DNA of 64,000 nucleotides from a virus: IMG/VR virus record IMGVR_UViG_3300038461_000042, positions 1 through 64,000 of that record; one strand, written 5' to 3'. Position 1 is the first letter of the stretch; each line of letters opens with the position of its first letter. Below the pieces are notes generated by a model. That model was not told where the DNA came from and made no database searches. It worked only from the letters and a program-made list of their open reading frames with translations. Below, one piece after another: positions 1 through 64,000 of the stretch. A program made the translations under genes and the position numbers.

Positions 1-846
1 AATCATTATCCAACTGAGGCGAGTGCGGGCGAGGATGCTGGTGAACCTTGGTTAATGATTGCTCCTAATGGGGACTTATTATTACATATGTGGAGAGTAC
101 ATTATGCCGTAACCGCCAACGGAACTTATCAAAGCAGAAGTACGGATGGCGGTAAGACCTGGAGCGCATCTGCTCAAATAGACTGGATTGGAATTACAGA
201 CGATACAAAGGTTTTCGCAACCGACGATGATTTTGTCTACGGTGGAGTTATTTATATTGCCGCGAGGGTTTATTTGGACGCAACCCCCACCGAGGCCAAG
301 AGTGTCTTTATAAAATCAACCGACAATGGAGTAACTTGGAATTATGTCAGCGACTTATCCGTCATGGGTTCAACCGACACATCTGAAATGGGGATGGAAT
401 ATGTTGGGAACAATACAATAGTCGCAATTTTACGAAGTTTAGGCAACACCAAAACATATCAAACCAAAAGCACCGATATGGGTGCGACCTGGGCGGCGCT
501 TACAGACATAACCGGCAGTATTACCAATGATGGCAGACAGCGCATTAGAACGCGGGCACACCTCAAGGGATTATCAAATTGGTGGAATGATAGTGTTCTG
601 ATAATGAATGGCTTTGTTATGGATACGGGCGGAACAGGGTTTCCTCGTATAAATGCGATCTGGGTTTCGGTGGACAGGGGAACTACCTGGGTGGGACCTC
701 TCGAAGTAGACTCAAGTTACGGCGATGGCGGCTATGGAGATATGTTTTGGGATGCAACAAATCGGGTATTTGTTTTTATATCGTATCGAGGCACGACCAG
801 TAATGCAAACCTTATCCAATATTCGTTTCCGGTCACAGGAATATAA
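1..846 (+). CDS. Tail-associated sialidase-like Asp-box protein (5' partial)
   Basis: The frame is open from the first base, so the N-terminus lies outside the window; the first Met seen is at 55. Four Asp-box (BNR) motifs of the form S-x-D-x-G-x-T-W are visible at about residues 29-36, 88-95, 139-146 and 205-212 counted from that Met. Their spacing of 50-60 residues fits the blades of a sialidase-type beta-propeller. In tailed phages such propellers are virion proteins that bind or cut surface glycans. A fibre-like gene follows after 2 bp in the same direction. I cannot place a catalytic arginine triad, so a purely binding propeller is equally possible. Confidence 0.7.
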   Translation, partial: NHYPTEASAGEDAGEPWLMIAPNGDLLLHMWRVHYAVTANGTYQSRSTDGGKTWSASAQIDWIGITDDTKVFATDDDFVYGGVIYIAARVYLDATPTEAKSVFIKSTDNGVTWNYVSDLSVMGSTDTSEMGMEYVGNNTIVAILRSLGNTKTYQTKSTDMGATWAALTDITGSITNDGRQRIRTRAHLKGLSNWWNDSVLIMNGFVMDTGGTGFPRINAIWVSVDRGTTWVGPLEVDSSYGDGGYGDMFWDATNRVFVFISYRGTTSNANLIQYSFPVTGI

Positions 847-848
847 TC

Positions 849-1715
849 ATGGGAATTGAATTGTTAAGTCGCCACATTGGGATGAGGGACACAAAATCCA
901 ACATAATCTCTTTGTCTGGGGTTCTTGAAGAGCAAGCCATTGCCTATGCCACAGATACGCAGGAAATGGGTATTTATACCAATGGGGCTTGGGTTTGGAT
1001 TAACTCAGTGAACAATCTTTATATAGATCAATCTGGAGGAACCGCCGATACTTATGGAATTTTAGGGTGTACATTGGACGGTTCACATCCTATCTGTACA
1101 GTTTCTCAGGGAGCCTATGTATCTGGAACGTTATTGGTATTTCTGAATGGTCAGTTACAGACACAGGGAACAGCGGAAGATTGGACAGAAACCAACCCCG
1201 TCACAGGAACATTCACTTTTGCAACCGCCCCAACCGCAACCGACCAAATAACCGTAGTTTATGGATTTCTGGGCGTTAGCATTGGAGGTGGCGGATATAC
1301 TCAAGGTGCAAGGGTTTATAACAGCGCGGATGTAAGTTTGACCAACGGGGTTAATACTTTGGTCACATTTGATAGCGAGGCCTATGATACTGACAATATC
1401 CATGAGTCTGTAACATATCCCGGAAGACTCACTTGTAAAACTTCCGGAAAATATATCATCGTTGGGAATGTACAATTTACAACCGGAGGCAATCAATCCA
1501 TCCTATATATTAAATATAACGGTGGAAACTATATTGGAGCAGATAGTCGATTGGGCATGACCAGTCCTCGCACGTCTAGGGTATCGGTAACAACCATTTA
1601 TGATTTGGCGGTCAATGACTATGTTGAATTGTGGGCATACATTGACGTAGCCTCGCCCTATGCAATCCATACAGCAGATTATTCCCCAAACTTTATGATG
1701 CAAAGGATAGGATAG
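849..1715 (+). CDS. Tail fibre protein with C1q/TNF-like C-terminal domain
   Basis: This 288-residue protein has an N-terminal segment common in phage fibre proteins (about residues 1-55, with a short YTNGAWVW beta motif). A middle region rich in Thr and Gly (about 60-150) follows. The C-terminal 135 residues have the beta-strand pattern of trimeric C1q/TNF-like jelly rolls (VYNSADVSL, then GKYIIVGNVQF, then NDYVELWAYI). Such domains form the receptor-binding tips of phage fibres. The gene sits between the Asp-box protein and another fibre-like gene with 2 bp gaps, so all three are probably co-translated. The domain call is by pattern only. Confidence 0.6.
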   Translation: MGIELLSRHIGMRDTKSNIISLSGVLEEQAIAYATDTQEMGIYTNGAWVWINSVNNLYIDQSGGTADTYGILGCTLDGSHPICTVSQGAYVSGTLLVFLNGQLQTQGTAEDWTETNPVTGTFTFATAPTATDQITVVYGFLGVSIGGGGYTQGARVYNSADVSLTNGVNTLVTFDSEAYDTDNIHESVTYPGRLTCKTSGKYIIVGNVQFTTGGNQSILYIKYNGGNYIGADSRLGMTSPRTSRVSVTTIYDLAVNDYVELWAYIDVASPYAIHTADYSPNFMMQRIG

Positions 1716-1717
1716 CC

Positions 1718-2677
1718 ATGGCACAAACAAAAATGCCCACAAAGCAACTCCCGGTAGTGACAAGCATTGGAACTCCTGGCTTAGACACTAATATACCCTC
1801 TGAAAAGGCCGTTAGAACCGCCATTTCAAACATTACTGGCAGTTCTTCTACCGGAACGTCTGGGGCGGGAACGGGATTTATCTATCCCGCCTGTGGGCGA
1901 CTTACTCTGACATCTGTGACTCCAGTTACTACCTCGGACGTAACCGGAGCGACAACCCTATATTACACACCCTATACCGGAGACCAGATAGCCCTCTACA
2001 ATGGCGCAACTTGGGATTTAATTACCTTCCCGGAAATAAGTATAGCCATTCCCTCTGGAACATCGCAGATGTATGATGTATTTATCTATAATAATGGTGG
2101 TACGGCAACGCTTGAATTATTGGCATGGACAAGCGATACCGCTAGAGCAACTGCCCTTGTTTTACAAAATGGGATTTTATGCAAAACTGGAGCATTGACC
2201 AGACGCTACGTTGGTTCTGTAAGAACCACAACGGTAAGTGGTCAAACCGAGGATAGTATAGTAAATAGGTTCTTGTGGAATTACTATAATCGCGTCCCGC
2301 GCCTTTTACAAAAAAGCGAAGCCACGAACCATACCTACGCAACGGTTGCATATAGATATTGGAACAACGATACTACGCAGCATGTTAACTACATTTGCGG
2401 TGTCGTAGAGGAATTGAGTGTATATAATTTATACGCTTTAGTTAACTCCAGCAATACATCTTATCTTAGTAGGGTCACTGTTGGCGAGGATAAGTCCAAT
2501 GGTTCTTCATATTGTCTACTTGCCACTTTTGTAACCCAACTTGGGCCTCAAGGTATGGCTCAAAAGGCATACCCGCTTCTTGGGTATCATTATCTGGCAA
2601 TGTTGGAATATGTCAATAATGTCGGAAATACGGGCGTATTCAACCAGTATTTCTTTACTGGAGAAATCAAAGGATAG
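1718..2677 (+). CDS. Tail fibre / baseplate-associated structural protein
   Basis: This 319-residue protein begins with a motif typical of phage fibre proteins (GTPGLDTNIPSEKAVRTAI, residues 18-36), which in relatives marks the attachment region. It then has a Ser/Thr/Gly-rich linker. The rest is beta-rich and includes the segment LWNYYNRVPR, which I recognise from many phage virion proteins of unknown detailed role. There is no signal peptide or membrane segment. It is the third consecutive fibre-type gene, so it is most likely part of the host-recognition apparatus. Which tip it forms cannot be read from the sequence. Confidence 0.5.
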   Translation: MAQTKMPTKQLPVVTSIGTPGLDTNIPSEKAVRTAISNITGSSSTGTSGAGTGFIYPACGRLTLTSVTPVTTSDVTGATTLYYTPYTGDQIALYNGATWDLITFPEISIAIPSGTSQMYDVFIYNNGGTATLELLAWTSDTARATALVLQNGILCKTGALTRRYVGSVRTTTVSGQTEDSIVNRFLWNYYNRVPRLLQKSEATNHTYATVAYRYWNNDTTQHVNYICGVVEELSVYNLYALVNSSNTSYLSRVTVGEDKSNGSSYCLLATFVTQLGPQGMAQKAYPLLGYHYLAMLEYVNNVGNTGVFNQYFFTGEIKG

Positions 2678-2704
2678 GCAGTATAATCAAGCAAGGAGCA
2701 TAAT

Positions 2705-3544
2705 ATGCCACTACCTCAGTTCAAATACGGCTTACTTCCGCCCAAGAGAGCACCTGCTCTACAATTCAAAAGCATTCTAAAAGCAGTCCCCGACCATCCA
2801 CTGACCGAGGACTATCTAAAAGAGTTAACGGATTGGAGGATGCTTGGGAACGACCAACACTCCAATTGCGCAGCCGTGTTTTGGGCAAACATGCGCCGGA
2901 TGATGTCTGCTCTTTTGGGTGACAAAGAATATTATCCCACCCAAGAACAAGTCTACGCACTTTACAAGACACAGAATCCCGACTTCCCCGAGCAAGATGA
3001 TGGAATGGATTTACAAACGATGTTTGAGTATCTTCATCACAGCGGGGGGCCGGATGGGGTCAAACTTCTGGCATTCGCGGAAGTGGATACCTCCAATCGG
3101 AATGAGGTGGATGCTGCTTTAGCAATCTTTGGCGGTCTAGGTATGGGAATTCAGGTACAAGGAGCCAACCAGATTGATTTTGCCAATGGAGTTCCTTGGG
3201 ATTACCACCCCGGCCAATCCATCGAAGGCGGACACGCTGTTCTCGGAGGTGGATATTATAACCAACCACAGAATGACATCAGGTTTATCACATGGGCCAA
3301 AGAAACGGGCATGACCGATGCTTATTGGGATAACTTAGTAAATTGCCCACAGGGGCAATGTTGGATTTGCATCTGGCCGGAAAACATTGGAACGAAACAG
3401 TTTATCCAAGGCATTGACATGGATGCTTTGAGGACGGATTATGAGGTTTTGACAAACCGCCCTTTCCCCGCCGTCGCCCCAAGCGATAATCCCGGTTGTT
3501 CGGCTTGGCTGGCGATGTTACTCAAGAATGGAATGAAGGCATGA
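2705..3544 (+). CDS. Papain-like (C1-type) cysteine peptidase
   Basis: The 279-residue product has the hallmark order of C1-like peptidases: a Gln-x-x-x-Cys motif (Q51, C55, in QHSNCAAVFW) and a histidine in GGHAVLGGGY (H177), followed by an ITWAKETG segment where the family has its Asn-Trp motif. The usual Asn is not obvious, so the third catalytic residue is uncertain. Such proteins occur in some phages, either as virion-associated enzymes helping entry or in lysis. A ribosome-binding site (AAGGAG) lies upstream. The stop overlaps the start of the lysin gene by 4 bp, which couples the two genes and favours a role with cell-wall degradation. Confidence 0.65.
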   Translation: MPLPQFKYGLLPPKRAPALQFKSILKAVPDHPLTEDYLKELTDWRMLGNDQHSNCAAVFWANMRRMMSALLGDKEYYPTQEQVYALYKTQNPDFPEQDDGMDLQTMFEYLHHSGGPDGVKLLAFAEVDTSNRNEVDAALAIFGGLGMGIQVQGANQIDFANGVPWDYHPGQSIEGGHAVLGGGYYNQPQNDIRFITWAKETGMTDAYWDNLVNCPQGQCWICIWPENIGTKQFIQGIDMDALRTDYEVLTNRPFPAVAPSDNPGCSAWLAMLLKNGMKA

Positions 3545-4560
3545 GAATCACCGACCCCGTTCTGGTTCCCGATGTTTCCTTTTATTGTGACCACATCCAC
3601 GCCAAAGAGTTTGAGGATGGTGGATGCCAGTCTGTCATCGTGGGGCTTTATTCAATCACACAAAACGGGAAACAGGTTCTTAATCCAATCTGCCGGGCGC
3701 AATGCCAGGAAGTTGCAAAGACTTCAATGGTATTACAGACTTACGCGTGGGATGATATTACCCTCGATCCAGTTGCTCAGGCAAATTGGGTGGCAGACAC
3801 CATTGAAATTGAAGGGCTGCCGATTAAGTGGGTTTGGGCAGACGACGAACAATGGTGGCTATCGTGGACGGCATACTATAATTGGCGCGGCAATCCGGCG
3901 AAATATCCATTGAGTACCGTACCAAAAGGACTGCCACAGAATATCAGTATGCACATGCTGGCATTTACACAGACCCTACGCGCCCGCTTCCCCGCCTCCG
4001 GTGTGTACACAAACAATGGTTTCGTTGCATCCTGGGCGCAACCGATGAACTCGTGGCTTCCACTTTACAAGCAATGGGTTCCTGAATATGCGCGCGAGCC
4101 GAATGTTATTACTTCAATGACCTGGGCGCAATTACAGGCGGGGTGGATGCCAAACTATGAGATTGCTCTTGCCGCTGGACAACTTCCTGGACAAGTTTGT
4201 GGACATCAATTTACGGGGGACGTAATAAAACTTCCGGGCGCGTATGACCAATATTGCAATGAACAAGTACTAGACGTATCGGTCTTTTCAAAAGCGTTTG
4301 TAGATGGACTTCGCGGAGGCGTTCCAGTACCCCCTACACCCGCTCCCACGCCCCCACAGCCGCTTTATCCTGCCTATACTGCCATTTATCCCCTAAATGT
4401 GCGTTCCGGGGCTTCCCAGACCTCCCCATCGCTCGGGGTGATGCCCGCAGGAACAAAGGTTTTCATTGACACAGTTACCAATAATTACTCACATTTTCAA
4501 CCGACACAAACATTCCAACAAGGCGGCTGGCTATGGAGTGCTTATCTTAAGAAGGTGTGA
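3541..4560 (+). CDS. Endolysin, GH25-like muramidase with SH3 domain
   Basis: The start at 3541 overlaps the previous stop (ATGA) and gives a 339-residue protein; a start at 3496 is possible in frame but would overlap more. The N-terminal domain resembles GH25 lysozymes: PDVSFY (D11) corresponds to the family's first Asp, and WADDEQWW (about 99-106) to the catalytic Asp-x-Glu strand. A proline-rich linker (about 263-275) leads to a bacterial SH3 domain with the YPLNVRSG motif, a typical cell-wall binding module. The enzyme should cleave the beta-1,4 bond of peptidoglycan glycan strands. It lies directly before a set of holin-like genes, the usual lysis arrangement. Confidence 0.75.
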   Translation: MRITDPVLVPDVSFYCDHIHAKEFEDGGCQSVIVGLYSITQNGKQVLNPICRAQCQEVAKTSMVLQTYAWDDITLDPVAQANWVADTIEIEGLPIKWVWADDEQWWLSWTAYYNWRGNPAKYPLSTVPKGLPQNISMHMLAFTQTLRARFPASGVYTNNGFVASWAQPMNSWLPLYKQWVPEYAREPNVITSMTWAQLQAGWMPNYEIALAAGQLPGQVCGHQFTGDVIKLPGAYDQYCNEQVLDVSVFSKAFVDGLRGGVPVPPTPAPTPPQPLYPAYTAIYPLNVRSGASQTSPSLGVMPAGTKVFIDTVTNNYSHFQPTQTFQQGGWLWSAYLKKV

Positions 4561-4561
4561 A

Positions 4562-4897
4562 ATGGACCCCACCCTACAAACTGTTCTTACAATCTTCACG
4601 CCACTCTTGACCGTCATTGTCGCCGGGATAAGTTATGTGGTTGGACAGGCTATGTCGCGCTGGCAGGCGCGCGAGCAAGTCAAGACCATGCAGGCAAACA
4701 GTAAGCTGGCGGTTCAGGCGGTCGAGCAACTCGCCGCCGGACAACCCAATGAAGTCAAGGCAAAAATGGCATTGCAGATTGCCCAACAGTTGAACCAACA
4801 AGCCAAGATTGCCATACCGGATACGACCGTCGCGCCGATGAATGAGGCGCATGTATTGACCCTACCACCTGCCGCCGACGGCGAACCCAAAGGATAG
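4562..4897 (+). CDS. Holin-like protein (LLH-family type)
   Basis: The start at 4562 follows the lysin stop by 1 bp and gives 111 residues. It has one N-terminal transmembrane segment (about 6-27, TVLTIFTPLLTVIVAGISYV) and then a charged, helical, Gln/Ala-rich cytoplasmic part. The latter includes QAVEQLAAGQPNEVKAKMA, which is the pattern of the LLH holin family. Position immediately after the endolysin supports a role in opening the membrane for the lysin. An in-frame upstream start at 4466 lies inside the lysin gene and was not used. Confidence 0.65.
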   Translation: MDPTLQTVLTIFTPLLTVIVAGISYVVGQAMSRWQAREQVKTMQANSKLAVQAVEQLAAGQPNEVKAKMALQIAQQLNQQAKIAIPDTTVAPMNEAHVLTLPPAADGEPKG

Positions 4898-4900
4898 CCC

Positions 4901-5188
4901 ATGGACATTGATAACTTTTACCTGATAGTTGGTGCACTCGGTGCGCTGGTTGGTAGTGTTTATCTGGCCTACGCCGCGGTAAAGTTCCCGTGTTTATGGA
5001 GGTCGGCGCGCGGTGTCTATCTTTTGGCTGGATTGCTTGACCTCTACCTGGTTATAATTTACGGCCTGACGTTACTGGGAACATTGGGGATACCCGGATA
5101 CGGCGCGTATGTGCGCCCGGTACTGCTACCCATTGTCATGTCCCCGGCAGCCATAGCCTATATCAACAGACGGATGAGGTCCAAATGA
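4901..5188 (+). CDS. Small three-helix membrane protein, possible holin or antiholin
   Basis: The product is 95 residues with three hydrophobic segments (about 7-27, 38-61 and 68-88) and a basic C-terminus (NRRMRSK). I recognise no named family. It sits in the lysis block, 3 bp after the LLH-type holin, and its stop overlaps the next start. A second holin or an antiholin is a reasonable guess from context and topology only. Confidence 0.5.
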   Translation: MDIDNFYLIVGALGALVGSVYLAYAAVKFPCLWRSARGVYLLAGLLDLYLVIIYGLTLLGTLGIPGYGAYVRPVLLPIVMSPAAIAYINRRMRSK

Positions 5189-5538
5189 ATGTTGCGCTTC
5201 AGTGGCTTCCAACGATAATTGCCATAGGGGTTTTTGTTTTGTCTGCTCTCAAAACCCCCAAAGAAAATGCCAGCCTGAACGGTGGCACAGTCAAGAGTTA
5301 CGCCGAGGCCGCAAAGATGGCAGGAGAAGATGCGCGCGCCGCCCGACAAGAAGCCAATGAAACAAAACAAAAAATGTTTGAAATGGAAAGACGATTAACC
5401 GTTGTTGAGCGCAAAAAGTTTAGATGCGTAATTGACTTTGAGATAGGCGACCCACCTACGGTCGGTGAAGTAAAAGTTGAGCCGATACTTCCTCCAGACA
5501 TGAAAAAAACAGCGCCCATAAAGAAAGGCAGAAAATGA
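5185..5538 (+). CDS. Membrane-anchored coiled-coil protein, spanin-like position
   Basis: This 117-residue protein has an N-terminal transmembrane helix (about 5-21). A strongly helical charged stretch follows (about 38-76, AARQEANETKQKMFEMERR), and then a Pro/Lys-rich tail. One membrane anchor plus coiled coil in a lysis cassette is the layout of inner-membrane spanins and of some tail-lysis accessory proteins. No lipoprotein partner is seen nearby, so a spanin call would be speculative. It overlaps its neighbours by 4 bp on both sides. Confidence 0.5.
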   Translation: MNVALQWLPTIIAIGVFVLSALKTPKENASLNGGTVKSYAEAAKMAGEDARAARQEANETKQKMFEMERRLTVVERKKFRCVIDFEIGDPPTVGEVKVEPILPPDMKKTAPIKKGRK

Positions 5539-5684
5539 AAACAATGATTCGCAATTTATTCTCAGACATATTTGGGGATGGGTATATAGAGGGACTTGTC
5601 AGAATTGTGTGTATAACAGGACTGTTGTGTCTGGAAGTTCTGTTTATTTATGGCATTATTACATTTATTGTCGCAATTCGATAG
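5535..5684 (+). CDS. Small single-helix membrane protein
   Basis: This 49-residue reading frame starts at an ATG overlapping the previous stop (ATGA), so translational coupling is likely. After an amphipathic N-terminus (MKTMIRNLFSDIFGDGYIEG) it has one long hydrophobic helix from about residue 22 to 48 that ends in Arg. The family is unknown. Its place among holin-like genes suggests a part in lysis timing, but this is inferred from position only. Confidence 0.5.
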   Translation: MKTMIRNLFSDIFGDGYIEGLVRIVCITGLLCLEVLFIYGIITFIVAIR

Positions 5685-5743
5685 TATAATAGAAGTTACT
5701 ACACAACTCGGATTCTTGTTCACAGAAAGGAAAGGAATATCAA

Positions 5744-6046
5744 ATGAATCTTACGACTTTCTTAACCTGGCTTTTTGCAAGCGGAGGCTGTATTATCGCG
5801 GCTTCCTGGGTGCTTGGGCAATTCAAGGGATATGTCGCCCTCGCAGACAATGTGAAGAATTGGATTTTCTTCGCGGTGGCGGCGGTATTCGGGGGCGGAG
5901 GCTACGCCCTGATAACCTACCTGCCCGCGAGTGTTGTCAACGCCGTGGAACCATACTTTCTAATCGTGGCCGGTGTATTCGCTTATGTGTTCATCAACAA
6001 GGCATACACAAAGTTGGTCAATCTGGTGGAGGAGTTGAAGAAATAG
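5744..6046 (+). CDS. Holin-like membrane protein
   Basis: This 100-residue product has three hydrophobic segments (about 5-24, 40-58 and 66-86) and ends in a charged helix (VNLVEELKK), a common holin layout. The start has an AAAGGAA ribosome-binding site about 7 nt upstream. A TATAAT box at 5685-5690, in the gap after the preceding gene, may let this gene be transcribed on its own, although no good -35 element is visible. It is the fourth or fifth small membrane protein in the lysis block; which one is the true holin cannot be decided from the sequence. Confidence 0.55.
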   Translation: MNLTTFLTWLFASGGCIIAASWVLGQFKGYVALADNVKNWIFFAVAAVFGGGGYALITYLPASVVNAVEPYFLIVAGVFAYVFINKAYTKLVNLVEELKK

Positions 6047-6079
6047 ACATATCTGGCAGGATAATCGAATAAATTACGC

Positions 6080-6106
6080 GAGGCCGTGGCGATAAGTCAC
6101 GGTCTC
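6080..6106. other. Imperfect hairpin between holin and phosphoesterase genes
   Basis: Arms GAGGCCGTG and CACGGTCTC form a 9-bp stem with one G-U pair and a 9-nt loop. No T-run follows, so it is not a classical terminator. It may attenuate transcription or protect an RNA end before the phosphoesterase gene, whose ribosome-binding site (TAGGAGG) lies just downstream. Confidence 0.45.
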
Positions 6107-6125
6107 TGCTTGAGTAGGAGGAAAC

Positions 6126-7166
6126 ATGCCCGCGACTGGACATTTCTGGAGTACCCGCGAAAAGACCGAATTACTTGCCGCCTTCAAAGAAGTACCACCC
6201 CATATCACACAGGGCGAGTTTTGCAGACACTACGCCAAAAAATTGTGCATCACTCCCAACGCTGTCAGAATACAACTCCGAACACTTATGTTTGAAATAG
6301 GCGGCATTATTAGGGAAAGTCCCTACCCGAGATATGACGAGCCATTGGTGATGGAGGGCGACGCGATAGTTTTTCCAGATATTGAAATGCCATTCCATCA
6401 TGCAGAATTTATCAACCAGTGTTTGAAATTGGCAAAGGCTTGGGGCATAAGACAATGTATCATTGCTGGAGACTTGCTTCATTTCGATAGCCTTTCGGGA
6501 TGGGAGCCGAATTGGAAAAATACAGATGAGGGCGAGATTACGCCAAAGACAGAAGAGGCGTTGGTGGAATTTGCCAAAACTTTGGGTAGCAGACAACAAG
6601 CCGCGTTATTCGGGATTATCGGGGAAATGGGGAAAAAAGATGAACAAGACGGAATGTCCACTGAATTAAAAATAGCCAGAGAGGAAATAAAGAAATTTGA
6701 GAAATGCTTTGATAAGATTGATATGGCCTTGGGGAATCATGAAGGGCGATTGCTCCGGGCATTACAAACCACCCTGAATCCCGAAGAAATAACTACGCTT
6801 CTAAAAACCGGGGAACATTGGCGGATTGCCCCGTTCTATTATTCCTACTTGATAAGCAATGGGGAAAAGTGGTGTATTGACCATCCCAAGAGCGCGGCGG
6901 CTTCAACGGCGGCGGTTCTCGCAAGCAAGTACGAATGCCATGTCCTGATGGCCCACAGCCACCACTTTGGAATAACCACCGACATATCGGGGAAATATTA
7001 TGCGGCGGAAATTGGCTGTTGTGTGGACGAGGATAGATTACCTTATGCTGCCCAAAGGCACACGCGGTCGGCGGCGCACTCGCTCGGGGCGGCAATAATT
7101 CGGGGCGGGTATCCATGGGTGCTAACAAAATTCACGGATTGGGACAGTCTCTTGAAAATATCGTAG
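6126..7166 (+). CDS. Calcineurin-like metallophosphoesterase
   Basis: The 346-residue protein carries the metal-binding motifs of the calcineurin-like superfamily in order: FPDIEMPFHH (D85, H91/H92), AGDLLHFD (G115-D116), ALGNHEGR (N204-H205-E206), IDHP (H253) and AHSHH (H277-H280). The first motif lacks the usual D-x-H spacing. The N-terminal 60 residues look like a small helix-turn-helix segment (ITPNAVRIQLRTLMFE), so the enzyme may act on nucleic acid. Substrates in this superfamily range from DNA to nucleotides, and I cannot choose between them. The start has a perfect AGGAGG site. It is the last gene of the rightward block before a convergent gap. Confidence 0.75.
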   Translation: MPATGHFWSTREKTELLAAFKEVPPHITQGEFCRHYAKKLCITPNAVRIQLRTLMFEIGGIIRESPYPRYDEPLVMEGDAIVFPDIEMPFHHAEFINQCLKLAKAWGIRQCIIAGDLLHFDSLSGWEPNWKNTDEGEITPKTEEALVEFAKTLGSRQQAALFGIIGEMGKKDEQDGMSTELKIAREEIKKFEKCFDKIDMALGNHEGRLLRALQTTLNPEEITTLLKTGEHWRIAPFYYSYLISNGEKWCIDHPKSAAASTAAVLASKYECHVLMAHSHHFGITTDISGKYYAAEIGCCVDEDRLPYAAQRHTRSAAHSLGAAIIRGGYPWVLTKFTDWDSLLKIS

Positions 7167-7186
7167 AGAGAAACTTGTATCTAATC

Positions 7187-7315
7187 TATGAGCTATAAGT
7201 AGGTTTGTGGCTCACTTTTGATGAAATATGAGCTATAGGCCGTAAAAATTCAGACCTTTAGCAGATAGTATAGAATTAACTGTTAATCTTCACGGGTACA
7301 GTGTATTCTATACAC
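7187..7315. repeat. AT-rich repeat cluster in convergent gap
   Basis: An 11-bp direct repeat TATGAGCTATA occurs at 7187-7197 and 7227-7237. Next to it are a perfect palindrome ATTAACTGTTAAT (7275-7287), a 9-bp inverted pair GTATAGAAT (7268-7276) / ATTCTATAC (7305-7313), and a short hairpin GTGTATTCTATACAC (7301-7315). The stretch from 7167 to about 7430 holds no gene I can support. The symmetry suggests protein-binding sites or a melting element. The palindrome contains two GTTAAT half-sites resembling the iterons inside the initiator gene. Confidence 0.45.
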
Positions 7316-7429
7316 AGATAATTACTCAATAAGAGATTATCGCAGTACGAAATACACAGAATTGCTTAAAAGTACAATTCATTCATCCCAAATTGTCTTT
7401 TTGATGCAAAATGTGCAATTCAGATAACA

Positions 7430-7830
7430 TGAGAACCAGGCGGAGGAGTCGCCTGGTTCTGCATTTGCCCTCACACTCAGACGCGATATGGGCGAGGGGG
7501 GCGACCGATGGGGACTGGCTGGTTACTCGTGCAATGTTTCGCCAGCATTTCGTGGGACGATTGGCACGTACGCTTTGGCCCGATCTGGCCGCAGTCCCTT
7601 GGGTGGAGTGTTCTGGGTGTACCCAGCCTCAGACACCCACTGGACGGCATCGGCGCAGACGCTTGGCGACTGGCCTTATCCGTCCAAACGCACAACGTGG
7701 TAGGTGGCTCGCCTACGAACACCCTGCGCCGGATGACGCGTCATCCCGGAACGGTGCACTCTCGCAAGAACTGCCCTCGGGCGTTTCCCACGGTGGCAAA
7801 TCTATTTTACCACGAATTACCGAGGCGTAT
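7430..7830. ncRNA. Candidate structured RNA, GC-rich, no supported gene
   Basis: This stretch is clearly more GC-rich than its surroundings and holds many compatible stems. They are 7432-7442/7450-7460; 7511-7517/7592-7598, which closes a multibranch containing 7518-7522/7542-7546 and 7577-7580/7587-7590; 7600-7605/7634-7639 enclosing 7613-7618/7621-7626; 7642-7647/7680-7685; 7700-7704/7712-7716; and the palindrome 7732-7745. Several frames are open, but none starts with a ribosome-binding site or makes a protein-like sequence. The leftward strand has a possible TAAAAT -10 box just upstream (7808-7813) and would end at the 11-bp hairpin. I found no tmRNA, RNase P or SRP signature. Strand and function are open. 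Confidence 0.4.
7432..7460. terminator. Perfect 11-bp hairpin, possible terminator or RNA end
   Basis: The arms AGAACCAGGCG (7432-7442) and CGCCTGGTTCT (7450-7460) pair perfectly around a 7-nt loop. The hairpin lies between convergent operons where a bidirectional terminator is expected. A T-run is lacking on both strands (GCATTTG on the plus side), so it may instead mark the end of the structured RNA candidate next to it. Confidence 0.5.
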
Positions 7831-7837
7831 CGTACTT

Positions 7838-8026
7838 TCACGCCTTATTGGTGAGGGCTTCTGTCATGGCTTCTGTCAATATTTCCGGTTCGGCGGGACG
7901 TTGCATGATAAGATACTCATCATTCATTGCGGCGATTGTCCAGCCATCCTCTGCCCACGGCTTTAACCAGGCTTCTAGTTCTTCGGGTGACATGAAATAA
8001 TCAAGATTCTTTACGCGGTATTCCAT
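7838..8026 (-). CDS. Small hypothetical protein
   Basis: This 62-residue acidic protein has a central segment EELEAWLKPWAEDGWTIAAM that looks like a compact alpha/beta fold, plus a helical C-terminus. It is the last gene of the leftward replication operon, 1 bp after the preceding stop. I recognise no family. Its place downstream of DnaB and small zinc proteins suggests an early accessory function, without further detail. Confidence 0.55.
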   Translation of the reverse strand: MEYRVKNLDYFMSPEELEAWLKPWAEDGWTIAAMNDEYLIMQRPAEPEILTEAMTEALTNKA

Positions 8027-8027
8027 T

Positions 8028-8267
8028 TCACACCTGTCTTTCTACGCGCTTCATAATGCGCTCGAATTGCTTCTTTGGATACAGTTTCTTACACAGGCAT
8101 CTTGAGAAGCCGATAACCGGGTCGAAAGTATCTTCGATGCTGCACGTGGATTTCGTACGCGTCCCGTCATTCCACAGGACAACGGTGGTTTGGCCGCGGG
8201 TTATGACCTTGCGGGGATAAGGAATTAATCCATCCACTATTACAGTGACTTCTAAATCTGTATCCAT
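8028..8267 (-). CDS. Small conserved phage protein
   Basis: The product is 79 residues. The pattern VVLWNDGTRTKSTCS, then DTFDPVIGFSRCLCKK, is one I have seen in small proteins of phages from several bacterial groups: a beta hairpin with W-x-D-G-T followed by F-D-P and a helix. The function of that group is unknown to me. A clear AAAGGATAAA-type ribosome-binding site lies upstream. It is co-oriented with the neighbouring early genes and probably co-transcribed. Confidence 0.65.
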   Translation of the reverse strand: MDTDLEVTVIVDGLIPYPRKVITRGQTTVVLWNDGTRTKSTCSIEDTFDPVIGFSRCLCKKLYPKKQFERIMKRVERQV

Positions 8268-8283
8268 ATTTTTATCCTTTCTG

Positions 8284-8709
8284 CTATAACAGCATTTCCG
8301 TTACCGGAACATAAAAATGGTTGGAGATAAACCTCACCCTCCCGCTCTTTCTTACCACACTGGCAACCGAGTACCATCCGTGCCTGCTTAATCCCAATTC
8401 ATGCTGGACTTCAACCGGAGTAACCTTCCCGCGCTGTTGGATATATTCAATCGCTTTCAATGCCAGTTCTTTCTTGGTCTCAAATTCAGACTTCTTTCCA
8501 TGCCCGGCACGGACGCGATAGGATTCGGCCAGTATCTTTAATCCAGCCTTCTCACACTCTAAGGCAGTTTGCAAGAGGATGGTTTCGTCCGAGGTTGAAT
8601 TAGCCTCATCGAGAAGAGGCCTCAGGCGCACAATGGCATCAATGCGCGGGGAGGTCTTACGGTCAAAGCGCGGTAAACCTTCATAGGGTACAAGTACATC
8701 AATGGTCAT
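8284..8709 (-). CDS. Winged-helix-like small early protein
   Basis: I chose the ATG at 8709 because it overlaps the upstream stop (ATGA); it gives 141 residues. The N-terminal half is helical and charged. The C-terminal 55 residues (KKELALKAIEYIQQRGKV, then VQHELGLSRHGWYSVASVVR) have the helix-turn-helix and wing pattern of DNA-binding domains. It may regulate the operon or take part in replication. No family name can be given. Confidence 0.55.
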   Translation of the reverse strand: MTIDVLVPYEGLPRFDRKTSPRIDAIVRLRPLLDEANSTSDETILLQTALECEKAGLKILAESYRVRAGHGKKSEFETKKELALKAIEYIQQRGKVTPVEVQHELGLSRHGWYSVASVVRKSGRVRFISNHFYVPVTEMLL

Positions 8710-8951
8710 AGAACCTCCTCCATCCAGCGCGCAAGCCTGCACAGCCAATTCGGGCAGACTTCATAATCGGCATTATGGGATTTCCTGCCATGCCAATTGA
8801 AAATGGGAGCGATAATGCGATACCCCCACCAGCGCGGGTCGTGGTATTCTTTCATTCTTCCTCCATTCTTCTCTCTTCCGCATATCGCGCTCAGCACACA
8901 GGCAACCACCAGCGCAACCACTAGGACGGGCCAATCCCAGGTGGGGGTCAT
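8706..8951 (-). CDS. Small membrane-anchored protein
   Basis: This 81-residue protein has a hydrophobic N-terminal helix (about 7-24, WPVLVVALVVACVLSAI) followed by a Trp- and Arg-rich soluble part with two Cys (CPNWLC). Its start and stop overlap its neighbours by 4 bp each, which supports this frame over competing ones. An internal Met at residue 33 could produce a soluble form. Function unknown. Confidence 0.5.
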   Translation of the reverse strand: MTPTWDWPVLVVALVVACVLSAICGREKNGGRMKEYHDPRWWGYRIIAPIFNWHGRKSHNADYEVCPNWLCRLARWMEEVL

Positions 8952-9331
8952 AATTGGACTTTCTTCGGATAACCGCGTGGTGGGAAACGGTCAATATCCC
9001 ACGCCCGGTCGGGTTGCTCTAATTCATCTTCTAAGTGGAATGATGGTTCATCGTCAAGCGGCGGCGGAGGCCATGACCGATGCACGTTCTTTTCTTGCTT
9101 GGCAATAAGGGCGTTTACCACTTGTGACGGAGTAAATCCCATCCGACAAGCACCATCGAAGGCCAATAAAATAATGTCTATCCATTCAGTGACATCCTTG
9201 GGGTTTTGTCGCACTTCCTCAATTTCTTTTTCGATATGCTTCAAAACTCCAATATGACGCTCAGAAATACCAAAGGTCTTATATGACCATTCCATTTTTG
9301 CCTGCAACCAATCGACCAATTCTTTCATCAT
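8948..9331 (-). CDS. MazG-like dATP/dGTP pyrophosphohydrolase (DUF550 type)
   Basis: Residues about 25-62 follow the DUF550 / all-alpha NTP-pyrophosphohydrolase pattern: HIEKEIEEVRQNP, then VTEWIDIILLAFDGACR. This supplies the acidic E-x-x-E and E-x-x-D residues that bind magnesium. The family hydrolyses dATP and dGTP to monophosphates. In some phages the MazZ members support replacement of adenine by 2-aminoadenine together with PurZ, but no purZ is present in this window, so a plain nucleotide-pool role is more likely here. The 65-residue tail is Pro-rich and probably disordered. It overlaps its neighbours by 4 bp on both sides. Confidence 0.7.
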   Translation of the reverse strand: MMKELVDWLQAKMEWSYKTFGISERHIGVLKHIEKEIEEVRQNPKDVTEWIDIILLAFDGACRMGFTPSQVVNALIAKQEKNVHRSWPPPPLDDEPSFHLEDELEQPDRAWDIDRFPPRGYPKKVQL

Positions 9332-9546
9332 TTCGCCTCCAACTTTGCTAAATCAGCATCTATTACTTGCCAGAAATCCGACCTCAATCCATAAGGCCAA
9401 GTTTTAGCTTGTTCTTGTTCATGCGCCACGATAGGCCACAAGGCAAATGTCTGATAAACCGCCAATGTATGACATTTCGGACACAGGCGATAATTCTGTG
9501 TTGCCCCGTCACACTTTAGGCACCACCAAAGGCCAATCATGTTCAT
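9328..9546 (-). CDS. Small zinc-ribbon protein
   Basis: The ATG at 9546 overlaps the upstream stop by 4 bp and yields 72 residues. Two Cys pairs (CLKC and CPKC, about 12 residues apart) form a likely zinc ribbon in the first 30 residues; the rest is helical. The overlaps on both sides make the reading frame convincing. Function unknown; several similar small zinc proteins occur in this operon. Confidence 0.6.
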   Translation of the reverse strand: MNMIGLWWCLKCDGATQNYRLCPKCHTLAVYQTFALWPIVAHEQEQAKTWPYGLRSDFWQVIDADLAKLEAK

Positions 9547-9884
9547 TTCGCCTCCAGGAACTTGCGGGCAGCAATAATTTCTTTCATGCCTTCGACATCC
9601 CACTGTCCGTTGTCACCGCTTTCTTCCAATTCGATAATCCATTTCATCAATTTATTAATGACCTTTTCCGCCTCTGCCAGCTTGGACTTGAGGGCGACAA
9701 GTTCGGAACTGGCGTTGTTTAGAGAATTGTCAATCTTTTCTAAAACTCCATCCACTATCAGTTCATCACCCATCCACATATTTGTTTTATCGGTTCGACA
9801 AATACTATAATCTCCCTCCTCAGACAGTAAATGTTTTAATTCTTTTATATTCTCAATCAATTCTTCAATCGCTTTTGTATCCAT
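9543..9884 (-). CDS. Coiled-coil hypothetical protein
   Basis: A start at 9884 is preferred because GAGAGGTGAG lies just upstream; the frame extends a few codons further without a better site. The 113-residue product is almost entirely helical, with charged heptad-like stretches at about 2-25 and 55-90 (NNASSELVALKSKLAEAEK). No enzymatic motif is visible. It probably oligomerises or acts as an adaptor in the early programme; this is inference from composition. Confidence 0.55.
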   Translation of the reverse strand: MDTKAIEELIENIKELKHLLSEEGDYSICRTDKTNMWMGDELIVDGVLEKIDNSLNNASSELVALKSKLAEAEKVINKLMKWIIELEESGDNGQWDVEGMKEIIAARKFLEAK

Positions 9885-9894
9885 TCTCACCTCT

Positions 9895-10032
9895 CTAACG
9901 CACAGCATATTTGACTATCTTCCCGCAATCCAAACAGCGGTAGACCTCGAATATCCCATCGTCTTTGATAAATGAATATTCGGTATCGCAATGACAGATT
10001 TCACAAAATAGCCAGATAATCAGTTTACTCAT
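9895..10032 (-). CDS. 45-residue zinc-binding protein
   Basis: This short frame starts at an ATG preceded by AGGAGATAAAAA. It encodes 45 residues with two Cys pairs, CEIC at residues 10-13 and CLDC at about 33-36, the spacing of a zinc ribbon. It fills the gap between DnaB and the coiled-coil gene, leaving 10 bp on each side. Family unknown. Confidence 0.55.
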   Translation of the reverse strand: MSKLIIWLFCEICHCDTEYSFIKDDGIFEVYRCLDCGKIVKYAVR

Positions 10033-10042
10033 TTTTTATCTC

Positions 10043-11362
10043 CTAACGAGTATAGTCTGGTAAAACCTCGCGCGTGGTTCCATCTGAGAAGCGCATGGTT
10101 TCCTGATTGAAGTAAGATATAACCGTTCCGGTTGGGCCGTTTCTGTGTTTGGCTATAATTAATTCTCTTGGGTCTATCTCGGATTTTTGATAGATAAAAA
10201 TTACCTGGTCCGCATCTTGCTCAATATTGCCACTCTCTCGCAGGTCTGACAAAACCGGCTTCTTCTCTCCACGCCCCTCCACCGCGCGATTGAGTTGCGC
10301 TGCCGCCAGAATGGGGATGTCCAGTTCCTTCGCAAGTGCCTTTAATCCTCTAGTGACTTCGCCAATGTCCAAGTCTCTCCGATCGTTTTTTTGGTCTGCA
10401 TTTGCCAGTTGAATGTAATCCAAAGCAATAAAGTCGGCCTTGTGTTTTCGGGATTCGGAACGTATCTGACCTATTCGAATCGCCGGAAGGTCGCAAATAA
10501 CAATTGGCAGTCCTGATAGCCCATCGGCGGCCTGTTGGTATTTTTCCTGTTCATCCTCGCGTATATTCCCATTCATAATCCGAAAGGCAGAGATACCAGA
10601 TAGTTGTGAGATAAATCTTTGGGTAATGGACACTCCGCTCATTTCAACAGAGAATAAAAGCCCGCGTTTTCCATTATCTGCCGCATTCAAGAGTATCGTA
10701 CAAAGTAAGGCGGTTTTCCCAAGCCCCGGCCTAGCCGCGACTACAATCAATTCCTGCTTCTGAATGGCGATAATCTTATCGAGATCGTTCAATCCGGTCT
10801 TTAATGCCCGTTCTCCTTTCGAGGCTTTGTCGGTTGCGTCCATGGCTTTGGCAACCGCCTCGTCCATCCCCATGGTATGAGTAAGTATTTTCCCTGAGTG
10901 GAGAACCATTTTGCTAAATTCGTTTTCCACGTCTGCGACAATGGCAGAGGCGGTGCGTCCATTGGTTGCCCAAGTTGCTATCTTATTTGCCACTTCCCGC
11001 AGAGCGCGCTTCTGTGCATAATCTGATACTGTGACCGCGTAACTCTCCCCGCTTCCCTTGACAGTGTAAACGTCCCTGATACAACTCAACGCAGCCCTTC
11101 CGGTAAACTGTTTGTTGTCTGGAATTTGAAAGTCTTGTAGTCTCCCCATTCTTTCCAATTCATCGGCAAGGACAATCATGTCCAACTTCATACCAGAAGT
11201 AATAATATTTTGCATAGCCTCCCAAGCCCACCCAAAACAAGCCCACGAAAAATCGCACGGTCTGACAATATCGGCCAGAGCAGAATATTCTTCTGGATGT
11301 CTTAGCGCGTGGGCAAGAATGGCGGTTTCCGATTCTCGATTGGCGATAATGGGTTCATTCAT
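10043..11362 (-). CDS. dnaB: Replicative DNA helicase, DnaB-like
   Basis: The 439-residue protein has the two-domain layout of DnaB: an N-terminal helical domain (about 1-105, starting NRESETAILAHAL) and a RecA-like motor. The Walker A motif RPGLGKTA is at 211-218, and the Walker B strand FIALDYIQLA lies about 100 residues later. After it come the LAKELDIPILAAAQLNR motif and a C-terminal VIFIYQKSE strand. The protein would unwind the fork as a hexamer and interact with a primase; no separate primase gene is obvious in the window. It follows the initiator gene and a 66-residue protein that may act as loader or adaptor. Confidence 0.93.
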   Translation of the reverse strand: MNEPIIANRESETAILAHALRHPEEYSALADIVRPCDFSWACFGWAWEAMQNIITSGMKLDMIVLADELERMGRLQDFQIPDNKQFTGRAALSCIRDVYTVKGSGESYAVTVSDYAQKRALREVANKIATWATNGRTASAIVADVENEFSKMVLHSGKILTHTMGMDEAVAKAMDATDKASKGERALKTGLNDLDKIIAIQKQELIVVAARPGLGKTALLCTILLNAADNGKRGLLFSVEMSGVSITQRFISQLSGISAFRIMNGNIREDEQEKYQQAADGLSGLPIVICDLPAIRIGQIRSESRKHKADFIALDYIQLANADQKNDRRDLDIGEVTRGLKALAKELDIPILAAAQLNRAVEGRGEKKPVLSDLRESGNIEQDADQVIFIYQKSEIDPRELIIAKHRNGPTGTVISYFNQETMRFSDGTTREVLPDYTR

Positions 11363-11555
11363 TAAGCAACACCTCCAAGCAATCTGCCTCGTCTTGTACC
11401 CCCTCCAATAAATGTGCTAGACCGTTTTCGTAATCTTCTTCCATTTCAAAGATGGCGTTCACTTGCTTACAGAGATAGGACGGGACAGGTATATCACAAT
11501 TTACATAACTCCCAAACTTACGAATCGTATCGGAAACTATTGTTTGCAGGCTCAT
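11355..11555 (-). CDS. Small protein between initiator and helicase
   Basis: This 66-residue acidic protein overlaps the initiator gene by 4 bp and the helicase gene by 8 bp, so all three are translationally coupled. It is helical with two Cys. Its position between an initiator and DnaB is where phage helicase loaders are often encoded, but it is far too short for an AAA+ loader and shows no Walker motif. A small adaptor is possible; nothing in the sequence proves it. Confidence 0.55.
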   Translation of the reverse strand: MSLQTIVSDTIRKFGSYVNCDIPVPSYLCKQVNAIFEMEEDYENGLAHLLEGVQDEADCLEVLLNE

Positions 11556-12397
11556 AGCATTCCCTTTTCTTCCAGTTCTTGTACCGTAGGATAATGCCTT
11601 TCTTCCGGTTCTTGCTCAAAAGCCAGCGGCCAATCTTCCCATACATTTGACGGTTTCCTGCCATACCATTGAATCCGCTGTGGCCTGTCCTTTTGTCGAT
11701 TAACCCACTTTACGAAGCCCTCAACCGTTCCTGTGCCTTTCTGGACGGCATCTACAATCAGTCGCGCAACCCTGTCCCATTCCCTGTTTTCCCCATATTT
11801 CGGCCAATTCGGATTGAGGTGGGAAAGACCTTCGATGACCGCCTGGGCAGAGCTGTTTTCGGGGAAAAGGTCGTCTGGCGAAACCGCGCGCCCCATAATT
11901 ATCGCAGCCTCGATTCCCCTAATATTCTTGATTGAGGATTGTCGAGTCTTGCCTTTTTCCTTTGAAGTGATACCCTCGTTAATTGGGGCGTTAACTGGGG
12001 CGTTAACGTCAACCCCAGAGGTTGATGGGGTGTCAACTACTGGTGTTGATGGGGGGGTATCATCACAGTTTACGGGGTCTAGTTCATCAGGCAGCTCTTG
12101 GTAATCAAACCTGATACGAATAAGATTAGATCGACGCGCACCAGATTCTTTATCATACCTGGGATGGATTTCCAAGTATCCTTTTGCTTGTAGGATTTGA
12201 ATGTCGCGACTTACTGCTTGTTTACTTTTTCCTAAAATGTCCCCAATTGTTTGTAGTTTCGGAAAACACCATCCATTCTTATCTCCAAAAATTCCGAGCG
12301 CAGCAAGAGTCCTATATGCGCTATCTGACAACTCTTTGTCTGCTACTGCCTTCGCTGGCGCAATTGAAAATCTTTGATTTCCCATAATGTCACTCAT
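11552..12397 (-). CDS. Replication initiator / helix-turn-helix replisome organiser
   Basis: This 281-residue protein begins with a winged-helix domain (about 20-90): LSDSAYRTLAALGIFGD, then TIGDILGKSKQAVSRDIQIL and an arginine-rich wing. This is the pattern of phage replication initiators and replisome organisers. A low-complexity Pro/Val/Asn linker (about 115-145) is encoded by iteron-like DNA repeats. The C-terminal 80 residues (NREWDRVARLIVDAV, FVKWVNRQ) resemble initiator tails that contact the helicase. DnaB follows in the operon. The ribosome-binding site, 9 nt before the ATG, lies in a 13-bp inverted repeat, so translation is probably regulated. An internal origin, as in lambda O, is likely. 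Confidence 0.75.
   Translation of the reverse strand: MSDIMGNQRFSIAPAKAVADKELSDSAYRTLAALGIFGDKNGWCFPKLQTIGDILGKSKQAVSRDIQILQAKGYLEIHPRYDKESGARRSNLIRIRFDYQELPDELDPVNCDDTPPSTPVVDTPSTSGVDVNAPVNAPINEGITSKEKGKTRQSSIKNIRGIEAAIIMGRAVSPDDLFPENSSAQAVIEGLSHLNPNWPKYGENREWDRVARLIVDAVQKGTGTVEGFVKWVNRQKDRPQRIQWYGRKPSNVWEDWPLAFEQEPEERHYPTVQELEEKGML
11978..12055. repeat. Iteron-like repeats inside the initiator gene, candidate replication origin
   Basis: The plus strand carries repeats close to GTTAAYTGGGG: 11978-11988, 11990-12000 (a 12-bp period), a GTTAAC at 12002-12007, an inverted GTCAACCCC at 12008-12016, then GTTGATGGGG at 12021-12030 and 12045-12054. They encode the low-complexity linker of the initiator. 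Iterons within the initiator gene are the known origin layout of lambdoid and many other phages. No AT-rich melting region was measured; the origin call is inference. Confidence 0.55.
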
Positions 12398-12406
12398 AAA
12401 TCAAAT

Positions 12407-12484
12407 CTCCTCTTGGGTGAACCTGTGGCCTTGTGGGGGAACAACCAGTTAAGGGGTTCAGACCACAAGCCCACCCAAGAGGAG
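12407..12484 (-). promoter_or_regulatory. Nested inverted-repeat leader that buries the initiator ribosome-binding site
   Basis: A perfect 13-bp inverted repeat (12407-12419 with 12472-12484) encloses a second stem (12430-12436 with 12463-12469) and a possible short inner stem. In the leftward transcript the 3' arm contains AAGAGGAG, the ribosome-binding site of the initiator gene 9 nt before its ATG, so pairing would block translation. The inner loop contains TTAACTGG, similar to the iterons. It could be an autoregulated leader, a riboswitch-like element or a cruciform protein-binding site. Confidence 0.55.
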
Positions 12485-12521
12485 GCTTGAACCTGATTGT
12501 TCCCATTCCACGTAATTAATT

Positions 12522-12716
12522 TTACTCTTTAGCGCCGTCGGTGTCAAGCACGTATCTGCAATACTCTATTTTCGCCCATTGCGCGGTCAATTTTTCATTC
12601 CATCCGCAATAATCCTGAATGGGACGAAAATGACCACAATCAATAAAATATCTTCCCACCAGCTTGCATGGGCAATTCTGGCAATTGTAACTGCCGTCGC
12701 CATCGTTATTCCACAC
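12522..12716 (-). CDS. Cys-rich zinc-binding-like protein (GTG start, uncertain)
   Basis: This 64-residue frame has six Cys, including CQNCPC and a CGHFRPIQDYCGW segment, which look like a real zinc-binding protein. The start would be a GTG with only a weak ribosome-binding site. It overlaps, in another frame, a membrane-protein ORF (12587-12748) that has a better start. Either one of the two is a shadow or both are made. I favour this frame slightly for its C-terminal part, which extends beyond the other. Confidence 0.45.
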   Translation of the reverse strand: MWNNDGDGSYNCQNCPCKLVGRYFIDCGHFRPIQDYCGWNEKLTAQWAKIEYCRYVLDTDGAKE

Positions 12717-12748
12717 AAATAACCAAGAAAAAATTTATCAAACATCAT
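12587..12748 (-). CDS. Small membrane protein, overlapping frame
   Basis: The ATG at 12748 overlaps the upstream stop (ATGA) and has AGAGG upstream, so initiation is well supported. The 53-residue product has two hydrophobic stretches (about 5-24 and 31-46, WWEDILLIVVIFVPFRI). It overlaps the Cys-rich gene in a different frame over 130 bp. Given its start signal I think it is translated. Function unknown. Confidence 0.45.
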   Translation of the reverse strand: MMFDKFFLGYLCGITMATAVTIARIAHASWWEDILLIVVIFVPFRIIADGMKN

Positions 12749-12924
12749 TTCCTCTCAATCTTTATCCACTTTATATCTTGGTGGCTTGACAGAGTTTTGA
12801 ACACAACTCCTGCCGCGACGATATATATTACCAATGGGCATAAACTATTCAGCCATTGCAGAACATGCCCCAAGGCGAAGTAGATTGTATTATACAGGGT
12901 GACGTAGAAAAAGAAGTCGGTCAT
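12745..12924 (-). CDS. Small membrane protein
   Basis: This 59-residue frame starts at an ATG overlapping the coiled-coil gene's stop by 4 bp. It has hydrophobic segments at about 3-24 and 28-43 and a charged C-terminus (HQDIKWIKIERK). It fills an otherwise empty 200-bp gap in a tightly packed operon. Function unknown; it may form a membrane pair with the next small ORF. Confidence 0.5.
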   Translation of the reverse strand: MTDFFFYVTLYNTIYFALGHVLQWLNSLCPLVIYIVAAGVVFKTLSSHQDIKWIKIERK

Positions 12925-13415
12925 GGCAATGACCCTATAATTGAGTCGTCCAATCCATCGTCAAAGGGGTGTGGTTCTTTGGTTGGCTCAGGGTGGGAGG
13001 CTAGAAAGGTATCTATTTCATTCTCAAAATCACCATTTATATTCCACGCCCCTCCCCCCTCATAGTGTGCCATCTCGTTTTCTCGTTGGGCTTTGGCAAT
13101 TATGCGCCGCGCCTCCGCCAGTTCAGCCTTCGCCGCGGCAAGATCGGCGCGAATATCTTTGGTTTCAACGTGTTCGTTCTCATAATTCTCAAGCCACTTT
13201 ATACCGGCACCCTGTTCTGGAATTTCATTCCACTCGCCTTCGTGATATTGAGAATAATTGTCTATTACTTCCCATGCTTTTGCCAATTCTGCCTCTTTAG
13301 TAGCGAGATTGGCGCGAAGCTGGGCAAGTTCTCCGCGGGCAAGTCTGCCATTGTTGCTTGCCTGTTTATTTCGGTCATTTTCTAAATTGGCTACAGCTAC
13401 ATCAAGTGCGCTCAT
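12921..13415 (-). CDS. Coiled-coil hypothetical protein
   Basis: The product is 164 residues. Two long charged helices (about 1-50 and 85-115), rich in Ala, Glu and Lys, indicate a coiled coil. Between and after them are Trp-containing segments and an acidic tail. It overlaps the Ala-rich repeat gene by 4 bp upstream and a small membrane gene downstream. No motif points to a function. Similar coiled-coil proteins are common in phage early operons. Confidence 0.6.
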   Translation of the reverse strand: MSALDVAVANLENDRNKQASNNGRLARGELAQLRANLATKEAELAKAWEVIDNYSQYHEGEWNEIPEQGAGIKWLENYENEHVETKDIRADLAAAKAELAEARRIIAKAQRENEMAHYEGGGAWNINGDFENEIDTFLASHPEPTKEPHPFDDGLDDSIIGSLP

Positions 13416-14146
13416 TCTCGCTCCTTTGGGAATATCATTTCTACTGCCATGTCCGCCAATTTATCAAAATTAATATTGGCATCGGCGGCATAGGCGGCAT
13501 GGGCGGCGACATCGGCGGCATAGGCGGCATGGGCGGCGGCATAGGCGGCATGGGCGGCGGCATCGGCGGCATAGGCGGCATAGGCGGCGGCATCGGCGGC
13601 ATAGGCGGCATAGGCGGCGGCATAGGCGGCATAGGCGGCGGCATAGGCGGCGGCATGGGCGGCGGCATCGGCGGCATAGGCGGCATAGGCGGCATCGGCG
13701 GCATGGGCGGAAGGATTGCTTAAATACGCTTTGGCGGCTTCGATTGCTTTTCTAGGCACATTGTTTTGTGGATACTTTTTCTCATAAATTCCCAAAACCG
13801 CCTCAGCACACAAAATTGCAAATGCAACTTGGACAAGATTAGCCTTATTGGAATTGACCCAACCCGGAACGTCTAATTGTTTCGTAATTGACAATGAGAA
13901 ACAACCGACCTTCCCCCAATCTGACACGCATGGTTTTCCATTGCATTCCCACACGATAGGATTGTCAATATTGGCATGGCAAGAATTGAGCAGGAACGCG
14001 AGATTGAGATTGGTGTAAGCATGAAATACACCTTTGGAACACAATTCCGGTTTTTTACATGCTTTCTTTTTATGGGTTTTACCCACGCTCCAATGAGTAT
14101 TGTTTTGTGTATTTCCTTCTTGGTCGGTGAGTTTATATAGAATCAT
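13412..14146 (-). CDS. Alanine-rich repeat protein, Imm5-like
   Basis: The 244-residue protein has a Cys-containing N-terminal region (about 1-125, with KKACKKPELCSKG and NIDNPIVWECNG). Then comes a stretch of about 80 residues built almost only from Ala, Tyr, His and Asp in units such as AAYAADAAAHA, and a short helical tail. Phage proteins with this architecture are usually annotated as Imm5-like putative immunity proteins; whether they confer immunity is unknown. The repeat DNA (GGCGGCATA-type units, about 13485-13710) can recombine, so copy number probably varies. The start has a GAAGGAGA site 3 nt upstream. Confidence 0.65.
   Translation of the reverse strand: MILYKLTDQEGNTQNNTHWSVGKTHKKKACKKPELCSKGVFHAYTNLNLAFLLNSCHANIDNPIVWECNGKPCVSDWGKVGCFSLSITKQLDVPGWVNSNKANLVQVAFAILCAEAVLGIYEKKYPQNNVPRKAIEAAKAYLSNPSAHAADAAYAAYAADAAAHAAAYAAAYAAYAAAYAAYAADAAAYAAYAADAAAHAAYAAAHAAYAADVAAHAAYAADANINFDKLADMAVEMIFPKERE
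13485..13710. repeat. GGCGGC-rich tandem repeat region
   Basis: Short units of the type GGCGGCATAGGCGGCATC repeat imperfectly over about 225 bp inside the Ala-rich gene. The opposite strand stays open in every frame here, giving glycine- or proline/methionine-rich shadow frames. The repeat is expressed as Ala/Tyr/His/Asp in the coding frame. Confidence 0.8.
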
Positions 14147-14348
14147 TGTCTCCTTCTTTCTTCGGGAATATCCAGGTGGTCAATGTTCCGTTAGATTGCC
14201 GAAACAGATAAACGGTATCTGCCCCGAATTTCGCCGCCCATTCCTTGGCTTCCTGTTCATCCCTACAATTCCAAGTAGAGAGCATATTGCCATGGGGAAG
14301 GGCGGATAGGCGGTCGAGAGTTATGATGGAAATATCAGAGGGGGTCAT
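14133..14348 (-). CDS. Small hypothetical protein
   Basis: The ATG at 14348 is chosen because it overlaps the upstream stop by 4 bp and has GGGTGGGG upstream; 71 residues result. The segment STWNCRDEQEAKEWAAKFGA, followed by TVYLFRQSNGTLTTWIF, suggests a small alpha/beta protein. No family recognised. The 3' end overlaps the Ala-rich gene by 14 bp. Confidence 0.55.
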   Translation of the reverse strand: MTPSDISIITLDRLSALPHGNMLSTWNCRDEQEAKEWAAKFGADTVYLFRQSNGTLTTWIFPKKEGDNDSI

Positions 14349-14473
14349 TTCATCCCCACCCTTCTGATATACAATGGGATAAACCCAAACAGAAACCATC
14401 CCTCGCAACTCCACTGTTTATCATCGCCACCGAACCGCTTCATATTTTTGAACCACTGTTTATAAACTATCAT
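14345..14473 (-). CDS. 42-residue hypothetical protein
   Basis: This short frame starts at an ATG preceded by GAGAGGAGATACC, an excellent ribosome-binding site, and ends in a 4-bp overlap with the next gene. The product is aromatic and basic (QWSCEGWFLFGFIPLYIRR), possibly membrane-associated. No family recognised. Confidence 0.5.
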   Translation of the reverse strand: MIVYKQWFKNMKRFGGDDKQWSCEGWFLFGFIPLYIRRVGMK

Positions 14474-14507
14474 GGTATCTCCTCTCAGATATTCCTCTGC
14501 CCGATCA

Positions 14508-14906
14508 TTAGGGTTTCATGTGGATTAAGGTGTGGTGGTAGCGACATAACCAAATTATCTCTTTTGGTTTTGAATAATCGGGGTGGTGCCTTTGTCCAAT
14601 ATTATCACATCCCTCTATTGAACATTTTTGTGGGACGGGATATATTCTTCTTGCCATAGCCTGGGCATTGGTTTTGTTTTTGTTTTTTTCTGCATATCTT
14701 TTGTCTCGGTCTTTTTTAGTACGATCTTCTCCTTTTTTTCGGTGTTGGCGAGATGGATAATTTCTCCGAATAAATCTTGTTTCATTTGTTTTTCTTTTTA
14801 TGTTTCTGCATATTCTGCACTCATATTCTAATCCGTCTTTATATCTACTCCTTTTCGTGAAGTTGGATTCATCCAAATATTTTTTGCAAACAGAACATTT
14901 TTTCAT
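14508..14906 (-). CDS. HNH endonuclease-like zinc protein
   Basis: From the ATG at 14906 the product is 132 residues. An N-terminal Cys4 finger (CSVCKKYL and CRICRN) is followed by a highly basic middle part. At the C-terminus is an HNH-type core with CSIEGCDN, GQRHHPDYSKP and WLCRYHHTLIH. Such proteins are free-standing phage nickases or homing endonucleases. The frame stays open upstream to 15017, but that part covers a helix-forming element and reads like non-coding sequence, so I exclude it. The gene interrupts the run of early genes and may be mobile. Confidence 0.7.
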   Translation of the reverse strand: MKKCSVCKKYLDESNFTKRSRYKDGLEYECRICRNIKRKTNETRFIRRNYPSRQHRKKGEDRTKKDRDKRYAEKNKNKTNAQAMARRIYPVPQKCSIEGCDNIGQRHHPDYSKPKEIIWLCRYHHTLIHMKP

Positions 14907-14924
14907 GGTCATTCCTAGGCAAAA

Positions 14925-15032
14925 TCCCGCATCCAACCCATTAACTCTGCCAAGAGATACCGACGCGAAGTCGGATGGATTGGATGCGGGAAATTGTAAA
15001 GGAAAATTCGCGCTCATTGGTATCTCTTGGCA
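14925..15032 (-). promoter_or_regulatory. Helix-crossing (pseudoknot-like) leader upstream of the HNH gene
   Basis: Two perfect inverted repeats interlock: TCCCGCATCCAA (14925-14936) with TTGGATGCGGGA (14980-14991), and TGCCAAGAGATACC (14948-14961) with GGTATCTCTTGGCA (15019-15032). Because their arms alternate they form a pseudoknot or exclude each other. A small hairpin, CGAC-GCGAA-GTCG, lies at 14961-14973. The element occupies the gap between a membrane-protein gene and the HNH start. It could be a switch for the HNH gene or the edge of a mobile unit. Confidence 0.55.
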
Positions 15033-15072
15033 ATCTCTAGTATATCACAAAACACAGAGCAGAGGGATGGGA

Positions 15073-15432
15073 TTATTTGCCACCTATAGACGACAAAACA
15101 TTGGTGATTGCGTAATAGTATGGATTGATAAGTGCCATAACAGCCATTACTAACAACCCAAACGCAACCAGTGTAAAAACGGCAGATCCACAGAAACATA
15201 GCGGTATTCCAAGTTCCCAATGTTTGTCAAATTTGCCATTCTTTTCATCCCTGTCGTATTGTGGCTTATTTGCCATTGCCAACCTGTATAGTAAAAATGC
15301 TACGGCAATCAACATTAGCGCCCACAGAATATCGGCGACGGCGTAGACATAGACCTGCTTTACCAGAACGCCCCAAACGGTCGGGCTGGCAGATTTCACA
15401 AAGTCAATCAATTGTTGCAACGCCTCATTCAT
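15073..15432 (-). CDS. Membrane protein with two helices
   Basis: The start at 15432 has AAAGGATATAACC upstream and gives 119 residues; a longer frame to 15516 would run into the recT gene. Hydrophobic segments lie at about 31-50 and 78-108. Between them is a charged loop (NKPQYDRDEKNGKFDKHW). No family recognised. A possible role in early takeover or superinfection exclusion is speculation. Confidence 0.55.
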   Translation of the reverse strand: MNEALQQLIDFVKSASPTVWGVLVKQVYVYAVADILWALMLIAVAFLLYRLAMANKPQYDRDEKNGKFDKHWELGIPLCFCGSAVFTLVAFGLLVMAVMALINPYYYAITNVLSSIGGK

Positions 15433-15481
15433 GGTTATATCCTTTTCTGCGGGGGACGTTGTGCGCGTCCCCCGCGATAGA

Positions 15482-16642
15482 CTAGATGCTCTTTTTGTAT
15501 TCGAGATACCAAGCATTTGCTTTTTCGGCAGAGGTTGTCGCCGATGGACTTTCCTTGGTTGCCTTCAGGGGACGTGCATTGCGATATTCTTTACCCCACG
15601 CCTTGATGAGTTCAGGGGTGGCGTTGGATGGAAGATTGGATAGTCCCAACATTCCACGCGCTCCAAAGTCGTTGAGGGCAAGACCTGCACCTATTAGGGC
15701 GTTTATTTGTTCTGGCGCCCAGACAATCTTTCCCGGTTCTTGTTTGGGTGCATCTCCAAACCCAAGATCGTGTAGGCTTTGTCCCTCGCTGCGCGGTTCT
15801 TGTGTTTCTGTCGGTACGTCCTGGGCGACCACATCGGTGATTTCATCGTCGTTTGCCCATTCGCGTTCGCCCTCATCGTCTTGCAGGGCTGAGCGCAGGG
15901 CGGCGGTTGCACTATCCTTTCCAGACATATCGCCCCATTTGATGAGTTCCCGGAAGCAGGTCTTGAGTTCCATGGCTTGCCGCATTTTGGGATTGTTCCA
16001 TGGGCTTTTGGGATTATGGTATCCGGGCGAATACATTTCGGCGTGTTCGGAAATTTCCGCCATGCTCATGTAAACAGTTTTCTTGAAGCCCTTATTTGTC
16101 TCAAAGTATCCGAGATAGCCGATAATCTTCTTGTCGCCCGGGCCGTCCGTGACATCTTGATAGCCCTGCCCTTGCAGTTTCGAGAGTTTGTCGTTCTCAA
16201 CCAAGAGGCCATTTTCTAGCATCAAGTAGTGGATGCCGGTCGTGCTGTGCTGCATGACGCGCTGTCCTTCGCGGACAGGGGTTACGTTGATGGCGTAGTA
16301 TTTGCCGGTTCGTACCATCAGGGTATAGAGGCCGCGATAGTGAGGCCAGAACTCCGCCTTGCCGCTGATGGGGACAAGATAAGCCTGCTTCAATGCGGGA
16401 TCGCAGGACAGTTCCAGAGAAGCCGCGCGCAATGCTGAGCGCAGGATGCTTTGCGGTTCGCATCTCATCAGGTCGCCGTTAGCAGTACAGGCAATCAGAA
16501 CGCTTTGCACATAAGCATTGGCCTCGTTTCCAAGAACGGCCCTGAACTTCTGAATGATGTCTGGGCGGTGGAAATACTCGGCTAGGCTGTCGCCGGGCTG
16601 TGGCGCTTTCTGAATTGCTTTTGTTGGATCGGGTGCTGTCAT
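15482..16642 (-). CDS. recT: RecT-family single-strand annealing protein
   Basis: The ATG at 16642 has GAGGAG 4-5 nt upstream; four extra codons upstream are less likely. The 386-residue protein has the RecT core (about 30-220): LRAASLELSCDPALKQAYLVPI, shortened here to its family-typical LELSCDP step, then EFWPHYRGL, YLGYFE and the NPKMRQAMELKTCFREL helix. An acidic, low-complexity C-terminal tail follows. RecT proteins anneal complementary single strands during phage recombination and replication. No partner exonuclease (RecE/lambda exo) is visible nearby, which is unusual for the pair. Confidence 0.88.
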   Translation of the reverse strand: MTAPDPTKAIQKAPQPGDSLAEYFHRPDIIQKFRAVLGNEANAYVQSVLIACTANGDLMRCEPQSILRSALRAASLELSCDPALKQAYLVPISGKAEFWPHYRGLYTLMVRTGKYYAINVTPVREGQRVMQHSTTGIHYLMLENGLLVENDKLSKLQGQGYQDVTDGPGDKKIIGYLGYFETNKGFKKTVYMSMAEISEHAEMYSPGYHNPKSPWNNPKMRQAMELKTCFRELIKWGDMSGKDSATAALRSALQDDEGEREWANDDEITDVVAQDVPTETQEPRSEGQSLHDLGFGDAPKQEPGKIVWAPEQINALIGAGLALNDFGARGMLGLSNLPSNATPELIKAWGKEYRNARPLKATKESPSATTSAEKANAWYLEYKKSI

Positions 16643-16675
16643 ATTTCTCCTCATCTTTCTCCGGTAATCGCCGGA

Positions 16676-16882
16676 CTAAAAGCCCTCGCGGGCAGAACTG
16701 ACTTCAAGGTCATGGTCTTTCTGTAGCTTCTGTTCTTCTGCCAATTCGAGTATCCAGGCGGCAAGTTCGTCTCCGCGCCGGCACGTGTCGCATAATTGCT
16801 GCAAGGGATTGTCGTTCAACCCAAGACAGCGTATACAGTGTTTCACTTCTGGAGCGGTATAGCCGTCATAAATCGGTTCCAT
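16676..16882 (-). CDS. Small zinc-ribbon protein
   Basis: This 68-residue protein has two Cys pairs (CIRC and CDTC, 11 residues apart) in its first half, followed by a long charged helix. It lies between the octapeptide-repeat gene (3 bp away) and recT. Function unknown; DNA or protein binding through the zinc ribbon is plausible. Confidence 0.6.
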   Translation of the reverse strand: MEPIYDGYTAPEVKHCIRCLGLNDNPLQQLCDTCRRGDELAAWILELAEEQKLQKDHDLEVSSAREGF

Positions 16883-16885
16883 AAT

Positions 16886-17692
16886 TTACCTCGCTTTCCT
16901 GATTTTGATGCGATTGCCATCTTTATCAACCTCATAGCATTTTCCAGCCACGCGCGGGGCTTTTACTTTATCTGGATAATTAGCGGGACAATGTACTACA
17001 ATCTCGCTCACCAGAACGGGACAGGCAACAAACTTGATTGCAGCGTGATTGTAATCTAAAGCAATTTGAGGGCAAGACGAGAAGTGTAACCCCCCGCCGC
17101 ATTCCGGTTCGGGATTCCAATCGGGGGCTTTGGGTGATTTTCCGGGGGCATAGAATATATTTACTTTGCGGGCATAGGAAGTTGAATAATCAGCGTCAAC
17201 GGCCTTGAATAAAATAGCCTTGCCATTTTTTGTTGGTACACCATAGAATGCAAGCCACTTTTCAGCAGTATCAATTATAGGAGCATACACTATGGTTGCG
17301 CAAATTTTGTTGATGATTTTCCCGTCAAATCCAGGCATAACCATCAAAACGGCAGACGAGGAAACGAGGGTAATTTTACCGTGATATGCCCGAATAAAGG
17401 AGTTTTCCCACGCCGTGACTTGGGAGTTATCCCACGCTGCGACTTGGGAGTTTTCCCGCGCCGTGACTTGGGAGTTTCCCCACGCCGTGACTTGGGAGTT
17501 TTCCCGCGCCGTGACTTGGGAGTTATCCCACGCTGCGACTTGGGAGTTTTCCCGCGCCGTGACTTGGGAGTTTCCCCGCGCCGTGACTTGGGAGTTTTCC
17601 CACGCCGTGACTTGGGAGTTATCCCACGCCGTGACTTGGGAGTTTCCCCGCGCCGTGTATTTATCTGATGCGCCTATTTCTTTGTATTCCAT
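16886..17692 (-). CDS. Octapeptide-repeat protein with DUF7666-like C-terminal domain
   Basis: After 16 residues the 268-residue protein has ten near-perfect 8-residue units NSQVTAxx (17-96) and a degenerate eleventh, with positions 7-8 alternating between RG, RE, WD, WE and WG. The period and the Ser/Val/Ala inward pattern suggest a right-handed beta-helix or solenoid. The C-terminal part carries FYAPGKSPKAPDWNPE and CGGGLHFSSC, which I associate with a DUF7666-type domain found in phage proteins. The function is unknown. GAGGAG precedes the ATG. A 53-residue gene lies immediately upstream. Confidence 0.7.
   Translation of the reverse strand: MEYKEIGASDKYTARGNSQVTAWDNSQVTAWENSQVTARGNSQVTARENSQVAAWDNSQVTARENSQVTAWGNSQVTARENSQVAAWDNSQVTAWENSFIRAYHGKITLVSSSAVLMVMPGFDGKIINKICATIVYAPIIDTAEKWLAFYGVPTKNGKAILFKAVDADYSTSYARKVNIFYAPGKSPKAPDWNPEPECGGGLHFSSCPQIALDYNHAAIKFVACPVLVSEIVVHCPANYPDKVKAPRVAGKCYEVDKDGNRIKIRKAR
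17405..17644. repeat. 24-bp tandem repeats (10 copies)
   Basis: Ten head-to-tail 24-bp units with a constant core ACTTGGGAGTT (plus strand) encode the octapeptide repeats. Only a few positions vary between copies, consistent with recent duplication or gene conversion. There are no unique spacers, so this is not a CRISPR array. Confidence 0.9.
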
Positions 17693-17699
17693 ATTCTCC

Positions 17700-17861
17700 T
17701 CACTTTCCTTTTATCTTCAAGTGCCAGTGCAACCCGTTCTTTGAACCCTTCGCCGGGTCGGGAGGTCTGTGCAAGAAGTTGGTCATAGGGATCAACTCAT
17801 CCCGACTGGGGGTAAGTTTGAGCGTGTTCTTGGTGCCGGATTGCTGAACGGATATTTTCAT
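17700..17861 (-). CDS. 53-residue hypothetical protein
   Basis: This ATG-started frame of 53 residues is basic, with no membrane segment. It ends 8 bp before the octapeptide-repeat gene, whose ribosome-binding site overlaps its stop. The C-terminus has HWHLKIKGK. A weak GGCAA lies upstream of the start, so translation may be modest. No family recognised. Confidence 0.4.
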   Translation of the reverse strand: MKISVQQSGTKNTLKLTPSRDELIPMTNFLHRPPDPAKGSKNGLHWHLKIKGK

Positions 17862-17950
17862 AGTATTGCCATTGCGGGCCGCTGGTTTGCACAGCGAACT
17901 ACGGGGTATGAACCCATCGTGATACTATTTCACCAGCCCGCGTCGTGTAA

Positions 17951-18211
17951 CTATCCTTCATCCTGAAATGCTTTTCCAAGCTCACTCGATGGCGCGCGTA
18001 CGAATTTATGAAGATATTCTTCGAGGGCGGGGTCGTCTGGAATAAGCGTCCAGCGATAGCCGAGTTTTTGAGCGATATTATCAGATACGTTTGACCGCTC
18101 ATTAAGAATGTCGCTGAGATAGGCGCAGGAAATTCCAAATTCTTCTGCAACCGCTTTTTGGCTTCCCGCTTCTTCCACTTTTTTACGAAGTGCCTTTACC
18201 GCATCGTTCAT
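17951..18211 (-). CDS. Cro/C1-type helix-turn-helix regulator
   Basis: This 86-residue protein is a typical small phage repressor. SQKAVAEEFGISCAYLSDIL (about 17-36) is a helix-turn-helix of the Cro/C1 type, followed by a short dimer-like tail. AAGGAG lies 5-6 nt before the ATG. It is the first gene of the leftward replication operon and is divergent from rtcB, with overlapping promoters between them. It most likely sets the balance between the two transcripts. No C-terminal cleavage domain is present, so it resembles Cro more than CI. Confidence 0.75.
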   Translation of the reverse strand: MNDAVKALRKKVEEAGSQKAVAEEFGISCAYLSDILNERSNVSDNIAQKLGYRWTLIPDDPALEEYLHKFVRAPSSELGKAFQDEG

Positions 18212-18231
18212 AGCTTACTCCTTTTCCATTT

Positions 18232-18259
18232 ATTATAAGCACTTTTGCTAATTTGTCAA
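18232..18259 (-). promoter_or_regulatory. Strong leftward early promoter
   Basis: On the minus strand a perfect TTGACA (18259-18254) and a perfect TATAAT (18237-18232) are separated by 16 bp. This sigma70-type promoter would drive the regulator gene and the whole leftward replication operon. Its -35 box overlaps the -35 box of the rightward promoter. Confidence 0.8.
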
Positions 18260-18281
18260 TAGGCTAATTTTATAGTATAAT
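18253..18281 (+). promoter_or_regulatory. Strong rightward promoter for rtcB, with operator-like repeats
   Basis: TTGTCA (18253-18258), a 17-bp spacer and TATAAT (18276-18281) form a near-consensus promoter. Two GCTAATTT direct repeats (18247-18254 and 18263-18270) flank the -35 box and overlap the divergent promoter as well. They are good candidates for operator half-sites of the adjacent Cro-like regulator. Confidence 0.8.
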
Positions 18282-18329
18282 GGGAAGAGTTTCCGATACG
18301 TCTAGTGCTTTCAAGAGAGGATGCAAAAA

Positions 18330-19472
18330 ATGAAAGTTATTAATACTGAGAAATTGCCGATTAAGCTGTGGCTTGAAGATGTTGAAGATGGAGCATTGGC
18401 GCAGGCTAAGAATTTAGCTAATCACCCATTTGCTTTTAAGTGGGTTGCAATTATGCCTGATTCGCATCAAGGGTATGGTATGCCCATTGGTGGGGTGTTG
18501 GCAACCAAAGAAGTCATAATTCCGAACGCGGTAGGGGTAGATATTGGGTGTGGAATGTCTGCCGCCAAAACGTCTTTAACGGAAATTGATACTAATACTA
18601 TTAAGTCAATCATGGGAGAAATTCGCAAAGTTATTCCGGTGGGATTTAGCCACCACCAAGAAGCGCAAGAATGGGCGCAATTTGCCAACGCGCCGGATTT
18701 GCCTATTATTCAAAAAGAATTGGATTCTGCAAAAACACAACTCGGCACACTGGGAGGGGGAAATCATTTTATAGAAATTCAGCGCGGCGACGATGGGCAT
18801 ATTTGGGTAATGCTACATTCCGGTAGTCGCAACTTTGGCCTAAAAACTGCTACAGAATATCACAAAAAAGCACAGGCTCTTTGCGAAAAATGGGTTTCTG
18901 GTATACCAGATAGAGACCTTGCGTTTCTTCCAATGGACACAATTGAAGGACGGGAATATTTTATTGCAATGAATTATTGTCTGGACTTTGCTTTTCAGAA
19001 CCGCGCCTTGATGATGAAGCGCATATTGGATATTTTTTGGGAAAAGACCGGAGCGCATGAAATGGACGAAGTGAATATCCACCACAACTATGCAATTATG
19101 GAGCACCACTTTGGACAAAACGTCCTTGTCCATCGTAAGGGAGCCACCAAAGCCACTCTGGGATTACGCGGAATTATCCCTGGATCAATGGGGACCCACA
19201 GCTATATTGTTGAGGGACTTGGCAATCCAGACAGTTTTGAATCTTGTTCTCACGGAGCTGGGCGCAGAATGGGGCGCAAGGAAGCCTCTCGCGTTCTTAG
19301 TCTTGCAGAGGAACAAGAAAAAATGTCGGGAATTGTTAATGGCCTTCGGACAGTACAAGACCTTGACGAAGCGCCGGGCGCATATAAAGATATTGATATT
19401 GTCATGGACAATCAAAAAGACCTTGTGAAAAAGATAGTTGAGCTTACTCCCTTGGCAAGTATCAAGGGATAG
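18330..19472 (+). CDS. rtcB: RNA-splicing ligase RtcB
   Basis: The start at 18330 is preferred because AGAGAGG sits 9 nt upstream; an ATG at 18321 abuts that site. The 380-residue protein keeps the RtcB signature motifs: PDSHQGYGMPIGG, VDIGCGM with the metal-binding Cys, GTLGGGNHF, HSGSRNFG, GSMGTHSYIV and SCSHGAGR with the catalytic histidine. RtcB joins 2',3'-cyclic phosphate or 3'-phosphate RNA ends to 5'-OH ends using GTP. In phages it can repair tRNAs cut by host defence nucleases. It is the first gene of a short rightward operon with its own strong promoter. Confidence 0.95.
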   Translation: MKVINTEKLPIKLWLEDVEDGALAQAKNLANHPFAFKWVAIMPDSHQGYGMPIGGVLATKEVIIPNAVGVDIGCGMSAAKTSLTEIDTNTIKSIMGEIRKVIPVGFSHHQEAQEWAQFANAPDLPIIQKELDSAKTQLGTLGGGNHFIEIQRGDDGHIWVMLHSGSRNFGLKTATEYHKKAQALCEKWVSGIPDRDLAFLPMDTIEGREYFIAMNYCLDFAFQNRALMMKRILDIFWEKTGAHEMDEVNIHHNYAIMEHHFGQNVLVHRKGATKATLGLRGIIPGSMGTHSYIVEGLGNPDSFESCSHGAGRRMGRKEASRVLSLAEEQEKMSGIVNGLRTVQDLDEAPGAYKDIDIVMDNQKDLVKKIVELTPLASIKG

Positions 19473-19503
19473 GCAACAAGGCTTTCAAGAGAGGATGGAG
19501 AGA

Positions 19504-19698
19504 ATGAATAGAAAATCTCCCGGAAGAATGTATTTATGGAGCAATCCAGATTTACCACATTGGCAAAGATTATTATTAGGTTTGCCATATCTTACAATTT
19601 TGTTCTGGTGGTGGTTGGTTGGAAATCCAATATGTCTTTATAGGGGCAGTAAGCAACCAGAAGAATTTCATCCAGAAGATATTTATGTGAGAGAATGA
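19504..19698 (+). CDS. Small membrane protein
   Basis: From the ATG at 19504 this is 64 residues with one strongly hydrophobic, Trp-rich helix (about 23-42, LLGLPYLTILFWWWLVG). The C-terminal part is polar. It lies between rtcB and ninG, overlapping ninG by 4 bp. The start has GGATGGAGAGA upstream. No family recognised. Confidence 0.5.
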   Translation: MNRKSPGRMYLWSNPDLPHWQRLLLGLPYLTILFWWWLVGNPICLYRGSKQPEEFHPEDIYVRE

Positions 19699-20147
19699 AA
19701 CCGATTTGTCCTAAGCCCAAGCCCATCAAAGCCAAAAAGAAGAAGCGCGGGAAGTATGTCTCTCCCCGGAAGTCTTTGGAAATCCAGCTTGACAAAGTTT
19801 TCTCCGAGTATATCAAGCTCCGGGACGATTACCGTTGTTGCATCTGTGGCACAGACCAGCGTCCCCAATGCGGCCACCTGATAACCAGATCGTGTACGCG
19901 CTTGCGTTGGGAAGAAAAAAATGCGGCATGTCAATGCAGTGGGCACAATCTCCAGCATGAATACAGGCCAGAGATATTCACGAACTGGTACATAAAAACG
20001 CATGGATTAGCAGAGTATAATAAGCTGTATCGCCTGAGCCAGATCCAAAATTTCAAATGGTCGGTGGAAGAATTACAAGAGATTCTTACCGACTTACAAG
20101 CCAAACTGGATAGTCTAAAGAATAGGAGCGTCTATGTCGAAAAATGA
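19695..20147 (+). CDS. ninG: NinG-like recombination protein (Rap)
   Basis: The 150-residue protein matches the NinG/Rap pattern: a basic N-terminus (KPKPIKAKKKKRGK), a zinc motif CCICGTDQRPQCGHLITRS, an LRWEEKNAACQCSGHN segment and a helical tail. In lambda the protein is a structure-specific endonuclease acting on recombination intermediates. Here it probably works with RecT-dependent annealing. It is in the rightward early operon after rtcB. The length is somewhat shorter than lambda NinG (about 200 residues). Confidence 0.85.
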   Translation: MKPICPKPKPIKAKKKKRGKYVSPRKSLEIQLDKVFSEYIKLRDDYRCCICGTDQRPQCGHLITRSCTRLRWEEKNAACQCSGHNLQHEYRPEIFTNWYIKTHGLAEYNKLYRLSQIQNFKWSVEELQEILTDLQAKLDSLKNRSVYVEK

Positions 20148-20310
20148 GAGCGATATACAAGCGTTCATTGACCAGTGGAACAAGCGCGGGCGGGATGTTA
20201 GAATCCTGGACTTCTCGCCGGATATTATCTTGGCGGAAATAAACGGCGCATTTTCTGCTGCCGAATTGGAGCAGATAGCTGAATTCATCAGGGAATGCGA
20301 GGATAAATGA
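20134..20310 (+). CDS. 58-residue hypothetical protein
   Basis: The ATG has AATAGGAG upstream, the gene overlaps ninG by 14 bp, and it ends in an ATGA overlap with the next gene. The product is acidic and helical, with an INGAFSAAELEQIAEFIREC segment. No family recognised. The packing and start signal support expression. Confidence 0.5.
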   Translation: MSKNESDIQAFIDQWNKRGRDVRILDFSPDIILAEINGAFSAAELEQIAEFIRECEDK

Positions 20311-20480
20311 AACTGACCTTACAACAAGCCCATCATGTTTTGCAGGCAGAAATTGAGTGGTGTCTTAAGCATCCCAATAAGGATTTAACTGCCGACCATC
20401 AACTAGGATTTAGAAATGGACTAAAACAGGCCCAATATCTTTTGGAAAAAGCAGAAGAAAAGATAAAAAAAGATGGATGA
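20307..20480 (+). CDS. 57-residue helical hypothetical protein
   Basis: The start overlaps the preceding stop by 4 bp and the stop overlaps the next start by 8 bp. The sequence begins with MKLTLQQAHHVLQAEIEW and is helical throughout, a pattern seen in small helical phage proteins of unknown role. No enzymatic motif. Confidence 0.5.
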   Translation: MKLTLQQAHHVLQAEIEWCLKHPNKDLTADHQLGFRNGLKQAQYLLEKAEEKIKKDG

Positions 20481-21021
20481 CCTTCAATCCATTGTAGAAG
20501 AAATAGGTGCGCTGGCCGATGCTATGGAAAAAGACAGGTGGAAGCTATGCGCCGCCATCGCTGCCGCCTTCGAGGAACTTCCAGCATATTCCAGAGGCTT
20601 GACAATCGGGTTGTCTGCTAGGTTGAAGAAGTCCGGCGACCAGATTTATAGCCTCAGAGATTCGGAAATTTTACGCTCGCGGTTACGATACGATACGGAA
20701 ATTCCGCCCAGTCATTTTTCTACCCTGTCGAGATTGCGGGACCGTTTCAACCTGACCGATGAAATTTGTATTGAGTGGTTAGACTGGGTGAAAGAAACGG
20801 GTGCGAGCGTGAGGGAAATGAGTTGCGAGATAACGATAAAATACACGGAAGATGGTAAGAAGGCTTTCTTTCGACGCGTAATCAGGGTTCAGAAAGACGT
20901 ACAGCGATTGCTTGAAGAAGCCGAGGCAATTAGACTGCCAGAACAGTTGCGCGCCCTTACAAAGAGCGCGCTGGCTGTTCTAAGAGAATGGATTGAGAAA
21001 CTTGTGGAGTGGCGGGGGTGA
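20473..21021 (+). CDS. Helical hypothetical protein
   Basis: This 182-residue protein is mostly alpha-helical, with a charged, Leu-rich C-terminus (about 130-180). A middle segment (SHFSTLSRLRDRFNLTDEIC) has the look of a helix-turn-helix. It is the last gene of the rightward rtcB-ninG operon and meets the leftward operon stop to stop with no gap. The role is unknown; a nucleic-acid-binding function is a guess from the basic helices. Confidence 0.55.
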   Translation: MDDLQSIVEEIGALADAMEKDRWKLCAAIAAAFEELPAYSRGLTIGLSARLKKSGDQIYSLRDSEILRSRLRYDTEIPPSHFSTLSRLRDRFNLTDEICIEWLDWVKETGASVREMSCEITIKYTEDGKKAFFRRVIRVQKDVQRLLEEAEAIRLPEQLRALTKSALAVLREWIEKLVEWRG

Positions 21022-21171
21022 TTACTTTGTCGTTAGCCAATTTTTCTTTTCCCACATACGGCGCGCCCTGGCGATGCGTTCTTCGTGCGCTACTCTAAAA
21101 GCATCTAAAGTGGGAATAGTCTCTGCATTGCTTCCGGGCTGTCGCTTGCAATCCAGATCGGAGATTCGCAT
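21022..21171 (-). CDS. Small basic hypothetical protein (uncertain start)
   Basis: This frame ends exactly next to the convergent gene and has a basic helical C-terminus (VAHEERIARARRMWEKK) that looks coding. An ATG at 21171 would give 49 residues but overlaps the zinc protein gene by 67 bp. No clear ribosome-binding site is visible. I report it with low confidence. Confidence 0.35.
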   Translation of the reverse strand: MRISDLDCKRQPGSNAETIPTLDAFRVAHEERIARARRMWEKKNWLTTK

Positions 21172-21311
21172 TTGCAACGCGCGTAATGCTTGCCGCACAC
21201 TTTGCACATGCGATAGGTGATAAACGGCGATCCCGCAAGGTCTTTCATGCGCTCGTCAATATCTGGGCAAGTGCAATTTTCCAAATCATTATGGCATTTC
21301 ACGCAGAACAT
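21105..21311 (-). CDS. Small zinc-finger protein
   Basis: The start at 21311 follows AAAGGAGG with a 6-nt gap; longer frames upstream overlap the next gene and are rejected. The 68-residue product has three Cys groups (CVKC, CTC, and CKVCGKHYARCKC), suggesting two zinc sites. It overlaps the preceding gene slightly at its start region. Function unknown. Confidence 0.6.
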   Translation of the reverse strand: MFCVKCHNDLENCTCPDIDERMKDLAGSPFITYRMCKVCGKHYARCKCESPIWIASDSPEAMQRLFPL

Positions 21312-21313
21312 TT

Positions 21314-21766
21314 TCATCCTCCTTTGCGGAACATTGACCCGAGACGATAGGCTTGATCTATTGAAATTGGGGGCATTTTTGCGGCTCTTTGCGCCCCCTC
21401 TCTGGCAATAGCCGTCTTTCGCTCTGCGTTTGGGCTGTGGCGCACCATCAAGTATCCCATAGGCTGCCCGGTTAATAGGTTTCTGCAAGTCCAGGCCAAT
21501 CCATCGTCTTGTTCCCATTGTAGGCGATAATCAAAACTAATTCCGCCCTCTGCGCCCAAAAACAACGGCGTAACGGTTGCTCGATCTGGGGCTGTAAATT
21601 CAACCCTAGCATGTATGGGAATTGGATTCAAGTCTTTGTCTAGCAGTCCTTTTTCGTTTATTAAATCCATGCGGAAGTGTTTATTTAGAAAATCGTGAGC
21701 AAGTTGAACGTCAGCTTTTATTTTTTCAAACTCTGGCCCCTCGGTTACATTAATGATGTTTGACAT
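21314..21766 (-). CDS. Hypothetical early protein
   Basis: This 150-residue protein has an excellent ribosome-binding site (AAGGAGG, 7 nt). It has a helical N-terminus, a beta-rich centre (IHARVEFTAPDRATVTPLFL) and a basic helical tail ending in an ISIDQAYRLGSMFRKGG segment. No motif identifies it. It belongs to the 25160-21022 early operon. The length and well-formed start make it a confident gene with unknown function. Confidence 0.6.
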   Translation of the reverse strand: MSNIINVTEGPEFEKIKADVQLAHDFLNKHFRMDLINEKGLLDKDLNPIPIHARVEFTAPDRATVTPLFLGAEGGISFDYRLQWEQDDGLAWTCRNLLTGQPMGYLMVRHSPNAERKTAIAREGAQRAAKMPPISIDQAYRLGSMFRKGG

Positions 21767-21778
21767 TTTATCCTCCTT

Positions 21779-21874
21779 TCATGGAACTGGCGCGCATAGC
21801 CAGATTATATAAGCTGTAATAGCTATGACAACGATCAGAATGGTTAGAGCGATTTCTTTCCAAGAAGGTTTCAT
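21779..21874 (-). CDS. 31-residue membrane peptide
   Basis: The ATG overlaps the upstream stop by 4 bp and has GAGGATGG before it. The peptide is almost one transmembrane helix (IALTILIVVIAITAYIIWL). It resembles small phage membrane peptides that act on host membrane proteins or signalling, but nothing in the sequence is specific. Confidence 0.45.
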   Translation of the reverse strand: MKPSWKEIALTILIVVIAITAYIIWLCAPVP

Positions 21875-22185
21875 TTTGCCATCCTCAAAAGAGCGGGCAG
21901 AATACAGCATACTATTATCAGCCCATAGCCAATTATAATCCACGTCCAGAGATGCCGCGATTTTCTCTTGAGCTTGACAACCTTCTGAGGCTTCTGGATG
22001 GATTTACTCTGCCAGTAGTCAAGGGCTTCGTTGCCTTTAGGCTGCGTACATCTTGCGACGACTTCCGGGGGCGCGCCTTTCAAGATTTCCTTCTGCGTCT
22101 GCGCGTCTCTGGACGCGAACCAGCGGTAGAAGTCTGCATCCGGGCGCGGGTTGACCTTCCAGTAAGATTCCCATGACATTTCCAT
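21871..22185 (-). CDS. C-terminally membrane-anchored small protein
   Basis: The product is 104 residues: a soluble charged part (about 1-75, including FYRWFASRDAQTQKEIL), then a basic stretch KLKRKSRHLW and a single hydrophobic helix (about 80-100). This tail-anchor-like layout would place the soluble part on the inner membrane. Its 3' end overlaps a 31-residue membrane peptide gene by 4 bp. Function unknown. Confidence 0.55.
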   Translation of the reverse strand: MEMSWESYWKVNPRPDADFYRWFASRDAQTQKEILKGAPPEVVARCTQPKGNEALDYWQSKSIQKPQKVVKLKRKSRHLWTWIIIGYGLIIVCCILPALLRMAK

Positions 22186-22187
22186 GG

Positions 22188-22373
22188 CTAAATCTTCTGC
22201 GCCAGGATTTCGCGGGCGCGTTGGTAAATCTCGGATTTATGTGCATCCGCGCCGGCAATATCGTCAACCAGGTTGAGCAGGTCCGAAAGTGTATCTTCCA
22301 GGTCTACGGTCCGCTGTGCGATTTCCTTGAGCGTGTAATAGCCGCGCTGTTTGATGTCTGATTGGATGGTCAT
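22188..22373 (-). CDS. Small helical protein
   Basis: The ATG at 22373 overlaps the upstream stop by 4 bp and gives 61 residues. The sequence is helical and acidic (TVDLEDTLSDLLNLVDDIAG). It is closely packed in the operon. No family recognised. Confidence 0.5.
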   Translation of the reverse strand: MTIQSDIKQRGYYTLKEIAQRTVDLEDTLSDLLNLVDDIAGADAHKSEIYQRAREILAQKI

Positions 22374-22615
22374 TTCTGCGCCTCCGGGTTCCACATAAAA
22401 TCAATGCTGAGATAGTCCTTCTTTGGATATACGTCAATACTAGCGTTTGGCGGAGGCAATAAACGGCGGAGGCGGTTTAGGGTTGCTTCTGTGCGAACAT
22501 AAATACTATGACGCGTTGCCGTTTTCGGATGTTTCAAATCATGCCGCCAAAAAACAACCTCTGTATCGCTGTTGGCGTGTTTTTGTACGTCAATTCCGAA
22601 CAATGGGTTTTTCAT
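22370..22615 (-). CDS. Small hypothetical protein
   Basis: This 81-residue basic protein has mixed alpha/beta character (TEVVFWRHDLKHP, then RHSIYVRTEATLNRLRRLL). GAGG lies 4-5 nt before the ATG, and it overlaps both neighbours by 4 bp. It may be a small nucleic-acid-binding protein, but no defined motif is seen. Confidence 0.5.
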   Translation of the reverse strand: MKNPLFGIDVQKHANSDTEVVFWRHDLKHPKTATRHSIYVRTEATLNRLRRLLPPPNASIDVYPKKDYLSIDFMWNPEAQK

Positions 22616-22905
22616 TTTGCCTCGCTTTCTGCAAGTACTTTCCTAGCCGTGTCAATCAGATGGGCCGGAGGAGAATAGGGCAATTCATGCATCATATATT
22701 CTGCGTTCTCGGTAAGCGCGCGCAGGGCCTTGATTAGGGCTGTGTTCTGCATCCTGAGCCGTTTATTTTCTGCGAATGACAATAGGCGGAGATATTCGCC
22801 TTCGGGGATAAGTCGCCAGCCCTGCGCTTCCAGGCTGCGCTTATCGTATGAGTTCCCAACGCGGCGGAGTTCGCCGGTCTTTGAGATTAAAAAGGCTTCG
22901 TACAT
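22612..22905 (-). CDS. Small hypothetical protein
   Basis: This 97-residue protein starts after AAAGGATAAAACC, a good ribosome-binding site. It has an N-terminal strand-turn motif (YEAFLISKTGELRRV) and a long amphipathic helix over the second half. No known domain is recognised. It overlaps the following gene by 4 bp. Confidence 0.55.
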   Translation of the reverse strand: MYEAFLISKTGELRRVGNSYDKRSLEAQGWRLIPEGEYLRLLSFAENKRLRMQNTALIKALRALTENAEYMMHELPYSPPAHLIDTARKVLAESEAK

Positions 22906-22909
22906 GGTT

Positions 22910-23092
22910 TTATCCTTTCTTGATTAGATACACAGATGTAAACGGCGGAGTTTCTTTGATCTTGCCGTTTTCATCTTCCAGGGCGGCGCGGAAGGCGTTT
23001 TTACTGCTCAATACCACGCGATAGATTTTCCCGGAGGGGGTAAGTTTGACAAGCGAGTCAAGCGTACAGGTCTTTAGAATGACGCGGGTCAT
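22910..23092 (-). CDS. Small basic beta-rich protein
   Basis: The ATG at 23092 (just after an in-frame GTG) gives 60 residues, with AAAGGAT upstream. Alternating hydrophobic strands (TRVILKTCTLDSLVKL, IYRVVLSSKN) suggest a small beta barrel. Function unknown. Confidence 0.5.
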   Translation of the reverse strand: MTRVILKTCTLDSLVKLTPSGKIYRVVLSSKNAFRAALEDENGKIKETPPFTSVYLIKKG

Positions 23093-23099
23093 CACAGAT

Positions 23100-23213
23100 T
23101 TATCCTTTCCTCATGGCGTGTATAATCTGATGCTTGCGACAGAGTTTCAAATACCATCCAATGAAAGAGCCCTTGCCCTTTGTCCATCGCGGCTTACATC
23201 TTTTATCACACAT
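23100..23213 (-). CDS. 37-residue basic peptide
   Basis: An ATG preceded by AAAGGGATAAATATC opens a 37-codon frame. The peptide is strongly basic and has a CDKRC pair near its start and a second Cys-His group (LCRKHQIIH), which could bind zinc. It fills an otherwise empty stretch. Confidence is limited by its length. Confidence 0.4.
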   Translation of the reverse strand: MCDKRCKPRWTKGKGSFIGWYLKLCRKHQIIHAMRKG

Positions 23214-23287
23214 GATATTTATCCCTTTCCTCCCCGGCAGGGAATGAGCCTGCTGGGAATGTACGAGTCGTATCGGGAGTTTAGGGT

Positions 23288-23665
23288 TTATATTTCTAAT
23301 CCGGCGCGGTCGGCCAGTTTGCGGGCGGTTTCCTCGAACCCGAACCAGGCTAAAGTATTGCGGTTCTGCGTATCGCGGGCCAGCGGATCGGTTTCATCCC
23401 AGGGGTTCAGTCGGAAGTCTGGGCCGTATTCCTGAACCGCTTCCGCGTACATCGCGTCAATCTCTTTGTGATGTTTGCGGTAGAATGCTAGAGTATCGTG
23501 ATAGTAAATCAGATGCCCAACCATCCCGGAAGAGCAGCCGCCATAAAACAGGTCTTTAAGCAGGTCTTCCGGGGCTGAATAACCGCGATCTTGATAGCGG
23601 TCAATCCAGCGTGCTACGTGCCTTTCAAGTGCTGATTCTGCGAGCGTGTAAAATTTGGTAGTCAT
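23288..23665 (-). CDS. DUF7222-like phage protein
   Basis: This 125-residue protein has features I associate with the DUF7222 family found in phages: ARWIDRYQDRGYSAPEDLL, then GGCSSGMVGHLIYYHD and a C-terminal LAWFGFEETARKLA. The function of the family is unknown. The start has TTTTCTCC-complementary GGAGAAAATGC upstream. It is one of the few genes of the 25160-21022 operon with recognisable relatives, and it argues that the whole operon is phage early genes. Confidence 0.7.
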   Translation of the reverse strand: MTTKFYTLAESALERHVARWIDRYQDRGYSAPEDLLKDLFYGGCSSGMVGHLIYYHDTLAFYRKHHKEIDAMYAEAVQEYGPDFRLNPWDETDPLARDTQNRNTLAWFGFEETARKLADRAGLEI

Positions 23666-23697
23666 TGCATTTTCTCCTTTTTTAGTTTTGCGGGTGA

Positions 23698-23793
23698 CTA
23701 GCGCCGCTTCCGGTCAATCGGGCCGGAACGATTTATTATCATTCCATTCTCTGTGTGCGTGATGTGACATTTAGCATGGTTGCAATATGACAT
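23698..23793 (-). CDS. 31-residue Cys/His peptide
   Basis: The ATG overlaps the upstream stop as TAATG and has AGAGG 8 nt before, so translational coupling is likely. The peptide begins MSYCNHAKCHITH, a cluster of two Cys and three His that could hold zinc, and ends in a basic GPIDRKRR tail. It resembles half of a zinc-finger domain. Function unknown. Confidence 0.45.
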   Translation of the reverse strand: MSYCNHAKCHITHTENGMIINRSGPIDRKRR

Positions 23794-24113
23794 TATTCCT
23801 CTCTGCCGGATAGCCTCCGGCGGGGCGTGAAAGCACGATACGTCACGGAAGTTATTCTAAATACAAGGGCATAATCGCTCCTCTCTCTGACAGTATTGCC
23901 AGGGTATTGACGGGCTGTAATCATCTTACAGCCCGCGCATACCCGGACAATCATGCCTAAAAAATGCACACAGTGTACATTCGATGGAATATAACGATGT
24001 TGGTCAAGTGTGCTGTATGGGTAGCATAAAATACATGCCCGCTGTGTCCACCATAGGATAAAATCACTCTGTGTCCATAAATAAACCAGCTTTGTGTTGC
24101 TATCATTTTTCAT
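23793..24113 (-). CDS. Small zinc-binding-like protein
   Basis: This 106-residue frame has CILC and, about 30 residues later, CVHF and CAGC, a plausible zinc site; the ends are poorly conserved-looking. AAAGG lies directly before the ATG, which is too close, so the true start is uncertain. The TAATG junction with the next small gene supports the C-terminal frame. A competing 49-codon frame overlaps the N-terminal part. Confidence 0.45.
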   Translation of the reverse strand: MKNDSNTKLVYLWTQSDFILWWTQRACILCYPYSTLDQHRYIPSNVHCVHFLGMIVRVCAGCKMITARQYPGNTVRERSDYALVFRITSVTYRAFTPRRRLSGREE

Positions 24114-24176
24114 CCTTTGCGCGGGATTGACCGCCCCGCGCCGCGGCTATACCTTATTCAACCAGGTAGATATGTT

Positions 24177-24407
24177 TCACCAGTTTATATCTGTAATCCG
24201 CTCTACCTGTTTACTGTCAAGTATAAAATTGACTGGCCACGCATTCCCATGTTCCTGTTCAATTCGTCGGTTTACCAGTTCTGCAAAGTCGCGGGCTATT
24301 TCTGGATTGTAAAATAGCCGCGTGACATATTGCCAACTAGTAAAACGGTCTCTGATTAGTCTATGCGGATGCGATACCGTTACTGCATGTTTCCTCGGGT
24401 TTTTCAT
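24177..24407 (-). CDS. Small basic hypothetical protein
   Basis: This 76-residue protein starts after GAGGATAAA. It is basic, with a central helix (PEIARDFAELVNRRIEQEHG). No family recognised. It is surrounded by similar small genes in the same operon. Confidence 0.5.
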   Translation of the reverse strand: MKNPRKHAVTVSHPHRLIRDRFTSWQYVTRLFYNPEIARDFAELVNRRIEQEHGNAWPVNFILDSKQVERITDINW

Positions 24408-24459
24408 TTTATCCTCACTTTCAGAATTCAGAATATGAACACTTGCTTTTTAGTCATGC

Positions 24460-24609
24460 CTATTCGGCCATCCTCCGCTTGAGTTCTCGCTCAAGGCGGA
24501 TGTAGGCGGCCTTTGCTTTATCCGCATTGACGGTATCACCAGCTAGACGATACTCGCGCTCAAGCTTGTGATACTCTTTGGCTGTATGTATGATCTGGGT
24601 GGTTGTCAT
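24460..24609 (-). CDS. 49-residue helical protein
   Basis: The ATG follows AAGAGGACATC, a good ribosome-binding site. The product is a charged coiled coil (AKEYHKLEREYRLAGD, then AYIRLERELKRRM). It fills the gap between two confident small genes. Function unknown. Confidence 0.5.
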   Translation of the reverse strand: MTTTQIIHTAKEYHKLEREYRLAGDTVNADKAKAAYIRLERELKRRMAE

Positions 24610-24652
24610 GATGTCCTCTTGTGTGCGTGTACCATGCGCAGCCCGGCTAAAC

Positions 24653-24859
24653 TTATAGCCGCAATGCTTTTACCAAACTAGTGGCGCTCTCAAGAGCCTC
24701 GGTAAAGGTTGAGTATCCCTCAAGGTGGTGTAGAGTGTGCCACGCGTTGGTCTTAATCATGTAGTCCACGGCGAAGCCGTTATTAATGTGAGATTCTTTC
24801 ACTACCACCTTCCGGTCATACTGCTCACCGAGCGATCTAAACTTGATTTGTGCTTCCAT
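24653..24859 (-). CDS. Small hypothetical protein
   Basis: This 68-residue protein starts after AAGAGGAGTAGAGACT. It has an N-terminal beta hairpin (QIKFRSLGEQYDRKVVVKES) and a helical end. A long structured intergenic leader with three hairpins lies directly upstream. No family recognised. Confidence 0.5.
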   Translation of the reverse strand: MEAQIKFRSLGEQYDRKVVVKESHINNGFAVDYMIKTNAWHTLHHLEGYSTFTEALESATSLVKALRL

Positions 24860-24884
24860 AGTCTCTACTCCTCTTGTCTACTTG

Positions 24885-24962
24885 CCACACTACCACGTAG
24901 TGTGGTCTGATGGGCCGGCCAACCATAAGCTGACCGGCCCATCAGAGAGGCTATACAGCCTC
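24885..24962 (-). promoter_or_regulatory. Array of three consecutive hairpins
   Basis: Three perfect hairpins lie back to back between two genes: 24885-24893/24897-24905 (9 bp), 24907-24918/24934-24945 (12 bp) and 24947-24952/24957-24962 (6 bp). None is followed by a T-run. They would form a rigid RNA element after the first gene of the leftward operon. Possible roles are RNA stabilisation, a processing site or partial termination. Confidence 0.6.
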
Positions 24963-24971
24963 CCCTACAAT

Positions 24972-25160
24972 CTAATCTGGCGACAGCGCTGTATCGGTGG
25001 GTAGGGTCCCGGTATCACCCTCACACTCATACACCTTGTATATCCGCCAACCGATCTTCCGATTGTCTTCAATATTCTCTGGGCTATTGTCCTCGGTGAT
25101 GACAATATACTCCCCGGTTCCGTCCTCGCGTTCGTAGTGCAATATATAAAATGTTGTCAT
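24972..25160 (-). CDS. Small acidic protein, first gene of leftward early operon
   Basis: This 62-residue protein starts after AAGGAG. It has a beta-rich start (TFYILHYEREDGTGEYIVI) and an acidic C-terminus. It is the promoter-proximal gene of the 25160-21022 operon, so it is likely expressed very early. No family recognised. Confidence 0.55.
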   Translation of the reverse strand: MTTFYILHYEREDGTGEYIVITEDNSPENIEDNRKIGWRIYKVYECEGDTGTLPTDTALSPD

Positions 25161-25225
25161 GGCTTATTTACTCCTTATGCTTATTATCGCACGCGCCCAG
25201 CTTGATTACACCTACCATATATCAC

Positions 25226-25253
25226 ATTGTAATATGACGAATGTCATATTCAA
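25226..25253 (-). promoter_or_regulatory. Leftward early promoter with palindromic operator
   Basis: On the minus strand TTGAAT (25253-25248) and TACAAT (25231-25226) are separated by 16 bp. A perfect 8-bp inverted repeat, AATATGAC-GAAT-GTCATATT (25231-25250), fills the spacer, a classical place for a repressor to block polymerase. The operator differs from the repeats at 18247-18270, so another regulator (phage or host) may act here. The rest of 25254-25437 shows no gene I can support. Confidence 0.6.
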
Positions 25254-25437
25254 TATTCAGAATGTGAACGATGGAAACCTGGCGATACATGGACGCGATA
25301 CCGGGGCACGCAGCGTATGCCATGGCGGACAGCGCCGGCCAGCCCGCAGAATTGGGGAACGGGTGGACACGCCAGACTACAGCACCAATCAAGAAATTTA
25401 CAGTTCTCGTTTTCCAATAAATTGCTAGGTTATGCGA

Positions 25438-25443
25438 TATAAT
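25438..25443 (+). promoter_or_regulatory. -10 box for a probably leaderless gene
   Basis: TATAAT ends 7 nt before the A of the ATG at 25450. Transcription would start at or next to the start codon, so the mRNA would have no leader. No clear -35 box is visible (CAATAA at the expected place). Confidence 0.5.
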
Positions 25444-25449
25444 AGAAAC

Positions 25450-25635
25450 ATGAAATGTCCAATTCATGATTATGAACTTGAATATAAAAGAAGCACAACC
25501 AAGACAACAATTCTATGGTGCGCGTGCGGACACCCCGTTATCATTGCAGATGATAAAATGATTAAGTTACTATGGGAACACTATAACGAATCTAAAAGAG
25601 AAACTGTTTTACGGTTCTCGAATTCCACAGAATAG
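25450..25635 (+). CDS. Small Cys/His protein, probably leaderless
   Basis: From the ATG at 25450 the product is 61 residues. It has CPIHDYEL at the start and CACGHPVI in the middle, forming a likely zinc site, and a helical C-terminus. No Shine-Dalgarno site precedes the ATG; instead a TATAAT box ends 7 nt upstream. An in-frame ATG at 25432 lies upstream of that box and would not be transcribed from it. It opens the rightward block leading to the packaging genes. Confidence 0.55.
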   Translation: MKCPIHDYELEYKRSTTKTTILWCACGHPVIIADDKMIKLLWEHYNESKRETVLRFSNSTE

Positions 25636-25758
25636 GCAGGCTACACGAACAAAACGAGGTATAATAGGCTATCCAGCCATCGTGTGCGCGCCAATCGGCA
25701 AACTGTGAAAACAGCACTATGGGCCGAGCGGTGGCTGGAAACCGAAAGGATAAAGGAA

Positions 25759-25950
25759 ATGGATGACCTGAGAATATTAAAGATTATTGAGTATCCAACT
25801 GTCATAAATGCAAAGCACGAGAGTCTATATCGCTCTTACCACATACTAGACTTAGTTGAAATATTGCTTCAAGAGGGAACGCCGCCGAGAATAGCACTGG
25901 CAATATTAAGAGAATTGCGCCTGGCGCGTGGAAAAACGGAGGAAGAATAA
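25759..25950 (+). CDS. Small helical protein
   Basis: The ATG at 25759 follows AAAGGATAAAGGAA; 63 residues result. The sequence is helical (HILDLVEILLQEGTPPRIAL). A TATAAT box at 25660-25665 could give a separate transcript with a leader of about 85 nt, though no good -35 box is seen. The stop overlaps the next start by 1 bp. No family recognised. Confidence 0.5.
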   Translation: MDDLRILKIIEYPTVINAKHESLYRSYHILDLVEILLQEGTPPRIALAILRELRLARGKTEEE

Positions 25951-26240
25951 TGCCAGCACAACAGCAGAAGCAAGTAAAAGGTGGAAAATGTCTTACGACT
26001 TCGGAGACGAAGAAGCAGCACTATGTCACATACAGGTCGTTACATGGAGGAGTGGGTAATAAGATAGTTGGGAGCAAAGAGCATAGAGGCTGTGGGCCAC
26101 TGGCGAGGTATAATCGTCGTAAGCAGGTTGAGGTAAATGCAATTGAGAACGGTAAACGCGGTTTACATCCCACTCTTGGAGAGTTGCCCTATTCTGATAA
26201 GACATTCAGGCTGTTGGCAGATAAGAGGAGAATGAAATGA
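25950..26240 (+). CDS. Small basic hypothetical protein
   Basis: This 96-residue strongly basic protein begins with a Gln/Lys-rich segment and contains a GCGPLARYNRRKQVEV stretch. The composition suggests nucleic-acid binding or disorder. GGAGGAAG precedes the ATG. It overlaps the HNH gene by 4 bp. No family recognised. Confidence 0.5.
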   Translation: MPAQQQKQVKGGKCLTTSETKKQHYVTYRSLHGGVGNKIVGSKEHRGCGPLARYNRRKQVEVNAIENGKRGLHPTLGELPYSDKTFRLLADKRRMK

Positions 26241-26593
26241 GAAGATATAGAAGCAACCAGAGTGTGTTTTCTGCAATTATCGCTCTCTTAATAACGGATT
26301 GGATATTTAGGTCAAGAGAAGGCAATCATAGTGAATATCAAGGCTATTTACAATCTGACCACTGGAAGAGGGTAAGGAACGCAGTTGGGCAAGATGCCAA
26401 TTGGCTATGTGAAGTAAAAGGGTGTGGTAGATACGGGAAAAACCTGAACGCCCATCATTTGCATTATCAAAGTCTTGGAGAGGAAAGAGAGGGAGATGTA
26501 GTGTATCTTTGTCCATATCACCACAAGATGATCCACAAAAATCACGCGTTTAATAAACGGGATGGGGGAGTAATTCCAGCCTTTAACTATTGA
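26237..26593 (+). CDS. HNH endonuclease
   Basis: This 118-residue protein has an N-terminal hydrophobic stretch (about 8-22) and then a compact HNH domain: YLQSDHWKRVRNAV, CEVKGCGRYGKNLNAHHLHY and VVYLCPYHHKMIH, giving two Cys pairs and the H-N-H metal site. HNH proteins next to the terminase genes are part of the packaging machine in HK97-like phages, where they help the large subunit cut DNA. Terminase genes follow about 1.2 kb downstream, which fits that role, although a homing function cannot be excluded. Confidence 0.8.
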   Translation: MRRYRSNQSVFSAIIALLITDWIFRSREGNHSEYQGYLQSDHWKRVRNAVGQDANWLCEVKGCGRYGKNLNAHHLHYQSLGEEREGDVVYLCPYHHKMIHKNHAFNKRDGGVIPAFNY

Positions 26594-26605
26594 TGGGGAA
26601 GAGGT

Positions 26606-26611
26606 TATAAT
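26606..26611 (+). promoter_or_regulatory. -10 box for a probably leaderless gene
   Basis: TATAAT ends 7 nt before the ATG at 26618, the same geometry as at 25438-25450. A TTAACT box at 26583-26588 gives a 17-bp spacer. The transcript would begin at the start codon; no Shine-Dalgarno site is present. Confidence 0.55.
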
Positions 26612-26617
26612 TTTGGT

Positions 26618-27058
26618 ATGGACTTACACATGGTATATAGAAAGTTTACTCCTCCGCAGTTGGCAGAGAATCCAAATAACGCCAATGCGAAATGGTTGAC
26701 AAACCACAGACTGTCTGTTTACATGATTGGAGCAGACCCCGTGGGGAATACCATAATTGCCTATACCGTAGACGTGGAATTAATGCAGGATAATGTCTGG
26801 CAGGATTTTGAGGACGGGATGAACCATTCCAGAGCCGAATGGGTTCCTAAAAATAATTATTGGTTGGCGAACAATTTAAGTCCAAGACAGAAGATGGTAA
26901 CTCTGGTACATGAAACCAAAGAAGATAGAGTGTTGGGTGGCTCAAGTACACAAAAGACCTATGATGACGCACATACCTACGAGGCGAATCCACTGGAGTT
27001 TGAAGCCAGGCATGGAGATACCCTAAAAGTTTTGAGAGATTTAGGATGGAGGTGTTGA
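26618..27058 (+). CDS. Zincin-like hypothetical protein with HExxE motif
   Basis: The 146-residue protein contains TLVHETKEDRVL (H98, E99, E102), followed by TYDDAHTYEANPLEFEAR. This is the pattern of small phage proteins that look like inactive or atypical zinc metallopeptidases (HExxE instead of HExxH, then AN-x-x-E). Whether it cleaves peptides is unknown. It is the first gene after a TATAAT box only 7 nt upstream and is followed after 1 bp by the ferritin-like gene, so the two are co-expressed. Confidence 0.55.
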   Translation: MDLHMVYRKFTPPQLAENPNNANAKWLTNHRLSVYMIGADPVGNTIIAYTVDVELMQDNVWQDFEDGMNHSRAEWVPKNNYWLANNLSPRQKMVTLVHETKEDRVLGGSSTQKTYDDAHTYEANPLEFEARHGDTLKVLRDLGWRC

Positions 27059-27059
27059 T

Positions 27060-27527
27060 ATGTTTCCATTGGTACAAACGCTAGTACAGCAAGAAGTTAC
27101 TTTAGAGAGAACCAACCGGGACTTTTACCGACTTGGTTCGTTTGTACTGGACAATGAAGGCTGGGGAGGGTTTGCAAAATTCTTCAAGAAGTCCAGTGAC
27201 GAAGAGCAGGAACACGCAGACAAGTTCTCCAATCTTCTGGTGGATAGGAATATCAACCCAATGTACGATACGATTCGGAACATTGAGGCGTTGGAAGGAA
27301 ATCCGCTGGTTTGGTGTAAAGCTGCCTACGAAGCAGAGCAAAAGACGACCGCCGCAATCCAGGAAATCTACAAGCAGGCCATGGATGAGGGCGAATATCT
27401 TGTCTTGGAATTTCTACACTGGTTCCTTGAGGAACAGAGAAAGTCTGAACGAGAGGTTTGGGACATCATTCAAATGCTAGAAGCCACGGATGAGTGGAGA
27501 CTGATAGACGAAAAATTGGGAGAGTAA
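27060..27527 (+). CDS. Ferritin-like protein with complete ferroxidase site
   Basis: The 155-residue sequence follows bacterial non-haem ferritin (FtnA) closely along its four helices. QEVTLERTNRDFY supplies E16, SSDEEQEHADKF supplies E49 and H52, EAEQKTTA supplies E93 and Q94, and FLEEQRKSE supplies E125, Q126 and E130. It ends like FtnA with an LIDEKL helix. These are the di-iron ligands, so ferroxidase activity is expected. Ferritins form 24-subunit cages that store iron and limit oxidative damage. The gene lies in the phage operon between the zincin-like protein and small membrane genes that lead into the terminase. Confidence 0.85.
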   Translation: MFPLVQTLVQQEVTLERTNRDFYRLGSFVLDNEGWGGFAKFFKKSSDEEQEHADKFSNLLVDRNINPMYDTIRNIEALEGNPLVWCKAAYEAEQKTTAAIQEIYKQAMDEGEYLVLEFLHWFLEEQRKSEREVWDIIQMLEATDEWRLIDEKLGE

Positions 27528-27529
27528 AT

Positions 27530-27664
27530 ATGAAGAAATTAATTAGGGTCGTTTCAATCACCCTCTTGCTTGGAGGGTTTGTTATTATTGGATTGACGGT
27601 GAACTGGTGGGCGGTATTGGGACTTGCCATGGTTATATTTGGCGCGTCAATGGGTATTCGATGA
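27530..27664 (+). CDS. 44-residue membrane protein
   Basis: An ATG 2 bp after the ferritin-like gene opens 44 codons with two hydrophobic helices (about 6-24 and 26-42). The stop overlaps the next start by 4 bp (ATGA). GAGAGTAAAT precedes the start. Function unknown. Confidence 0.5.
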   Translation: MKKLIRVVSITLLLGGFVIIGLTVNWWAVLGLAMVIFGASMGIR

Positions 27665-27831
27665 TTTACATCTTTAGCGTAGTATTTTTCATCATTGGCG
27701 TTGCCGTTGGGTTAATGTTTTCGCTATGGGTGTTTAGCAAGATGGCGGTAATGGGAAGGTTGTTATTCAAAGCAGATGGAGAGTGGGTTGGGGAAAAAGG
27801 AGCCATAGCAGAAGTTAAGGGGTTAAAATGA
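27661..27831 (+). CDS. Small membrane protein
   Basis: The ATG at 27661 overlaps the previous stop. The 56-residue product has one N-terminal hydrophobic helix (about 2-23, with IIGVAVGLMFSLW) and a soluble C-terminal part. It overlaps the small terminase gene by 4 bp. No family recognised. Confidence 0.5.
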   Translation: MIYIFSVVFFIIGVAVGLMFSLWVFSKMAVMGRLLFKADGEWVGEKGAIAEVKGLK

Positions 27832-28379
27832 CCGACCAAAGAAGGACGTTGATGAAGGCGGCGGCCTTTCCAGGGGAGTTGCACCAAGAAGCCTTTGCAA
27901 TCTGGTACAAATTAGAAAAACCAACTCTTAAGCAGGTTGCAAGTCTATTACAAGAACAACGCGGAGAGAAAACTTCTCCGACCGTAAGAACACTCCGGCT
28001 TTGGCAACATGACGATTCCTGGGACGATCACGCCGATGCCCTGGATGCACAATCTGAGCAAGCGGGGGATATGGAGATTATAAGACAACGGCAGGGCATC
28101 ATACAAAAGATGGCTACCGTAGGTGCAGAACTGGTAGACATGGGGATGGGCTACTTGAAAGAACATGGCATCGAAAACTCTGCCGATGCAATCAGGGCTA
28201 TTGGAAAAGGTGCTGAGTTACAAGACAAGTTGCTCGGTTGGGCTGCCTACTTTGCAGAATTAAGTACCGCAACCAATGAGGAATTGGAAAAGAAACTGAA
28301 ACACTTCATGGGCGAAGAACCAATTGAGGCCACGGTTGTAGATGCAACAGAACAAGACGATTCGGAAAGACCTGAGTGA
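27828..28379 (+). CDS. terS: Terminase small subunit-like protein
   Basis: The 183-residue protein has an N-terminal DNA-binding helix-turn-helix region (about 20-60: LHQEAFAIWYKLEKPTLKQV, then TVRTLRLWQHDDSW), a helical middle and an acidic C-terminus (TEQDDSERPE). This is the layout of small terminase subunits that recognise the packaging site, assemble as rings and recruit the large subunit. The large subunit gene overlaps it by 38 bp. The call rests on architecture and position. Confidence 0.7.
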   Translation: MTDQRRTLMKAAAFPGELHQEAFAIWYKLEKPTLKQVASLLQEQRGEKTSPTVRTLRLWQHDDSWDDHADALDAQSEQAGDMEIIRQRQGIIQKMATVGAELVDMGMGYLKEHGIENSADAIRAIGKGAELQDKLLGWAAYFAELSTATNEELEKKLKHFMGEEPIEATVVDATEQDDSERPE

Positions 28380-29913
28380 TAAGGATAAGAGAGAATTGCT
28401 TGCCTTGCTTACTGAGATGAGGGCAAGGAACCTTGACATACCCAAAATAGACAAAGCCAATATTGCCTGGTCTGATAAATGGAATGTTGATGAGAACGGC
28501 TTCTTTCGCAGGAATGGGGCGGGAAAGCCTTATGACCCAGCCGGGGAACAATTAAGTTTCATAAATGCGCCGGGAGTTTTTGTCGCAATGCAAGGGGGGC
28601 GAGGTTCTGGAAAGACGAGCGCAGGGGCGCAAAAAGCACTTCGCAAGATTCGTGAAGGACGGACGGGGATAGTCGTTAATCCAGACCTGGAAAACTTTAA
28701 GACCTCGACTTGGCCGGAACTTAGAAGCTGGATACCCTGGCAGATGGTCATCCCTAAACACAGAGTAAGAAGGTCGGAGGCATGGGACGTAACGCGTCCA
28801 TTTTCCATCGTGTTTATAAATGGGGCGGTTTTATATTGTCGTGGACTTCGCGACCCAGAGTCGGGGCGTGGGCATAATGTAAACTGGCTCTGGTATGATG
28901 AGGCGCGGCGCGATAAGACCGGACTGGCCTGGAAGAATGCTATCGCCGGAGTCCGCGTTGGAACCATGACACAGAGATTTTTGACTACCACTCCAGCAGG
29001 GAGAGACTCATGGATAGCCGCCCTATTCGACCGGAAAGAAATACCACAGGAAGTCTACGACCTTTTGAAAGACATTCCCGACATGCAGGGGCGCGAGTTG
29101 GTTGAGTCATTCCATGTTTCTCTGGAGGAGAACCGCAAGAACCTTGACCCCATATTTTATGCAACCCTTGTTTCGTCCTTTCCATCTGGTTATTTGAGGC
29201 AACGTGAAATTGAAGGTATTGCCGCCAACGAGGAAGGTTCTCTGGGGGATAGGACATGGTTTACCCATAATCCAACTACTGGGGTATCGCACATCTTAGA
29301 AAAGGCTCCCGAATGGAGAGGGCGGATTCGATATTATGACCTCGCCGCCTCCGAGAAGAAAGTTGGTACTGACCCGGACGAAACAATAGGCGGTTTGGTT
29401 TCTTATGATGATAAAAAGGAAAACTTCTGCATCGAAGATCAAACCGGAGGACATTGGTTGTGGGATCAAATTCTTGAAAACATCAGAAATATCGCTATGA
29501 TAGATGGACAACAAGTACCCATCTATATCGAGCAGGAACCCGCCTCGGGTGGTAAGAACCAAGTGGCCGCTATTGCCAATTTCTTAAAGCCGTTTGGGTT
29601 TACCGTGAGAGCGCACGACCCCAAGAAGGATGGAGATAGAGTAGAAGCGGCTAATCACTGGTTCGCGGAGGCAGCGCAGGGACATTGGTGGGTGGTTCGT
29701 GGAAAATGGAATGACCCATTTTTTGGGCAACTTGATGTCTTTCCAGAAAAGTCGGCGCACGACGATAGGATTACTGATACAACTGGCGCTCGCCTATCTA
29801 TCGCCCCTATTAGGAAATGGAGTTCCATAAAGTTCATGCACATTGGGCAGAAGATGGAACCAAATAAGGAAGAAGAAACTAAGATTGGAAGTTGGGGAAA
29901 GAGTCCGAGTTGA
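28342..29913 (+). CDS. terL: Terminase large subunit
   Basis: The 523-residue protein has the ATPase motor with Walker A GGRGSGKT (85-92) and a Walker B strand NWLWYDEA near residue 180, followed by the coupling motif TTTPAGRD. The nuclease domain starts with RYYDLAASEKK, and its second acidic motif is IYIEQEPASGG. It packages DNA into the prohead and cuts the concatemer. The annotated start lies inside the small-subunit gene; a TTG at 28396 after AAGGATAAGAGAG is an alternative. It is followed by a small ORF and the portal gene. Confidence 0.93.
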   Translation: MQQNKTIRKDLSDKDKRELLALLTEMRARNLDIPKIDKANIAWSDKWNVDENGFFRRNGAGKPYDPAGEQLSFINAPGVFVAMQGGRGSGKTSAGAQKALRKIREGRTGIVVNPDLENFKTSTWPELRSWIPWQMVIPKHRVRRSEAWDVTRPFSIVFINGAVLYCRGLRDPESGRGHNVNWLWYDEARRDKTGLAWKNAIAGVRVGTMTQRFLTTTPAGRDSWIAALFDRKEIPQEVYDLLKDIPDMQGRELVESFHVSLEENRKNLDPIFYATLVSSFPSGYLRQREIEGIAANEEGSLGDRTWFTHNPTTGVSHILEKAPEWRGRIRYYDLAASEKKVGTDPDETIGGLVSYDDKKENFCIEDQTGGHWLWDQILENIRNIAMIDGQQVPIYIEQEPASGGKNQVAAIANFLKPFGFTVRAHDPKKDGDRVEAANHWFAEAAQGHWWVVRGKWNDPFFGQLDVFPEKSAHDDRITDTTGARLSIAPIRKWSSIKFMHIGQKMEPNKEEETKIGSWGKSPS

Positions 29914-30074
29914 ATCGGAAACTCCCCTGGATTCATGGTGTAGAATTCACATGCCAAGGGAGTTTAGGTTGGGTGGTCTACCACCATCGAAAGGAGGGAA
30001 GAGAAACCGACTTCTACGAATATTATATCATAAACTCACACTTACGCAATTCCATCTTGACATCTTATAATTGA
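29910..30074 (+). CDS. Small hypothetical protein between terminase and portal
   Basis: A TTG at 29910 overlaps the terminase stop (TTGA) and opens 54 codons with a protein-like composition (WIHGVEFTCQGSLGWVVYHH). The frame begins further upstream without a better start. It leaves only 5 bp before the portal ATG. No family recognised; small genes at this place are common in phages. Confidence 0.4.
   Translation: MNRKLPWIHGVEFTCQGSLGWVVYHHRKEGRETDFYEYYIINSHLRNSILTSYN
30066..30071 (+). promoter_or_regulatory. -10 box immediately before the portal gene
   Basis: TATAAT ends 9 nt before the portal ATG at 30080. This leaves room for only a 2-3 nt leader. A weak TTACGC lies 18 bp upstream (30042-30047). 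It may be a late promoter for the head operon that makes a nearly leaderless mRNA. Confidence 0.4.
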
Positions 30075-30079
30075 TAGCA

Positions 30080-32080
30080 ATGGCTACTAAAACCCGCGTA
30101 AATACAAAACAACTTCAACCGACTGACTTAATTGCTCAAACCGTATTGCCCGGACAGCGTTCTTCTCCGGGGGGAAATTTACTTAATTTCCTTTTTCGTG
30201 CAGTTCCTGCATGGGGGTCTCCGAATTGGATGGAGGCAACCGTCTGGCGAAACTTCGTTATGTCTGTTCCTATTGCGGTTGTGTGTAGAAATACCGCCAT
30301 TTCACAACTCACTGCTCTGGATTGGAAGGTTGTAGCAAGAGACTCCAATAAAACCGATGAATTGAAATCCAAAATAAAATACTCAACGAAATTACTGGAT
30401 AACGAGGGGATGTATGATGGTCTTGATTTCATCGGACGACTAGAATGGTTGGGAAAAGATTTACTCGATCTTCCATTCGGCATGGCCGCCGAACTCGGGC
30501 GCGAAAATGATGACCCGAATGGTAAGGTGGTCTGGATTCGCTGCTTGGATGCGGGAACCCTGATGCCTTCACTAAATGCAGACTTCCCGGTCATCCAACG
30601 CGTACCCAATATGCCAATCAGCCCAATTGCCTTCCCTGCCTATACAGTAACGCGCCAGTACATGAGTCCGCGTTCAGATATATGGCGTGAAGGCTGGGGA
30701 ATGGCTCCGCCCGAACAAATTTACCTTTCCTTTGAGTTGATGAAACGTGGCGATAAGTATTATGCTGAACTATTATCAAATACTCCCCAAGTTGGTATCT
30801 TAGACCTTGGAGATACCACCAAGGAAACCGCCCAGGAGTGGATGAAAGAGGCACAAGACTTATTTGCGGGAACCGACCCGATGAAGATTCCGGTTCTCTA
30901 TGAACACACAACAAAGGTTGAATGGATTCCGTTCCAGATGAACCCCAATGAATTGATGTTTGACCGGGTGACATCAAGATATATCAATCTTATCTGTGCA
31001 GGATATGGAATGAGTCCATCCGACATTGGGATGGGCGGTTCTTCCAATGGCGGAGAAACCCTTTCGGGGACAATTCGGGATGAGCGTAAAACCAAGAAAA
31101 CCATCCAGGCGGTTCTAAAGAAGAAATTCAAATCCTTCTATGACCATATTCTTCCAGAAGAGCTTGAGTTTGCTTGGATTGATTTCGACTCTGACCAGAA
31201 TGTCGCGCAGGGACGCGCAAGACTCGCTAATTCACAGGCCAATGAAATTTTCATCCGCAATCATGTTTTCAGCCCCCAAGAACTACGCGCACAGGCTCTC
31301 GTGGATGGACTTGTTACGGTATCTGTTCCCGAGACATTGGACGAAAAGAACATCGAATGGCCGCAGTCTGGAAATACTACCAAACCCGGTTTGATTGGGG
31401 AAAAAGTATCAGCAGATAATGGCGGGCGCGGGGAAGTTTCATCTGTGCAAGCCTCTCAAGCAGAGGGAATTATTGAACTCAAGAAGCAGGCCGATAAGAC
31501 CGTCAAGCAGGTCTTTAATCCTCTTAAGAATTTCATTACTTCCATCAAGGATATGAGTCCCGAACAAGTCGAGGCATGGAAGAAGCATATCGCAGACGCG
31601 TTGTGGTGGAGAGACCCGGAAGCGCACATGCTTGAGGACGTGGAAAAGAGACGCAGGACTATCACGGGCGCGATTAAGACACAAGGTCTTGGAGAAGTCC
31701 GATTCAACTCGGAAGATGCGCCCAAAGTCCTAGACGTTCTCAGAGAAAAAGCCTATCTTGCCAATCCAGATATTGATTATGTCGCCGCCGAAGAGAAAAT
31801 CCGTTCAATAGACTTACTGAATTGCATGGAAAAAGCCTCTAATGAGGCCACCGAAATAGCGCGTTCCATTATGGCGACCACAATTTTCTCAGATTTACTT
31901 GATGAACTCACACTTGACCCTACGGTTGAAAAAAGTGATAATAAAGCAGTAATTGTTGATTCTGTGGCGAATAAATTTGTCGAAGCTTACCCACAGTTGA
32001 TGGAAGCCGCTGAAACCGCAGGTCAACAAATCCTAGAAAAGATACTCGATAAGGAGATTGAAAATGTCAAAGATTCATAA
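30080..32080 (+). CDS. Portal protein
   Basis: I take the ATG at 30080 (666 residues); a TTG at 30071 is less likely. The sequence has the portal pattern: a membrane-like start (SVPIAVVCRNTAISQLTALDW), the central stem region with GKDLLDLPFGMAAEL, FELMKRGDKYYAELLSNTP and the FDRVTSRYINLICAGYGMSP crown helix, and the GETLSGTIRDE motif typical of this family. The C-terminal 200 residues are extra, helical and charged (from about 460). They may be a fused head-interior or MuF-like part. The dodecameric portal is the DNA gate of the capsid. No Shine-Dalgarno site is seen. Confidence 0.9.
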   Translation: MATKTRVNTKQLQPTDLIAQTVLPGQRSSPGGNLLNFLFRAVPAWGSPNWMEATVWRNFVMSVPIAVVCRNTAISQLTALDWKVVARDSNKTDELKSKIKYSTKLLDNEGMYDGLDFIGRLEWLGKDLLDLPFGMAAELGRENDDPNGKVVWIRCLDAGTLMPSLNADFPVIQRVPNMPISPIAFPAYTVTRQYMSPRSDIWREGWGMAPPEQIYLSFELMKRGDKYYAELLSNTPQVGILDLGDTTKETAQEWMKEAQDLFAGTDPMKIPVLYEHTTKVEWIPFQMNPNELMFDRVTSRYINLICAGYGMSPSDIGMGGSSNGGETLSGTIRDERKTKKTIQAVLKKKFKSFYDHILPEELEFAWIDFDSDQNVAQGRARLANSQANEIFIRNHVFSPQELRAQALVDGLVTVSVPETLDEKNIEWPQSGNTTKPGLIGEKVSADNGGRGEVSSVQASQAEGIIELKKQADKTVKQVFNPLKNFITSIKDMSPEQVEAWKKHIADALWWRDPEAHMLEDVEKRRRTITGAIKTQGLGEVRFNSEDAPKVLDVLREKAYLANPDIDYVAAEEKIRSIDLLNCMEKASNEATEIARSIMATTIFSDLLDELTLDPTVEKSDNKAVIVDSVANKFVEAYPQLMEAAETAGQQILEKILDKEIENVKDS

Positions 32081-32261
32081 TATGGTTAGGAACGTTGTCC
32101 CCGGAATGGAAGATGTTGATATTCCAGAAGGATGGAAGTTACACCAAACTATCTTTCTTGGATTGGTAAAAGGACAAGGCGCGCCAGACATTCCACAGGT
32201 TTTGTATGTTCTGGTTCCCGAAGAAGTGAAAGTGAGTCGCCCACGCAAGCCTAAGGCATGA
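32064..32261 (+). CDS. Small hypothetical protein
   Basis: The ATG at 32064 has AAGGAG 7 nt upstream, and the gene overlaps the portal's end by 17 bp. The 65-residue protein has a central GWKLHQTIFLGLVKGQG segment and a basic tail (VSRPRKPKA). No family recognised. Confidence 0.55.
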   Translation: MSKIHNMVRNVVPGMEDVDIPEGWKLHQTIFLGLVKGQGAPDIPQVLYVLVPEEVKVSRPRKPKA

Positions 32262-32566
32262 GCGATATACAACTAGTTTTATTGATGCTGATCGGCAAGG
32301 TCTGCATCTACACAATCCAGAAGTTCCCGCTGGTTCAGAAGATTAAGATGCCCTTTATGAACCAGCTTTTTTTATGTAACTTCTGCTTAGGAGTTTGGGT
32401 TTACTTCTTTCTTGCCGCAGTTTTTCATGTTGCCCTGTTCAAATCGGTGTTTTACTTCCCGGTTATCAGTGAACTGGCAACGGGAGCGATAATCTCGCTC
32501 GTGGTCTATCTGTTTTCGATAGGTTTTCAGGAAGTCTTTGGAACATTGGTTGTCGGAGATAAGTAA
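32258..32566 (+). CDS. Membrane protein with CxxC-G-W motif (DUF1360-like)
   Basis: The 102-residue protein has two or three hydrophobic helices and a CNFCLGVWVYFF motif (about 40-51). This resembles the C-x-x-C-x-G-x-W motif of DUF1360 membrane proteins found in phages and spores. Their role is unknown. It overlaps both neighbours and sits between portal and protease genes. Confidence 0.55.
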   Translation: MSDIQLVLLMLIGKVCIYTIQKFPLVQKIKMPFMNQLFLCNFCLGVWVYFFLAAVFHVALFKSVFYFPVISELATGAIISLVVYLFSIGFQEVFGTLVVGDK

Positions 32567-34533
32567 TGCCCTTTAGTGCCATGCCAGAATCCTCGCCCGC
32601 GTTCAAGTTGTGGGAAAAAATCCATGACGCTTCCAAGAAAACGGGTGACAGTGACGAGGTGGCCGCCAAGAAAGCCTGGTCTGGCATTCAATCGGCTGGA
32701 TTCAAAAAGGTGAATGACAAGTGGATCAAGGAAAATGCCCTTGTCGAGTTCTCCATGGCAATCACTTCTGGCGCGCCGATGCGCTGGAAGATGACCGCCT
32801 CTGACACCAAAAAGGATTTATACGATGAGAGGATGACCTTACCTCTCTACAAGTCCTTCATCTCGAACATTGAAAATAAAATACCCGTTCCCGAAGCCTT
32901 CAAAGGTCTGGTTGAATCAGACTATTGGAAGGGTGGGATGCCCTATGTCTCCATTTCACACTATCCAGACCTGAATGGAGAGGCGGTTCCGGGACTTCCT
33001 GAGGCAGTTTATACCGATGGCGATGCCCTAAAGTCAAAAGGCAAGTTTTTTGACACAAAACTGGGCAGAAGTTGCTATAAAGCCCTCTCAGAGGATGAAA
33101 ATACTCCCGAAGATAAGAAAATTCGGGTTTCGATAGCATTTTTAGACCTTGCCCACCAACATGGGGATGGTCCGGTGTTCAAAAGACAGTCTTTAACCGA
33201 TTCTTGCCCTCAATGTGAGGATGGAGTTGGAGATAAGAAGTATTTGGACGGATATTTGGTTCATTTTGCCCTCACCAGAGTACCAATCAATCAAAGGGCA
33301 AGTGTGGAGGTAGATAAATCTATGGCTAAAATCACACGCAAGCAGGATGCCGCCACTATCATTGACCCCGAACTGGCCGATGAACTGGAACGAAAGGCTA
33401 TGCTGGTGGGGAAGTCGGAGGCATTGGTAGAGTTTTCAGACACGGAAGATGAAGAAGTACGAGACGTATCGGAATCTCCCGAACAGCCAGAAGGATTTAT
33501 TGAGGCAACCGAAATTCAGGATTACCCCGAAGTTCCCCTAGAAGAGAAGGCTGACCAAGAAAAGAATAAGTCCGCACAAAAGACCCGTGCATCCAAGTAT
33601 GGTATTGCCATTCTCGGACAGGGGCACGTTACTAAGCCCGGAAAATGGTCGAGTGTCCCTGATAGTAAATGGGGCGACCCGGTAAACTATCGCTATCCGA
33701 TGCCAGATAAAGCCCACGCCGCCAATGCCGCTTCCCGCTTTGGGCAGGAGAAGGGTTCTTATCGCGGTAAAGGCGTTGTTGGAAAACGTATTGAACGCGG
33801 AGAAAAGTCCGCAGGCGTTGAAGCCAAACAGAAAGAAGGTAAAGAAGTGGAAAAATCAAGCGTACTCGAAGTTGCTCCGCAGGTTCGCGACGACGACCCA
33901 TCTCACACTCAGGACATGCCTCCGCTGGAATTGAATCCGAAACTATGGCAGCGCGGAACCGCCCAAGAGACTTTGGATGCCATGTTCGCGGAACTAAACG
34001 GCCTCTTGGATACCATCTACAACCGTCCAGAACTGGCAAGCGCCGCGAAGAGTGAGGCCGCACATAAGGCTACCGACCTGTTGAAGTCGTATGTGACGGT
34101 CAAGTCGCAGGCCCTCGCCGACCCAATTTCAAACCTCGTCAATGCAATGCTTTCAGCAAAATCCATGACTGGCACGGATGAAGAAAAATTAACTTCCATC
34201 CAGCCCGCCCTGAATGCACTTGGTGAGGTCATCAAGGCCGAGGTCGCTCCGGTAAAACCCGTTGACCCGAACGATGCCATTGCACAACTATCGCAGAAAC
34301 TTGATACAGCCATGGCGAAGATTGACCAGTATCAAAACGATATGGCAATCCTACGGTCACAGGTTGCGCAGCCTCGCACGAACAATCCGGTTACTACCGT
34401 TCCGAAACCACGTTCCCTCAATCCTCTCGAGGTAAGGAACCTGGTTCAAAAGGCGCAGGTTCAGCCCCAGGCAAAGAAATCCAGCCTGGCTAATATTGTC
34501 TTTACGAGGGCAGGACTTCAACCCCCTCAGTAA
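32566..34533 (+). CDS. Prohead protease / scaffold fusion with ChaB-like N-terminus
   Basis: This 655-residue protein starts with a ChaB-like helical module (about 5-60: PAFKLWEKIHDASKKTGD, then KKAWSGIQSAGF). A protease-like region follows (about 65-265) with YVSISHYPDLNG, RVSIAFLDLAHQHG and HFALTRVPINQRASV. The last of these is the typical end of the prohead protease fold. The third part (about 420-655) is helical, Ala/Lys-rich and scaffold-like. Such protease-scaffold fusions mature the capsid before DNA packaging. The catalytic His and Ser are not certain from pattern alone. It lies directly before the major capsid gene. Confidence 0.65.
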   Translation: MPFSAMPESSPAFKLWEKIHDASKKTGDSDEVAAKKAWSGIQSAGFKKVNDKWIKENALVEFSMAITSGAPMRWKMTASDTKKDLYDERMTLPLYKSFISNIENKIPVPEAFKGLVESDYWKGGMPYVSISHYPDLNGEAVPGLPEAVYTDGDALKSKGKFFDTKLGRSCYKALSEDENTPEDKKIRVSIAFLDLAHQHGDGPVFKRQSLTDSCPQCEDGVGDKKYLDGYLVHFALTRVPINQRASVEVDKSMAKITRKQDAATIIDPELADELERKAMLVGKSEALVEFSDTEDEEVRDVSESPEQPEGFIEATEIQDYPEVPLEEKADQEKNKSAQKTRASKYGIAILGQGHVTKPGKWSSVPDSKWGDPVNYRYPMPDKAHAANAASRFGQEKGSYRGKGVVGKRIERGEKSAGVEAKQKEGKEVEKSSVLEVAPQVRDDDPSHTQDMPPLELNPKLWQRGTAQETLDAMFAELNGLLDTIYNRPELASAAKSEAAHKATDLLKSYVTVKSQALADPISNLVNAMLSAKSMTGTDEEKLTSIQPALNALGEVIKAEVAPVKPVDPNDAIAQLSQKLDTAMAKIDQYQNDMAILRSQVAQPRTNNPVTTVPKPRSLNPLEVRNLVQKAQVQPQAKKSSLANIVFTRAGLQPPQ

Positions 34534-34539
34534 ATCCCC

Positions 34540-34597
34540 CGGTAAAGCGAGCGTCGGGCGGTAAAGCGAAAGCGTCGTCCGGTCAAGCAAGCGTCGG
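34540..34597. repeat. Three tandem repeats before the major capsid gene
   Basis: The unit CGGTAAAGCGARGCGTCGG occurs at 34540-34557, 34559-34577 and 34580-34597, with small changes in each copy and a period of about 20 bp. It lies in the 92-bp gap between the protease/scaffold and capsid genes. An RNA or DNA binding site is possible. Confidence 0.7.
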
Positions 34598-34625
34598 CAT
34601 AACCTATTCATAAGGAGATTTTGCC

Positions 34626-35807
34626 ATGCCTGAAATTGGCTTAGATGTAGCCACCGGACAACCGACCCCGGTGTCCGATGCAGTTGTACAGCGCGCTACC
34701 GACCCAATCTGGGGTACCGTTGCTACCCCAGGTGATTTCGCCGCGCAGTTCCCTACCCCCCTCGATCATACCGAAATTCTCGATATGTGCGAGGATATTT
34801 CCCTTTTCCAGAACATTCCCGAAATCCGCACCTCTCTGAAACAAGAGAACTGGCGTGAAATGACCACCCTGGCATTCGTGTCCGGGTCGAACTATATCGC
34901 CTTTGCTGATGGAGGTTGCCCGGAAGAGTATTCTCACGATGGTTCAAACCGCACCGTTGACCTCAAGAACATCGGCGCGAAGAAAAGCCTAACCATCTCG
35001 GACATCCTGCACTCTCTGGCTTCACAAGCGGCTGGATGGGGTATCACCGCTCTGATGGGCGGATATGCGGCTGGCGAAGGACTTCCTGGTGCCTCTGACG
35101 CAACAACCTTCACCCGCGCCGAAATCGCCGGATTGAAGGTCAAGGAAATCCGCCTGAGCATGGTGCTCGTGATGAACGCCTATGATAGGCTTTTAGCCGA
35201 AGGTAACGCCACCTCACGTCCGTTGGAGTTCGATGGTATCGAAGCCCTGGTAGTTCCCGCCAATGGCGCGCATACCAACACCGGTTCAAGTGTTTCCGGC
35301 ATGACGGTATCCGGTTCCTTCTCTGCCATCGGCTTCGACCGCTTCTGCTCCGAGACTTGCGCGAAGCCTACCCACGTTTTCGGTCATCCTCAAGCTATTC
35401 AAGAGATGCTGGCCGCTTACTTCCAGTTGGGCTTCCAAGGTTCACAGGTCATCTTTCAGAACGATGGGAATCGTCTCATCCCTGGCTTCAACTTCGCCGG
35501 GTTCGTGAATACCTCCATCGGTCGCCTGACCGTGGTTTCTGATGTGAACTTCGCTCGTACCGATATGGGCAACGGGGCTTTCGCCTCTACGCTGTACGCT
35601 CTCCGTATGCAGCATAACGGCCTACCGTTGGTATACCGGGCGACACAGATACCTCTCAGTCTCGTTGACCTGGTTCCGGGTTGCAGCTCGATTTCCTTCG
35701 AGGTATGGGAAAAGACCGCTTTGGTTGTAAAGCAGTATTGTGCCCAAAGTGCATACCGCTCTGTATTCGCGGGTCGCCAATTTAATGGTTGTACCCAGTT
35801 GGGCTAG
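34626..35807 (+). CDS. Major capsid protein
   Basis: The 393-residue protein follows the protease/scaffold gene and is preceded by an AAGGAG site. It has HK97-like capsid features: an N-terminal arm, then TLAFVSGSNYIAFADGG, a long helix-rich domain with a KVKEIRLSMVLVMNAYDRLL spine, and a beta-rich insert ending in FVNTSIGRLTVVSDVN. The C-terminal domain contains SISFEVWEKTALVV. There is no delta domain beyond the scaffold gene. The identity rests mainly on size, gene order and its strong ribosome-binding site; no other gene in the window fits the role. Confidence 0.8.
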   Translation: MPEIGLDVATGQPTPVSDAVVQRATDPIWGTVATPGDFAAQFPTPLDHTEILDMCEDISLFQNIPEIRTSLKQENWREMTTLAFVSGSNYIAFADGGCPEEYSHDGSNRTVDLKNIGAKKSLTISDILHSLASQAAGWGITALMGGYAAGEGLPGASDATTFTRAEIAGLKVKEIRLSMVLVMNAYDRLLAEGNATSRPLEFDGIEALVVPANGAHTNTGSSVSGMTVSGSFSAIGFDRFCSETCAKPTHVFGHPQAIQEMLAAYFQLGFQGSQVIFQNDGNRLIPGFNFAGFVNTSIGRLTVVSDVNFARTDMGNGAFASTLYALRMQHNGLPLVYRATQIPLSLVDLVPGCSSISFEVWEKTALVVKQYCAQSAYRSVFAGRQFNGCTQLG

Positions 35808-35810
35808 ACC

Positions 35811-35839
35811 TTGACGCCCAGTAAAAACCGATATATACT
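35811..35839 (+). promoter_or_regulatory. Promoter embedded in a ribosome-site hairpin
   Basis: TTGACG (35811-35816), a 17-bp spacer and TATACT (35834-35839) form a good sigma70 promoter just after the capsid stop. The -10 box overlaps the 5' arm of the next hairpin, and the expected start (about 35846) lies in its loop, so this transcript lacks that arm. Confidence 0.7.
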
Positions 35840-35863
35840 AGCCTCTGTCACAGGAGGCTAGTA
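35836..35863 (+). promoter_or_regulatory. Hairpin sequestering the homing endonuclease ribosome site
   Basis: TACTAGCCTC (35836-35845) pairs perfectly with GAGGCTAGTA (35854-35863) around an 8-nt loop. The ribosome-binding site AGGAGG (35852-35857) lies partly in the 3' arm, 11 nt before the ATG. In read-through RNA from the capsid operon, initiation would be blocked. The hairpin might also help terminate capsid transcripts. Confidence 0.7.
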
Positions 35864-35868
35864 TTATT

Positions 35869-36849
35869 ATGGGCAATGATAGACATGTTTTAGTAAGTGC
35901 AATTTGCCAGTATTGCCATAAACAGTTTATGGCTAGGAAAGAAAGAGTGGATAAGGGGCTGGGGAAATTTTGTAGTAAGGATTGTTATTACGCTTTTGAA
36001 AAAAAAGAGGGGAAAAACGTTCATGGAATAGAACATGCTCGGCCCCATTTTAGTAAATCAGAACATGCTTGGAAAATGTACTGGATTTCAGATGATGGCA
36101 AACAACATTCCAAGCCCTATGCGCGTTGGTTTTGGGAAACGCATTATGGGGAAATTCCAAAGGGATACAGGGCTTCTTATAAAGATCAGAATCGCCTAAA
36201 CCTATCGCCCGATAATATTATCTTGCTGTCCCCGGTGGAATTTGGGGAACGCCTGAGCAAAATAGAAAAAGGACATGTTTTCTCAGACGAAACACGTAAA
36301 AAAATGTCTTCCTCTGCCAAGATAAAACATTTCTCAGAAGAACATCGGAAACACATTGGCGAAGGAACAAAGCGTAGATGGGAAATGGGTGATTTTGATA
36401 AACCAGAGATTCGGGCTATCTATTCTGCTCAGGGAAAATCAACCAAAGGAAGTAAAAGAACAGAAGAACAAAAAACTGCTTTATCTAAAAAACTAAAAGG
36501 AAGAGTTTTTTCACAAGAGCATATTGACAATATGGTTAAATCTGCTAGGCGCGGAGATAAATGTAACTTTTGGAGCGGAGGACATCACGATTCTTACAAT
36601 AATCAATTCACTTATACCCTGAAACGAAAAATTCGTAGTAGGGACAATCATATTTGTCAGAGTTGCGGGGAGAATGTATATAGAAGTAAGCGCGGAAATG
36701 TACATCATATTAGTGGTAGTAAACAGGATTGTTCAGATGAAAATTTGATTTTATTATGTGCATCTTGCCACAGTGCGGTTCATGGAAGAAATAAACTTAC
36801 CTCACCAAAGATAGAAGAGTTAAAAGCAAGATTGCAAAAAATAAAGTAA
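35869..36849 (+). CDS. HNH homing endonuclease with NUMOD3 repeats
   Basis: The 326-residue protein has an N-terminal zinc motif (CQYCHKQF and CSKDCYYAF) and an HNH_3-like segment (RWFWETHYGEIPKGY). Four NUMOD3-like helices follow (FSDETRKKM, FSEEHRKHI, RTEEQKTAL and FSQEHIDNM), and then a C-terminal HNH core with CQSCGENV, NVHHISGS and LCASCHSAVHG. The modular layout is that of phage free-standing homing endonucleases. It is AT-rich compared with its neighbours and is inserted after the capsid gene, signs of mobility. Translation is controlled by the preceding hairpin and promoter. Confidence 0.88.
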   Translation: MGNDRHVLVSAICQYCHKQFMARKERVDKGLGKFCSKDCYYAFEKKEGKNVHGIEHARPHFSKSEHAWKMYWISDDGKQHSKPYARWFWETHYGEIPKGYRASYKDQNRLNLSPDNIILLSPVEFGERLSKIEKGHVFSDETRKKMSSSAKIKHFSEEHRKHIGEGTKRRWEMGDFDKPEIRAIYSAQGKSTKGSKRTEEQKTALSKKLKGRVFSQEHIDNMVKSARRGDKCNFWSGGHHDSYNNQFTYTLKRKIRSRDNHICQSCGENVYRSKRGNVHHISGSKQDCSDENLILLCASCHSAVHGRNKLTSPKIEELKARLQKIK

Positions 36850-36867
36850 CTTCCCCCTTCCAATTAT

Positions 36868-36902
36868 GTTCTCCTATCTTGTACAATTATGTACAGGAGA
36901 AC
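36868..36902 (+). promoter_or_regulatory. Second ribosome-site hairpin with internal -10 box
   Basis: GTTCTCC (36868-36874) pairs with GGAGAAC (36896-36902), and TGTAC (36880-36884) with GTACA (36891-36895). The ribosome-binding site AGGAG (36895-36899) is in the 3' arm, 9 nt before the ATG at 36909. A TACAAT box (36882-36887) in the hairpin would start RNA near 36894 and so remove the 5' arms; its -35 element (TTCCAA) is weak. Confidence 0.6.
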
Positions 36903-36908
36903 ATAAAT

Positions 36909-37151
36909 ATGAACGACAACGATACGCGTAATTTCTACCTCGCCGCCGCCTACATGACTTTAGGGGCTAAATATATTGAGATGACAATAGATGATGTGAA
37001 TAGTCCGGGGAGAAAGACGTTTCACTTCTCGGGGGAGATAGACTTCACACAAGTCAAGAAAGACTTCGCCAATTGTACGTTAATGATAAACGCATCTCGT
37101 TACGCGGACTGTATTCGTAATCTAAAGTCTATTTTACATGGAAGTGAATGA
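36909..37151 (+). CDS. DUF5659-like protein
   Basis: From the ATG at 36909 the product is 80 residues. The pattern FYLAAAYMTLGAKYIEM, a KTFHFSGEIDF strand and the C-terminal YADCIRNLKSILH helix resemble the DUF5659 family of small phage proteins of unknown function. The gene lies directly after the homing endonuclease and has its own hairpin-controlled start. It is probably an original phage gene whose upstream neighbour is the inserted endonuclease. Confidence 0.6.
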   Translation: MNDNDTRNFYLAAAYMTLGAKYIEMTIDDVNSPGRKTFHFSGEIDFTQVKKDFANCTLMINASRYADCIRNLKSILHGSE

Positions 37152-37163
37152 AAGGAAAATATA

Positions 37164-37610
37164 ATGAATAAATATGATTGTACGAATGATGTGAATATGC
37201 ATAAGCGTTTTGTGAAACGTTATATGGATAAAGTTTCTTTGAAACTTGTCTATCGTTCTATGGAACATGATGCAAGTAAATTGGAAGAACCAGAAAAATC
37301 CATGTTTGATGTTTATACTCCAAAACTCAAAGAATTAGAATTTGGAAGCGATGAATATAAGATAGCGTTGTCTGAAATGGGGGTGGCACTTAAGCATCAT
37401 TATGATAATAACCGTCACCATCCCGAACATTTTGAAAACTGCATAGATGGTATGGATTTAATTGACCTAGTGGAAATGGTAAGCGATTGGAATGCCGCTG
37501 CTTTTTTGAGGCAAGAATCGCCCAACTTGGAATATTTAGCCGAAAGATTTCATCTTTCTGGTCAATTAAAAAATATTATTGCCAACACCTTAAAAATACT
37601 AGATGAATAG
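37164..37610 (+). CDS. DUF5662-like protein
   Basis: The 148-residue protein shows the DUF5662 pattern: an N-terminal helix, RSMEHDASKLEEPEKSMF, then ALKHHYDNNRHHPEHF and DLIDLVEMVSDWNAAAF. The clustered His and Asp recall metal-dependent HD-type folds, so a phosphohydrolase activity is possible. The family's function is unknown to me. AAAGG precedes the start. It overlaps the next gene by 8 bp. Confidence 0.7.
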   Translation: MNKYDCTNDVNMHKRFVKRYMDKVSLKLVYRSMEHDASKLEEPEKSMFDVYTPKLKELEFGSDEYKIALSEMGVALKHHYDNNRHHPEHFENCIDGMDLIDLVEMVSDWNAAAFLRQESPNLEYLAERFHLSGQLKNIIANTLKILDE

Positions 37611-37833
37611 GGTCGCGCTGGTCTACTATCAGCCCATTCAAAAGCTGATAGAAGGCGTTAATGGACATTCTTATTACGTCGATCCGAAATGGGGCGTCCC
37701 TTTGGTATGGGTGGAACCAGAGGATGTAAATGTGATGCTGTCCCTGATTGGAGGGTGTTGTGGAGGACACAGACAGTTATTCCATAGGGCGGGAGAAATG
37801 GAGATAAAAGTGTTTGAAACAGGACATTACTGA
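37603..37833 (+). CDS. Small hypothetical protein
   Basis: This 76-residue protein has a beta-rich start (RVALVYYQPIQKLIEG) and a Gly/Cys segment (IGGCCGGHRQLFHRA) that might hold metal. It overlaps the DUF5662-like gene by 8 bp. No family recognised. It is the last gene before the glycosyltransferase run. Confidence 0.5.
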   Translation: MNRVALVYYQPIQKLIEGVNGHSYYVDPKWGVPLVWVEPEDVNVMLSLIGGCCGGHRQLFHRAGEMEIKVFETGHY

Positions 37834-37866
37834 TTTTTGTGATAAAATAGAGGGGAAAGGATAAAA

Positions 37867-38499
37867 ATGATAAGCATAATCATTCCCCATTACGAAAAAT
37901 CAGAACTTACGAATCAACTCGTACTTTCGCTACGAAGATACTGCCACGATTTAGAGATACTTGTTTTTGATGATGGCTCAAAAGTGCCTTATCAAAATCC
38001 AGACATTGTTGTTTGCCGTGTTGATGAGAACATTGGCTTTTTATACGCTTCCAGGGCAGGATTGGTCGTCGCGAAGGGCGACATCAAAATTCTGATGAAT
38101 AATGATGTATTGGTAACGGGAGACTTCATTCCTATGGTTGAGAAGCAGATAAAGTCCTCCCCACTTTCGCTGGTCGGGAACACACTTCTAAAGCATGATA
38201 CCGGATGGAATACCTTCAATGGTAAGGTCTTTCCCTACCTTGAGGGTTATTTCCTGGCCGCCTCCAAAGAGATATGGAATGATATTTCATTTGATACTAG
38301 ATTTGCCCCGAATGACTTCGAGGACATTGATTTATCGACTCAGGCATACGCGCTGGGTTATCCAGTTATTGCGCTCAACTCCCCATTTATAAAGCACATG
38401 GGGGCAGGAACGCTCGGATACAATCCAGCGCGCGAGAAGATAACGCGCAGGAACCAGAAACTATTTGAGGCCAAATGGATAAAATCAAAATCTGCCTGA
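37867..38499 (+). CDS. Glycosyltransferase family 2 protein
   Basis: The 210-residue protein is a compact GT-A transferase. IIIPHYEKSELT opens the fold, FDDGS (D35, D36) is the nucleotide site and LMNNDV (N78-D80) is the metal-binding DxD equivalent. The acceptor segment DFEDIDLSTQAYALGYPV resembles rhamnosyl- and related GT2 enzymes. AAAGGATAAAA precedes the start. It begins a run of glycosyltransferases located between head and tail genes, so its substrate is probably a phage-encoded or host surface glycan. Confidence 0.85.
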   Translation: MISIIIPHYEKSELTNQLVLSLRRYCHDLEILVFDDGSKVPYQNPDIVVCRVDENIGFLYASRAGLVVAKGDIKILMNNDVLVTGDFIPMVEKQIKSSPLSLVGNTLLKHDTGWNTFNGKVFPYLEGYFLAASKEIWNDISFDTRFAPNDFEDIDLSTQAYALGYPVIALNSPFIKHMGAGTLGYNPAREKITRRNQKLFEAKWIKSKSA

Positions 38500-39383
38500 G
38501 TTACCTGATTTATCCAATGAGTATGGCGACATATATTCGTCGCGCACTGGAAAGGCGCGATGATATAGAATTGTTTACAGCTGGACCCTATTTTGGAGAT
38601 TGGTTGCCGTGGAATTCGGGTATGCGCCTGCCCGCAAAATACGTCCAACCCGTAGACTTTGCCCTTCCAACCCAATATAGTTATCCTCCGTGGTCAATCA
38701 TCAAAGCACAACTTCCATGGAAGCCAGACCTGGTTTTACAAGTGGATGCTGGATTTCATTATGCCGATAAACCAGATTGTTTGACCGCAACGGTAGGGAC
38801 AGACCCACACGTCCTGAATTATGATGCTCCCCGGAAATACTCTGACCGATTTTTTTGTATGCAGGCGACCTACATGAAAACGGGGGACATGTTTCTTCCT
38901 TACGCATTTGACCCGACTGTTCACTTCCCCGACCCCATTATTACGGAGGATAATGATGCTTGCCTTATCGGACTTCACTATGATAATCGAAATATCTTGG
39001 TAAGACGATTGAGAGAATTGGGGCATTCAGTTATCTATGAACTCGGCCCCATCTTCGATGAATACAGGCAGTTGAATTGTCGGGCAACAATAGGATTGAA
39101 CTGGTCAAGCCTGAACGATGTTTGTGCCAGGGTATTTGAAATAATGGGGATGCAGAGAGTACCCATAATCAATCGTGTCCCCGACCTTGAAAGCCTCGGA
39201 CTTATCGAGAATGTTCACTACTATGGCTTTTCTTCGATGGATGAGGCGATACAGAAGGTTGAGATTGCCTTGAAGAACCCGGAAGAAGCCTCACAGATAG
39301 CACAAAATGCCCACGAGAAGGTTGTCAAAGAGGATACATGGGATTTTAGAGTTGAACAAATTCTAAAGGAGTGTGGACTATGA
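38475..39383 (+). CDS. Glycosyltransferase, group 1 (GT-B, CgeB-like)
   Basis: The 302-residue protein begins with IKICLSYLIYPMSMATYI and lacks the GT-A DxD. Its C-terminal half reads like a glycosyl-transferases group 1 domain: ATIGLNWSSLNDVCARVFEIMGM, then GFSSMDEAIQKVEIALKNPEEA. The LNWSSLND to RVFEIMG block corresponds to the nucleotide-sugar site of this group. It overlaps the GT2 gene before it by 25 bp. The sugar transferred cannot be predicted. Confidence 0.75.
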   Translation: MDKIKICLSYLIYPMSMATYIRRALERRDDIELFTAGPYFGDWLPWNSGMRLPAKYVQPVDFALPTQYSYPPWSIIKAQLPWKPDLVLQVDAGFHYADKPDCLTATVGTDPHVLNYDAPRKYSDRFFCMQATYMKTGDMFLPYAFDPTVHFPDPIITEDNDACLIGLHYDNRNILVRRLRELGHSVIYELGPIFDEYRQLNCRATIGLNWSSLNDVCARVFEIMGMQRVPIINRVPDLESLGLIENVHYYGFSSMDEAIQKVEIALKNPEEASQIAQNAHEKVVKEDTWDFRVEQILKECGL

Positions 39384-39460
39384 TAATGTTTTTAATCATT
39401 TTTACCATGGCAGTTTTCTTAACTGGATTTTTATGTGGATGGTTGCTCGGGCGACAATGA
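39380..39460 (+). CDS. 26-residue membrane peptide
   Basis: The ATG overlaps the preceding stop and the stop overlaps the next start, both as ATGA. The peptide is a single hydrophobic helix with a GWLLGRQ end. It could be a small membrane anchor, or just a coupling spacer between two glycosyltransferase genes. Confidence 0.4.
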   Translation: MIMFLIIFTMAVFLTGFLCGWLLGRQ

Positions 39461-40194
39461 AAGTATCCATTATCATGTCTTGTACCGACAGATTGACCAA
39501 CCTCAAGAGAACCTTGACTTCGTGGTCAAAAATTACCTATCCAGATTATGAGTTCTTATTGATAGACAACGGCAGTAAAAATTATGATGGAGTCCGCGAA
39601 TTGTCACGGGGCCTATTGGGAGTTATTCCTATTCCCTATCCTCACATGGGAGTGAATAAGATTTGGAACGAATACGGCAGGTTCTCCGATGGAGAATATG
39701 TCATCTTTGCCATGGCGGATGAGATTCTTTCTGATTACGACATTGTTCAGAAGATGGTTGCCTATGGAGAGCAACGCTGCACCCTGAACGCCTATTTCCT
39801 TGGCGCAGCCCTCACGGACGCGCTTGATACAATAGATTGGGAGAATAACCCAAGACTGATTGAATCTCTTCCGGGCTTTGGAGAATTCGAGTATCAGAAC
39901 AAACCCAACAGAGAGAGAACAGACGCCAGCCTTTTATCCCACATAATTGGGTGGACGCGCGAGAGGTGGGATTGGTTCGGCTGGTTCAGGAATAATGATA
40001 GAGGGCATTTATGGCTCGATCAGGATGTTGTGATTAGGAGCAATGTTCTGGGTATAAAGTCTCAAACTCTGAATTCATGTTATCATCAGTGGCACGAGCA
40101 GATTGTTTATCCCGAATGGTTGGCTCCTGGATACCATCCGGTCAATGAAAGACAGGCGAGACTCTTGGAAGAGTCGGAAAGAGATAAATCGTGA
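39457..40194 (+). CDS. Glycosyltransferase family 2 protein
   Basis: The ATG at 39457 overlaps the small upstream ORF and starts with the canonical MKVSIIMSCTDR; frames further upstream read through that ORF. The 245-residue protein has LIDNGSKN (nucleotide binding) and FAMADEI (metal-binding position) and a long C-terminal part with WTRERWDWFGWFR. It resembles GT2 transferases of phage glycan clusters. It overlaps the following gene by 4 bp. Confidence 0.75.
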   Translation: MKVSIIMSCTDRLTNLKRTLTSWSKITYPDYEFLLIDNGSKNYDGVRELSRGLLGVIPIPYPHMGVNKIWNEYGRFSDGEYVIFAMADEILSDYDIVQKMVAYGEQRCTLNAYFLGAALTDALDTIDWENNPRLIESLPGFGEFEYQNKPNRERTDASLLSHIIGWTRERWDWFGWFRNNDRGHLWLDQDVVIRSNVLGIKSQTLNSCYHQWHEQIVYPEWLAPGYHPVNERQARLLEESERDKS

Positions 40195-40589
40195 CATTAC
40201 CAAAACTTAACCCAATAAAAGTAATCAAGTTCTCCGGTGATAGAAAATCGGCCATGACGCTTACAGGAAAGATGGTTTATCGCAAAGACAAACTTTACAT
40301 GGGGAAAGAGTACGGAATGGTCGCGGTAGCTGGTTATGGCCCCCATTTTATCTACACAGACCCGGATATGGACGAAAAAACAGGCAACTGGCCTCCGGGA
40401 GAACAATACGTTGGTCGTTTTAGCCCAATGTGTACGTGCAATTCGCCGGCCGGAATTGTAGGCGCGAACGTGTATGCCGGAAGCGCGTCTCCAACGGGAA
40501 AGAAAGATAGTACCACTCCCGGACAAATGATAGTATGTTTATTCGCCGCCCAAAATGGCGGGACGCACATGGATGGTTCTCACGATTAA
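40191..40589 (+). CDS. Hypothetical protein in glycan cluster
   Basis: A GTG start overlaps the preceding stop (GTGA). The 132-residue protein is beta-rich with many Gly and Pro and a central MCTCNSPAGIVGA motif; the C-terminus has a Cys and His-rich end (VCLFAAQNGG). No family recognised. Its location between a glycosyltransferase and the DegT-like gene suggests a role in the same pathway, or a regulatory peptide. Confidence 0.5.
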   Translation: MTLPKLNPIKVIKFSGDRKSAMTLTGKMVYRKDKLYMGKEYGMVAVAGYGPHFIYTDPDMDEKTGNWPPGEQYVGRFSPMCTCNSPAGIVGANVYAGSASPTGKKDSTTPGQMIVCLFAAQNGGTHMDGSHD

Positions 40590-40591
40590 AT

Positions 40592-41503
40592 ATGAATGAT
40601 AAAGAAGGGTTCGAGAAAGATATAGCCATAAAGTCAAACCGCAGATACGCGATAGCGTGTTCGCATCCCAACTACATGGCCCTTTTATCAACGATGTCAG
40701 ATAAGAACAAGAGGCGGTTGAAAGCCGGGCAAGAAGTTATCCTTTCCACTGTTGGTACAACATTACCGGACATTTTACAACTTGGACTGACTCCGGTTTT
40801 CGTGGACGTAGATATACCGACCTTCAACGCCAATCCCTGCCTTGTCGAAGAAGCGGTGAACGAAAACACGGGCGCGATTCATCTCCAACACACACTTGGT
40901 AATCCGATAGCAATTCAGTATATTTCGGATAGAGTCTTGGAAGGAAGTTATATTTGGGGAGTGTTCGATTGTGGTTCTGCCATTGGAGGAACGTGTACGG
41001 GAACTTACGAGGGACAACCGATTGGGAACTTTGGACACCTTTCGACATTTTCGTTCAAACACGCCGGGATTATATTAACCGACTCTGTTCATCTGGAAGA
41101 ACTTCTAAGAACTTACTGCCACTGTCATTATTCGATAGAACCTATTCCAAACAGTATAAAGACCCATCGCGATAACTGGAAATACTATCACGAAGCCTTC
41201 AAGAGCGAACTGAGCGAGTATTTTATCTTACCAGAGCCTCATCACATGGCCGACCCGAACTGGTTAGGATTTTGTGTTGTTTATCAAGGTGACAGAGAAA
41301 AGCTGTTACAATATCTGAAAAAGAAAGGCATCTTGACTCACCAATTACCCATTCAAAATTATCATGGCTATAAACTGATTGGAACTTCCAAGAACACAGA
41401 AATCATGCAGAATAAGTCGTTCTGGATTGACGTGGGAAAGACTGTAACGCCCGAGATAAGAGAGTACGTTGTAGATACGATGAAGAAAGGATGTAGGCAA
41501 TGA
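40592..41503 (+). CDS. DegT/DnrJ/EryC1-like aminotransferase relative
   Basis: The ATG at 40592 gives 303 residues, shorter than usual DegT enzymes (about 370-430). The fold is clear: LTPVFVDVDIPTFNANP, then GAIHLQHTLGNP and FDCGSAIGGTC at the PLP phosphate region. The GHLSTFSFKHAGIILTD segment aligns with RfbH-like TFSFYPAHHITMG, where a His or Lys sits at the Schiff-base position. Here that position is Gly, so catalysis by the usual mechanism is doubtful. It may be a non-PLP-lysine sugar enzyme (3-dehydrase-like) or inactive. It lies in the glycosyltransferase run. Confidence 0.65.
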   Translation: MNDKEGFEKDIAIKSNRRYAIACSHPNYMALLSTMSDKNKRRLKAGQEVILSTVGTTLPDILQLGLTPVFVDVDIPTFNANPCLVEEAVNENTGAIHLQHTLGNPIAIQYISDRVLEGSYIWGVFDCGSAIGGTCTGTYEGQPIGNFGHLSTFSFKHAGIILTDSVHLEELLRTYCHCHYSIEPIPNSIKTHRDNWKYYHEAFKSELSEYFILPEPHHMADPNWLGFCVVYQGDREKLLQYLKKKGILTHQLPIQNYHGYKLIGTSKNTEIMQNKSFWIDVGKTVTPEIREYVVDTMKKGCRQ

Positions 41504-42261
41504 CTATCCAGTTATGTCTCGGTGATTGCCTGAAATACATGAAGTCCATGCCAGATAAGAGCGTGGACGCGGTGATTACTGACCCGCCGTATAATGTGAG
41601 CGTTGAGGGCGCAAAGATAGCGCGTGGAGCGGGAACGGTTTTTGAGGGCGGCGACATAAGCCTAGACTTTGGCGCATGGGACAGGAACGTAATCAAATGG
41701 GAAGATTATATTGATTTGTTTGTAAATTTACTTACGCCCAACGGTGTCCTGGTTATGTTCTATGACAAACTCTATCTAGGCTCAATTGGAATTTACCTGC
41801 AGTCGAAATATAATTTTCAGGTTCGGCATATTGGCGCAATGGTAAAAACTAATCCGGCCCCACAAGCATGGCGCGTAAAGTGGCAAAATGGATTAGAGCA
41901 ATTTATAGTCGCCACGAAAAATAAAGGCGAGGGACACCATTTTAATTATCACCAAGGGCAATCTCCAGATTACATAATTACCAATAATGGATACGAGCAT
42001 TTCCATCCAACCCAAAAGCCACTACTCGCAATGGATTGGATTACACGGTTTTGGAGTTTTGAAGGTGACACTATCTTTGACCCCTTCATGGGTTCTGGTA
42101 CGACCGGAGTAGCCTGTGTGCAACTTGGAAGAAACTTCATCGGCTGTGAGATTGAACCAAAATACTTTGAGATTGCAAAAAATAGAATTGCACAAGCGGA
42201 ACTTCAACCACAATTATTTACAGAGAAAAAGCAGGAAGAAAAACAAGAGGATTTATTATGA
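41500..42261 (+). CDS. DNA (adenine-N6 or cytosine-N4) methyltransferase
   Basis: The 253-residue protein has the beta-class order of motifs: a DPPYNVSVEG motif IV (D28-Y31) near the N-terminus, the target-recognition part in the middle and the SAM site DPFMGSGTTGVAC near residue 195. After that, GCEIEPKYFEIAKNRI completes the fold. Solitary phage methyltransferases protect phage DNA from host restriction. No restriction gene is adjacent. Its place among glycan genes is odd. It overlaps the DegT-like gene and the following gene by 4 bp each. Confidence 0.9.
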   Translation: MTIQLCLGDCLKYMKSMPDKSVDAVITDPPYNVSVEGAKIARGAGTVFEGGDISLDFGAWDRNVIKWEDYIDLFVNLLTPNGVLVMFYDKLYLGSIGIYLQSKYNFQVRHIGAMVKTNPAPQAWRVKWQNGLEQFIVATKNKGEGHHFNYHQGQSPDYIITNNGYEHFHPTQKPLLAMDWITRFWSFEGDTIFDPFMGSGTTGVACVQLGRNFIGCEIEPKYFEIAKNRIAQAELQPQLFTEKKQEEKQEDLL

Positions 42262-42998
42262 GAACCGCTTTTTTGCTCACTGGGAATTCACAAACCTATG
42301 AATATTGCTTTCCATCAACCAAGAAGCATATCCTGGATGTCTACCATCCAGACGTGTTTTTATGTACCAACGAGGGGCATGATAAGATACTAAGTTTGTA
42401 TCAACCCCAAGACTATTGTATTCTTCCAGGTGAGTTCATTCTTTCCATGGCAATGAAGTTGAGGGTTCAAAAGCATGGTGTTCCCAAGTATGACCTCCTG
42501 AAAGCCAAAGACCTTGAGGCAAACTGGAAGGTTCGTTGGTGTAATCTGGCAAAACAACAAGTCGAATGGTCTAACGACTTCCGATATGACGCGGTTCTAG
42601 TCGGTAGATTCGATGTCAAATATTGTTACGTCCAGCCCATTGAAGAGGTGGAAGAAAGTGTCATTTATATCCCCATGAAAGATGCTCACCAGTAACTTCC
42701 CGGAGAGGATGGCCTTACTTATCGGGGCTACTCTAATCAACTATGCTGGATGAATTCACAGACCGCAGACTCATTGATAGGAGAAACGCTCTTTGGAGAC
42801 GTGGACTATGTGAGAGAGTCGGGTTTCAAGGTCAATGATGAGCCGGAAAAGCTCCTGAAGTATGTCTGTGATGCCAAAGGCATAAAGAGGGAATTTGTGA
42901 ATATTGGGATGCAAATTATAAAAGGAGACTCAATCAACCCCCTTGCCCACGACTTTGGTTCTCTCGAAAGATACCCGGAATATCTAGGAAAGGATTAG
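42258..42998 (+). pseudogene. WavE-like glycan gene broken by an in-frame stop codon
   Basis: One reading frame runs from the ATG at 42258 to 42998, but it contains a TAA at 42693-42695 (codon 146) in otherwise coding-like sequence. Downstream residues continue in the same frame (about 100 residues, CWMNSQTADSLIGETLFGDV). The protein resembles the intact 276-residue gene on the minus strand at 45905-46735 (TAFLLTGNSQTYEY against ALCIYGQPRTFLF; VYIP-like strands near the break). A C-to-T change from CAA could create the stop. A 145-residue N-terminal fragment and a possible ATG restart at 42750 remain. Stop readthrough cannot be excluded. Confidence 0.7.
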
Positions 42999-43000
42999 CA

Positions 43001-44002
43001 ATGAAGATTGATTTACTATGTTCGGACGGGAGTCCTTTGGGGGTAACCACCGCCACCCTTCGCGGAGACGACTCGCGCCAAATAGGGATCGGCGGAGCTG
43101 AACTAGCACTCTTGACCATGTGTGAGCTTTGGGCGGCGGCAGGGCATGATGTCAATCTCTACAACAACCCCAGGAGTTATGAGCAATCCCAATTTCATCA
43201 ATCCAACATTCAAGACTTCAACGGAGCCGAAGATAGGGACGTACTCATTGTTTTTCGGTCGCCTACATTGAAGGTAGATGGAGCCAAAGGCAAGAAAATA
43301 TGGTGGAGTACAGACCAGTTCACCATCGGTTCCTTCAAAGAATTTGCTCCTCATGTAGACAAAATTGTTACCATTAGCCCATTTCACGCCGAATACTTCA
43401 AAAGCGAGTATGGGATTGAGAACACCATAACGATTGACCTCCCAGTGAGGACTTGGGAATACGAACAGAACATTCCCAAGGTTCCCCATCGTTGCATCTT
43501 TACATCGGTTCCAGACCGAGGACTTGGAGAACTGCTTTCGATGTGGCCGAAGATTTTAGCGGAAGTTCCGGGCGCGAGTCTTGTAGTCACCTCGGATTAC
43601 AGACTTTGGGGAGTACCCTTCGCCGGAACAGAGAGATATATCACACAGGCCATGAGAATACCCGGAGTAACTATGTTGGGGGCGGTAAAGAGGCCTCGAT
43701 TGGTGGAAGAACAGTTGAGGGCGGAAGTGTTCTCATATCCGTGCTGCTACATGGAGCTGGCTTGTTACGCGGTTATGGAGGCGCAGGTCGCCGGCGCGTT
43801 CCCAATCACCTACGACATTGGAGCGTTGAATACTTCCAATATGGGATGGTTCGCCTCCAAGGGCGATTTTGTGGAAAAGGTTGTCCATGCCTTGACTTCC
43901 CCAATGGATGAATACCGAAGCAATGTTAGAAGTTTATCCAGAGCGCGCTTTTCCCCCGAAAGGATACTGAAAGAATGGGACAAAGTTTTCGCATCGCAAT
44001 GA
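43001..44002 (+). CDS. Glycosyltransferase, group 1 (GT4-like)
   Basis: The 333-residue protein begins with a Gly-rich loop for the donor (GIGGAELALLTMCELWAAAGH) and a strand-helix pattern typical of GT-B. The C-terminal half contains TSVPDRGLGELLSMWP and, near the sugar-nucleotide site, RAEVFSYPCCYMELACYAVMEAQ, the E-x7-E-like region of GT4. It starts 2 bp after the pseudogene. The sugar is unknown. Confidence 0.75.
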   Translation: MKIDLLCSDGSPLGVTTATLRGDDSRQIGIGGAELALLTMCELWAAAGHDVNLYNNPRSYEQSQFHQSNIQDFNGAEDRDVLIVFRSPTLKVDGAKGKKIWWSTDQFTIGSFKEFAPHVDKIVTISPFHAEYFKSEYGIENTITIDLPVRTWEYEQNIPKVPHRCIFTSVPDRGLGELLSMWPKILAEVPGASLVVTSDYRLWGVPFAGTERYITQAMRIPGVTMLGAVKRPRLVEEQLRAEVFSYPCCYMELACYAVMEAQVAGAFPITYDIGALNTSNMGWFASKGDFVEKVVHALTSPMDEYRSNVRSLSRARFSPERILKEWDKVFASQ

Positions 44003-45117
44003 TTTCTGACATGGATGCCACGGGGTCTGGTTACGCGTCCATTACAACCGCCCTCGGAAGCAGGCTTGCCAATCTTGGACACGAGGTCAAGATAATCGGT
44101 CTATCCTATCAAGGACAAGAGCATAATTTCAAATTCTCGCTCTTTCCCTGCACAGGGTTGAATGATGCCTATAATATGCTCTACCAGATGAAAACGCTTT
44201 TCAATCCAGACGTAGTAATAGGACTGGCCGACATTCCCAACCAGGAACCTTTATGCAAGATGGCAAAGGAATTCGACATTCCTTATATCTGTATTACTCC
44301 GATGGAAAACGGCCCTCTCTGTGCAACCTGGGCGATGATTCTATTGCAAGTCAGTAAGTGTTACGTCATGTCTGAATTCGCAGTAAAAGAGTGTGAAAAG
44401 ATGGGGGTCAATGCTGAACACTTGATTATTGGGATAGACACAGAGGCTTGGAGGCCGCCCACTCAAGAGGAACGCGAGAAGCTGAGGGAATCTCTTGGGG
44501 TGACGAATGAGTTTGTCATCCTGACCGTGGCAGACAATCAAGAGAGAAAGAATCTATGGGGAGCCTTCGCCTCACTTGAAATATTCAAAGATAAGTGTAA
44601 GAAGCCCTTTAAGTATTGGTTGGTTACAAGAGAGAACCAATTTGTCGGATATAGACTCCGTGATTTAGCACAAATTCATGGAGTGTCGCAGGAGACAATG
44701 ATATTCGAGCGCGGGATGCCGTTTAAGCAACTATGGGGCCTGTTCGCCGCCGCAGACATGTTCCTCTTGGTAAGTAAGGCCGAAGGTTTGGGAATGCCGG
44801 TGCTTGAAGCAATGTCCTGTGGACTTCCGGTAATGGCAATTCAGACCGGCGCGCTGATAGAACACCTCGCGGACAAGCGCGGCATCTTGGTTCCTCCCGA
44901 ATATTCGTTTACAGATACCTGGGGCAACTCGCGCAGAGACATGATAAACCGAGCGCATTGTGCCCTGTCTTTGATTGATTTTGTTGAGAAAATAACGGTT
45001 CCTAATGTTGAGGAAGCCCGAAAGTACGTGACGAATCGGAATTGGGATAAGTCGGTAGAGCAATTGCTCAAAGGAATTGAAGATGTCTCGAAAAAAGTCC
45101 AAGAACCTGTCCAATAA
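43975..45117 (+). CDS. Glycosyltransferase family 4 (GT-B) protein
   Basis: The 380-residue protein has the full GT4 layout. FRIAMISDMDATGSGYAS is the N-terminal loop, VADNQERKNLWGAF is the linker to the donor domain and VSKAEGLGMPVLEAMSCGLP is the EX7E donor motif. The C-terminal helix starts with TNRNWDKSVEQL. I keep the start at 43975, which overlaps the preceding gene by 28 bp; an ATG at 43999 is the alternative. This is one of the clearest enzymes in the glycan cluster; donor and acceptor are unknown. Confidence 0.85.
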   Translation: MGQSFRIAMISDMDATGSGYASITTALGSRLANLGHEVKIIGLSYQGQEHNFKFSLFPCTGLNDAYNMLYQMKTLFNPDVVIGLADIPNQEPLCKMAKEFDIPYICITPMENGPLCATWAMILLQVSKCYVMSEFAVKECEKMGVNAEHLIIGIDTEAWRPPTQEEREKLRESLGVTNEFVILTVADNQERKNLWGAFASLEIFKDKCKKPFKYWLVTRENQFVGYRLRDLAQIHGVSQETMIFERGMPFKQLWGLFAAADMFLLVSKAEGLGMPVLEAMSCGLPVMAIQTGALIEHLADKRGILVPPEYSFTDTWGNSRRDMINRAHCALSLIDFVEKITVPNVEEARKYVTNRNWDKSVEQLLKGIEDVSKKVQEPVQ

Positions 45118-45904
45118 GTTGTCCGAAAACTTAGTGGATGTCTGCCTCCTGACCTGCTCTATGGTCAAACCAGAGATATTCAGGAAGTGCATCGACGCGA
45201 TAAAAAGCGAGATGGAATCTATTCCCTCGCGTCTTATCATTTTCCAGAACGGCCCCATTGTCAATAAATATGATTATCCAGAACTCCCTCTATTGACCAG
45301 ACTGACTTCTTCCCCGCAAAGACTCGGCTTTCCCGCCGGCGCGAATAGAGTCATTCGCTCTGGACATGCGCCACTCGTTTTATTTATCACGGACGATATT
45401 ATCTTGAAGCCGAAGTGCTTGAACGCTTTGGTAAGACGGATGGATGACCCATCTATCGGGATATGTGGGTTGAAACTCTTATTCCCGCCCGACTCGGACG
45501 AATCGGGGCCCCGGGGAACGGTTCAGCATGTCGGGCATGGGATAAGTATTAAGGGTTCAATTACCCACCCATTCCTAGGTTGGTCGGCAGATAATCCAAA
45601 GTGTTGTGTTTCAAGGGAGGTTGCCTCAGTAACGGGGGGCTGCTTCATGGTTCGGAGGGGAGTCTTTGAAAAAGCTGGAGGCTTTTTCGAGGGTTATGGT
45701 ACTGGCTACTTTGAGGACGTAGATTTATGCTTTACCATTGCAAAGATGGGGCATAAAGTTTTCATTGACACTGATGCCCAGGCTTGGCATTATGTGGGCA
45801 TGTCAATGCGCCAAGTCGAAAGACCGCCCATGCAATTTAACGAAATGATCCTGCACGTAAGACATCCGGGGGAATTCAGATGGTCGGAATTTGAAATATA
45901 TTGA
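45083..45904 (+). CDS. Glycosyltransferase family 2 protein
   Basis: The ATG at 45083 gives 273 residues. After a Lys-rich start it has IIFQNGPIV, the metal site FITDDIILK and the acceptor segment VTGGCFMVRRGVF, followed by GYGTGYFEDVDLCF. This is the pattern of GT2 rhamnosyl- or galactosyltransferases. It is the last gene of the rightward head and glycan block. Its stop meets the stop of a leftward gene with no gap, and a terminator for this operon lies within that gene. Confidence 0.85.
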   Translation: MSRKKSKNLSNKLSENLVDVCLLTCSMVKPEIFRKCIDAIKSEMESIPSRLIIFQNGPIVNKYDYPELPLLTRLTSSPQRLGFPAGANRVIRSGHAPLVLFITDDIILKPKCLNALVRRMDDPSIGICGLKLLFPPDSDESGPRGTVQHVGHGISIKGSITHPFLGWSADNPKCCVSREVASVTGGCFMVRRGVFEKAGGFFEGYGTGYFEDVDLCFTIAKMGHKVFIDTDAQAWHYVGMSMRQVERPPMQFNEMILHVRHPGEFRWSEFEIY

Positions 45905-46735
45905 TTACCAGTAAAATCCCTCGGCATGAGGCGGTTCTTTGGGAGCCGCTTTTTGTTTTGTCTTTTTTGTTTCCCATTCTTGGGGAAGATATTCTGGGTG
46001 TACCTTCGTGGATAATGGCAACCATGGCGGAAGTCCTTCCAACGGATTCTCGCTCGACCCACGAATAAGCATAAATTTAACATCCGTGTATTCCACATTG
46101 ATTTTCATCTTGTCACAGATATGTTTTGTCATAGCCTCCCCGCACCAATTGCCGGTCTCTTTATAGTAATCATCCGACCAGTTATAAGAGTTAAGCATGA
46201 AACAGGCCGTAATAGAGTCTGCCCACCAGATATGAGTACATAGTCCCATGCCCCAATGAATTCCATGTCTATCGGCCTTTTTTCCAAACGCATCTATTCG
46301 AGGAATATAGAATGTGTTTTTCTTTGGTTTCTTGATTGGTTGTATGTTTAAGAACTTTGCGTCTGGGCGCGTGGAAACCACAATGTCATAATTGCCATGT
46401 TTCGCTTCATGGTCTCTTAACATTTCCCGACACCGCCATGATTTATACAAGAACGACAAGTCCCTGAATGGAATAATGGGGTAATCTTTATAGGGTCCTG
46501 GGTTGGGAACAGATTCGCCGTATCTGTACCATCTCTGTCCAATAATCTTCTTTTCCTCTTCCCATGATGTTATTTCTATAGCCAAAGGATGGTACGTTTC
46601 ACGTACCAAATCCCCTTGAGTATCAGTTGCAATAAAAATATCGGGGTGATACTTTTCGATTAAATGTTTGCGAAGAGAGGGGGCGCAGAACAAAAATGTT
46701 CTTGGCTGACCATAAATGCACAATGCCATTTTCAT
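45905..46735 (-). CDS. WavE-like putative glycosyltransferase
   Basis: The 276-residue protein starts MKMALCIYGQPRTFLF and contains VVSTRPDAKF (a DxD-like site), then HWGMGLCTHIWWADSITA and WSDDYYKETGNW. This is the pattern of small transferases of the WavE type in LPS and capsule clusters. The family's precise reaction is uncertain. It is closely related to the broken gene at 42258-42998. The last 20 residues are Lys/Pro-rich and overlap the opposite strand's terminator. It ends the leftward sugar cassette. Confidence 0.65.
   Translation of the reverse strand: MKMALCIYGQPRTFLFCAPSLRKHLIEKYHPDIFIATDTQGDLVRETYHPLAIEITSWEEEKKIIGQRWYRYGESVPNPGPYKDYPIIPFRDLSFLYKSWRCREMLRDHEAKHGNYDIVVSTRPDAKFLNIQPIKKPKKNTFYIPRIDAFGKKADRHGIHWGMGLCTHIWWADSITACFMLNSYNWSDDYYKETGNWCGEAMTKHICDKMKINVEYTDVKFMLIRGSSENPLEGLPPWLPLSTKVHPEYLPQEWETKKTKQKAAPKEPPHAEGFYW
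45931..45960 (+). terminator. Rho-independent terminator of the rightward glycan operon
   Basis: GCGGTTC (45931-45937) pairs with GAGCCGC (45943-45949) around a 5-nt loop and is followed by TTTTTGTTTTG. It lies 27 bp after the last rightward stop and, on the other strand, within the end of the convergent gene. Confidence 0.75.
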
Positions 46736-47742
46736 ATAGTGATTACTCGGTTCTTGAGACCTTCTTTCCCGATTCTCTCAATAACCTGTTCCCGTTGCAT
46801 CTGAGCGATAACAACGATTGGAAAATCGCCTTCAACATGATTTAAGACTGGAATTCCACCAATGGTCTGACCCTCGAATGCAGTGTCATTATCAACATAA
46901 TGAATCACGTTCAGGGGAACTTGCTTGAGAAGTAAAAGACAAATATCCCCAATTCCCCATACAATAACGGGGCCGGAAATTTTCTTCATCTTTTCTATTT
47001 TTGCCTCAATATTTCCCTCGCACCATTCTTTGGCTTGGTAATACACTTCTTTCTCGTTTGGTTTTTCGTATAGAACGCGGAAGGCAGGATAATGATGACT
47101 TTCTACGATATAGTTATGAATAGCAACCGGATAATAACCATATCTTTCCAATAGTGCATTGAGGGTACGCGTAGTAAAGTGATTGATATGTTTCTGGCTG
47201 TAATCCATAATTGGTAAAATGTTGATCCTGACCATTTTGGTTGCATCGGGAACATCCACAATGATTTTCCCGGTAGTATGAGAGGTCAATCTATCCATAA
47301 CGGACTTCATATCATAAACATGCTCTAGGACATGAGAGGCGATTAGCAAATCTATACTTTGCGGCAATTCATCCCCAACATTCACAGTGGTTACATCGAG
47401 ATAGCCAAATTTTCTAAGTCGCATTTCTACATATCCCTCAGTTCCGCCAAAATCAACAATACGCGCATCCTTATGCGGTTCGGTGTCCATAACAAAATCA
47501 ATCAATCCATCAAGCCTGTCATGACTTTCCTTGCCCAAAAGAGCAGGTTCCGAGTCGTATCGGACTTTGTAATAGGCATCATAATCTTCTTGTGTTTTGT
47601 CGTTGGAATAAAATATCATTCCGCATTCACACAGGCAGATGTCATTGTGGTTCGGAAGTTCCCATCCATCCGGTACGACGAAATCCATTCCCCACGCAAC
47701 GGTTTTATTCTTGCTTCCACAGGCCGGGCAATTACGACTCAT
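46732..47742 (-). CDS. C-methyltransferase-like protein with zinc N-terminus
   Basis: The 336-residue protein has an N-terminal zinc motif (CPACGSKN, and CLCECGM 32 residues later). A SAM methyltransferase domain follows (VDFGGTEGYVEMRL, then LIASHVLEHVYD), and then a C-terminal Rossmann-like part (VIVWGIGDICLLLL). This three-part layout is that of sugar C-methyltransferases that act on 3-keto deoxysugars (TylC3 group). It overlaps its neighbours by 4 and 11 bp. A dTDP- or CDP-sugar substrate is likely. Confidence 0.7.
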   Translation of the reverse strand: MSRNCPACGSKNKTVAWGMDFVVPDGWELPNHNDICLCECGMIFYSNDKTQEDYDAYYKVRYDSEPALLGKESHDRLDGLIDFVMDTEPHKDARIVDFGGTEGYVEMRLRKFGYLDVTTVNVGDELPQSIDLLIASHVLEHVYDMKSVMDRLTSHTTGKIIVDVPDATKMVRINILPIMDYSQKHINHFTTRTLNALLERYGYYPVAIHNYIVESHHYPAFRVLYEKPNEKEVYYQAKEWCEGNIEAKIEKMKKISGPVIVWGIGDICLLLLKQVPLNVIHYVDNDTAFEGQTIGGIPVLNHVEGDFPIVVIAQMQREQVIERIGKEGLKNRVITI

Positions 47743-48457
47743 TATTGACCATCCTTTTTATGGCAGTTCGTAAATCAACGGTTTCTTTGCAAACCAATTG
47801 ATACGCTCTGTCCAAATACTCCGAATCGGGCACGTAACGGGCGGGGGTTGGCATTTCTTCGTGTTCGATAAATTCTATTTTGGCGCTGGTAATGTTGGCA
47901 ACCATACACGCAACCTCGTACATGGTAATCGGATTTATCGCTCCAACATCATAAATCCCATCGCCATCTAATAAAATGCGCCAGAACCAGTCCCCCACAT
48001 CTTTTCCATACAGGTAGGTTCTTACTGTACTTCCATCTCCCCACACTTCAATAGGCTTTCCAGCCAACGCGCTTTGAATGAATATCGAAAGAGCCTTGTT
48101 CTTTTGGAATGGTAATCCAGAGGTCGCGTAGAGTCGCGCAATAACCACGTCCACATTGCTGTGAATACACTCGGCCTCCCACAATCTCTTGTGATAGGCG
48201 TATTCGCTTTTTCCTTCATAGACCGCCCCGGAAGAAGCAAAGAGGACTTTGGTTTTATGCTTTTGGGCATATTTCAGGACGCGCGAGGGGGAGATGGGGG
48301 CTAGGTGGACAATCATATCCCAATTTAAGTGTTCCCACGCCTCGTGATATGTTTCATGGTTGAGCATCGCCAGATTAACATTATCGGGTTTAGTTCTTGC
48401 CATCCATGTCCCACAATATCCCGACGCTCCTGTACACAGTATGTTTAATGTACCCAT
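47732..48457 (-). CDS. NAD-dependent sugar epimerase/dehydratase
   Basis: The 241-residue protein is an extended SDR enzyme: TGASGYCGTW is the nucleotide site, SSGAVYEGKSEYAYHK carries the Ser and the Y-x3-K catalytic pair, and RLYATSGLP and VRTYLYGKDV are family strands. It is shorter than typical epimerases (about 300-350). It may be a reductase or 4-epimerase acting on a nucleotide sugar. It belongs to the leftward sugar cassette, next to the methyltransferase gene. Confidence 0.8.
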   Translation of the reverse strand: MGTLNILCTGASGYCGTWMARTKPDNVNLAMLNHETYHEAWEHLNWDMIVHLAPISPSRVLKYAQKHKTKVLFASSGAVYEGKSEYAYHKRLWEAECIHSNVDVVIARLYATSGLPFQKNKALSIFIQSALAGKPIEVWGDGSTVRTYLYGKDVGDWFWRILLDGDGIYDVGAINPITMYEVACMVANITSAKIEFIEHEEMPTPARYVPDSEYLDRAYQLVCKETVDLRTAIKRMVNNES

Positions 48458-48466
48458 CGTAAATCC

Positions 48467-48655
48467 CTATCCAATCTTCTTTTTCCAAAATTGCCACCAT
48501 GCTGGTTTCAAGATTTGTTGCTGATATTGTTGATTTTTTTCATATCTTTCTTTAATTTCCCGTTCTGTCTTTGGTATACATTCTTGTGCGGCGTTCTCTA
48601 TATATTCCGCACAACCATGGCAGAAACCCGTTTCGTCAAATTTGTGTTTTCTCAT
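48467..48655 (-). CDS. Small zinc-binding-like protein
   Basis: This 62-residue protein has a CHGC pair and a later Cys, then a helical basic part (TEREIKERYEKNQQYQQQ) ending in WWQFWKKK. It sits between two sugar-enzyme genes in the same operon, 9 bp from one and 4 bp from the other. The role is unknown; it might recruit a partner or bind a membrane with its aromatic tail. Confidence 0.5.
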   Translation of the reverse strand: MRKHKFDETGFCHGCAEYIENAAQECIPKTEREIKERYEKNQQYQQQILKPAWWQFWKKKIG

Positions 48656-48659
48656 ATTA

Positions 48660-49637
48660 TCATCCTTTCATTGTCCATCTAAGGTCTTTATCTATTTTAC
48701 CACTCTCCATCAAGGATTTTAGTCTGGCAAGTCTGACATAGCCAGAAAAGTCTTTCATAAGCAGATAGTCAAACTTAAATTTCATTTCTTCTATCCCGTC
48801 CCATATACCCCAAGTCGGGGTAAATCCTAACACTCTTTTCGCTTTCAAGAAGTCCACCTGATAACTTCGCGGGTCAATATCTTTGTTCTCAGAATTAGTT
48901 ACGATACAATTCGGAAACGACTCTGCCACAGCCGAAGCAATCGCCCTTACTTGATAATTTCGCGCCCCGATATTGAATATCTGGTTGTGTACTTTCTCTC
49001 GCGGTGCTTCGAGAGCAAGTAAAAAGGCTTGGCAAATATCCTTGACGTGAACCAATGGCCTCCATTGTGTCCCATCGCCAACAATGTTTACTCGGTTTTG
49101 AGAATAAGCAGAGCAAGTCATTGTGTTAAGAACGAGGTCGGAACGGAAGTTCGGAGACCAACCAAAGGCGGTAGCATTACGGAGAATGATGGGGCTGAAA
49201 TCTTCCGAGGCCAACTGCATTAAACTCTTTTCGGCTCTTGCCTTGGAAACAGCATAGGTGGTCAAGGGATAAAGCTCCGATTCTTCGTTGGCAATTCCAT
49301 CTGAACAACCATATACACTACAAGATGAAGAAAATAGGAAGCGTCTTATACCAGCTTTTCTTGCCAACACCGCCAAACGAAAAGTAGAGAAATCATTAAT
49401 TTCATCTGTCAATATTTTGTTCAATTCTCCCATCGGATCGTTTGATAAGGCAGCTAAATGGATTATTATGTCAAAGCCGTTATTAGCCAGTGAATATATT
49501 TCTCTAATGTCAACTCCCTGCTTATCTTCAATAAAATAATCCATGTCAAGACCAATAATTTCATGTCCCGCCTCCTCCAGCATCGGTTTCATCACAGAAC
49601 CAATATATCCATCATGTCCGGTCATCAGAATCTTCAT
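48660..49637 (-). CDS. NAD-dependent nucleotide-sugar epimerase/dehydratase
   Basis: The 325-residue protein is a full-length extended SDR: MTGHDGYIGSVM at the N-terminus, FSSSCSVYG, YAVSKARAEKSL with Y-x3-K, and the RPLVHVKDIC substrate strand. It resembles the GDP-/CDP-/dTDP-sugar epimerase/dehydratase group, but the exact sugar cannot be told. It overlaps the large subunit of the split thiamine enzyme by 4 bp and is probably in the same pathway. Confidence 0.85.
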   Translation of the reverse strand: MKILMTGHDGYIGSVMKPMLEEAGHEIIGLDMDYFIEDKQGVDIREIYSLANNGFDIIIHLAALSNDPMGELNKILTDEINDFSTFRLAVLARKAGIRRFLFSSSCSVYGCSDGIANEESELYPLTTYAVSKARAEKSLMQLASEDFSPIILRNATAFGWSPNFRSDLVLNTMTCSAYSQNRVNIVGDGTQWRPLVHVKDICQAFLLALEAPREKVHNQIFNIGARNYQVRAIASAVAESFPNCIVTNSENKDIDPRSYQVDFLKAKRVLGFTPTWGIWDGIEEMKFKFDYLLMKDFSGYVRLARLKSLMESGKIDKDLRWTMKG

Positions 49638-50728
49638 TTTTCCTCCAAGTACGGATACATATTATCAAGACGACCTTTACCATCGAAAAGAACTCTGGGC
49701 AATGCAAGTTCTTCATGGGGGGCAGAAACAATAATGGCGAACGGCCCCACTATTTCATCTACAGGAGTATTGCCGCCCAATTCAAATAAAAAGTCATAAT
49801 CATAAACGCCAATATCGAAAGCAGAAACGATGCTGGCGATATTTGGAAACGTTCTTCCCTCACTTACCCTTCCGAATGCTCTCATCTCCGAACTTCGCGT
49901 AGAGGCATAGCCCCCATTTTCGACAATGAACATGACGATATTCAAATTCAACCGTTTGACAACTTCCAATTCCTGCATACACTGGCAGAATGAACCATCC
50001 CCCTCGACAAGCACGACTCTCTTTCCGCTTGCTAAAACAACGCCAATCGCTACGGGAATTCCTCCGCCCATCGAGCCAAGCCCGCAGGAGGATAAAACCA
50101 CCCGCAATCCCTTTTTATTCTTAAAGAAGGCCGGGAAGATAGTTCCCCCCGCGCCTCCGGCAGTATCCAAGACAAGTACATCGTCAGACGTTAATACTTT
50201 TCCCAACTCATCACAAAGTTGATAGGTAGCGGTATTCCCCTCCAGCCCATAGGTCTGTTTCCATTCCTGGCATCGTTTCAACCAATCCGAATACTGTGTA
50301 AATTCATGTTTTGCAAGTTCTTGGATAAATTGCAAAGAGTCCATGTGAATAAATAAGTCGAGGTTTGGTATCTTCAATGCCTCGCTCAAGTCTACATCCA
50401 CCAATACCTTTTTCGCCCTCGGAGCCAAGTTCTCATACTTGAAAGCAATCGTGCCGGGGTCTAATCTTGCACCTATGGACAAGAGCAGGTCACAGCCCTG
50501 TATAGCAAAATTAGATCCTCGGGTTGCCACAATCCCCGGCCTGCCGATAAAGAGAGAATTGTCCCATTCAATCAAATCAATCGCGTTCCATGTCGTCAAA
50601 ATTGGAATTCGCCATTTTTCCGCGAAGGCAATGATTTCGGGAGAGGCTTTACGCGCCCCCGCCCCCAAGAGAATTATAGGTCGTTGTGACCCCAACCACA
50701 TATCAAGCAGTTCTGGTACACCGCTCAT
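49634..50728 (-). CDS. Thiamine-diphosphate enzyme, central and PP domains (split acetolactate-synthase-like)
   Basis: The 364-residue protein starts with the middle (FAD/TH3-like) domain IILLGAGARKASPEIIAFAE and has the C-terminal PP domain with the TPP motif VEGDGSFCQCMQELEVV, then VENGGYAST. The family usually has NN here; the first N is E in this protein. The PYR domain is absent and is supplied by the upstream gene (50725-51264), which overlaps by 4 bp. Together they add up to 543 residues, the normal full length. In branched-sugar pathways such enzymes add an acetyl-type unit to keto sugars (YerE type). Confidence 0.8.
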   Translation of the reverse strand: MSGVPELLDMWLGSQRPIILLGAGARKASPEIIAFAEKWRIPILTTWNAIDLIEWDNSLFIGRPGIVATRGSNFAIQGCDLLLSIGARLDPGTIAFKYENLAPRAKKVLVDVDLSEALKIPNLDLFIHMDSLQFIQELAKHEFTQYSDWLKRCQEWKQTYGLEGNTATYQLCDELGKVLTSDDVLVLDTAGGAGGTIFPAFFKNKKGLRVVLSSCGLGSMGGGIPVAIGVVLASGKRVVLVEGDGSFCQCMQELEVVKRLNLNIVMFIVENGGYASTRSSEMRAFGRVSEGRTFPNIASIVSAFDIGVYDYDFLFELGGNTPVDEIVGPFAIIVSAPHEELALPRVLFDGKGRLDNMYPYLEEK

Positions 50729-51264
50729 TCAATCACCATCACCTGTACGTTGAGGGGTAGTACGCACACAGTCGGACCCCTCCTATCTTCCAAGGCAAAC
50801 TTTACCGTCTGCTCAAATATCCACTTCGCGCCAATGGCATTTTCGGCGCACTCAACATATTTTGTAATCGGTCTTGCCACCCTTGTCATATCCACGTCTT
50901 GCGCGCTTCCTTCCCGGAGATTGTATTTGTTCTTGATTTCCAATTCGGGAGTATTTATCTCGCCACAAATGACCAAGAGAGGAATACTATCGCACCACGC
51001 CGATGCAATGGCAGTCAAGGTGTTGGTACTTCCCGGCCCCGCGGTTACTACACAAACTCCGAGCTGATTCGTAACTTGCGAATCCCCAATTGCCGCAAAC
51101 GCCGCCGCAGACTCATGTAAGCACCAAACTACTTGTAAATCCGAATGAGAGAGAGGGTCAAGCAGATTTTGCAAAAATCCCCCCGGCAAGGCGTAAACTC
51201 TTTGCACGCCCAGCCGTAGTAATTCTTTCGTTATCCATTCAGAAACCAGCATTCCATTCTCCAT
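50725..51264 (-). CDS. Thiamine-diphosphate enzyme, PYR domain (split acetolactate-synthase-like)
   Basis: This 179-residue protein is an N-terminal TPP domain by itself: the WCLHESAAAFAAIG helix carries the catalytic Glu, and VVTAGPGSTNTLTAIASAW is the conserved strand-turn. It ends where the middle domain would begin, and the stop overlaps the next gene's start (ATGA). The two subunits must assemble to make one enzyme. It is the first gene of the leftward cassette. Confidence 0.8.
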   Translation of the reverse strand: MENGMLVSEWITKELLRLGVQRVYALPGGFLQNLLDPLSHSDLQVVWCLHESAAAFAAIGDSQVTNQLGVCVVTAGPGSTNTLTAIASAWCDSIPLLVICGEINTPELEIKNKYNLREGSAQDVDMTRVARPITKYVECAENAIGAKWIFEQTVKFALEDRRGPTVCVLPLNVQVMVIE

Positions 51265-51265
51265 C

Positions 51266-51295
51266 TTGCCTTGAAGTAACCTAAACTCTTATAAT
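51266..51295 (+). promoter_or_regulatory. Rightward promoter for the tail block
   Basis: TTGCCT (51266-51271), an 18-bp spacer and TATAAT (51290-51295) precede the structural gene at 51322. The TATAAT is part of the palindrome TTATAATTATAA, so the minus strand also offers a -10 box for the leftward cassette. This is the divergence point between the sugar and tail operons. Confidence 0.6.
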
Positions 51296-51321
51296 TATAA
51301 CACGCTTACAAACGAGGCTGA

Positions 51322-52593
51322 ATGCCAACACCTATAATCAAACCTGCCCCCATCGCCCCGACCCCAATTATTAAGCCCATCGTTCCGGGTGGCTGTGTAA
51401 TCAACGCGGGCAAGATCGCGCCGATGATTGCTTCCAAGTATGAGTTGGATAACAATACGTTCATCCTAGCTGCCAACGACGACCCGGTGAACTTGATTTC
51501 GGCGGAAGTGGGCGACAGCAAGCAGGAATTATTTTTTCCGCAGATGAAATTTTGCCGGTGGGATAACGAGGTCAATTTCTCGGCGCGGCTGGTACATGAT
51601 GAGGCGGCTCCGCAGGTCATCACGAAGGGCAATCAAATTCAATGGATAGGGGAGCGGGTATCGGCCAATTTCTACGACCTGGACATCACGGACGAGGACG
51701 AGGGCGGGTACGAGTTTGAGGTGGTGTTGAACGAGGAACCGGATAGCAATGTTATCCAGTTTACCATCCAGACGAAGGGGCTAGATTTCTTCTACCAACC
51801 CGAATTATCTCAGGAAGAAATTGACGAGGGCGCGAGCAGACCTGACAATGTAGTTGGCTCGTATGCGGTCTACTGCTCCGCGTTGAAAACAAACATCGAG
51901 GGCGGGAACCTATATAAGTGCGGCAAGGTCGGACATATTTACAGGCCGTGGGTGGTGGACGCGGAAGGCAACGGGGTGTGGGGCGAACTAAATATCGACG
52001 TGGAAGCGGGTATCCTGTCTGTGACGATTGACCAGGATTTTCTGGACAAGGCGGTATATCCGGTTAGGCACGCAGCCGGGTTGACGTTTGGATACACAAC
52101 CGCTGGAGGCACAGTAGGGTCAAATCCGTATAACTCCGCAAACGTTTTTGATGTACATACCGCCGGAGTGGGCGAGACCATTACAAAATATAGCATGTAT
52201 GGATTCTTTAATCCATCAATAACCTGGCAATTCGATGCATATACTGTTGTCAGTGGAGGAGCCGTTAGCAGATTGGGAACCGCGACAACAATAACTATGA
52301 CAACTACTCCGGGGTGGTTTGATAGTGCCGCAGTATCTCAGGCACTCACGAATGGCGCTGTTTACTGTGTTGCGTTTGGTAATAATGTTAATTCCGGAAA
52401 TATTTATTATGATTCAGCTACCAATGCCAGAGACAGGGATATTACCAATACTACACTTCCAACTACTTGGGCACATAACAGCTATTCAACCCCTCGTTAT
52501 TCCATTTATGCCACGTACACGGCGGAGGGCGGCGCGAGGTGGAGTCGTCTTTTGGCAAATGAAGTTAATCGACTTGTAGTAGGAGAGGCATAA
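51322..52593 (+). CDS. Virion structural protein (head or tail decoration)
   Basis: This 423-residue protein begins with Pro/Ile repeats (APTPIIKPIVPGG). The centre is beta-rich and acidic (DLDITDEDEGGYEFEVVLNE, cut to its charged core). The second half is Ser/Thr/Asn-rich with fibre-like repeats (VNSGNIYYDSATNARD) and a final helix. No membrane segment or enzyme motif is visible. The preceding promoter and the following head-neck genes place it in the virion. Whether it is a head decoration protein or a fibre cannot be decided. Confidence 0.55.
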   Translation: MPTPIIKPAPIAPTPIIKPIVPGGCVINAGKIAPMIASKYELDNNTFILAANDDPVNLISAEVGDSKQELFFPQMKFCRWDNEVNFSARLVHDEAAPQVITKGNQIQWIGERVSANFYDLDITDEDEGGYEFEVVLNEEPDSNVIQFTIQTKGLDFFYQPELSQEEIDEGASRPDNVVGSYAVYCSALKTNIEGGNLYKCGKVGHIYRPWVVDAEGNGVWGELNIDVEAGILSVTIDQDFLDKAVYPVRHAAGLTFGYTTAGGTVGSNPYNSANVFDVHTAGVGETITKYSMYGFFNPSITWQFDAYTVVSGGAVSRLGTATTITMTTTPGWFDSAAVSQALTNGAVYCVAFGNNVNSGNIYYDSATNARDRDITNTTLPTTWAHNSYSTPRYSIYATYTAEGGARWSRLLANEVNRLVVGEA

Positions 52594-52594
52594 A

Positions 52595-54127
52595 ATGCCC
52601 TATTTTGGCGACTATAACGCTGGAATGGCCCTATATAAGACCTTCACAACAGTAGACAGTACCGGCGCGCCCGCTTCTTTGGCGTCGGGAACAATGTCGG
52701 TTTTCAAGAACAATACAACTACTCCATCTACCTCTGGAACGAGTCTGTCTGCTAACTTTGGAAGCCTGGTCGGACTAAATCTTGTTACGGTAGACCTTAG
52801 TACCGACCCTACCTTTTATGCCAACGGAAATGATTATGCCATTGTCATAAAAGAGGGGTTTATTGGCTCTATTCATGTGTTGGGGTACGAAGTGGGGCAC
52901 TTCTCCATTGGAAATAGAAGTCCATTGCGCCCAAACGTTGCCGGACGTACCGTTTCGGTGGAAAGCAACGGTTTGATAGATGCCAATATGGTGCAAAATG
53001 GCCCGTCGGGAACCGGAACCAACCAGACCGCCAGAGACTTGGGGGCCAATATTGATGTAGCCATATCCTCTCGTTCTACCCTAGGCGGCGTTGCACAAAC
53101 TGGAGACGCCTTCGCAAGAATTGGTGCGCCCTCTGGTTCGTCCATATCCGCAGACCTTCAATCAAATAGAGTGGCGATTGGCAATATTCCAACCGCCCCA
53201 TTGCTCTCCGCAGACGCAAGAATACCGGCAACCATATTGGCCTCTCAATCCGATATTCTGATTAATCGAAGTGGTACAAACCTGATTCCCACAAATCCAT
53301 TACTGACAAGCGACTCGCGCGTTCCGAGTACATTAATTGCCTCTCAATCCGATGTACTTATCAATCGGAGTGGAACAAATGCCATTCCAACCAACCCACT
53401 TTTGACCAATGATGGTCGGCTTCCATCCACAAAGATTGCTTCGCAGAATGATGTTTTGTCTAATATAAGCGGGACAAATGCCCTGCAAGCATCCGTGGCT
53501 TTAATTCCAATTACCACGTTCCTGACAGGTGATACCAGGCTTCCCACAACCAAGATAGCATCTCAAGCAGATGTTCTGATAGGGATAAGTGGAACCAATA
53601 CAATTCCTGTTTTGGTGGATACGTTGTTATCCGCCAACCATACCACAGGAACTTGGGCCGGAGCAACGTCTCAACAGATAGATTCACAACTATCATCTTC
53701 ACACGGAACAGGAACGTGGGGAGGCGGTAATGCGCCAAGCGTTGCACAAATCGACGCACAATTGTCAACCTCGCACGGAACAGGAACTTGGGGTGGAGGA
53801 AACGCACCCTCGGTTGGACAGATTGATACCCAACTTTCCAGCACACACGGGGGCGGAGCGTGGGGTGCTATAGGAACGGGTGGAACGCTTAGTATTGTCA
53901 CCGCCTCGCTGGTAGACACAACAACCGGAAATCCCGTACCAAATGCCCCGGCAGATTTATATGCTACAACGGGAACGCCGCCCAATAAGTTTGGCCCATT
54001 AATACAAACTGTATTGACGGACGTTTTTGGGGTGGCAACATTCTCCAATCTAACCGCCGGGACATACTGGATTACCTTTAGGCCGGATGGATATACCCCC
54101 GTTCATATCACACAGGCAGCAGCATGA
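52595..54127 (+). CDS. Repeat-containing virion protein with Ig/regulatory-like C-terminus
   Basis: The 510-residue protein starts with a beta domain (about 1-110), then carries repeats of about 32 residues around ASQSDVLINRSGTN and PTNPLLT, varied in each copy (about 200-330). Three near-identical 28-residue repeats with SSHGTGTWGGGNAPSV follow (about 360-430). The C-terminal 80 residues (SIVTASLVDTTTGNPV, ATFSNLTAGTYWITFRPDGY) look like a carboxypeptidase-regulatory/Ig-type domain. The protein is likely a shaft or decoration on the virion. The repeats may vary in number by recombination. Confidence 0.6.
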   Translation: MPYFGDYNAGMALYKTFTTVDSTGAPASLASGTMSVFKNNTTTPSTSGTSLSANFGSLVGLNLVTVDLSTDPTFYANGNDYAIVIKEGFIGSIHVLGYEVGHFSIGNRSPLRPNVAGRTVSVESNGLIDANMVQNGPSGTGTNQTARDLGANIDVAISSRSTLGGVAQTGDAFARIGAPSGSSISADLQSNRVAIGNIPTAPLLSADARIPATILASQSDILINRSGTNLIPTNPLLTSDSRVPSTLIASQSDVLINRSGTNAIPTNPLLTNDGRLPSTKIASQNDVLSNISGTNALQASVALIPITTFLTGDTRLPTTKIASQADVLIGISGTNTIPVLVDTLLSANHTTGTWAGATSQQIDSQLSSSHGTGTWGGGNAPSVAQIDAQLSTSHGTGTWGGGNAPSVGQIDTQLSSTHGGGAWGAIGTGGTLSIVTASLVDTTTGNPVPNAPADLYATTGTPPNKFGPLIQTVLTDVFGVATFSNLTAGTYWITFRPDGYTPVHITQAAA

Positions 54128-54843
54128 CCATACCAATTACTCCCATTGTCCAAGTTCAGGGAACTCCGATTGTTTTGAGCGATACCATCTTTATAAACTA
54201 TGGCGGACAGACCGGAACCTCTACCGCCTTCGCTAGAAACGCGGCCTATTTGATTGCAGAGAGAGAAGTCTGCTCCCACCTGCATACCCCCCTCGTTCCA
54301 ACCAATATCAGCGGGTCTTACAACTGGAACGCTGGAAATCCCTTTGAGATGGATTGGGGAAACATCAATACCATTTATGGAGTGACGGTTCAATCCAATC
54401 TGAATACCCTTTATGTTTACAGCGCGAATGATATGTTGAGGGCTGTATTCATTCGCAACGCGAAGTACGGCATTGTGGATATTCAATCGTGGCCGATGAT
54501 GTACCAGATTACATCTACTGCCTATCCAGTCGCCTCTCTACAACCCTACAGCGTCTTAGTTACTTACAATGCTGGCATGGCGGTTGGGGTGGCGACACAA
54601 CCAGATATTTTATGGTGCTTGACCATGGCGGCGCAACTGGTCATAAACGAGATGTCTGTGGATGGGTCAATGGCGAATGAAGCACCGGGAGGAATTGGGA
54701 TAACGCAGTTCTCGAATGAATTGTACTCGGAACACAGAACCGCCCTTGGAGCCTCGATTTTCGGGGCAAGCCCTGTGAGTCAACAGATTACAAGACTCTT
54801 AGCAAGTTACAGAACTCGCTCCATTGGAAGGATGAGGAGATAA
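54124..54843 (+). CDS. Head-tail connector/adaptor protein
   Basis: The 239-residue protein overlaps the repeat gene by 4 bp. It has a helical N-terminus with NAAYLIAEREVCSHLHTPL, a beta-rich middle and a helical C-terminus, consistent with adaptor proteins that seal the portal. Position between head genes and a head-closure-like gene supports this. I cannot assign a specific family. Confidence 0.55.
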   Translation: MTIPITPIVQVQGTPIVLSDTIFINYGGQTGTSTAFARNAAYLIAEREVCSHLHTPLVPTNISGSYNWNAGNPFEMDWGNINTIYGVTVQSNLNTLYVYSANDMLRAVFIRNAKYGIVDIQSWPMMYQITSTAYPVASLQPYSVLVTYNAGMAVGVATQPDILWCLTMAAQLVINEMSVDGSMANEAPGGIGITQFSNELYSEHRTALGASIFGASPVSQQITRLLASYRTRSIGRMRR

Positions 54844-54844
54844 C

Positions 54845-55237
54845 GTGGTAGCCGGGCTAAACCTTTCGGTTTCGGTAACTAGATATTTTTACCAAGACGA
54901 CGATGTTGGGGGCAGCGTTCCGTCTGGTACTACAGTCTATCAGAACGTCCAAGGCCGTCGGATAGACCACATGATTCATATCCGCAGAATTCCAATCCTC
55001 GCCTCAGACCAACAAGGCTTAGAGTCTGACCGATACAACCTCTTTGAACTCTATCCCGCCACCATAGACGTGAAAGAAAATGACGAACTTCAAATCACCA
55101 ACCCTCCGAATAATTGGGATTATCACAAATACTTCCGTGTCATTTCTATCATGCGCGAAGGTTATCATCCCGCAGACAAGCGAGGCATTCTTTTAGTATC
55201 TTGCAGACGGAGTGTGATTGCCCATGGCATCCAGTGA
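54845..55237 (+). CDS. Head closure-like protein
   Basis: A GTG start follows GATGAGGAGATAAC. The 130-residue protein is mostly beta-strands (LNLSVSVTRYFYQDDDVGG, ILLVSCRRSVI), the size and composition of head-completion/stopper proteins. It lies between the adaptor and the gp10-like protein, the usual slot for that role. The function is inferred from order and size. Confidence 0.55.
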   Translation: MVAGLNLSVSVTRYFYQDDDVGGSVPSGTTVYQNVQGRRIDHMIHIRRIPILASDQQGLESDRYNLFELYPATIDVKENDELQITNPPNNWDYHKYFRVISIMREGYHPADKRGILLVSCRRSVIAHGIQ

Positions 55238-55712
55238 CATAGACCTGAGGGCAGAAGAAAGGGCGGTAATTATTCAGTCGGCTAATATATATGCAGAGAG
55301 GGCAAGGAGCCTCGCCGCCGATGTTTCCTCGCGCGTCGCCAACGCAATTACGGTTAGCGAGGTTAGAGAATGGGCGGCGGGACTGGGTATTTATATAAGA
55401 GTCGGAAAGGTGATGGTAGAAGCAAAAAGAGGCGTGGAGGTTGAAGCCCCCCTTGGACTATATCTTGAGTATGGGGTGAAACCACATTCAATCGACGCCA
55501 GAACAGAGCCGTATCTGATGTTCATGGGAACAAATGAATTTGAGGGAAAATTGATTAAGACTCGACACGTTGACCATCCCGGAGTGGAGGGAAAACATTT
55601 TATGAAAAAGGCGCGCGAGGAGGTCAGGCCAATTATTTCCTCAACGCTAAAAGAGGCCGTTCATCGTTGTGTAAGTAGTGTAATTAGAACGGCATGGAGC
55701 GGAAGATACTAG
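55224..55712 (+). CDS. HK97 gp10-like neck/tail protein
   Basis: The ATG at 55224 gives 162 residues. The first 45 residues are helical. Then come VEAPLGLYLEYGVKPHSI, the DARTEPYLMF strand, KTRHVDHPGVEGKHFM and a final helix. This is the pattern of HK97 gp10-like proteins, which join neck and tail. It overlaps the closure-like gene by 14 bp. The identification rests on the EYG...HPG...F order, which is diagnostic of the family. Confidence 0.8.
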   Translation: MASSDIDLRAEERAVIIQSANIYAERARSLAADVSSRVANAITVSEVREWAAGLGIYIRVGKVMVEAKRGVEVEAPLGLYLEYGVKPHSIDARTEPYLMFMGTNEFEGKLIKTRHVDHPGVEGKHFMKKAREEVRPIISSTLKEAVHRCVSSVIRTAWSGRY

Positions 55713-55713
55713 A

Positions 55714-56154
55714 ATGGCAAATATAGTTCCCATAGAAACGGCGCAAGCCGCAATCATTACTTATCTCAAGTCAATCTCTGCCCTCAATACGGCTCTGACC
55801 ACATCCTCCTCGCCCTCTGGAAGTTCTTCACAGGTCAAGGAATATTTCTGGCAAGGCGAGGCCTTTACCTATCCTTCGGTCAGACTTCAAATGGGAATAG
55901 CAAGAGCGGTTGGGGAACCTGAATGTGGCAAGTGGCTTTTGCCGTTTTATATTTTATGTTTCTCGGAGCAGAAGTCCAGCAAACAGTGTTCCCAATTAGC
56001 AAGTATTGTAGCCACAATTCACGGTAAGCAACCCGGTATATTGAATGGGGTGGACTTTGTGAGATTTTATGTAGACCAGATTGTCCCCCCAATCAGACAG
56101 GATGAGTTAACATGGCGAAGCGAAGTAATCGTTCACTCGACAATCAATATGTAG
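55714..56154 (+). CDS. Tail terminator/completion-like protein
   Basis: The 146-residue protein has helical and beta segments in the order of tail-terminator folds (ETAQAAIITYLKSIS, then YPSVRLQMG, LPFYILCFSE and VDFVRFYVDQIV). It sits right after the gp10-like protein and before the tail tube gene, which is the usual position. Cys residues are unusual for the family but do not exclude it. Confidence 0.65.
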   Translation: MANIVPIETAQAAIITYLKSISALNTALTTSSSPSGSSSQVKEYFWQGEAFTYPSVRLQMGIARAVGEPECGKWLLPFYILCFSEQKSSKQCSQLASIVATIHGKQPGILNGVDFVRFYVDQIVPPIRQDELTWRSEVIVHSTINM

Positions 56155-56417
56155 AATCAATCTTGGAACCCGTTAAATCCGATATTGACCCCGAACCTCA
56201 AGTAACATACAATTATGTCACCAATCGTTTACCTTCTCGTGTGATTCGATACGGAGCGGTCACGGGAATAAGGTACGAGTGGAAACCGGGGGAATGTGTT
56301 GCAGTTCGATCCGAAGATGCAGATGCGTTACGAAACCTGAAATTAGGTGGTCGCCCCTGTGCTGGATGCTCAGGAGGTCCAACCGCCAATCTGATTTTTG
56401 ATGTATCGGAGGACTAA
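56112..56417 (+). CDS. Small protein before the tail tube
   Basis: The 101-residue protein overlaps the preceding gene by 43 bp and the tube gene by 1 bp. It is beta-rich with a C-terminal CAGC motif. No family recognised. In related phages small genes at this place encode minor neck or tube-associated proteins. Confidence 0.5.
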   Translation: MAKRSNRSLDNQYVESILEPVKSDIDPEPQVTYNYVTNRLPSRVIRYGAVTGIRYEWKPGECVAVRSEDADALRNLKLGGRPCAGCSGGPTANLIFDVSED

Positions 56418-57043
56418 TGACACTCACTACAGGAACGCCACTAGGAAATATCGTCACCCAGGAAGATCGTTTCCTGGAAGGGTCGCCCTATCTCTATATC
56501 CAGGACTACCGCGCCGGCTCATTGAATCATCCCGACGCGAACGGGTATTACTGGAACCTTTCAGGGACTTCGACCTATCCGGTCTACTCGCTTGGCTGTA
56601 TCCAAGATGTCAAGATGACCGATAACGTCACCCTGAACATGATTCGTTGCGATACCGTCGGTAACAAGGCTGCCATCCAACGCCGTAACGAGGTTGATGT
56701 TGATTTCCAACTGAACAGCCTCCTGCCCCTTGCCGTCACAAAAATCTTGATGAATATGTTCGACTCCCTTGAAGTCTCCGGGCGCGAGTATGTCGGTATC
56801 GGGAAGATCAACAACAACCAATACTGGCAGGTCTACGCCCCCAAGATTTATGACGACGTGGCCGGATACTGGATTATGGCGCACTTCGCCCGTTGCCAGG
56901 TGGTCGGAAACTTTGTCTGGGACATGAACATCAACGGGCACAAGCTGACCGGAATCAAGATCGCGGCTCTCGTGGATGAAACCAAGCCCGCGAATCAACT
57001 TTTCGGCTGCCTTGCGCGTTTCGACGCCAGCGCGTTGCCTTAG
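56417..57043 (+). CDS. Major tail tube protein
   Basis: The 208-residue protein starts with LTTGTPLGNIVTQEDRFLEG and has the beta-strand spacing of tail tube proteins (YSLGCIQDVKMTDNVT, then QRRNEVDVDFQLNSL and KINNNQYWQVYAPKIYDD). Its position between the terminator-like gene and the chaperone-like genes fits. GGAGG precedes the ATG. It is likely the most abundant tail protein. Confidence 0.7.
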   Translation: MTLTTGTPLGNIVTQEDRFLEGSPYLYIQDYRAGSLNHPDANGYYWNLSGTSTYPVYSLGCIQDVKMTDNVTLNMIRCDTVGNKAAIQRRNEVDVDFQLNSLLPLAVTKILMNMFDSLEVSGREYVGIGKINNNQYWQVYAPKIYDDVAGYWIMAHFARCQVVGNFVWDMNINGHKLTGIKIAALVDETKPANQLFGCLARFDASALP

Positions 57044-57049
57044 GGATAA

Positions 57050-57664
57050 GTGAGTGTAACATTTGAAAGAAAACTCCTCAAGGACTGGTTAGCCCTTGAG
57101 GAGATACGGGCTAAAATCTTAGAAGCGGCAGAAAGTAGGAAGGACTACGCGGAAATTTCCGCCGCCGTCCGAGGCTATATTTCCGCCGCTTCTTCTGTTG
57201 AATACAAAGAGACTGTCTGGTTCGAGACGGTCAATGATTTTGAAAATGCTCTGAACGCGAACTTTCCCCAACATTCTTTTCCTCTCTTGAAGTCGAAAGA
57301 GAAGAACACGAAGATGCCGTGGGAGTATGAAGGAAGAACCTGGTACTACTGGTTACATATCTTTTCGACCGCCTATGGATGGTCGGAGGAACAGATTGCT
57401 CGTCTCGATATTGATACGGCTTTAGGACTTTTACAGGAAATACTTATCCATGAGCAGTTGAATAGAGAATGGGAATGGTCGTTGACTGAAATAGCCTATC
57501 CATACAATTCGGGTACGAAGAAGTCCGAGTTCCACGAACTTCCTAGACCGGATTGGATGAAAAAGATAGTGCCAAAACCGGAGAAAATAAAGATAAGGCG
57601 CGACCTATTACCTGTCGGAAATATTGTCGGTGAAGGGTATGAAAGCGAAACTCCTCAATCTTGA
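57050..57664 (+). CDS. Tail assembly chaperone candidate (first ORF)
   Basis: A GTG at 57050, 6 bp after the tube gene, opens 204 codons. The protein is charged and helical with aromatic motifs (MPWEYEGRTWYYWLHIF). Tail chaperones lie exactly here, between tube and tape measure, and often end in a programmed frameshift. The next ORF overlaps its end by 26 bp (41 bp counting from an upstream TTG). This protein is longer than typical chaperones (110-150), so the identification is from position. Confidence 0.55.
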   Translation: MSVTFERKLLKDWLALEEIRAKILEAAESRKDYAEISAAVRGYISAASSVEYKETVWFETVNDFENALNANFPQHSFPLLKSKEKNTKMPWEYEGRTWYYWLHIFSTAYGWSEEQIARLDIDTALGLLQEILIHEQLNREWEWSLTEIAYPYNSGTKKSEFHELPRPDWMKKIVPKPEKIKIRRDLLPVGNIVGEGYESETPQS

Positions 57665-57923
57665 AGAAGCCCTCCAAATGTACGAGTTGATTCGGAAATT
57701 CCTGCCGACCAAACCCGTTACACAGATAGAGGCAATTCATTCCATGGTGGTCAAAATGGGAGCGGAAATATATTTTGAGTGTCTAACCTTGTTAACTGGA
57801 GAGAATCGGGACGCCTTAATCAATGCCAATAAAAACGAAAGGCTTGCAACTTTTCTGAGCGGGTTTCAAGAAAACCATTTATTTGATCTCCCCCGCTTGA
57901 AAGTGGACGGATTGTATGGCTGA
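57639..57923 (+). CDS. Tail assembly chaperone candidate (second ORF)
   Basis: The ATG at 57639 gives 94 residues, helical and acidic with NLEEALQMYELIRKFLP. Its frame is +1 relative to the first ORF, and it overlaps that ORF's end. A fused product would need a +1 (or -2) slip; no obvious slippery heptamer is visible in 57624-57664, so separate translation is equally possible. The stop overlaps the tape measure start by 8 bp. Confidence 0.5.
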   Translation: MKAKLLNLEEALQMYELIRKFLPTKPVTQIEAIHSMVVKMGAEIYFECLTLLTGENRDALINANKNERLATFLSGFQENHLFDLPRLKVDGLYG

Positions 57924-60810
57924 TGAAATTGATACCCTAACCACGCAAATACTTCTCAATGATAGCCAGGCTATAAAAAACTTGGCGGAATTCGCCACGT
58001 CTTTGACTACTGCCCAAGATAAAATTGCTGGATTACAGAAAGTAGTTGATGCTCTTGCCGAAAAAATGGGGGGTGATTTTGACGCGGCGAAACAAAAGGT
58101 AAAAGACTTTAATGATGTAATTGCCGCCATGCCGGGCATTTCTAGTGGATTAAAGGGATTTGATGCTTCTACATTTAATCAAATAACCGCCTCTGCACAA
58201 AAAATGGGGGAAGCGTTTCAACAAGACGCGGTTTCCATCGGGGCATTTACTACTGATATTGAAAAAACAAAGAGTTTTTTAGCAGACTTAGACCAATTTG
58301 ACAAAGACCTTGCTGCCGATAGTCCATATCAAAAAATGTCGGCGGACATAAAAGCGTGGTTGGGCACACTTGACGAAGCGGACTCAAAGGAAAAAGAGGT
58401 AAATAATACTACCCAACAAGTTGTTCAGGCACAAAATAACGTTGGAAGTGTTGGGGTATCGGTTTGGCAAAGAATAAAAGATGCCATGTCGCAGTTGTCC
58501 GGCGAAGGAATAAATTTCACAAAAGTACTTGGGCAAATTTCTCAAGCATTTTCGGTCGCGTTCGGTATAGGAATTTACCAGCTTGTCAGCAATATTGTTA
58601 ATCAATTCAAGGAGGCTGTAAGTCTTGGATTTCAGTTGTCCCAATCTCTCTACCAGTTAAATGCTGGTATTAATATGATGAGGGAATCTGGAATAGATAT
58701 AACGATGAAAGACGTTCAGGCCTCCATTGCACAAATGGCAAAAGACATGCCATTCATTTCTGTTCCAGACTGGACAAAACTAGCTGCCCAAGTTACATAT
58801 ATCGCCGGACAACTTGGATTAACCAAAGACCAAGTTGAGGGATTGATGCGGGCAACGGCTATAGTTGCACAAGATATGGGGACAGATACGCTCTCGGCGC
58901 TCCAGAAAATTATGGGTGCGTTGGACAGCGATACGGCGGCCTATCAAAGACAGTTATTACTCGGAACAAGTTATGCTATTTCCGCCCAACAGATTTATGC
59001 GGAGGCGGTAAAAGAGGGAACCGCTGGACTTGCTACATCTTATCAGCAACTTGACCAAAACGTCAAAACACAGGCGTTTATGGTTTTATTGCAGGATGAA
59101 TACAACAAACGGGTGCTGGCTGGTGGAGATTATACCAAAACACAGGCCGGACAAGTAAAAAACCTTGGGGCTGAATGGACAAACGTAAAAACCACTTTGG
59201 GAGAAGAAATAGACCCATATTTGGGAAAGATGGCGGATGAATTAAAAATAATCCTCCCGTTGGTAATAGATTTGGGGAAAGCATTTTTAGCGGTTTTTGA
59301 ACTAGCTCTTACTCCCGCCGCGGCATTATTTGGATATGTTGAAGCCAGCATCGCGTATATTATGAACGCGATAAAAAGCAAAGATTTCAATATTGGAGAG
59401 GGCATTAAGGCTGGATTGGCCGGCGCGCAAGAGGCTGTTCAGGAATTAATGAACACCATAAACCAAACTCTTGCCGGGCCTCAGACAAATACGGGAAATG
59501 AACTTTCTCTTGGCACTCCCGCCTCCCCGAGCAAAGTTACCGACCTTACCGGAGTGGCTGGGGCGTCTGGTATGATTTCCACCCCTCAACAAGAATCTTC
59601 CGTTACCCTTGCAGAACAGGCCGAGAAAGAAATTGTCTCCATTCAGGATGAGGAGGCGGCAAAACTTGCCCAGATTCAAACCAATCTTTCCAATAAACTG
59701 ATAGACATTCAGACAAAATACAACGAAGCCTCGGAAGCATTGGCGTTAGATAAGGCTAATAAATTACAGGACATCGAAACCAAGTATGCCCGTGATTTAG
59801 CCGCGCTTTATGTGGATGAGGCGAATAAGGAACAATCAATTCAGGCGAATACTGCCGAAAGTATCGCAACCGCCAATTCAAAATATCAATTATCCAACCT
59901 GGAAGCGGAGCAGAAATATCAGGAAGATTTACAGAACCTACGCGACCAATTCAGCCTTAACTTGGAAGAGGCCCTACGCGAGCGCGATGCAAAAACCATT
60001 ATCCGCCTGATAGAACAGTACGACGAACAAAAGACCGAGAAAGCAAAACAGTACGCCGATGAGAGCATCACCAGACAGGAGAATTACCAACAAGAGATAG
60101 TTGACCTGAAAGCGCAAGAAGCCTATCAGCTACAAGAATTGCAGATAGAGACGCAACAACGCGCCCAAGCTCTCGCGGTTCAGCGCGACCAAGAAATTCA
60201 AGACCTGAATACCGACATAGCCCGCAGACAACAGGCTCTTGCCGTTGAAAGAGACAATGAAATTGCCGCCGCCAACCAGCAAGCCCAGAGAGAAGCCGAT
60301 GCCGAAAGAACCGACATAAACAATCGCTTGAAGGCATGGGCGGATGGATTAATGACCCAATACAACCTGACCAATGAACAGGTGCAGAATATCTACGCGT
60401 TACTGAAAACCTACTTTGGCCCCAATGGATATGTAGACCAGATTTACGGTTATCTTATCGCAAGAATGGGACAGGTCGCGGCAGAAGCAATGGCAGTTGC
60501 ACAAGCCTATGGAAATATCGGATTTGGGGTTCCGGCAAACAATGTCGCTGTGACCGGAATGGCTTCTGGTGGCTCGCTCTTCGCCAACAAACCAACTTCG
60601 GTTACTTTCGGAGAAGCGGGGCCGGAATTGGCAATGTTCATTCCTTTGGGTTCTAGATTCGGGGGCGCGCCCTCCGTTGGGGCAGGAGGCATAAATGGTG
60701 GCTCAATCCAATTGCAAGTTACTTTAGACCAAAACCTTCAAGCCCAGATAGTGCAGACCTCCTTGGACAACGTGGCTCTTTCTATAGATAGAATTAACAG
60801 GCAGTCATAA
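57916..60810 (+). CDS. Tape measure protein
   Basis: The 964-residue protein is the longest gene and follows the chaperone-like ORFs. It has a helical N-terminal third, two hydrophobic patches (about 200-240 and 455-490, with PAAALFGYVEASIAYIMNAI), and a long coiled-coil part of about 590-830 rich in Glu, Gln and Ala. The C-terminus carries SVTFGEAGPELAMFIPLGSR, a very common tape-measure end motif. Length suggests a tail of roughly 140 nm (about 0.15 nm per residue). It fixes tail length and may help inject DNA. Confidence 0.88.
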   Translation: MADEIDTLTTQILLNDSQAIKNLAEFATSLTTAQDKIAGLQKVVDALAEKMGGDFDAAKQKVKDFNDVIAAMPGISSGLKGFDASTFNQITASAQKMGEAFQQDAVSIGAFTTDIEKTKSFLADLDQFDKDLAADSPYQKMSADIKAWLGTLDEADSKEKEVNNTTQQVVQAQNNVGSVGVSVWQRIKDAMSQLSGEGINFTKVLGQISQAFSVAFGIGIYQLVSNIVNQFKEAVSLGFQLSQSLYQLNAGINMMRESGIDITMKDVQASIAQMAKDMPFISVPDWTKLAAQVTYIAGQLGLTKDQVEGLMRATAIVAQDMGTDTLSALQKIMGALDSDTAAYQRQLLLGTSYAISAQQIYAEAVKEGTAGLATSYQQLDQNVKTQAFMVLLQDEYNKRVLAGGDYTKTQAGQVKNLGAEWTNVKTTLGEEIDPYLGKMADELKIILPLVIDLGKAFLAVFELALTPAAALFGYVEASIAYIMNAIKSKDFNIGEGIKAGLAGAQEAVQELMNTINQTLAGPQTNTGNELSLGTPASPSKVTDLTGVAGASGMISTPQQESSVTLAEQAEKEIVSIQDEEAAKLAQIQTNLSNKLIDIQTKYNEASEALALDKANKLQDIETKYARDLAALYVDEANKEQSIQANTAESIATANSKYQLSNLEAEQKYQEDLQNLRDQFSLNLEEALRERDAKTIIRLIEQYDEQKTEKAKQYADESITRQENYQQEIVDLKAQEAYQLQELQIETQQRAQALAVQRDQEIQDLNTDIARRQQALAVERDNEIAAANQQAQREADAERTDINNRLKAWADGLMTQYNLTNEQVQNIYALLKTYFGPNGYVDQIYGYLIARMGQVAAEAMAVAQAYGNIGFGVPANNVAVTGMASGGSLFANKPTSVTFGEAGPELAMFIPLGSRFGGAPSVGAGGINGGSIQLQVTLDQNLQAQIVQTSLDNVALSIDRINRQS

Positions 60811-61148
60811 TGACATTCGCAATAAATAACACAAACTTGATTACCCAACCATCCGACCATTATTGGATGGAGCGCACCAATTTGGGCTATGATGGGAATG
60901 GACATCCAATATACCCGACTCCAAGGCAGTACGAAATGGATTGGGATTGGCTTGAGGTAGATGCCTTTGCCCAACTCGAAGGATTTTATCTCTCGTGTAC
61001 AGGGACGTGTCAAATCAGTTTACCTTGTTGGGGTAGTGCAACCGGAGGTTTTGCTACCTATTCGGCCACTTTGAGAGAGCCGACCTATTCTAAGTCCTTT
61101 GAGGGATTTTACGGGTCGGTTAAGTTCATCGCGCTAAACGTCAAATGA
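60810..61148 (+). CDS. Distal tail-like protein
   Basis: This 112-residue protein overlaps the tape measure by 1 bp. It is rich in aromatic residues and beta strands (QYEMDWDWLEVDAFAQLEGF) and carries a CTGTC motif. It is too short for a full Dit protein. It is probably a small hub or tail-tip component from position. No family recognised. Confidence 0.5.
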   Translation: MTFAINNTNLITQPSDHYWMERTNLGYDGNGHPIYPTPRQYEMDWDWLEVDAFAQLEGFYLSCTGTCQISLPCWGSATGGFATYSATLREPTYSKSFEGFYGSVKFIALNVK

Positions 61149-63445
61149 CCAGTGATGCCAATATCCAACTCCTGAGAAGCCCCAACCATTACGAGGAGCT
61201 TTTTCTAAGCATTTACAACCCCACGACCATCTTCTCGGCGCAGGTGAGTGGGGCTGTTGTACAGGGCGCGCGAACAATTCCCTACAACAATTCGTCTGGT
61301 TCATATTCAGACGTTTTCTATAATTCGGTTATGTTAGTTGGAACGGCTCCGGGATTAAGCGACCTCGGAAGAGTCAGGGTTCGCTCTGCCAATGGGTCAA
61401 GTTTTTTGGTGGCAGAGAATTGGGATATTCCATGGCAAAACGGACTATATCTAACAATCTTAAACTACATTGACCTCAACCCGATTTATCCTAGAATAAT
61501 CTCGGGGACGAGTTCAAATGGCGATCCGGTCATTTTCTACAAAGATTATGACATTGCCTATACCAACCAAAACTCCATCATGGGCGCACTTCCATGTATG
61601 GGTTCTCATCAAGCAGTCTTTTTAACCAGCGGAACGGCGCAAGTCTACTGGTCTGCCACGGGGACAAATCATGTCGGCGGGGATTCAATGACCCACGCGT
61701 GGACATTCGAGGGCGGAACACCGTCTACTTATTCAGGGATAACGCCGGGGAATGTGACCTATTCAACGCCCGGACACTATAAGACTAAATTAGTAATCAC
61801 CGGAAGTAGTGGGTCAGTGGACACGAGTTTCCGATTCGTATCGGTATATCCACGCGCAAGCAATGGAGATGCCATTTCACCCATTCAAAGGTGGTCTACT
61901 GTACAGATACAGGGAAGCAGGTCGGAGGCGGGTTACTCGGTTAACCTGAAAATCTATGACGCGATTAACATTTACGATGGCGCGCTGGTTATTATCTTTG
62001 CAGACAAAACGAGTTACGGCAATACTCAAACGACTATCGGCTCACCTATAAAATTCGTGGGATATATTCAAAAAGGAACCATCGTCTACGATTACCAGAG
62101 CAGTAACGTAGAATTTACCGCCGTCAGTGTAACGTCCATGATGAAAGACATCGAAGCGTTCTCCATTTCTTGTAACAGCGTCGCCTCTCCAACAACCTGG
62201 TACGAGATCAAGAACATGAACGTTTCCAAGGTCTTATACCATTATCTGAAATGGCACACAACCATTCTGGATTGTACCGATGTTCAATATACCGGAGATG
62301 CAAGGATAGTCCAGTACTTCGACAGCAACAGGGAAAGCATCTATGATGCCGTTTACGATTTTATTTCCAAGGGAATACTTGGAGAGATGGTCGCAGACAG
62401 ACAGGGCAAGATATGGGTGGAAATCTCCGCTGGCGCGGTTCACAACGCGCCTTCGGTAATTCCAGTTAACATGCCTATCATAAAGAACGACTGGATGGGG
62501 GAACCAAGCATTGAAGAAAATATCACCAAAAGGTACTCTGCCCTTGAATTGGGAGGAGTGGTGTTTAATGGAGTTGACTCAAGTATCGCAATTCTAGCCA
62601 TTGCCCCCGGAATAGCCCCAGGAGTGAGAGGAAATATCAACCGGATAGAAGGCTTTATCGCCACCTCCCAAAGCCAGATGAATGATGTGGTCGGGGATTA
62701 TTACGCCTATCTGACCGCAAGATACGCAGTCTCTATGAAACTAGCGGGAAATTATAACAACATTGACATTGCCCCGATTCAACAATGCCCATTGAATATT
62801 TCCTCGTCAGATACGGTCAGAGGGATAACCTTTGCAAACAAGTCGTTCCATCCCATTCAAATGGATTGGGTATATGACGCACAAAATGGATCTATTTATC
62901 CAAGTGTAAAGTTTGCTTTAATTACAAATGGACTCGTCGGAGGAACAGAAGCGGTTGCCTCTACGCCCACCGGAACTTCTTATTCAGTTCCTACGGGGAC
63001 ATCGGGGCAGTCCATTACCATTCCAGACATTCCACCGATTGACATACCGACCATTCCGCCAATGACAGTACCTCCGTTGGGGCTTCCATCCATGCCACCC
63101 ATACCGTTACCAAGTCTTAACATGGGTACAATCCCTCCGACATGGGTGATTGCCAATCCAGTCGCAGGAACGGTTTTGGGGCCTTATATTCCATATACCA
63201 AGACACTTGCATTAATAGTCGCCTCTACGGATACCGGGACGGTGACATTTGACCTGGAGGTCAGAGTTTTACCTAACGTAACCGGAGGGCGTGTGAACGA
63301 GCCGGATATTACCGCCACCAGTAGCGGAGTTAAGGTCGTTCCCGATACCAATACCATTGCTTTATCGGGAGAATGGTTGGTTTTGACCATTACAAGCACA
63401 TCTGGAAGCCCGACAGAGTTCGCGGTTAGCGTGGTGACACAATGA
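61145..63445 (+). CDS. Tail tip/fibre protein with PKD-like domain
   Basis: The 766-residue protein has a beta-rich N-terminal region (about 1-150). A PKD-like domain follows (about 155-240; MTHAWTFEGGTPSTYSG, then GHYKTKLVITGSSG). The mixed alpha/beta middle contains SVTSMMKDIEAFSISC and KRYSALELGGVVF, of the type found in tail-hub proteins. Near the C-terminus is a proline-rich stretch (about 610-690) with repeats such as PPIDIPTIPPM, which may be a flexible collagen-like stalk, and then a final beta domain. It probably forms the central fibre or baseplate hub and may bind glycans via the PKD domain. Confidence 0.65.
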   Translation: MTSDANIQLLRSPNHYEELFLSIYNPTTIFSAQVSGAVVQGARTIPYNNSSGSYSDVFYNSVMLVGTAPGLSDLGRVRVRSANGSSFLVAENWDIPWQNGLYLTILNYIDLNPIYPRIISGTSSNGDPVIFYKDYDIAYTNQNSIMGALPCMGSHQAVFLTSGTAQVYWSATGTNHVGGDSMTHAWTFEGGTPSTYSGITPGNVTYSTPGHYKTKLVITGSSGSVDTSFRFVSVYPRASNGDAISPIQRWSTVQIQGSRSEAGYSVNLKIYDAINIYDGALVIIFADKTSYGNTQTTIGSPIKFVGYIQKGTIVYDYQSSNVEFTAVSVTSMMKDIEAFSISCNSVASPTTWYEIKNMNVSKVLYHYLKWHTTILDCTDVQYTGDARIVQYFDSNRESIYDAVYDFISKGILGEMVADRQGKIWVEISAGAVHNAPSVIPVNMPIIKNDWMGEPSIEENITKRYSALELGGVVFNGVDSSIAILAIAPGIAPGVRGNINRIEGFIATSQSQMNDVVGDYYAYLTARYAVSMKLAGNYNNIDIAPIQQCPLNISSSDTVRGITFANKSFHPIQMDWVYDAQNGSIYPSVKFALITNGLVGGTEAVASTPTGTSYSVPTGTSGQSITIPDIPPIDIPTIPPMTVPPLGLPSMPPIPLPSLNMGTIPPTWVIANPVAGTVLGPYIPYTKTLALIVASTDTGTVTFDLEVRVLPNVTGGRVNEPDITATSSGVKVVPDTNTIALSGEWLVLTITSTSGSPTEFAVSVVTQ

Positions 63446-63981
63446 CGATAAACCAAGTTCCCGAAGATGGTCAGTTGGAAATAACCACTATTTATCATAA
63501 TACTCATTATGGATTTTTTCCCGCCACCAATTGGTCTTATACGATAACCCTAACGTCCTTGGGGGCGGCGGGGTTTTATAAAGATGTAGAGGCGCAGATA
63601 CCGGCCAATTTAGTATATTCTTGGACGTGGACAGGTAGTGGCAACGCCCTTGTTTCCGGACCTGGTCCAAATGCTTGGTATTGGAACCGGGCAAAGTTTT
63701 GGACACCAGAAAATTACAGCGAGATTGCTTACCAGTATTATAAAGTAGATTTTGTCATTCATTCTGACGATTTCATAGATATTGGTTATATTCCATTACA
63801 CATAAAACCCGATATTGAGATGACAGGCATTGGGCGCGTTACCGAAGATAACACATGGGAAACGGCCTATGATGTTACCCAAAGCGGACTCAATGATTTT
63901 TCCGGTTCCTTTACGGTAAGAACCCACCCATATGGAATGAATGCCGTCAATGTGGTTCAAATGCTGATAGGATTATCCTGA
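63442..63981 (+). CDS. Tail-associated beta-rich protein
   Basis: The 179-residue protein overlaps the preceding gene by 4 bp. It is beta-rich with an aromatic WTWTGSGNALVSGPGPNAWYW segment and no membrane helix. It is the last gene in the window, likely part of the tail tip. No family recognised. The 19 bases after its stop carry nothing I can assign. Confidence 0.5.
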   Translation: MTINQVPEDGQLEITTIYHNTHYGFFPATNWSYTITLTSLGAAGFYKDVEAQIPANLVYSWTWTGSGNALVSGPGPNAWYWNRAKFWTPENYSEIAYQYYKVDFVIHSDDFIDIGYIPLHIKPDIEMTGIGRVTEDNTWETAYDVTQSGLNDFSGSFTVRTHPYGMNAVNVVQMLIGLS

Positions 63982-64000
63982 AAGTCCGAATTGACTCGTA

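Follow-up and report, generated by a model that had tools for sequence, protein, structure and literature searches.

Does the translation of a homing-type endonuclease gene that sits behind a presumed capsid gene depend on where its RNA begins? The question is raised by an intergenic site in the 65.5-kb record of an uncultivated virus, the first 64,000 nucleotides of which make up the stretch analysed here (the window). At this site, a gene coding for 393 amino acids is followed by an HNH endonuclease gene, and the space between them holds both a promoter-like sequence and a hairpin.

Promoter and hairpin before the HNH gene

A preliminary description of the locus had reported a promoter of the form TTGACG, 17 bp, TATACT, and it is indeed present at 35811-35839 of the plus strand, with the -35 box at 35811-35816 and, after the 17-bp spacer, the -10 box at 35834-35839. 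Inverted-repeat and folding checks place the 5′ arm of a hairpin, ATACTAGCCTC, at 35835-35845, its apical loop, TGTCACAG, at 35846-35853, and its 3′ arm, GAGGCTAGTAT, at 35854-35864 on the same strand, ending four bases before the ATG at 35869. The stem is perfect, as had been claimed, with a length of 11 Watson-Crick pairs plus one G-U rather than 10 bp, and it encloses bases 2-6 of the -10 box, i.e. five of six, the first base lying outside. The Shine-Dalgarno sequence (SD) AGGAGG, at 35852-35857, falls mostly within the 3′ arm: its last four bases, GAGG, belong to the stem, the G before them forms the wobble pair, and the initial A remains in the loop. In the long RNA, folding adds a second helix of 5 bp (35816-35820 with 35870-35874), which covers part of the AUG. 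The promoter is sigma-70-like and is one of eleven strong intergenic promoters in the record; the T4 late-promoter box TATAAATA was absent from positions 35780-35868. A search of IMG/VR for the exact hairpin yielded no match, and an Rfam search returned nothing credible.

We consider it reasonably probable that this arrangement acts as a start-site-dependent translation switch on the HNH endonuclease gene. RNA reading through from the capsid gene would contain both arms, form the 11-bp hairpin and hide the SD of the HNH gene; RNA from the gene's own sigma-70-like promoter, with a start expected from the -10 spacing at about 35846-35847, in the apical loop, would be devoid of the 5′ arm and would leave the SD exposed. 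Since the own RNA alone would expose the SD, the endonuclease would be made only when its own promoter fires, whatever the level of capsid RNA. Because 27 nt separate the capsid stop codon from the 5′ arm downstream of it, a ribosome terminating at that codon should, judging from its footprint, leave the main stem intact. Promoter use, the start site, silencing, timing and the passage from terminator to switch considered below are what we infer from the sequence, and the I-TevI-like logic proposed in the preliminary description (long RNA silent, own RNA open) is backed by the predicted folds and by comparative evidence.

The HNH gene itself (35869-36849, plus strand) is intact and codes for 326 amino acids with HNH_3 and C-terminal HNH domains, its product matching PF13392 (9.7e-12) and PF01844 (1.3e-5), both above the curated cut-off. 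Single-sequence pattern searches for this protein in IMG/VR found none, and a phage collection yielded only a 32% partial match. The gene is free-standing, inserted between host genes and absent from the same site in relatives: in related phages L002, L004 and L006, a DUF5659 gene directly follows the capsid gene, with no HNH gene at the site. The site can be regarded as an insertion hotspot, because an unrelated HNH gene, of the HNH_5 type, also sits there in L003 (7229-8218, intact) and L020 (4180-4490, decayed). The sequence GTAACTTCCCCC, spanning 36848-36859 where the HNH gene ends, is found in L020 after its unrelated decayed HNH gene as well and, as judged by this recurrence, marks where the insertion site ends on the downstream side. 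The -35 box of the ancestral DUF5659 promoter (TTGCGT or TTGCCT) is missing in both the window and L020.

The proposed source of the read-through RNA is the 393-aa gene (34626-35807, plus strand), which is likely, though not proven, to be the major capsid gene, since its identification is carried by gene order and a weak PHROG match. It comes after the terminase and portal genes, and seven of its nine orthologues match phrog_212 (major head protein) weakly, with a best E of 2.8e-4. The “capsid operon” of the preliminary description gained no further support: a PDB profile search with the presumed capsid returned no head protein, its AlphaFold models were uninformative (pLDDT 28-30), and none of the relatives sought in bacterial genomes could be confirmed. 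Just 5′ of the SD of this gene, at 34539-34597, a GGTAAAGC..GCGTCGG element is repeated in two to three imperfect copies. The repeat is kept in close relatives, and L023, L024 and L026 have a single hairpin-like copy, GGTAAAGCC..GGC, instead; the repeat may be an element of the capsid leader RNA.

Stem statistics and a second hairpin on the DUF5659 gene

What the preliminary description called a good promoter has the hexamers and spacing claimed for it, but such matches occur at chance frequency, with 7 sites matching at least 9 of 12 positions versus 6.7 expected. Taken by itself, the promoter match is unremarkable, in contrast to the hairpin and its overlap with the promoter. At the HNH start, the long RNA folded with a z of -5.7, none of 200 shuffles being as stable, and the RNA beginning at 35847 gave a z of +1.6, with structure below that of its shuffles. 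The calculated cost of opening the region from SD to ATG was 17.4 kcal/mol in the long RNA, a value as high being seen in 1 of 200 shuffles, and 6.3 kcal/mol in the short one. In shuffles that kept the promoter hexamers and the SD in place, 4 of 200 reached the long-minus-short difference; over the set of cases so treated, the five strongest were equalled by 0 to 4 of 200 shuffles and the two weakest by 13 of 200.

We scanned 560 genes with a Shine-Dalgarno sequence in 11 records (the window record and ten relatives) for stems over the SD. A perfect stem of at least 9 bp was found in only two of them, the HNH gene (11 bp) and its DUF5659 neighbour (12 bp), and 20 shuffled gene sets contained 0.25 such stems per set, none of them reaching 11 bp. 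When the 134 genes with a promoter-like sequence upstream were ranked by long-minus-short cost, the top six places were taken by four DUF5659 orthologues, the window HNH gene and a GH25 endolysin gene (hypergeometric p ~2e-5 for the DUF5659 enrichment). Among 88 TTGAC promoters, five had the -10 box in a hairpin of at least 8 bp, although two of these represent a single in-gene site present in near-identical records; at random positions, an arm of this kind occurs in about 0.5%. These comparisons cover about ten records, in which the orthologues are partly non-independent, and are made with sequence and folding throughout.

The DUF5659 gene (36909-37151, plus strand; 80 aa; PF18903 at 25.9 bits, cut-off 23.6) is the second gene with a hairpin at its ribosome site. 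According to the inverted-repeat check, its 5′ arm, TTATGTTCTCCT (36864-36875), is paired over 12 bp with the 3′ arm, AGGAGAACATAA (36895-36906), which carries the AGGAG of the gene, and the loop contains a -10-like TACAAT (36882-36887), preceded over an 18-bp spacer by a poor -35 box, TTCCAA, with three of six bases matching; all of these are on the plus strand. By eye, the TACAAT aligns with the extended -10 sequences TGCTAGAAT of L002 and TGCTAAAAT of L004. Opening of the start was calculated to cost 15.8 kcal/mol in the long RNA, with none of 200 shuffles as high; RNA started at TACAAT would be without the 5′ arm, so that the cost would fall to 2.9 kcal/mol. In both the HNH and DUF5659 genes, the long RNA is strongly structured and the short RNA is unusually open.

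Orthologues of the DUF5659 gene differ in the form and strength of this hairpin. In L020/G006, the arms TCTCCTGC and GCAGGAGA surround a TATAAT. In L023/G007, where the protein is below the threshold of the Pfam DUF5659 model and was called an orthologue by position and eye, the arms are ATGATTGTAT and ATACAATCAT; the 5′ arm contains the -10 box, the loop the SD and the 3′ arm the start codon. A weaker hairpin, CTGCTA / TAGCAG, is found in L004/G003, and those of L002 and L004 are matched by 13 of 200 shuffles; the L024 orthologue has none. A strong hairpin is present in both readable phages bearing a homing endonuclease gene (HEG), i.e. the window and L020, and a weak one in the HEG-free L002 and L004, a correlation that is only suggestive, because L023 has the hairpin without a HEG. 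In the GH25 endolysin gene of L023/G007 (record coordinate 2957, minus strand), an 8-bp stem includes the -10 box, TATACT, in its 5′ arm, its loop contains the SD, and its 3′ arm ends at the start codon, a layout like that of T4 gene e control. The longer hairpin on the next gene, the presence of a hairpin at the capsid terminator position and the recurrence on other genes of the family were all absent from the preliminary description.

The post-capsid hairpin in related phages

In all relatives with readable sequence, the capsid stop is followed at a distance of some 20-50 nt by a hairpin. Terminator scores were positive in L002, L004, L023, L024 and L026 and negative in the window, L003 and L020, the best score being -7.0 in the window, +0.7 to +17.3 in the HEG-free relatives, +10.2 in L023 and +2.6 in L024. 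In L002, L004 and L006, an intrinsic terminator comes after the capsid gene, and the DUF5659 promoter and gene come next; in L002 and L004, the 5′ arm of this terminator has an ACTAGCC in common with that of the window hairpin. In L003 and L020, a long post-capsid hairpin without a U-tract precedes the different HNH gene. A hairpin in this position is thus general, and its terminator score is positive in the HEG-free phages as well as in L024. The window hairpin does not qualify as an intrinsic terminator, defined by a stem-loop, a U-tract and a positive score, and has the tail TTATTATGGG. It was probably derived from the capsid terminator by decay of the U-tract, the 3′ arm having taken over the SD, and with the U-tract degraded it would probably have been converted from stopping transcription to blocking translation. 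Loss of the capsid terminator would expose the DUF5659 gene to RNA at capsid level, from which its own hairpin would insulate it.

In L024, a divergent phage with a capsid 58% identical to that of the window phage, a homologue of the endonuclease (37% identity, E 9e-30) occupies the same site. This homologue is frameshifted near its end, before the C-terminal HNH motif (L024 5060-5150), which suggests a mobile gene undergoing decay. The L024 promoter, TTGACA-17-TAAAAT, is combined with the hairpin AAAATGAGTAG-TGTAAAAG-CTACTCATTTT in the same register as in the window: counted from the -35 box, the arms occupy positions 25-35 and 44-54, around a loop of 8. Registers were compared by a gap-free count, because MAFFT, when used to align the three post-capsid units, put the stems in the wrong place; by this count, 8 of the 11 stem pairs are changed on both sides, 3 are the same, and none is changed on one side only. 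This conserved geometry with changed letters is directly supported, as are the sequence, the folds and the statistics. The SD of L024 is located after the hairpin, and the tail is T-rich; since this hairpin leaves the SD free and looks like a terminator, hiding of the SD is not conserved for the endonuclease itself. L023 (64%) has a clear terminator and no endonuclease. In the window, L023 and L024, TTGAC is found at the same distance to the hairpin, the loop of which begins at position 36 from the -35 box.

A broader reading, which we put forward tentatively and regard as somewhat doubtful, is that of a family-wide module, in which a sigma-70 promoter starting at the loop of a hairpin made from its own -10 region would pass its own RNA and block read-through. 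Its outputs would be interchangeable, with termination in L023 and L024 and masking of the ribosome site or start codon in the window, the DUF5659 orthologues and the G007 endolysin. Such a module may turn the endonuclease off late, in the reverse of the T4 order, because a host-type promoter would give rise to the short RNA and the long RNA would originate in the capsid region.

Other explanations and known systems

The relatives also lend themselves to an explanation in which the window hairpin is still mainly a capsid transcription terminator, with an overlapping promoter for the next gene and only a secondary coincidence with the SD; a start placed at the loop would then mean that the own RNA cannot form the terminator. 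It draws on the presence of the hairpin in every readable relative, on its terminator scores in the five named above, on the promoter/hairpin register that L023 and L024 share with the window, and on the ACTAGCC found in L002 and L004. We nevertheless think it unlikely, given that the window has the tail TTATTATGGG and a negative best score, that the 3′ arm holds the SD and ends so close to the ATG, and that the DUF5659 hairpin is without a terminator tail as well. Less probable still is an action at the DNA level, with the inverted repeat serving as an operator over the -10 box and start site, at which the endonuclease itself or a repressor of phage or host origin would act against the promoter. 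An 11-bp inverted repeat over about -12 to +18 is a typical operator layout, and I-TevI autorepresses via an operator over its late promoter (PMC2988022). However, the 26-bp palindrome core is single-copy in the 65.5-kb record, its half-sites occur at chance frequency, and the sequence of the DUF5659 hairpin is unrelated; RNA pairing fits better than a conserved protein site, because the L024 homologue keeps the geometry and not the sequence.

That a promoter-like match and a stable stem overlap by chance, with expression coming from read-through RNA, for instance by translational coupling, seems to us highly improbable. The background frequency of promoter-like sites is in line with it, as are the equally costly start regions of some other genes in these records. 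Yet the stem length is unmatched in the 20 shuffled gene sets, stems of this kind occur on two adjoining genes, the register is kept in L024 with 8 double-sided changes, DUF5659 orthologues are enriched among the top-ranked genes, and a ribosome terminating at the capsid stop, 27 nt from the 5′ arm, should not open the stem.

The start-site-dependent switch, which we favour, follows a logic known from experiment in T4 and Aeh1, where it is established for I-TevI and has been described for I-TevII, I-TevIII, segB, mobE, e and soc (PMC2988022, PMC3014915). The review literature agrees with the preliminary description that I-TevI is controlled in this way, and it gives a like account of segB and mobE (PMC2988022, PMC3014915). 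The window shares with I-TevI, I-TevII and I-TevIII a hairpin that would hide the ribosome-binding site (RBS) in the long RNA, an own promoter yielding RNA without the 5′ part, and an endonuclease of the homing type (PMC2988022, PMC3014915); the RBS hairpin of the HNH gene is seen in sequence and predicted fold, and an own transcript without the 5′ arm is predicted from the sequence, with the -10 box in that arm and the expected start in the loop. I-TevI, however, is intron-encoded, belongs to the GIY-YIG type and has a T4 late promoter, whereas the window gene is free-standing, of the HNH type and preceded by a sigma-70-like promoter; moreover, the window phage shows no sign of T4 kinship, and its long RNA would come from the presumed capsid gene. 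The promoter of the HNH gene is neither a T4 late (TATAAATA) nor a middle promoter, and since it is sigma-70-like, the arrangement would work like the T4 switch but outside the T4 late-promoter set. The RNA made early in T4 is the silent one, and the late RNA is active; in the window phage the silent RNA would come from the structural region and the order may be reversed.

Closer in gene context are T4 segB and mobE of Aeromonas phage Aeh1, which are free-standing endonuclease genes (mobE being HNH) at an intergenic operon site, with an RBS hairpin and a nearby promoter (PMC2988022). They differ from the window gene in phage group, promoter type and insertion site, and the window hairpin apparently came from a capsid terminator. 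In T4 e (lysozyme) and soc, the long read-through RNA is silent and a promoter inside the 5′ strand gives a translated short RNA (PMC3014915); the G007 endolysin shares the layout of e, except that T4 uses the late promoter TATAAATA and the promoter here is sigma-70-like. In seg43(25) of Aeromonas phage 25, a very stable hairpin is located just upstream of the endonuclease RBS and leaves it free, as in L024 (PMC2988022), in contrast to the window, where the RBS lies inside the stem.

Compared with the T4 cases, the new elements are the sigma-70-like promoter outside the T4 group and the apparent extension to a host gene. If the switch operates as proposed, the T4 way of taming endonuclease genes would also be found in an unrelated phage group with host-type promoters, a terminator could become a translation switch once a selfish gene lands beside it, and adjoining host genes could share endonuclease-type control. 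More cases could then be found from sequence alone, by looking for a -10 box in the 5′ arm and a start at the loop.

The preliminary description held that this phage evolved the same solution independently, which is plausible in view of the lack of a T4-type late promoter and of any sign of a T4-like phage, but several HEG homologues elsewhere carry the classical version. A general comparison of HEG homologues of other phages with their neighbours gave only marginal significance for greater occlusion of the start (p 0.045). In the phage contigs L068, L070, L076, L079 and L082, TATAAATA is found near the start of the HEG homologue, and those of L065 and L071 have a strong stem over the RBS or start codon, which in L071 extends to 19 bp over the start codon when G-U pairs are allowed.
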